Notes under the pieces: generated by a model
Seen by the model: the letters and a program-made list of their open reading frames with translations, nothing else
What the model was told of the DNA's origin: nothing
The model's database searches: none
Part shown: piece by piece, positions 1 to 15,350 of the stretch
How the letters are laid out: each line of letters begins with the position of its first letter
Numbering within the stretch: position 1 is the stretch's first letter
Assembly: GCA_031258055.1 (NCBI GenBank)
Contig: JAIRNM010000095.1
Span: 1-15,350, forward strand
DNA length: 15,350 nucleotides
Direction of reading: 5' to 3'
Source: Bifidobacteriaceae bacterium
GTDB lineage: Bacteria; Actinomycetota; Actinomycetes; Actinomycetales; WQXJ01
Made by a program: the position numbers and the translations under genes

Positions 1-131
1 TGGTGGCGCCCTTCGTCGGCGCGGGGACCCTCGGCGGTTTCACCACGGCCCTTTGGACGTCGATCGGCGTGACCGGTCTGGCGCTCGTCACCAGCCTGTT
101 CATCCGCCCTCGACCCGGACAGAAGATCTGA
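1..131 (+). CDS. C-terminal end of a membrane transporter (probably MFS), partial
   Basis: Only the last 42 codons are in the window (frame from base 3, stop TGA at 129-131). They encode a glycine/alanine-rich stretch (VAPFVGAGTLGGF) followed by a hydrophobic segment (GVTGLALVTSLFI) and a short basic tail, RPRPGQKI. This is the usual look of the last transmembrane helix of a major facilitator transporter with its cytoplasmic end, but the fragment is too short for a family assignment. The nucleoside hydrolase starts 23 bases after the stop with a good ribosome binding site, so the two are probably co-transcribed. By context the transporter may import nucleosides; that is inference. Confidence 0.6.
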   Translation, partial: VAPFVGAGTLGGFTTALWTSIGVTGLALVTSLFIRPRPGQKI

Positions 132-140
132 AGCTCAAAG

Positions 141-147
141 AAGGAGG
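141..147 (+). promoter_or_regulatory. Ribosome binding site deciding the nucleoside hydrolase start
   Basis: AAGGAGG lies 7 bases before the ATG at 155. It fixes that ATG as the start rather than the TTG at 53, which would overlap the preceding gene and add 34 residues unlike the family. Confidence 0.8.
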
Positions 148-154
148 CACCGTA

Positions 155-1117
155 ATGACAACCAATCCGATTTCCCCGGTTTACTTCGACTGCGACACCG
201 GCGTGGATGATTCGGTCGCGCTCGGCTACCTTCTGGCCTCTCCCGAGGTCGACCTGGTCGGCATCGGCACGGTCAGCGGTAACACCGATGCGGCGCGCGC
301 CGCCGTCAACTCGCTGGACTTGCTGGCGTTGGCCGGGCGGCCCAACGTTCCAGTGGCCGTCGGGGCTACCAACTGGTTGGCCCGTCCGTTCAACGGCGGC
401 GTGCCACATATCCACGGCGCGAACGGGGTTGGCAACGTCGACTTACCCCCCGCTCAAGTCTCTCCGGTCGCCGAGAGCGCGGCGGACCTCCTGGTCAGGC
501 TGTCGCGCGAGCACGCCGGACGGTTGCGGATCATCGCCGTTGGGCCGCTGACGAACCTTGCCTTAGCTTTGTCGCGCGACCCTTCCTTGGCTGGGCGGAT
601 CGCCTCGGTGACGGTGATGGGAGGCGCCGCCATGGTTCCCGGCAACATCTCAGCCGTCGCCGAGGCTAACATCGGAAACGACCCGGAGGCGGCCCGGCAG
701 GTCGTCACCGCCGGTTGGCCAGTGACGCTCGTGCCCTTAGACGTCACCCAGCAAAACACCTTGGACGATGCCGACCGGGCGCGTCTGCTCAGCGCGCCGG
801 GCCCCCTGCCACGAGTTCTCGGCCAGATCCTTGATCACTACTTCGACTTCCATGTGCCGGTCTTCGGACGGCGTGGCTGCCCGCTCCATGACCCGCTGGC
901 GGCGGCTCTGGCCGTAGGGGTGATCAAGCCAACCAACGCCCCGGCCGTCGAAATCGAGGTGGACGCCACCCCCGGGCCTGGGCGTGGCCAGACTCTGTGC
1001 GACCTCAGAGGACAGAACCTGGGCCCGGTCGACCAGCCAGGGCGCGTGACCCGAGTAGTCCTCGCCACATCGGAACCGCTCGGCCCGCACCTGATAGGTC
1101 GCCTGTCTGGAGCTTGA
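155..1117 (+). CDS. Nucleoside hydrolase (inosine/uridine-preferring type)
   Basis: This 320-residue protein should hydrolyse the N-glycosidic bond of ribonucleosides, giving free base and ribose in the cytoplasm (nucleoside salvage). The calcium-binding signature DCDTGVDD is at residues 12-19, right at the N-terminus as in the family. The glycine-rich GANGVGNVDLP stretch, the GPLTNLALAL segment, the MGGA strand, the NIGNDPEAA substrate loop (usually N-x-x-x-DPEAA) and the late HDP motif with the conserved histidine (H245) and metal-binding aspartate (D246) are all present in order. Length is normal for the family (about 310-330). The base preference cannot be read from sequence. It follows the transporter fragment closely, consistent with an uptake-and-cleavage operon. 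Confidence 0.93.
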   Translation: MTTNPISPVYFDCDTGVDDSVALGYLLASPEVDLVGIGTVSGNTDAARAAVNSLDLLALAGRPNVPVAVGATNWLARPFNGGVPHIHGANGVGNVDLPPAQVSPVAESAADLLVRLSREHAGRLRIIAVGPLTNLALALSRDPSLAGRIASVTVMGGAAMVPGNISAVAEANIGNDPEAARQVVTAGWPVTLVPLDVTQQNTLDDADRARLLSAPGPLPRVLGQILDHYFDFHVPVFGRRGCPLHDPLAAALAVGVIKPTNAPAVEIEVDATPGPGRGQTLCDLRGQNLGPVDQPGRVTRVVLATSEPLGPHLIGRLSGA

Positions 1118-1177
1118 ACCCAGCCTGCTGGTGTTCACGGGATTGGTGTCGTGGGGTCCGGGGTAGCCTTGGAGGCG

Positions 1178-2308
1178 ATGAATCAGACCCCTTCCGCCCG
1201 CATCCGGGTGGCGTTGGTGTTCGGCGGGCGCTCCGGCGAGCACTCGATTAGCTGCTTGACAGCCGGGTCGATCCTCCAAGCGATTGACCGCAGCCGATTC
1301 GAGCCAGTCTTGGTTGGCATAACGCCAAAAGGCCGCTGGACTCTGGTGCCGGATGACCCAGCGGCGTTGAGACCGGACCAGGGCCGATTGCCGGTAGTGC
1401 CGACTGGTGGACCGGAAGTGTTCCCGCCGACCGAAGCCGGTTCGACCGAGTGGCGTGTCTTGCCGGACGGCGGCACACTCTCTCCGCTCGGTTCTATTGA
1501 TGTGGTGTTCCCGCTGCTGCACGGGCCGTTCGGCGAAGACGGCACCGTTCAAGGACTGCTCGAACTGACGGATCAGCCTTATGTTGGGGCGGGAGTCCTG
1601 GCTAGCGCCGTGGGCATGGACAAGGGCTATATGAAATGCGTCCTGGCGGCGCACGGCCTACCGGTCCTCCCGTATACAGTCATCACTCCGGCTGATTGGG
1701 CAGCCAATCCCGCCGCGGCGATAGACCGGGCGCTCGAATTGGGCTTACCGCTGTTCGTCAAGCCTTGCCGGGCTGGCTCCTCGCTCGGCATCTCCAAGGT
1801 TGTGCGGGCAGAGGGCCTGCCGGAGGCGATCGAAGCGGCCGCCCATCACGACCCGCGAGTGCTAGTCGAACAGGCCGCCACGGGACGCGAAATCGAATGC
1901 GCGGTGTTAGGGGCGAGCAAACCCGACCAGCCTCCCAGAAGCTCCCTCCCATCCGAGATTGTGGTTCAAGGCGGCCACGACTTCTACGACTTCGACGCCA
2001 AGTACCTGGATGAGGCTGGAGCCGATCTGCGCTGTCCAGCCGACCTGCCGCCAGCGGTGACCGCCCGGGTCCAAGACATGGCGGCCCGGGCTTTCGCGGC
2101 GATTGGCGCTGAGGGCCTGTCCCGGGTCGACTTCTTCTACGACCCGTCGGCGGCCGAGCCGCTGGTCATCAACGAGATCAACACAATGCCGGGCTTCACC
2201 CCGATCTCGCAGTATCCGCGCATGTGGCTGGCTTCCGGCCTGAGCTACCGCGACTTGATCAGCGAACTGATCGAGCTTGCCCTGGCCCGCCCGACCGGCC
2301 TGCGTTGA
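1178..2308 (+). CDS. ddl: D-alanine--D-alanine ligase
   Basis: This 376-residue ATP-grasp enzyme joins two D-alanines for the peptidoglycan pentapeptide. Visible family motifs are FGGRSGEHS (residues 15-23), the HGPFGEDG loop (115-122), the ATP-grasp lysine region around LFVKPCRAGSS, the omega-loop sequence FYDFDAKY (269-276) and the metal-binding NEINTMPGFT (332-341). The FYD-x-x-x-KY omega loop is typical of D-Ala-D-Ala ligases rather than the D-Ala-D-Lac ligases of VanA type. I chose ATG 1178, preceded by GGAGG at 1171-1175, although the spacing is short (2 bases); a GTG at 1151 in the same frame is the alternative and would add nine residues. thiL starts 7 bases after its stop, so they are probably translated together. 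Confidence 0.95.
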   Translation: MNQTPSARIRVALVFGGRSGEHSISCLTAGSILQAIDRSRFEPVLVGITPKGRWTLVPDDPAALRPDQGRLPVVPTGGPEVFPPTEAGSTEWRVLPDGGTLSPLGSIDVVFPLLHGPFGEDGTVQGLLELTDQPYVGAGVLASAVGMDKGYMKCVLAAHGLPVLPYTVITPADWAANPAAAIDRALELGLPLFVKPCRAGSSLGISKVVRAEGLPEAIEAAAHHDPRVLVEQAATGREIECAVLGASKPDQPPRSSLPSEIVVQGGHDFYDFDAKYLDEAGADLRCPADLPPAVTARVQDMAARAFAAIGAEGLSRVDFFYDPSAAEPLVINEINTMPGFTPISQYPRMWLASGLSYRDLISELIELALARPTGLR

Positions 2309-2315
2309 TCTTGCC

Positions 2316-3491
2316 GTGGACGAGGATTCCCTGATCGCGGCCTTGACGGCAGGCTTGCCGCAGGGGCCCGCGGCGCTGCTCGGCCCGGGTGACGATTCGG
2401 CTGTGGTCGCTTTCCCGGACGGCCGCGCCACCATCACGACCGACATTTTGGTCGATGCCGTCCATTTCCGCTCCGAGTGGTCCAGCGGTTTCGACGTCGG
2501 CTGGCGTTTAGCGGCCCAGAACTTGGCTGACGCTGCCGCTATGGGTGCTGTCCCGACGGCGCTAGTCGTCGCCTTGGCTGGCCCACCGGACCAGTTGGCG
2601 GGGGAGTGGGGAAGTCGGTTCAGCGCTGGCTTGGCGACCTATTGCGGTCGTTGGGACGTCGGCGTGGTTGGCGGCGATTTGTCTACGGCCCGGATCCTGG
2701 TTGCCTGTGGTACAGCTTTCGGTGACTTAGAGGGGCGTCAACCGGTGACCCGCTCCGGCGCCCGGCCTGGTGATGTTCTGGCTGTATCCGGTGCCGTGGC
2801 CTCGCCCCCAACGGGCGACCAGGGGCCGTGTCGGCGGGCGCAGCCAGGCGCCGGCCCCGATGCGTCACAGCCGCTGCGAGGTCCAAGAAGAGGCTCCAGG
2901 TTCACTTGGCCTTTAGGCGGTTCAGCCGCTGGTTTAGCGGTGCTCCAAGCCGGAGGCGATGAGCGGTCCACCGACCCGGCCGCGGAGTCAATGGCCAGTT
3001 CGATCACCGACTCCGTGGACGGGTCGCTCGCAGCCTCCGTGGCTGGCTCGATGGCTAGCTCAACCGTTGGTTTAGCTGTCGGCTCTGCCCTCGCTGCTTA
3101 CCGGCGGCCTGATCCGCCCCTTGACCAGGGCAAGGCCGCAGCGCTGGCAGGGGCTACAGCGATGCTTGATATTTCCGATGGGCTGGGCAAGGACGCTGCC
3201 AGGTTGGCTAAGGCGAGCCAGGTTCGGTTGATCATAGAACCATCTAGCCCAGTGTTGGCGGAGGCGATTGAGTATTGGCGGCCTTTAGCGCGGATGCTTG
3301 AGCACGACCCAGCGGATTGGGTGCTGGGCGGCGGTGAAGATCATGCCCTCCTGGCCACCTTCCCGGCTGAGGCGATGCTGCCAGATGGATGGCGCGGCAT
3401 CGGCCATGTTCTGGCGGCGGGGGAGGGCGGCCCGGGCGTGACGATCCAAGGAGCCGCTTCGACCGCCCAAGGCTGGGATCACTTCGCCTAA
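2316..3491 (+). CDS. thiL: Thiamine-monophosphate kinase with two large insertions
   Basis: ThiL phosphorylates thiamine monophosphate to the diphosphate cofactor. The PurM-like fold is recognisable from GPGDDSAVV near the N-terminus, TTDILVDAVHF, NLADAAAMGA, GGDLSTA, LDISDGLGKDAARLA and the late GGGEDHALLATFP motif. The 391 residues exceed the usual 310-330. The excess sits in two places: residues 163-199 (Pro/Gly/Arg rich) between AVSGAVA and LGGSAAGL, which are normally nearly adjacent, and residues 215-258 (Ser/Ala-rich repeats) before LAAYRRPDPPL. Both keep frame, and every catalytic motif flanking them is intact, so the enzyme is probably active. The GTG start at 2316 is 7 bases after the ddl stop and has no clear ribosome binding site, which suggests coupling to ddl; TTG 2277 is an alternative start inside ddl. 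Confidence 0.88.
   Translation: MDEDSLIAALTAGLPQGPAALLGPGDDSAVVAFPDGRATITTDILVDAVHFRSEWSSGFDVGWRLAAQNLADAAAMGAVPTALVVALAGPPDQLAGEWGSRFSAGLATYCGRWDVGVVGGDLSTARILVACGTAFGDLEGRQPVTRSGARPGDVLAVSGAVASPPTGDQGPCRRAQPGAGPDASQPLRGPRRGSRFTWPLGGSAAGLAVLQAGGDERSTDPAAESMASSITDSVDGSLAASVAGSMASSTVGLAVGSALAAYRRPDPPLDQGKAAALAGATAMLDISDGLGKDAARLAKASQVRLIIEPSSPVLAEAIEYWRPLARMLEHDPADWVLGGGEDHALLATFPAEAMLPDGWRGIGHVLAAGEGGPGVTIQGAASTAQGWDHFA
2958..3089 (+). repeat. Degenerate Ser/Ala repeat inside thiL
   Basis: This 132-base in-frame stretch of thiL encodes a low-complexity segment with imperfect repeats of the form (G/E)S-(M/L)-A-(S/A)-S: ESMASS, GSLAAS, GSMASS, then GSALAA. Spacing is roughly 8-13 residues. Codons differ between copies, so the repeats are either old or not produced by recent slippage. 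Confidence 0.55.
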
Positions 3492-3505
3492 GAAAGCGAC
3501 CGCTG

Positions 3506-3597
3506 CCCGCATATGGTGGCTTAGAACACCCGCAAATGGTTGGTTAGAACACCCGCATATGGTGGGTTAGAACACCCGCAAATGGTAGGTTAGGCGG
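3506..3597 (+). repeat. Four tandem copies of a 23-bp direct repeat before the DUF4143 gene
   Basis: Units begin at 3506, 3529, 3552 and 3575. Each starts CCCGCA(T/A)ATGGT, continues with a GGTTAG-like block and, in the first three, ends GAACA. The variants alternate: copies 1 and 3 have CATATGG, copies 2 and 4 have CAAATGG. The last copy diverges at its end (TAGGCGG instead of TAGAACA) and abuts the GTG start at 3598. Spacing of 23 bp, close to two helical turns, would place bound proteins on nearly the same face. I read it as an operator array or promoter-associated repeat; function is inferred. Confidence 0.85.
3586..3591 (+). promoter_or_regulatory. Candidate -10 element for a leaderless transcript
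   Basis: TAGGTT fits the TAnnnT pattern and ends 6 bases before the GTG start at 3598. No convincing ribosome binding site exists, and an in-frame TAG at 3586-3588 rules out any earlier start. A leaderless message beginning at or near the GTG would explain this. No good -35 is visible. Confidence 0.4.
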
Positions 3598-4869
3598 GTG
3601 ATATATCAACCGCGGATAGTTGACGCCCAGCTAGACGACCTCATCAGAATGCTGCCAGCCGTTGTGCTGGAGGGCGCGAAGGCGGTCGGCAAGACCGCTA
3701 CGGCCGAACGGCGCGCAGCGGAAACGTTCTCCCTCGACCGCGAGAACACCCGGCGCACAATCATGTCGGATCCGTCGTTGGTCTTGCGCGGCAGGCCGCC
3801 GACGTTGATTGACGAGTGGCAGCGGGTACCGGCGGTATGGGACGAAGTCCGTTACGCTGTCGATCACGGGGATGGGGCGGGACGGTTCCTGCTCGCGGGC
3901 TCGGCCCAGCCATCTAAGGCGGCCAACCTGCATTCGGGTGCGGGCCGGATGGTTAGCTTGACCATGCGACCGATGAGCCTACCCGAGCGCGCGGTTGAGG
4001 AGCCAACCATCTCGTTCAGCGAACTGTTGTCCGGCACGCGTCCTGCAGTTGAGGGGGCCACTGAACTGGGCGTTGGGGATTACGCGGAATTGATTGTCGC
4101 CTCAGGGTTCCCTGGTATTTGCTCCGCTGAGGCCCCAGCACGCCCGCACCTATTGAACGGGTATATCCGAAGAATCGTGGAGCATGACATCCTTGCCCTT
4201 GGCGCGGGCGTCCGCCGGCCGTCGGCTCTGCTTGCTTGGCTCGCCGCCTACGGAGCGGCAACAGCGACCACAGCTTCGTATTCGAATCTGCTTGACGCCG
4301 CCACCCCAGGAGTGGACGCCAAGCCGTCGAAGGAAGCGGCTGCGGCGTACCGCGATTTGCTCACCCGGATGTGGATCTTGGAGCCGCTACCGGCCTGGAC
4401 CCCGTCCTTTGCCCATCTGCGGCGGCTTGGCCAGGCGCCGAAACACCATCTGGTGGACCCGGCGTTGGCTGCCCGTTTGGTTGGCGCGACTGTCGGATCG
4501 CTGGTCAGGGGCACGTCTGAGCCTCAACTCAGACGTGACACCACTTTCCTGTCGGCCTTGTTCGAGTCTTTGGCAACGCAAACAGTTCGTGTGCTGGCGG
4601 AGCCGCACATGGCTGCTGTCTCGCATTTACGCATGCGCGGCGGAGAAAGGGAAATCGACCTCATCGTGGCCCGCGATGATCTAAGAGTGCTGGCGATCGA
4701 AGTGAAGATGGGCAGCGACATTGGCCCCAGGGACGTGGCCCATCTGCATTGGCTCGAAGGCGAACTGCCGGGCCGTGTGTTGGACAAAGTTGTGCTGACT
4801 GCAGGCAGATTCGCGCACAGGCGTCCCGACGGCGTGGCGGTCGTGCCGTTGGCGCTGTTGGGCCCGTAA
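3598..4869 (+). CDS. ATP-binding protein with AAA-type ATPase and C-terminal DUF4143 domain
   Basis: This 423-residue protein has a P-loop GAKAVGKT (residues 26-33), a Walker B-like TLIDEWQ (69-75) and the LLAGSAQP strand of the AAA_14 family. The C-terminal part matches DUF4143, with EIDLIV (352-357) followed by AIEVK (366-370), an arrangement seen in PD-(D/E)XK nuclease-like folds. The N-terminal sequence around PRIVDAQLDDL is where this family usually begins, which supports the GTG start. The biological role of these proteins is not settled; genomes often carry many copies as single genes, and a mobile or defence-like role has been suspected. It stands alone here, transcribed towards the LacI gene, behind the 23-bp repeats. 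Family assignment is firm, function unknown. Confidence 0.88.
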   Translation: MIYQPRIVDAQLDDLIRMLPAVVLEGAKAVGKTATAERRAAETFSLDRENTRRTIMSDPSLVLRGRPPTLIDEWQRVPAVWDEVRYAVDHGDGAGRFLLAGSAQPSKAANLHSGAGRMVSLTMRPMSLPERAVEEPTISFSELLSGTRPAVEGATELGVGDYAELIVASGFPGICSAEAPARPHLLNGYIRRIVEHDILALGAGVRRPSALLAWLAAYGAATATTASYSNLLDAATPGVDAKPSKEAAAAYRDLLTRMWILEPLPAWTPSFAHLRRLGQAPKHHLVDPALAARLVGATVGSLVRGTSEPQLRRDTTFLSALFESLATQTVRVLAEPHMAAVSHLRMRGGEREIDLIVARDDLRVLAIEVKMGSDIGPRDVAHLHWLEGELPGRVLDKVVLTAGRFAHRRPDGVAVVPLALLGP

Positions 4870-4979
4870 GCCGCACCCATGCCCTGCGTCTCTAGCTGGG
4901 GGGCGGGCCGCCTGTCTGTTCTGCGGCGAACTGGTCGGAACTGGCCCATAAGGTTCATCAAAAGAGCCAGGATTGGGCG

Positions 4980-5011
4980 CTGGCCAAAGGCCTGCTTCCG
5001 GCTGTGGCCAG
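4980..5011. terminator. Possible hairpin between convergent genes
   Basis: The inverted repeat CTGGCCA (4980-4986) / TGGCCAG (5005-5011) has an 18-base loop that can itself form a short GCC/GGC stem. It lies in the 185-base gap between the convergent DUF4143 and LacI genes. There is no T tract on either strand, so it is at best a weak or factor-dependent terminator. Otherwise I see nothing in that gap. Confidence 0.3.
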
Positions 5012-5054
5012 GTGCCCAGGGCCCGCCGCGGTTCCGCCTTAGCGCCAGGCTTGG

Positions 5055-6032
5055 TCATAGAGCCCTGGTAGGTGACGATGCCGTTTCGCGCAAGACCACC
5101 AGCCTGGGAGGCAAGTCCAGGCCTGTCAGGCGTTCCAGAACCATGCGCGCCGCGATTACGCCTAGGCCCCGGGGATTGAGCGGCACATTGGTCACCTTGG
5201 GCAGCAGCGTCGTAACGAACGGTAGATCGCCAATGACAGAGACGCAGAAATCGTTTTCAATGCCACGCTCCGTGATAGCTTTGAGCACGCCGACCCCAGA
5301 AAGGTTGTTGGCCGCGACCACCGCGTCGGGCGGGGCCGCGAGGTCCAGGAGCTGGGCGATGACCTGGTGAGCGCCTTCGACTCGGAAGGATTGGTGCGTC
5401 AAGTAATCCGGGGGAGCGTCAAGACCGGCGTCGGCAATCGCGGCGCGCCATCCGGTCGCTCGGTCGCGCGCTGTCGAGGCGCTGACGGGACCCGTCACAC
5501 AAGCGATACGGCGGCACCCACGCTCAATCAAGGCTTGCGTGGCGCGGAAGCCGAGGTCAACGTTGTCGAAGGTTACTTGGTCCACGTTCTGTTTGACTGT
5601 GCGGTCAATCATCACTACTGGCCGACCTTTGGCAATCAAGCGATCAATGCTGGGTTCCGAATTGGTGGGGGCTATTATCAACCCCGCCATGTTCTCCAGC
5701 TCTGCCACCTGGATATACCGCGACTCCTTGTCTGGAAGATCGTCTGAGTTACAGATCACGACTGAGTAACCAGCTTGTTCGGCGATGTCCTCGACGCCGC
5801 GGGCCACCGCCGTGAAAAACGGATTCTCAATGTCCGGCAAGATGAGGGCGAGCACAGCCGAATGCCGTCTGCGCAGGGAGCGGGCCGTGCGATCAGGCGA
5901 ATACCCAAGTTCCTGGACCACACGGTGTACAGCTTCTGCGAGGTCCTGCCTGACGGGTTTTCCATTGAGTACCCGTGAAACGGTTGCTGCAGAAACGCCG
6001 GCTTCCCGGGCGACGTCGATCATTCGGGCCAT
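5055..6032 (-). CDS. LacI-family transcriptional regulator of the sugar locus
   Basis: This 325-residue protein has an N-terminal LacI helix-turn-helix (IDVAREAGVSAATVSRVLNG, about residues 5-24), the hinge region ending GYSPDRTARSLRRR, and a periplasmic-binding-protein-like effector domain starting SAVLALILPDIENPFF. The start ATG at 6030-6032 has AAGGA five bases upstream. It is divergent from the isomerase gene with about 160 bases between. Four matching 16-bp near-palindromes with a central CG, the form LacI-family proteins bind, stand before the other genes of this locus, so it is most likely a local repressor released by a sugar. The ligand cannot be read from sequence. Confidence 0.93.
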   Translation of the reverse strand: MARMIDVAREAGVSAATVSRVLNGKPVRQDLAEAVHRVVQELGYSPDRTARSLRRRHSAVLALILPDIENPFFTAVARGVEDIAEQAGYSVVICNSDDLPDKESRYIQVAELENMAGLIIAPTNSEPSIDRLIAKGRPVVMIDRTVKQNVDQVTFDNVDLGFRATQALIERGCRRIACVTGPVSASTARDRATGWRAAIADAGLDAPPDYLTHQSFRVEGAHQVIAQLLDLAAPPDAVVAANNLSGVGVLKAITERGIENDFCVSVIGDLPFVTTLLPKVTNVPLNPRGLGVIAARMVLERLTGLDLPPRLVVLRETASSPTRAL

Positions 6033-6057
6033 GAGTTCCTTCGGAATAGCGGCGCGG

Positions 6058-6083
6058 ACTGGTTAATCACTTAGTGAACCAGT
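6058..6083. promoter_or_regulatory. Inverted repeat in front of the LacI gene
   Basis: Arms ACTGGTT (6058-6064) and AACCAGT (6077-6083) enclose 12 bases containing CACTTAGTG. It lies 25 bases before the regulator's start and overlaps its possible minus-strand promoter (TTGATA at 6092-6097, 18-base spacer, TAAGTG at 6068-6073). It could be an autoregulatory operator or an mRNA hairpin. It lacks the central CG of the other four sites. Confidence 0.4.
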
Positions 6084-6140
6084 CTGGCATCTATCAATGG
6101 CGGTCTCAAGACGTCAGGACCTCTGATTCGATACCGGCCC

Positions 6141-6170
6141 TTGACTTTGAGAAATCGGTTTCTGTAGCAT
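6141..6170 (+). promoter_or_regulatory. Promoter of the isomerase gene
   Basis: TTGACT (6141-6146) and TAGCAT (6165-6170) are separated by 18 bases, and the operator fills the spacer. The predicted transcript start is about 15-20 bases before the ATG. Confidence 0.55.
6149..6164. promoter_or_regulatory. LacI-type operator, site 1 (isomerase)
   Basis: GAGAAATCGGTTTCTG is a near-palindrome centred on CG, with AGAAA/TTTCT arms. It sits between -35 and -10 of the isomerase promoter, where a bound repressor would block RNA polymerase. It shares the GAAATCG core with sites 2 and 3. Confidence 0.65.
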
Positions 6171-6194
6171 CTTAGAGAATTGAGCGGAGGCATG

Positions 6195-7832
6195 ATGGCG
6201 AATGAATACCGGTGGCCGCGGGCGCCCAAGCGCCCTGCGTTGGAACCCAAGACCGCATACTTGATCGCTAGCGGTGACCAGCGGGAAAGCGCGAACTCAG
6301 CCGGGTGGTCAACCCAGGCGGCAATGGAGGCGGCGCTGGCCACTGCCTTCTCCGCCAACGGATGGCGCCTCACCCGTGCCAATCCAGTCGACCCGACTAC
6401 TGGGCATGGATTCATTTCTTCGCAGCGCATGGGCCTTGAAGTGTTCAAGTCAATTCCTGTGGACGCCCCGTTAGTCGTGGCCGAAGCGGTCTGGCAGTAC
6501 TCGCACCACGTATTGGGTGGCCTGGTCACCCACCGCGGACCTGTCTTGACAGTCGGAAACTTTGCGCCCGAATGGCCCGGATTGGTCGGTTTGCTTGGAC
6601 TGAACGCCGGGTTGACTAAGGCTGGACGCGCCTATTCGAGCCTGTGGTCGATCGATTGCACTGACGATTGGTTCTTGGCCGGGCTGCGCGAGTGGATTGA
6701 GACCGGGCGGGTTGAACTCGATCAAAGCCACGTTCGGAATCTGCCTCGGCTTGATGCGTCTGACGAGGTCCGTCTCGGGAGGGCGCTGGCGGAACAACTC
6801 TTGGCTGATAAGGCACTTATCGGAGTCTTTGATGAGGGCTGCATGGGCATGTTCAATGCGATTATTGACGATGGCCTCCTCAACGGAATTGGCATCTTCA
6901 AGGAGCGCCTGTCGCAGTCGGCTTTGTACGCTGAGACGCTCCGCGTCGCCGATGGCGAGGCGAAGCAGGTGGGGGCGTGGCTGGTGGAGCGCGGCATGCG
7001 GTTCCATCTAGGAACGGACGGCGACACTGAATTGACTGCCGATCAGCTAATTTGGCAGTACAAGTTGTATATCGCGGCGCTTCGAATCGCGGATGACTTT
7101 GGCCTTGACGCGTTCGGGATTCAGTACCAGCAAGGGCTCAAAGACCTGCTTCCCGCGTCCGACCTGCCCGAAGGTCTGTTCAACTCGACGGATCGCCCCC
7201 CGGCAATGAGTCGGGACGGTAGTCGCGAGCTTTATGCTGGCATGGCTGTTCCCCACTTCAACGAGGCCGACGAGGGCGCTGCAATCGACGCACTGGTCAC
7301 CAATAGGGTGTGGAGAGCGATGGGACTACTCCCAGACACGACATTGCATGACGTGCGATGGGGAGAGGAATACGATGGCCAATATGTCTGGACCTATGAG
7401 ATATCGGGCGCAGTTCCCGCGTCCCACCTTGGAGGATACAGTAACGCGGAAGGCTGGCGCCAGGCGTCGGTGTTCTTCCCCGCGGGCGGCTCCACCCTCA
7501 ACGGCGTGTCTAAGGCAGGAGACGTGGTCCTGAGCCGGGTCTTCTTGGCCGATGACTGCATCAACGCTGATCTGTTCCTGGGGAAAGTGGTCGAATTGCC
7601 TACTGACGAGAGCCTGCGGCGCAAGCAAATCACGAATCCCGAGTGGCCGATAGCTCATGTGGTGCTAGAGGGAGTGACCCGAGATCAATTCATGGCCAGG
7701 CACAAGGCGAACCACGTACAACTGGTGTACGCGCCTGACGAATCAACCGCTCTGGCGGCCCTTACAACAAAGGCTGCGATGTTAGATGGCCTGGGAATCA
7801 ATGTTAGCCTTGTCGGAAAGGTCGGGATGTGA
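6195..7832 (+). CDS. L-fucose/D-arabinose-type sugar isomerase family protein
   Basis: This 545-residue protein resembles the L-fucose/L-arabinose isomerase superfamily, metal-dependent enzymes that convert an aldose to a ketose. Recognisable parts are the HHVLGGLVTHRGPVLTVGNF region (residues about 104-123), FDEGCMGMFNA with the putative catalytic glutamate E214, LDAFGIQYQQGLKDL with D305, and the C-terminal RHKANHVQLVYA with H507; these three match the Glu, Asp and His that bind the metal in FucI/AraA. FucI enzymes typically also accept D-arabinose. The substrate here is not proven; the next-door GH172 gene makes D-arabinose attractive. GGAGG at 6186-6190 favours ATG 6195 (4-base spacing) over ATG 6192; TTG 6180 is unlikely. 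No signal peptide, so it is cytoplasmic. Confidence 0.82.
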   Translation: MANEYRWPRAPKRPALEPKTAYLIASGDQRESANSAGWSTQAAMEAALATAFSANGWRLTRANPVDPTTGHGFISSQRMGLEVFKSIPVDAPLVVAEAVWQYSHHVLGGLVTHRGPVLTVGNFAPEWPGLVGLLGLNAGLTKAGRAYSSLWSIDCTDDWFLAGLREWIETGRVELDQSHVRNLPRLDASDEVRLGRALAEQLLADKALIGVFDEGCMGMFNAIIDDGLLNGIGIFKERLSQSALYAETLRVADGEAKQVGAWLVERGMRFHLGTDGDTELTADQLIWQYKLYIAALRIADDFGLDAFGIQYQQGLKDLLPASDLPEGLFNSTDRPPAMSRDGSRELYAGMAVPHFNEADEGAAIDALVTNRVWRAMGLLPDTTLHDVRWGEEYDGQYVWTYEISGAVPASHLGGYSNAEGWRQASVFFPAGGSTLNGVSKAGDVVLSRVFLADDCINADLFLGKVVELPTDESLRRKQITNPEWPIAHVVLEGVTRDQFMARHKANHVQLVYAPDESTALAALTTKAAMLDGLGINVSLVGKVGM

Positions 7833-7876
7833 TTCCTTCTATTATCACGGACTTTCACGCGATCAGGATCGGCGTT

Positions 7877-7892
7877 CAGAAATCGTTTACTG
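7877..7892. promoter_or_regulatory. LacI-type operator, site 2 (GH172 gene)
   Basis: CAGAAATCGTTTACTG matches site 1 in 13 of 16 positions and is a near-palindrome (CAG-AA-CG-TT-CTG). It lies in the 114-base gap between isomerase and GH172, 54 bases before the ATG. I could not find a convincing -35/-10 pair beside it, so the gene may have a separate weak promoter or be read from the isomerase promoter. Confidence 0.6.
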
Positions 7893-7946
7893 ACTCTGCG
7901 CACGGGTTTTCGGCGCACTGCGGCGCAACGTGAGGAGCCAACGGAT

Positions 7947-9071
7947 ATGAAGCCTGAATTTGGCAGTCCTGGCTCGATCAGTTCCCTGCGATCCGTGTGC
8001 ACCAGATCGATCAGCCCAGAAAACCCAGACGGTTCGGCTGGCGGCGGCGGCAGGGCTACGACCGGCACCGGGGCGGTTCATGCGCGTGATCTTGGCGCGG
8101 GCTGGAAGATCTCCCCTAGCGTCGACATCAAAGCCGGTGAAACCGAGGAACTGGCAGCCATTGAGGGAGCGGGGCGCATTACCCACATTTGGGCTACCAC
8201 CCACGCGGATCATTGGCGCTCGTTGGTTTTGAGGGCCTATTGGGACGGATCGCTCGAACCCGCAGTGGAGGTGCCCTACGGCGACTTCTTTTGCAATGGC
8301 TGGGGGGTATTTGCGCAGGTGAATTCGCAGATGGTGGCCGCCAACCCGCACGGCGGATTCAATTCCTACTGGCCCATGCCATTCCGATCAGGCGCGCGCT
8401 TGACGCTTGAGAACAAATCGACCGCCGAGGTGCGGCTCTATTTCCAAATCACCTATGAGTCGGGTGAGCCACAGGCAAGCGACGCCTATTTCCATGCCCA
8501 GTGGAGGCGATCAAACCCCCTTGAAGAGCTAACACCCCACACGATCCTCTCGGATGTGAGTGGACGGGGCCATTATGTGGGCACATATCTCGCCTGGGGC
8601 GCGAACTCGAATGGATGGTGGGGGGAGGGCGAAATGAAGTTTTACCTCGACGCCGACACCGCCTACCCGACTATCTGTGGCACCGGTACCGAGGACTACT
8701 TCGGAGGTGCGTGGAATTTCGATGTGCCCGGGCGGGGCTACACCGCCTTTTCGACCCCTTACCTTGGGTTGCCCCAAATCATCCGACCGGACGGCCTCTA
8801 CGCATCGCAGCAGCGCTTCGGAATGTACCGCTGGCATGTGCCTGACCCGATCCACTTTGGCACCGGTCTGCCCCGAGTGGACATACAGGCCCTTGGCTGG
8901 CGCAGTGGCTGGCGCTACCTGCCATTGCGGGACGACATCGCTTCGACCGCGCTGTTCTATCTGGACCGCCCAACTACCGTCCGGCCTCCGGCGCCTACGG
9001 CGGACACAATGGAGGTGCACGTGGGATCCGCTCCCGTGCCGGACCTTGGGATGAGCCCTCCGCGCAGCTAG
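7947..9071 (+). CDS. Glycoside hydrolase family 172 (DUF2961) protein
   Basis: This 374-residue protein carries the full DUF2961 pattern: the N-terminal NPDGSAGGGGRA and ARDLGAGWKISPSV blocks, IEGAGRITHIW, the WWGEGEMKFYLD segment with acidic residues E227/E229, and GTGTEDYFGGAWNF with E249. In characterised members two glutamates, one in the TEDYF motif and one about 20 residues before it, are catalytic. Known activities are alpha-D-fructofuranosidase/difructose dianhydride I synthase and exo-alpha-D-arabinofuranosidase. GAGGAG at 7932-7937 with 9-base spacing supports the ATG. There is no signal peptide, so it should act in the cytoplasm on imported oligosaccharides. Its own operator (site 2) places it in the local regulon. 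Family assignment is firm; substrate is inferred. Confidence 0.9.
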   Translation: MKPEFGSPGSISSLRSVCTRSISPENPDGSAGGGGRATTGTGAVHARDLGAGWKISPSVDIKAGETEELAAIEGAGRITHIWATTHADHWRSLVLRAYWDGSLEPAVEVPYGDFFCNGWGVFAQVNSQMVAANPHGGFNSYWPMPFRSGARLTLENKSTAEVRLYFQITYESGEPQASDAYFHAQWRRSNPLEELTPHTILSDVSGRGHYVGTYLAWGANSNGWWGEGEMKFYLDADTAYPTICGTGTEDYFGGAWNFDVPGRGYTAFSTPYLGLPQIIRPDGLYASQQRFGMYRWHVPDPIHFGTGLPRVDIQALGWRSGWRYLPLRDDIASTALFYLDRPTTVRPPAPTADTMEVHVGSAPVPDLGMSPPRS

Positions 9072-9115
9072 CGATTCGGGGCGCCTTCGCATTCGACAAG
9101 GCTTTTGAGTCCGCC

Positions 9116-9982
9116 TTAGCGCCCAGCGAGACCGGCTTGGGCCACCCCGGTGACGAATGCCCGCTGTGCGAACAGGTACACAATAACTGGAGGCAGGATA
9201 ACCATCACCGAAGCTGCCATCAGGACGGGGAAATTCGTGCTGTACGAGCCCTGCAGATGGAGCAGGCCTAAGGTCACAGTGCTGATGTCTTCATTGTGGA
9301 TCATCACCAACGGCCACAGGAAGTCGTTCCAGACGGTGATCATCGACAACACTGTCAAGACCGCGAGAGCTGGGCGGGCCAAGGGAAGCATTATTCTCCA
9401 ATAAACCTGCCACTGGTTCGCGCCGTCTACCCGGGCCGCCTCTTCCAACTCTTGGGGTATGGATAGGAAGAACTGCCGCATTAGGTAGGTTCCAAAGGCA
9501 TTTCCAAACAAACCAGGAATGATCATGGCAGCTATGGTGTCAACCCAGCCGAGTGAGCGCATGAGCATGAATTGCGGGATTATGACCACTGTCGCCGGAA
9601 CCATCAATGTCGCGAGGTAGGCGAGGAATACCTTGTCGCGGCCGTAAAACTTCTTCCGGGCAAACGCGTAGCCTGCCAATGCGCAGAAAAACACCTGACC
9701 CGTGGTCACGGCGGCAGCGTAGAGGAGCGTGTTGAACAATTGGCGGCCAAGGGGTATGAATTCGAACACCTTAGCGTAGTTGTCCAAATTGAAACTCGAG
9801 GGAATCAGCTGCGGGGGTGTGACGAATACTTCGCCAGGGCTTTTGAACGAGCCTGAAATGGCCCAGATGATGGGACCGATTGCCATAGTCGCGAGCACCG
9901 TTAGCGCCAGGTACCCGAGGGCCAGCGTCAGCGGTTTCCTTCTTCTGTGCTTGTGCGCGCGGGGAGCAGCCGATCCGGTCAT
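9116..9982 (-). CDS. Carbohydrate ABC transporter permease (MalG/LacG type)
   Basis: This 288-residue inner-membrane protein has about six hydrophobic helices after a basic N-terminus (HKHRRRK). The EAA loop that docks the ATPase is at residues 181-204 (EAARVDGANQWQVYWRIMLP). Order and sequence fit the second permease of a CUT1 sugar importer. Its ATG overlaps the stop of the preceding permease (ATGA at 9979-9982), and GGAGG lies 7 bases upstream, so the two are translationally coupled. It converges on the GH172 gene with 44 bases between and no obvious hairpin terminator. Confidence 0.95.
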   Translation of the reverse strand: MTGSAAPRAHKHRRRKPLTLALGYLALTVLATMAIGPIIWAISGSFKSPGEVFVTPPQLIPSSFNLDNYAKVFEFIPLGRQLFNTLLYAAAVTTGQVFFCALAGYAFARKKFYGRDKVFLAYLATLMVPATVVIIPQFMLMRSLGWVDTIAAMIIPGLFGNAFGTYLMRQFFLSIPQELEEAARVDGANQWQVYWRIMLPLARPALAVLTVLSMITVWNDFLWPLVMIHNEDISTVTLGLLHLQGSYSTNFPVLMAASVMVILPPVIVYLFAQRAFVTGVAQAGLAGR

Positions 9983-10905
9983 AGGTCATCCTCCGCGGAT
10001 CGCGACAGCCTTAACTGGATGTAGGTCAGCCCTAACAAGATTAGGAAGACCACCCACTGGATCGCCGCTGCGTAACCCATCTCGTAGAAGCGAAAAGCAT
10101 GCTGGAATACCATGATGCCTAACACATAGGTCGACGTCCCCGGGCCGCCGCTGCCGTTTGTCATCACGTATGCCAAGTCAAAGACTTGGAACGACTGAAT
10201 TATCGAGATTACCAATACAAAAGCGATAGTCGGTCTTATCATGGGCAGAGTGATCGCGAAGAATTTCCGCACGACGCCCGCACCATCGAGCGACGCCGCG
10301 TCGTAGAGGCGATCCGGCACGTTTTGTACGGCCGCCAGCAGAATGACTGTCGACAGCGGCACCCCCTTCCAGACGCTGACGATGATGAGAGAGATGAGAG
10401 CCCAGTGCGGGTCGGTCAACCACCCGATTTGTTCCACTCCCGCAAGGCTAAGAAGCCAATTCAGCAAACCGTTATCGGTGTTGAACAACCACATCCAAAT
10501 CACCGCCATCGCCACAGTTGACGCCACCAATGGGAGGAAAACCACCGCCCTGAAAAAGCCGATGCCGAATAGTTTCTGGTTCAAAGCGAGGGCGGACAGG
10601 AGGGACAAAACGATAATTGGAACGACGCTGCCGATGGTGAATAGAGCTGTGTTCCACAGAGCCGTCCAGAACAACGGATCGGCGAACAGGTCGACGTAAT
10701 TCGCCAGTCCTGCCCAAGTGGGGGGAGTCAGCAGCTCCCAATTCGTCAGGCTTAGGTAGAGCGAAAAGATGAGCGGGAAAGCTAGGAAGACAGCGACTGC
10801 CACCAGGTTGGGCAGCACAAACAGATACCCACTCGCGTGGGGCCAGAATCGGGCGTAGCGGGGTGTGGCGTTTGTCGATTTCCTGATGACGTTCTTGCGC
10901 GGCAC
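9979..10905 (-). CDS. Carbohydrate ABC transporter permease (MalF/LacF type)
   Basis: This 308-residue membrane protein begins with a basic segment and a first helix starting YLFVLPNLVAVAVFLAFP. It has the EAA-type loop at about residues 201-226 (YDAASLDGAGVVRKFFAITL), and the conserved FDLAYVMTNGGP-like segment appears as FDLAYVMTNGSGGPG. I chose GTG at 10903-10905, 34 bases after the stop of the binding-protein gene; longer readings overlap that gene and add non-family sequence. No clear ribosome binding site precedes the GTG, so the exact start is uncertain by some residues. It forms the channel together with the MalG-type partner. Confidence 0.92.
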   Translation of the reverse strand: MPRKNVIRKSTNATPRYARFWPHASGYLFVLPNLVAVAVFLAFPLIFSLYLSLTNWELLTPPTWAGLANYVDLFADPLFWTALWNTALFTIGSVVPIIVLSLLSALALNQKLFGIGFFRAVVFLPLVASTVAMAVIWMWLFNTDNGLLNWLLSLAGVEQIGWLTDPHWALISLIIVSVWKGVPLSTVILLAAVQNVPDRLYDAASLDGAGVVRKFFAITLPMIRPTIAFVLVISIIQSFQVFDLAYVMTNGSGGPGTSTYVLGIMVFQHAFRFYEMGYAAAIQWVVFLILLGLTYIQLRLSRSAEDDL

Positions 10906-10939
10906 GGTAGTGGACTGGGCTGTTCGACTGTCTCTCGCT

Positions 10940-12403
10940 CTATCCTTCGGTCTCCAAAAGTTCGTCGATCTGTGGATTGATGCGAGCCGCAAAGTCCGCA
11001 GCGGTCTCCCGCCCCTGCCAGACTTCGCTGGCGTTGGCAACGATGAGAGGTTCAATCTTTCCCCACGCGGGCGAGATCGGCAGGTATGCGGCATTGTCCA
11101 GGGCACCGCTGAACACAGATGTGTTTTCTATTTGCTCATGGGCCGAGACGAATGCCTCAGACTCAATCACGGACTTGAGAATCGGAACGAACAGGCCAGA
11201 CTTGGCGATTATCTCCTGGCCTTCGGGGCCGCAGGAAAACTTCACGAACTCCCAGGCGGCGTCAGGGTTCTTGCTGGCTGCCGCGATCGCTAGGCCGGTG
11301 GCGCCGATGTCTGACTTGCCCGCTTTGCCGTTGGGTCCCACAGGAAGCGCCGCCACATCGAAATCGAGGTCCTCGGCCTCCGCGAAGGTACCGTACATCC
11401 AGTGACCGGATAGGCACATGGCCGCTTGGCCAGCGACAAACAGGTCGGCGGCGGGTGCGACGCCCTCATCTTGCGGCTTAGGGGCTACCTTGTACTTGTT
11501 CGCAAGGTCGGCATAGAACTGCCAACCGGCGATGAAGGACGGGTCATCCATGTTGCTCTCGGTCGGAGAGATAGGCGGCGAGAACCAATCCACGCCGTTA
11601 CCCATCGCCAACACGCTGGCGCTTAGGTACGGGACCCAAGCATCGACGAAGCCGTATTGGGTGATCTTGCCATCCGAGGTCTTGGTTAGTTGTTGGGCAG
11701 CCTCGATAAAGGCGTCCCAGTTCCAGTTGACGTCAGTCCAATCGGCGGACGGCGGAGTTATGCCAGCCTCCTCGAACAGTCTCCGGTTGTAGTAGAGGAA
11801 GATTCCGGCGAACTGTTCCGGCAACGCCCACTGCTGATCCCCGCCGCTGAACGTACCCATCAACACCGGCGAGCCGTCCGTGTTGAGCTGCTCCGACAAG
11901 GCGGCGTCGGCAGCGATGCGTGAGGAGAGATCGAGCATCCCTCCACGCGACGCGATGCCCAGGTAACTCAACTCCCAGGCCATCATGACATCCGGTGGAG
12001 TGCCTCCGGCAATGGCTGTTAGCAACTCCTGAAGAGGATCAGCGCCAGCAATCTGAGTGGTCACCTTGATGTCAGGATACTTGTCTTCGAACGCCGCGAC
12101 GACGGCTTCGCGACTGTTCGTTTCGCCTGTGGAAGATGCCCCAAAATAGAAGGTGATGTCACCGCCAATTTCACCGCCTTCTCCACCTGACCCAGCCATG
12201 CCGCCGTTCGACTGTGAACCATCGGCGCATCCGCCGAGGAGGGTCGACGCGCCAATCCCCGCGCTTGCGGCCGCCATGCCCGCCAAGAAGCTGCGTCGGC
12301 TCATCCCTGGAAGGCGGGAAGACGCCTCAAAGAAACTGTCCCCGGGATGCAGAAATCTCCGAGACCATTGACGATATCCGGGTCCTGCCTGATTGCCATT
12401 CAT
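10940..12403 (-). CDS. Extracellular sugar-binding lipoprotein of the ABC transporter
   Basis: This 487-residue solute-binding protein is of the CUT1 (MalE-like, cluster B) kind. It has a twin-arginine export signal, SRRSFLAG (residues 35-42), a hydrophobic stretch and a lipobox LGGC with the lipidated cysteine at C59, then a Gly/Ser linker before the mature domain (DITFYFGASSTGETN). Typical features follow: EAVVAAFEDKYPDIKV, PPDVMMAW, the FVAGQAAMCLSGHW segment and the C-terminal helix EVWQGRETAADFAARINPQIDELL. The ATG at 12403 has AAAGGAG five bases upstream and is preferred, although ATG 12304, just before the twin arginine, would give a more ordinary signal length. It is the first gene of the operon and delivers the oligosaccharide to the two permeases. 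Sugar specificity is not readable. Confidence 0.92.
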   Translation of the reverse strand: MNGNQAGPGYRQWSRRFLHPGDSFFEASSRLPGMSRRSFLAGMAAASAGIGASTLLGGCADGSQSNGGMAGSGGEGGEIGGDITFYFGASSTGETNSREAVVAAFEDKYPDIKVTTQIAGADPLQELLTAIAGGTPPDVMMAWELSYLGIASRGGMLDLSSRIAADAALSEQLNTDGSPVLMGTFSGGDQQWALPEQFAGIFLYYNRRLFEEAGITPPSADWTDVNWNWDAFIEAAQQLTKTSDGKITQYGFVDAWVPYLSASVLAMGNGVDWFSPPISPTESNMDDPSFIAGWQFYADLANKYKVAPKPQDEGVAPAADLFVAGQAAMCLSGHWMYGTFAEAEDLDFDVAALPVGPNGKAGKSDIGATGLAIAAASKNPDAAWEFVKFSCGPEGQEIIAKSGLFVPILKSVIESEAFVSAHEQIENTSVFSGALDNAAYLPISPAWGKIEPLIVANASEVWQGRETAADFAARINPQIDELLETEG

Positions 12404-12419
12404 GCCGTCTCCTTTGGCG

Positions 12420-12435
12420 GTGAAATCGATTACAA
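12420..12435. promoter_or_regulatory. LacI-type operator, site 3 (transporter operon)
   Basis: GTGAAATCGATTACAA; the inner 14 bases TGAAATCGATTACA are palindromic at 12 of 14 positions, with ATCGAT at the centre. It lies 3 bases downstream of the -10 of the transporter promoter, covering the expected transcript start. A second GAAATCG half-site, on the minus strand, lies inside the promoter spacer (12450-12456). Confidence 0.65.
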
Positions 12436-12438
12436 GCC

Positions 12439-12467
12439 ACATTAGGCGGCGATTTCCTATGTGTCAA
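12439..12467 (-). promoter_or_regulatory. Promoter of the transporter operon
   Basis: On the minus strand, a perfect TTGACA (12462-12467) is followed after 17 bases by TAATGT (12439-12444), a TAnnnT type -10. The predicted transcript starts inside operator site 3, giving a leader of about 30 bases before the binding-protein ATG. Confidence 0.65.
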
Positions 12468-12921
12468 GGCAGCAGCCGGGCAACGCTTCGAGAGTAAGTC
12501 GGAGCGGCCACAAGTGACGCCTTCCCCACCCGTGCCATTTCCCCGCGTGTGTCTATTCGGATGGCGTCGTTGCCGGTCAATAGATGAGTAGACCCCGATC
12601 AGCGCGAAGCCATCAGCGCGCCGACGGCCGGTCCGAGTGGGTTACAAAGTGGGCGAGCCGATGGCGGCGAGTCGGCATGCCTGGAGGGCCAACCGCAGGG
12701 ATGTCGGCGACGAGTGGCGGCGCCAAGTCGATTTGCGAGCCTGGAGTTGACGTGAAGGCTGAGTTGCCCCGTCGCTGGCTGGGCGCCAACCCGAGTTCGT
12801 AAGGCGGTGGCGTTGCCTGAATGGCGAATCGCCGTATCCCACGCGCTAAGAACGCCGCCATGCCGAGGGCCCTGGCGATGAAGTGGCGGCCGTTTGCGAT
12901 CGCGGGAACCAATTGGTTCGA
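12468..12921. other. Gene-poor stretch between two divergent promoters
   Basis: This 454-base interval lies between the transporter promoter and the promoter of the large protein. Several overlapping short open frames exist on both strands (for example 12584-12802 plus and 12599-12928 minus), but none has a ribosome binding site, a recognisable motif or credible composition. Minor features are TCTATT/AATAGA arms at 12552-12557 and 12579-12584 and a small GGCGA/TCGCC palindrome near 12823. It may be a decayed gene or a DNA-looping spacer; I see no supported gene. Confidence 0.4.
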
Positions 12922-12951
12922 TTGACACCGGCGGGGCGGTCCGACTAGGCT
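12922..12951 (+). promoter_or_regulatory. Promoter of the large multidomain gene
   Basis: TTGACA (12922-12927), an 18-base spacer, then TAGGCT (12946-12951) of TAnnnT form. Operator site 4 begins directly after it, the same layout as at the transporter promoter. The leader to the ATG at 13079 would be about 120 bases. Confidence 0.55.
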
Positions 12952-12952
12952 C

Positions 12953-12968
12953 TAGTAATCGATTACTA
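12953..12968. promoter_or_regulatory. LacI-type operator, site 4 (large multidomain gene)
   Basis: TAGTAATCGATTACTA is a perfect 16-bp palindrome and the best copy of the locus motif. It lies directly downstream of a -10 element, over the expected transcript start. Confidence 0.75.
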
Positions 12969-13078
12969 AGTTCACAACGGTGTGATGATCGGCAAATCTA
13001 GCCCGCCGACGGAGGCCTTTCAGCGGTGTGCTGTCGGCTCGACCCAGGCTGGACACGCGAGGATAGGAACAGCAACTC

Positions 13079-15350
13079 ATGATTTTCGATGATTTCGACT
13101 CCCCCGACCTCGGTATTGGCTGGACGGCATCCAACTTTTCGTCGGGTGGACCCGCCTACGATCTGGCTGTGATCCCCGGCAGCTTGCGAATCAATGTACC
13201 TGGTGGACAGCCATACGATCAGTGGGTTGGCTTAGACAATTCGCCAGAAATCACGCGATCCGACATGAACTCGGGAAGCTTTGCCATTGAGACGCGGCTC
13301 GCACTGGACTCATTTGTGGAGGGCTCCGCCTTCACGGCTGGTCTGGCCGTTCGGTTTGGACCAGGAGACTTGCTTCTTTGGGGGCCGACCGTCGGTGCGT
13401 TTCGACTGGAGGCTGTGCGATCAGGTACGCCGAACCTAGCTGTGTTCCTCGGTTGGCCGTCTGCGGAGGTTTTTCTACGCATTGAGAAATCGGGCACTGT
13501 CTTTTCTTTTTTCCATAAGGCGGCAGCCGAGGATCGGTGGGTCGCGGATGGTCAGTATCGCCCGAACGGTAACGCCACCGTCCAATCGGTTGGCTTCGGA
13601 ATCAAGACCTGGGGCGATGACGGAGCTGCCGTGACGGCGAGTTTCGATTACTTCAGGTGCGTAATCGGTACCAACGCGCCGGACATTGGAATGGAAACGG
13701 GCGACATCAACACCTTCTACAACGCCTGCACGAGGTGGGTGCCCGAGCACGGGCCTTTGATTTCCATTCCCCCGAATATCCCAGGGCAAGATGTGTCGCA
13801 GAAGAACACCCGAATCGTTATTCCTGACTGGATTGCCTATGATAGGACTGATTTGGTCGATAGGGCACCACAGCTATACCGGATCGACGTCGACGGCACC
13901 GAGTGGTCACTCGAAACGGTTGTGACCATGATCTACAGTGAGCCGTCCATTGCCAATGCTGGCCTCTTCGTCCAGTTTTCCGCTGAAGACGCCCTGACCT
14001 TCGGACTGCAAGGGGGGACCAGCTTGCGCCTGTATAGAACTGGTCTCGGAACCCTCCTAACTATAGGAGGGTTCAACAACTGTGTCTGGCTCCGCATCAC
14101 GCGATCGGAGGGCACTTATACCTTTGAATACAAGACCAGCGGCGCGGGTTCCTGGACCACTGCCACGACCCTGGCAGAGTCGGCCAGCCCGGAGAAGGCG
14201 GGCGTCATCGCCATGACGGGCGCCCCTGCGCACGCCGCATTTGATTTTGGATACTTGAGATTGGCGAAGCCCGATCCGACGCAAGCCCCGATGACGCCGC
14301 CCCTGTCCTTGCCACCGGCGCCGCCGGCAGTGGAATTGCCCACATCTGACCAGGACGCTACTACACCGGTTGATGGAGTCATGACCCTCGAAAACGCGGA
14401 ACTGGCTCTTCGAGTTGACGCTACGACAGGTGATATCTTGCAGATATGTAACAAGGTGGCGGGAATCGACCTATTGGATCCAGACTCGTCCCGCCGACCC
14501 GCGTGGAAGATTGAGACGGCGCCCGGGTCGGCAGAGACAGCGTGGTTGACGCCCGCCAGGGCTGATGCCGCCTTTACAGGTACCCAGTATCCTGACCTCT
14601 TGGACATGGCGTGGGTCTGCCCGAACGGCCTAACTGTGCACGCTGTTGCTTCCTTCGACTCGGATTCGGATGACCTCGTCTTCTCGGTAGAAGTCACCAA
14701 CACGGGGACCGTACAGGTGGCAACTGTTGAATACCCGAGCATTGACCAGGTGACAGCACTTGGTGGTGCAGGAACCGACAACTATCTGCTGCACCCGTAC
14801 GCGACGGGATATCTATTCAAAAACCCTCTCCAGCTTTTCCCTCAGGGTGGGCAAGCCCCTCCACTGCCAGCGCAGAGCGGCGGCATCCCGCCGTGTCCGT
14901 ACCCGGAAGGGTATAGCGGGGCCTCCACTCAGATCATGGCGTACTACGCGCAAGGTGTCGGTGGTTTCGCCTTCTGGGCGGACGACTCAACTGGGTGGGC
15001 CAAATGGCTTGACTGCTTCAGAGGCGATGACTTGCTCACAATCCGTTTCCTGCACTCAGCGACGGGAATCGGCGCTGGTAACGGCCTGGCCCTTCCCTAT
15101 ACGGTGCGGGTCACCGCGTTGCGAGAAGGCGTCTGGCATGAAGCGGCTGAACGGTACAGAGCTTGGGCCAAGAGTCAGCCGTTCTGCGCTCTCGGGCCTC
15201 TCCATTCTCGCGTAGATAGGCCAATTTGGCTGCTTGAGGAGGTTGGTCTAGCGACATTCGGGATAAATACCCAGTACGACAGGCAACCTTGGCTTCAGTA
15301 CTTCCACGACCTTATCGGCGCGCCGGTCTTCCATGTCACCGGGCCGAACT
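13079..15350 (+). CDS. Large cytoplasmic multidomain carbohydrate-active protein (DUF6259-like), 3' end outside window
   Basis: From ATG 13079 the frame stays open for 757 codons to the window edge. Residues 1 to about 195 start FDDFDSPDLGIGWTAS and look like a concanavalin-like beta-sandwich; a second such domain (DUF1349-like) spans roughly 245-395, ending AAFDFGYLRLA. A Pro-rich linker (about 395-425) follows, then from residue 435 a segment starting MTLENAELALRVD that resembles the beta-sandwich of DUF6259 proteins. The frame is cut at about residue 757 (GAPVFHVTGPN), where a hydrolase-like barrel would begin. The start is supported by an AGGAA about 9 bases upstream and by the promoter and operator before it. 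There is no signal peptide, so it probably acts on imported sugar. A glycoside hydrolase role is inferred from fold and context; DUF6259 assignment is from memory of the family. Confidence 0.72.
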   Translation, partial: MIFDDFDSPDLGIGWTASNFSSGGPAYDLAVIPGSLRINVPGGQPYDQWVGLDNSPEITRSDMNSGSFAIETRLALDSFVEGSAFTAGLAVRFGPGDLLLWGPTVGAFRLEAVRSGTPNLAVFLGWPSAEVFLRIEKSGTVFSFFHKAAAEDRWVADGQYRPNGNATVQSVGFGIKTWGDDGAAVTASFDYFRCVIGTNAPDIGMETGDINTFYNACTRWVPEHGPLISIPPNIPGQDVSQKNTRIVIPDWIAYDRTDLVDRAPQLYRIDVDGTEWSLETVVTMIYSEPSIANAGLFVQFSAEDALTFGLQGGTSLRLYRTGLGTLLTIGGFNNCVWLRITRSEGTYTFEYKTSGAGSWTTATTLAESASPEKAGVIAMTGAPAHAAFDFGYLRLAKPDPTQAPMTPPLSLPPAPPAVELPTSDQDATTPVDGVMTLENAELALRVDATTGDILQICNKVAGIDLLDPDSSRRPAWKIETAPGSAETAWLTPARADAAFTGTQYPDLLDMAWVCPNGLTVHAVASFDSDSDDLVFSVEVTNTGTVQVATVEYPSIDQVTALGGAGTDNYLLHPYATGYLFKNPLQLFPQGGQAPPLPAQSGGIPPCPYPEGYSGASTQIMAYYAQGVGGFAFWADDSTGWAKWLDCFRGDDLLTIRFLHSATGIGAGNGLALPYTVRVTALREGVWHEAAERYRAWAKSQPFCALGPLHSRVDRPIWLLEEVGLATFGINTQYDRQPWLQYFHDLIGAPVFHVTGPN

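Follow-up and report, generated by a model that had tools for sequence, protein, structure and literature searches.

The region from 5055 to 15350 most probably encodes the central part of a regulon that is under LacI control and handles short chains of D-arabinofuranose, with a candidate enzyme of the DUF6259 type taking part. The substrate would most likely be arabinan fragments from the cell walls of Mycobacteriales. The window that we analyzed is an entire contig (C287, 15350 bp) from a genome that is 77% complete. All of the genes named in the first-pass annotation (a LacI regulator, a FucI-like isomerase, a GH172 enzyme, a CUT1 transporter and a DUF6259-like protein) were found in this region (Table 1).

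Table 1. Genes and operator sites of the locus.
Feature	Positions	Strand	Basis or remark
LacI-family regulator, likely regulon repressor	5055-6032	-	PF00356 and PF00532
Operator ahead of isomerase gene	6151-6163		GAAATCGGTTTCT
FucI-type sugar isomerase	6180-7832 (probable start 6192/6195)	+	C-terminal PF02952
Operator ahead of GH172	7879-7891		GAAATCGTTTACT
GH172 exo-alpha-D-arabinofuranosidase (by homology)	7947-9071	+	PF11175, 291 bits
CUT1 ABC permease, MalG-like	9116-9982	-	PF00528
CUT1 ABC permease, MalF-like	9979-11106 (true start probably near 10870-10940)	-	PF00528
CUT1 solute-binding lipoprotein (SBP)	10940-12442 (true start probably ~12403)	-	PF01547 and PF13416
Operator just upstream of probable SBP start	12421-12434		GAAATCGATTACA, matches both strands
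Operator ahead of DUF6259 gene	12953-12968		TAGTAATCGATTACTA, perfect 16-bp palindrome
DUF6259-type protein, first 757 aa (gene cut by contig end)	13079-15349	+	Candidate glycosidase

The lipoprotein binder and the two CUT1 permeases would import a D-arabinofuranose oligosaccharide, the cytoplasmic GH172 would take off terminal alpha-D-arabinofuranose, and the isomerase would turn D-arabinose into D-ribulose. The cytoplasmic DUF6259 protein probably cuts a bond that resists GH172, for example at beta-D-arabinofuranosyl ends (the job of GH116 in a published locus) or at a cap. LacI would occupy the GWAATCGNTTWC sites ahead of the transcription units. Import and breakdown of such an oligosaccharide had been proposed from the first look at the sequence, and the proposal is well supported by the identity of the GH172, its active-site Asn, the recurrence of the operator and the co-occurrence of the isomerase.

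The GH172 enzyme and the transporter

The DUF2961 domain (PF11175) of the GH172 protein scores far above its cut-off of 27 bits, and the protein aligns without gaps to the crystallized exo-alpha-D-arabinofuranosidase ExoMA1 (8IC8), with 292 of 365 residues identical (80%). The alignment keeps both catalytic Glu residues (motifs WWGEG and GTGTEDYF), which are the equivalents of E270 and E291, described as acid/base and nucleophile in the more distant GH172 enzyme alphaFFase1, a difructose dianhydride I synthase/hydrolase (PMC8605356). Also kept is the equivalent of Asn253, after a conserved Trp (GGAWNFD), where the fructosidase has Gly299. Asn at this position excludes fructofuranosides, and Gly299 admits fructose. 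In a quick tree the protein falls inside a group of 56 rows with ExoMA1 (support 97); a closer fork has a support of 82 and is not starred, and the window's protein sits on a long end branch. Because of the 80% identity and the kept Asn, prediction of an exo-alpha-D-arabinofuranosidase is well supported and a fructan substrate is disfavored. We saw no signal peptide when reading the protein by eye. One observation counts against our reading: the GH172 of the same-genus genome G010 has Gly at the Asn position, as well as an internal stop.

The first-pass annotation gave a fructan substrate as its main alternative. In that case the GH172 would resemble alphaFFase1 of Bifidobacterium dentium in its action, the locus would serve alpha-D-fructofuranosides or difructose anhydride, and an unrelated sugar would be left to the isomerase. 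alphaFFase1 (7V1V) does match the window's protein at E 7e-35, and ExoMA1 itself is described as retaining weak alpha-D-fructofuranosidase activity (PMC10509167). However, the window's GH172 is far closer to ExoMA1 (719 bits, compared with 124 to alphaFFase1), it has the Asn, and GH172 loci with a GH183 or GH116 gene have the operator and isomerase too. A fructan route also requires no aldose isomerase. We consider a fructan substrate very improbable.

The importer has a solute-binding protein with matches to two families and two permease genes, as expected of an ABC sugar importer. Read by eye, the N-terminus of the SBP has a twin-arginine and a lipobox-like motif; its start was also placed by eye. 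The 5' part of the MalF-like open reading frame overlaps the SBP gene.

The isomerase and the D-ribulose kinase

The isomerase matches PF02952 at 35.7 bits against a cut-off of 29.3 (E 8e-9), with no other Pfam family at E 0.001 and no NCBIfam model matched. The N-terminal and central domains of FucI belong to further Pfam families, and these domains were not recognized in the window's protein. Searching solved structures with an isomerase profile gave the D-arabinose isomerase 3A9R as the best match, a weak C-terminal one that was not significant (E 0.1), and the rest was not recognizably similar.

Of 80 related GH172 loci, 56 include a relative of the isomerase; the remaining 24 had no isomerase match within the stretch covered, and some of these are cut by contig ends. 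A point against our reading is a relative (59% identity) in genome G006 beside a rhamnulokinase-like neighbor, with no operator nearby and no GH172 match in that genome. For the step from D-arabinose to D-ribulose in the first-pass annotation, the linkage of the isomerase to GH172 holds up, and D-arabinose is the substrate that we propose.

FGGY kinases are present in 42 of the 80 GH172 loci. We did not find a D-ribulose kinase in the window's genome, in that the kinase of the GH172 loci had no ortholog in the 77% recovered. The genome has four FGGY kinases (one glycerol kinase, one xylulokinase at the cut-off and two weaker xylulokinase-like proteins); three are 26-30% identical to the kinase of the GH172 loci and the fourth gave no match.

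The operator and its regulator

The pattern GWAATCGNTTWCW gives seven strand-matches at five places in the window, compared with 0.01 expected in shuffles. It was derived from the window sites themselves, and the independent tests are other contigs and genomes and the 80 GH172 loci. Four units carry a site (isomerase, GH172, SBP and DUF6259), so the shared operator that had been proposed is real; the fifth site, at 5247, falls within lacI.

The 80 GH172 loci of other bacteria contain 152 operator sites, compared with 0 for the reversed motif. An exact operator at most 350 bp upstream was found for only 24 of the 80 GH172 genes and 3 of the 56 isomerase genes, which we count against our reading. 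In genome G009, the same operator precedes both the DUF6259 operon and an isomerase gene that is unlinked, on a separate contig, and whose product is 75% identical to the window's. Genome G015 has four exact sites, all on contigs other than that of its DUF6259 cluster, which has a single site with one mismatch. Genome G003 had two matches and the control had one.

The regulator, which may be the protein that binds these sites, has a LacI helix-turn-helix (PF00356) and a periplasmic-binding-like domain (PF00532). It is 66% identical to the LacI adjoining the isomerase in G010 and about 50% identical to the LacI of Microbacterium GH172 loci, and 63 of the 80 loci have a LacI match if distant paralogs are counted in. 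The shared operator is a simple handle for finding the remaining pathway genes in fragmentary genomes.

Endo-acting enzymes and a second locus

GH183 is present in 42 of the 80 GH172 loci. In the window's 77%-complete genome, a search at E 0.001 did not find GH183, and GH116 was not found either (no PF04685 match). Contig C64 of the same genome holds a second locus, in which a DUF4185-like gene and a further CUT1 set occur with two operators. The DUF4185-like protein scores 27.8 bits against a family cut-off of 39.5 (E 1.8e-6), and it had no significant direct match to a G015 GH183 (E 0.025) or among solved structures. Its relatives occur in 19 of the 80 GH172 loci.

These results bear on whether the endo-enzymes are absent because they are not needed, with the system scavenging free D-arabinose or short non-mycobacterial glycans such as pilus or lipopolysaccharide decorations. 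D-arabinofuranose is indeed described as a component of Pseudomonas pili and of some lipopolysaccharides (PMC10115798), and the window's genome yielded neither a typical GH183 nor a GH116. But part of the genome is missing, the C64 gene comes with two operators and belongs to a family that recurs in GH172 loci, and the related G015 cluster has two GH183 proteins. We judge scavenging to be quite unlikely.

The DUF6259 protein

The contig end cuts the gene, so the window shows just the first 50 or so positions of the DUF6259 domain (PF19773), and the match is 19.7 bits against a cut-off of 28.7. The scores of two full-length relatives are above it, at 67.7 and 65.7 bits. The piece in the window has N-terminal concanavalin-like repeats, a beta-sandwich-like region and the start of the DUF6259 domain; its domain matches are below the curated cut-offs, and the repeats were seen by eye and through protein P0244.

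Among 396 genomes of the order, three (the window's, G009 and G015) have a DUF6259 protein of this type, and none of the 80 related GH172 loci does. In all three genomes it is clustered with GH172 and a CUT1 transporter; in G015 it is nearly adjacent to GH172, and in G009 it lies in one row of genes with GH172. The GH172 proteins of the three clusters belong to two separate clades, and the regulators and transporters differ too (the window's transporter is 25-32% identical to those of G009 and G015). As for whether relatives keep the first-pass gene set together, they do so for DUF6259, GH172 and CUT1, but not for the isomerase, which is missing from the G009 and G015 clusters and was not found in the G015 genome. 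In the G015 cluster, DUF6259 shares an operon with the two GH183 proteins, one of which matches the endo-D-arabinanase EndoMA1 at 9e-75.

It could be that the real pathway consists of GH172 and the isomerase, and that DUF6259, whose broader family also turns up where there is no GH172, is a chance or inherited neighbor acting on another glycan. The link rests on three genomes, and in five further genomes whose surroundings we read (G083, G103, G160, G173 and G218; a sixth, G093, was left out) the DUF6259 gene has no GH172, isomerase or operator within 16-20 kb. Against this, the linkage holds in all three genomes across two GH172 clades and differing transporters and regulators, the gene is nearly adjacent to GH172 in G015 and in one gene row with it in G009, an operator is ahead of DUF6259 in both the window and G009, and the G015 row includes GH183. 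We regard a chance neighbor as unlikely.

As an unrelated protein that stays with GH172 while clade, transporter and regulator change, the cytoplasmic DUF6259 protein is a concrete candidate for a missing activity, as a new D-arabinan glycosidase. We suggest more tentatively, as something a little short of an even chance, that the DUF6259 proteins of about 1180 residues, which start with concanavalin-like repeats, are a new family of intracellular glycoside hydrolases for D-arabinan oligosaccharides, in which Asp864 and Glu917 (numbered as in P0242) would form the catalytic pair. Such a family might, for instance, be an exo-beta-D-arabinofuranosidase unrelated to GH116 or remove arabinan caps. 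One protein and synthetic oligosaccharides would be enough to test the candidate.

Comparison with known systems

D-arabinan typifies the cell envelope of mycobacteria, and in the published accounts the enzymes that cut it were assigned to families only in 2021-2023. The locus had been put forward as possibly undescribed, which fails for the core set: loci with GH172 and an isomerase for D-arabinan were published in 2023 (PMC10509167, PMC10115798). The novelty lies in the DUF6259 protein, which the first-pass annotation named but did not single out.

The D-arabinan locus of Microbacterium arabinogalactanolyticum is described as having GH172, GH116, GH183, an ABC transporter, an isomerase and a kinase, with genes induced by D-arabinose (PMC10509167). 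The window has a GH172 of the same larger clade, an ABC importer and an isomerase, and it has LacI, isomerase and operator in common with Microbacterium GH172 loci. Unlike the published locus, it lacks GH116, a typical GH183 and the kinase, none of which was found in the incomplete genome, and it has the DUF6259 protein. PUL42 of Dysgonomonas gadei, a D-arabinan locus, also pairs GH172 with a predicted fucose isomerase (PMC10115798), as the window does with its FucI-type isomerase. However, PUL42 is a Bacteroidota locus with three GH172 proteins, and the passages that describe it mention no CUT1-LacI arrangement. The core D-arabinan gene set is already known, and the DUF6259 protein that joins it here is the new part.

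Gene content of the window

The window corresponds to one entire contig, C287, of 15,350 bases; the genome assembly is fragmentary (2.39 Mb in 439 contigs, 77% complete). The gene set described in the first-pass annotation (LacI regulator, isomerase, GH172, CUT1 transporter and DUF6259-type protein) was confirmed from position 5055 onward, with an operator at four of these genes. We found no tRNAs or RNA families in the window. Genes in the relatives were called with a simple ORF and GC-position script.

Coordinates of features in the window and in other stretches discussed in the text
Feature	Location	Remark
Nucleoside hydrolase, D-Ala-D-Ala ligase, thiamine-phosphate kinase, DUF4143 ATPase	window, left of 5,000	
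Thiamine-phosphate kinase gene	window 2277-3488	In-frame Ser/Ala/Asp-rich stretch separates its two matched parts
LacI (-), isomerase (+), GH172 (+), two CUT1 permeases (-), SBP (-), DUF6259-type (+), in this order	window, from 5055	Last gene cut by contig end
Fifth exact operator match	window 5247-5259	Within the lacI coding region
Other imperfect palindrome (ACTGGTT...AACCAGT)	window 6058-6083	Some 25 bp ahead of lacI, for which it may be a separate control site
Decayed GH172 remnant	G000:C64:3588-3782 (L126)	No forward frame of the examined stretch is free of stops; directly before the DUF4185-like gene
Second CUT1 set and two GH51-like genes	G009, L090:14650-20863, to L091	Adjoin the DUF6259-GH172 cluster; first GH51-like gene matches the alpha-L-arabinofuranosidase C-terminal domain, second judged GH51-like by eye
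Two tandem DUF6259 genes	G103 (outside the family), L160:9182-13493	Within another ABC-transporter cluster, without GH172

GH172 and the predicted substrate

The window GH172 aligns without gaps to the crystallised exo-alpha-D-arabinofuranosidase ExoMA1 (8IC8), with 292 of 365 residues identical. In the alignment it keeps the Glu pair equivalent to E270 and E291 of the alpha-D-fructofuranosidase alphaFFase1, which are catalytic according to the passages of PMC8605356 that deal with residue roles. The position of Gly299, described in passages of PMC8605356 and PMC10509167 as the residue that admits fructose, is Asn, as it is in ExoMA1. PMC10509167 reports that this enzyme acts specifically on alpha-D-arabinofuranosides and is a weak fructosidase. 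Closeness to ExoMA1 and the Asn rule out a fructan or difructose anhydride as the main reading, and they leave the original proposal of a D-arabinofuranose substrate well supported: the locus is predicted to act on a D-arabinofuranose oligosaccharide.

The same residue was compared in other genomes. Among family relatives, the GH172 proteins of G009 (placed in the same genus as the window's genome), G015 and G003 have Asn; G010 differs, with Gly at this position and a stop within the gene. For wider counts we used 80 GH172 loci, the best 80 of at least 594 relatives, many from one genus (Microbacterium) and some cut by contig ends. A search of their three forward frames for the specificity motif gave 76 matches with Asn, three with Cys and one with Ala, and found no match in L058, L064 and L073. 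A quick tree of 77 rows, from which 8 of the 80 loci were dropped (match with a stop or shorter than 300 aa) and which carries a warning of long branches meeting, splits GH172 into two groups with support 100. The window protein and ExoMA1 share a group of 56 rows (support 97), and the G009 and G015 proteins group with G003, apart from it. The GH172 relatives from the protein search are the 120 matches listed of 7999.

Operator

The operator pattern GWAATCGNTTWCW was read from promoter regions of the window, where it occurs in five places (0.01 expected in dinucleotide shuffles), and four of the five sites precede the isomerase, GH172, SBP and DUF6259 genes. An earlier candidate pattern was dropped as it matched just one place, which was unrelated. 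Because the pattern came from these same sites, the independent test lies outside the window. In the 1.52 Mb covered by the GH172 loci from other bacteria (the best 80 of at least 594 relatives), 152 distinct sites match the 12-base core; they are spread over 60 loci, and the reversed control has no match. Microbacterium supplies many of the loci, which are therefore not independent. In this set of the best 80 of at least 594, 33 of the 42 loci with an FGGY kinase have the operator near the start of that gene. A distance of 350 bp or less separates the operator from the GH172 start in 24 of 80 loci, from lacI in 22 of 63 and from the start of the isomerase gene in only 3 of 56.

When five family genomes were searched in full, each yielded between 2 and 11 strand-matches and the control pattern 0 or 1; G003, with 2 against 1, is a poor fit. 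All four exact core sites of G015 (contigs C35, C40, C51 and C58) are off the contig that carries its DUF6259 cluster. In G010 a GH116 gene (68%) and an operator share a contig, but we do not claim direct control because they are about 1.2 kb apart with an oppositely oriented gene between them.

Isomerase, kinase and a second contig

Only the FucI C-terminal domain is recognised in the window isomerase. The best solved hit of its profile, D-arabinose isomerase 3A9R, is non-significant (E 0.1). The isomerase relatives from the protein search are the 120 matches listed of 8000. Co-regulation supports D-arabinose as the probable substrate, since the G009 isomerase is unlinked to GH172 yet preceded by the operator GAAATCGATTTC. 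The family may have other uses as well, because a 59% relative in G006 adjoins a rhamnulokinase-like gene and has no operator. For the kinase step, none of four FGGY genes examined in the window's incomplete genome was convincing; the genome's own pentulose kinases might be candidates.

Contig C64 of the same genome is probably a second part of the regulon. It carries a DUF4185-like gene behind two operators, beside a GH172 remnant and before a second CUT1 transporter. The DUF4185 assignment is weak (27.8 bits, cut-off 39.5). Relatives of the protein occur in 19 of the best 80 of at least 594 GH172 loci, at 52% identity or less, and it had no significant match to the GH183 of G015 and no match among solved structures.

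The DUF6259 protein

This protein has concanavalin-like N-terminal repeats, followed by a DUF6259 domain. In a search of 5.8 billion proteins (8,000 candidates scored), the window fragment has only three other relatives: P0242 (1183 aa, 61% to the fragment), P0243 (1209 aa, 49%) and P0244, whose match spans roughly half of the fragment and which shows concanavalin-like domain matches only. The search took its words from residues 1 to 500 and would miss relatives that share just the catalytic part. Pfam matches to the repeats are weak or below cut-off in the window protein, P0242 and P0243 and clearer in P0244. Matches to P0242 at E 1e-10 occur in 3 of 18 family genomes, and in the same three among 396 genomes drawn from the order.

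In G009 the gene row is DUF6259, SBP, permease, permease and GH172; it is preceded by a LacI gene and has a perfect operator at 52 bp upstream. The G015 row is GH183, GH183, SBP, permease, permease, GH172 and DUF6259. Here no more than ten bases lie between the end of GH172 and the start of DUF6259, and the first GH183 has an operator with one mismatch about 170 bp ahead of it. A match at E 9e-75 links the shorter of the two GH183 proteins to EndoMA1, an endo-D-arabinanase of solved structure. The window permeases and SBP are 25-32% identical to those of G009 and G015 and its LacI 36-37%, whereas the same four proteins are 47-69% identical between G009 and G015. With identities this low, and GH172 in two tree groups, DUF6259 stays beside differing types of GH172, transporter and regulator. 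Judged from these sequences, the DUF6259-GH172 link is probably more than inheritance. It counts against the link that just three genomes carry the protein. Six genomes outside the family hold DUF6259 proteins of other kinds; in the five of these that were examined, GH172 is absent from the neighbourhood, which also counts against the link and rules out DUF6259 as a general GH172 partner.

By eye, the window protein, P0242 and P0243 have no signal peptide. This points to a cytoplasmic protein; together with the neighbouring GH172, it suggests a glycosidase, exo-acting or debranching, that takes the bonds GH172 leaves. By analogy with GH116 in the published locus described below, the protein is a candidate beta-D-arabinofuranosidase. 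The idea of a strict stand-in for GH116 is weakened, as G015 carries a separate GH116 on another contig (45% to the Microbacterium one); in G009, a frame of 1104 aa gave a weaker match to DUF608. Across nine aligned DUF6259 sequences, Asp is present in 9/9 (D864, P0242 numbering) and Glu in 8/9 (E917). They are at most a putative catalytic pair, since conservation is equally high at further positions such as C874 and H879; the window copy stops before both D864 and E917. The window piece had no solved-structure match, and a 4-row DUF6259 profile gave chance-level hits only (best E 0.16, alpha-mannosidase). Our literature searches found no paper on DUF6259 and none on termite-gut relatives.

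Comparison with the published D-arabinan locus

The D-arabinan locus, as laid out in the part of PMC10509167 that describes it, has four DUF4185 (GH183) genes, GH172, GH116, an ABC transporter, an isomerase and a kinase. In that paper, D-arabinose and an extract of mycobacterial cell walls induce the GH183, GH116 and SBP genes, and GH172 more mildly. PUL42 of Dysgonomonas gadei (PMC10115798), a Bacteroidota locus for D-arabinan, likewise has GH172 and a predicted fucose isomerase. We found no newer literature on D-arabinan enzymes than the three papers cited in this work.

Matches in the 80 loci were counted at E 1e-10 for LacI, isomerase, GH183, DUF6259 and the C64 protein and at 1e-20 for kinase and GH116. 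Among the best 80 of at least 594, the window isomerase family is present in 56, LacI in 63, GH183 and the kinase in 42 each, and GH116 in 50, the last count taking in relatives at only 33-39% identity. The core of the window thus belongs to a kind of locus that has already been described. The DUF6259 protein is in none of the same best 80 of at least 594. Unlike the published locus, the window has no kinase, GH116 or GH183, and a search elsewhere in the 77%-complete genome found none of the three except the divergent DUF4185-like gene on C64. The claim of an undescribed locus thus holds for the DUF6259 partner only, as the core set was already published in PMC10509167. The window most likely carries a D-arabinan utilisation locus with an added DUF6259 partner, and that partner is the undescribed part.
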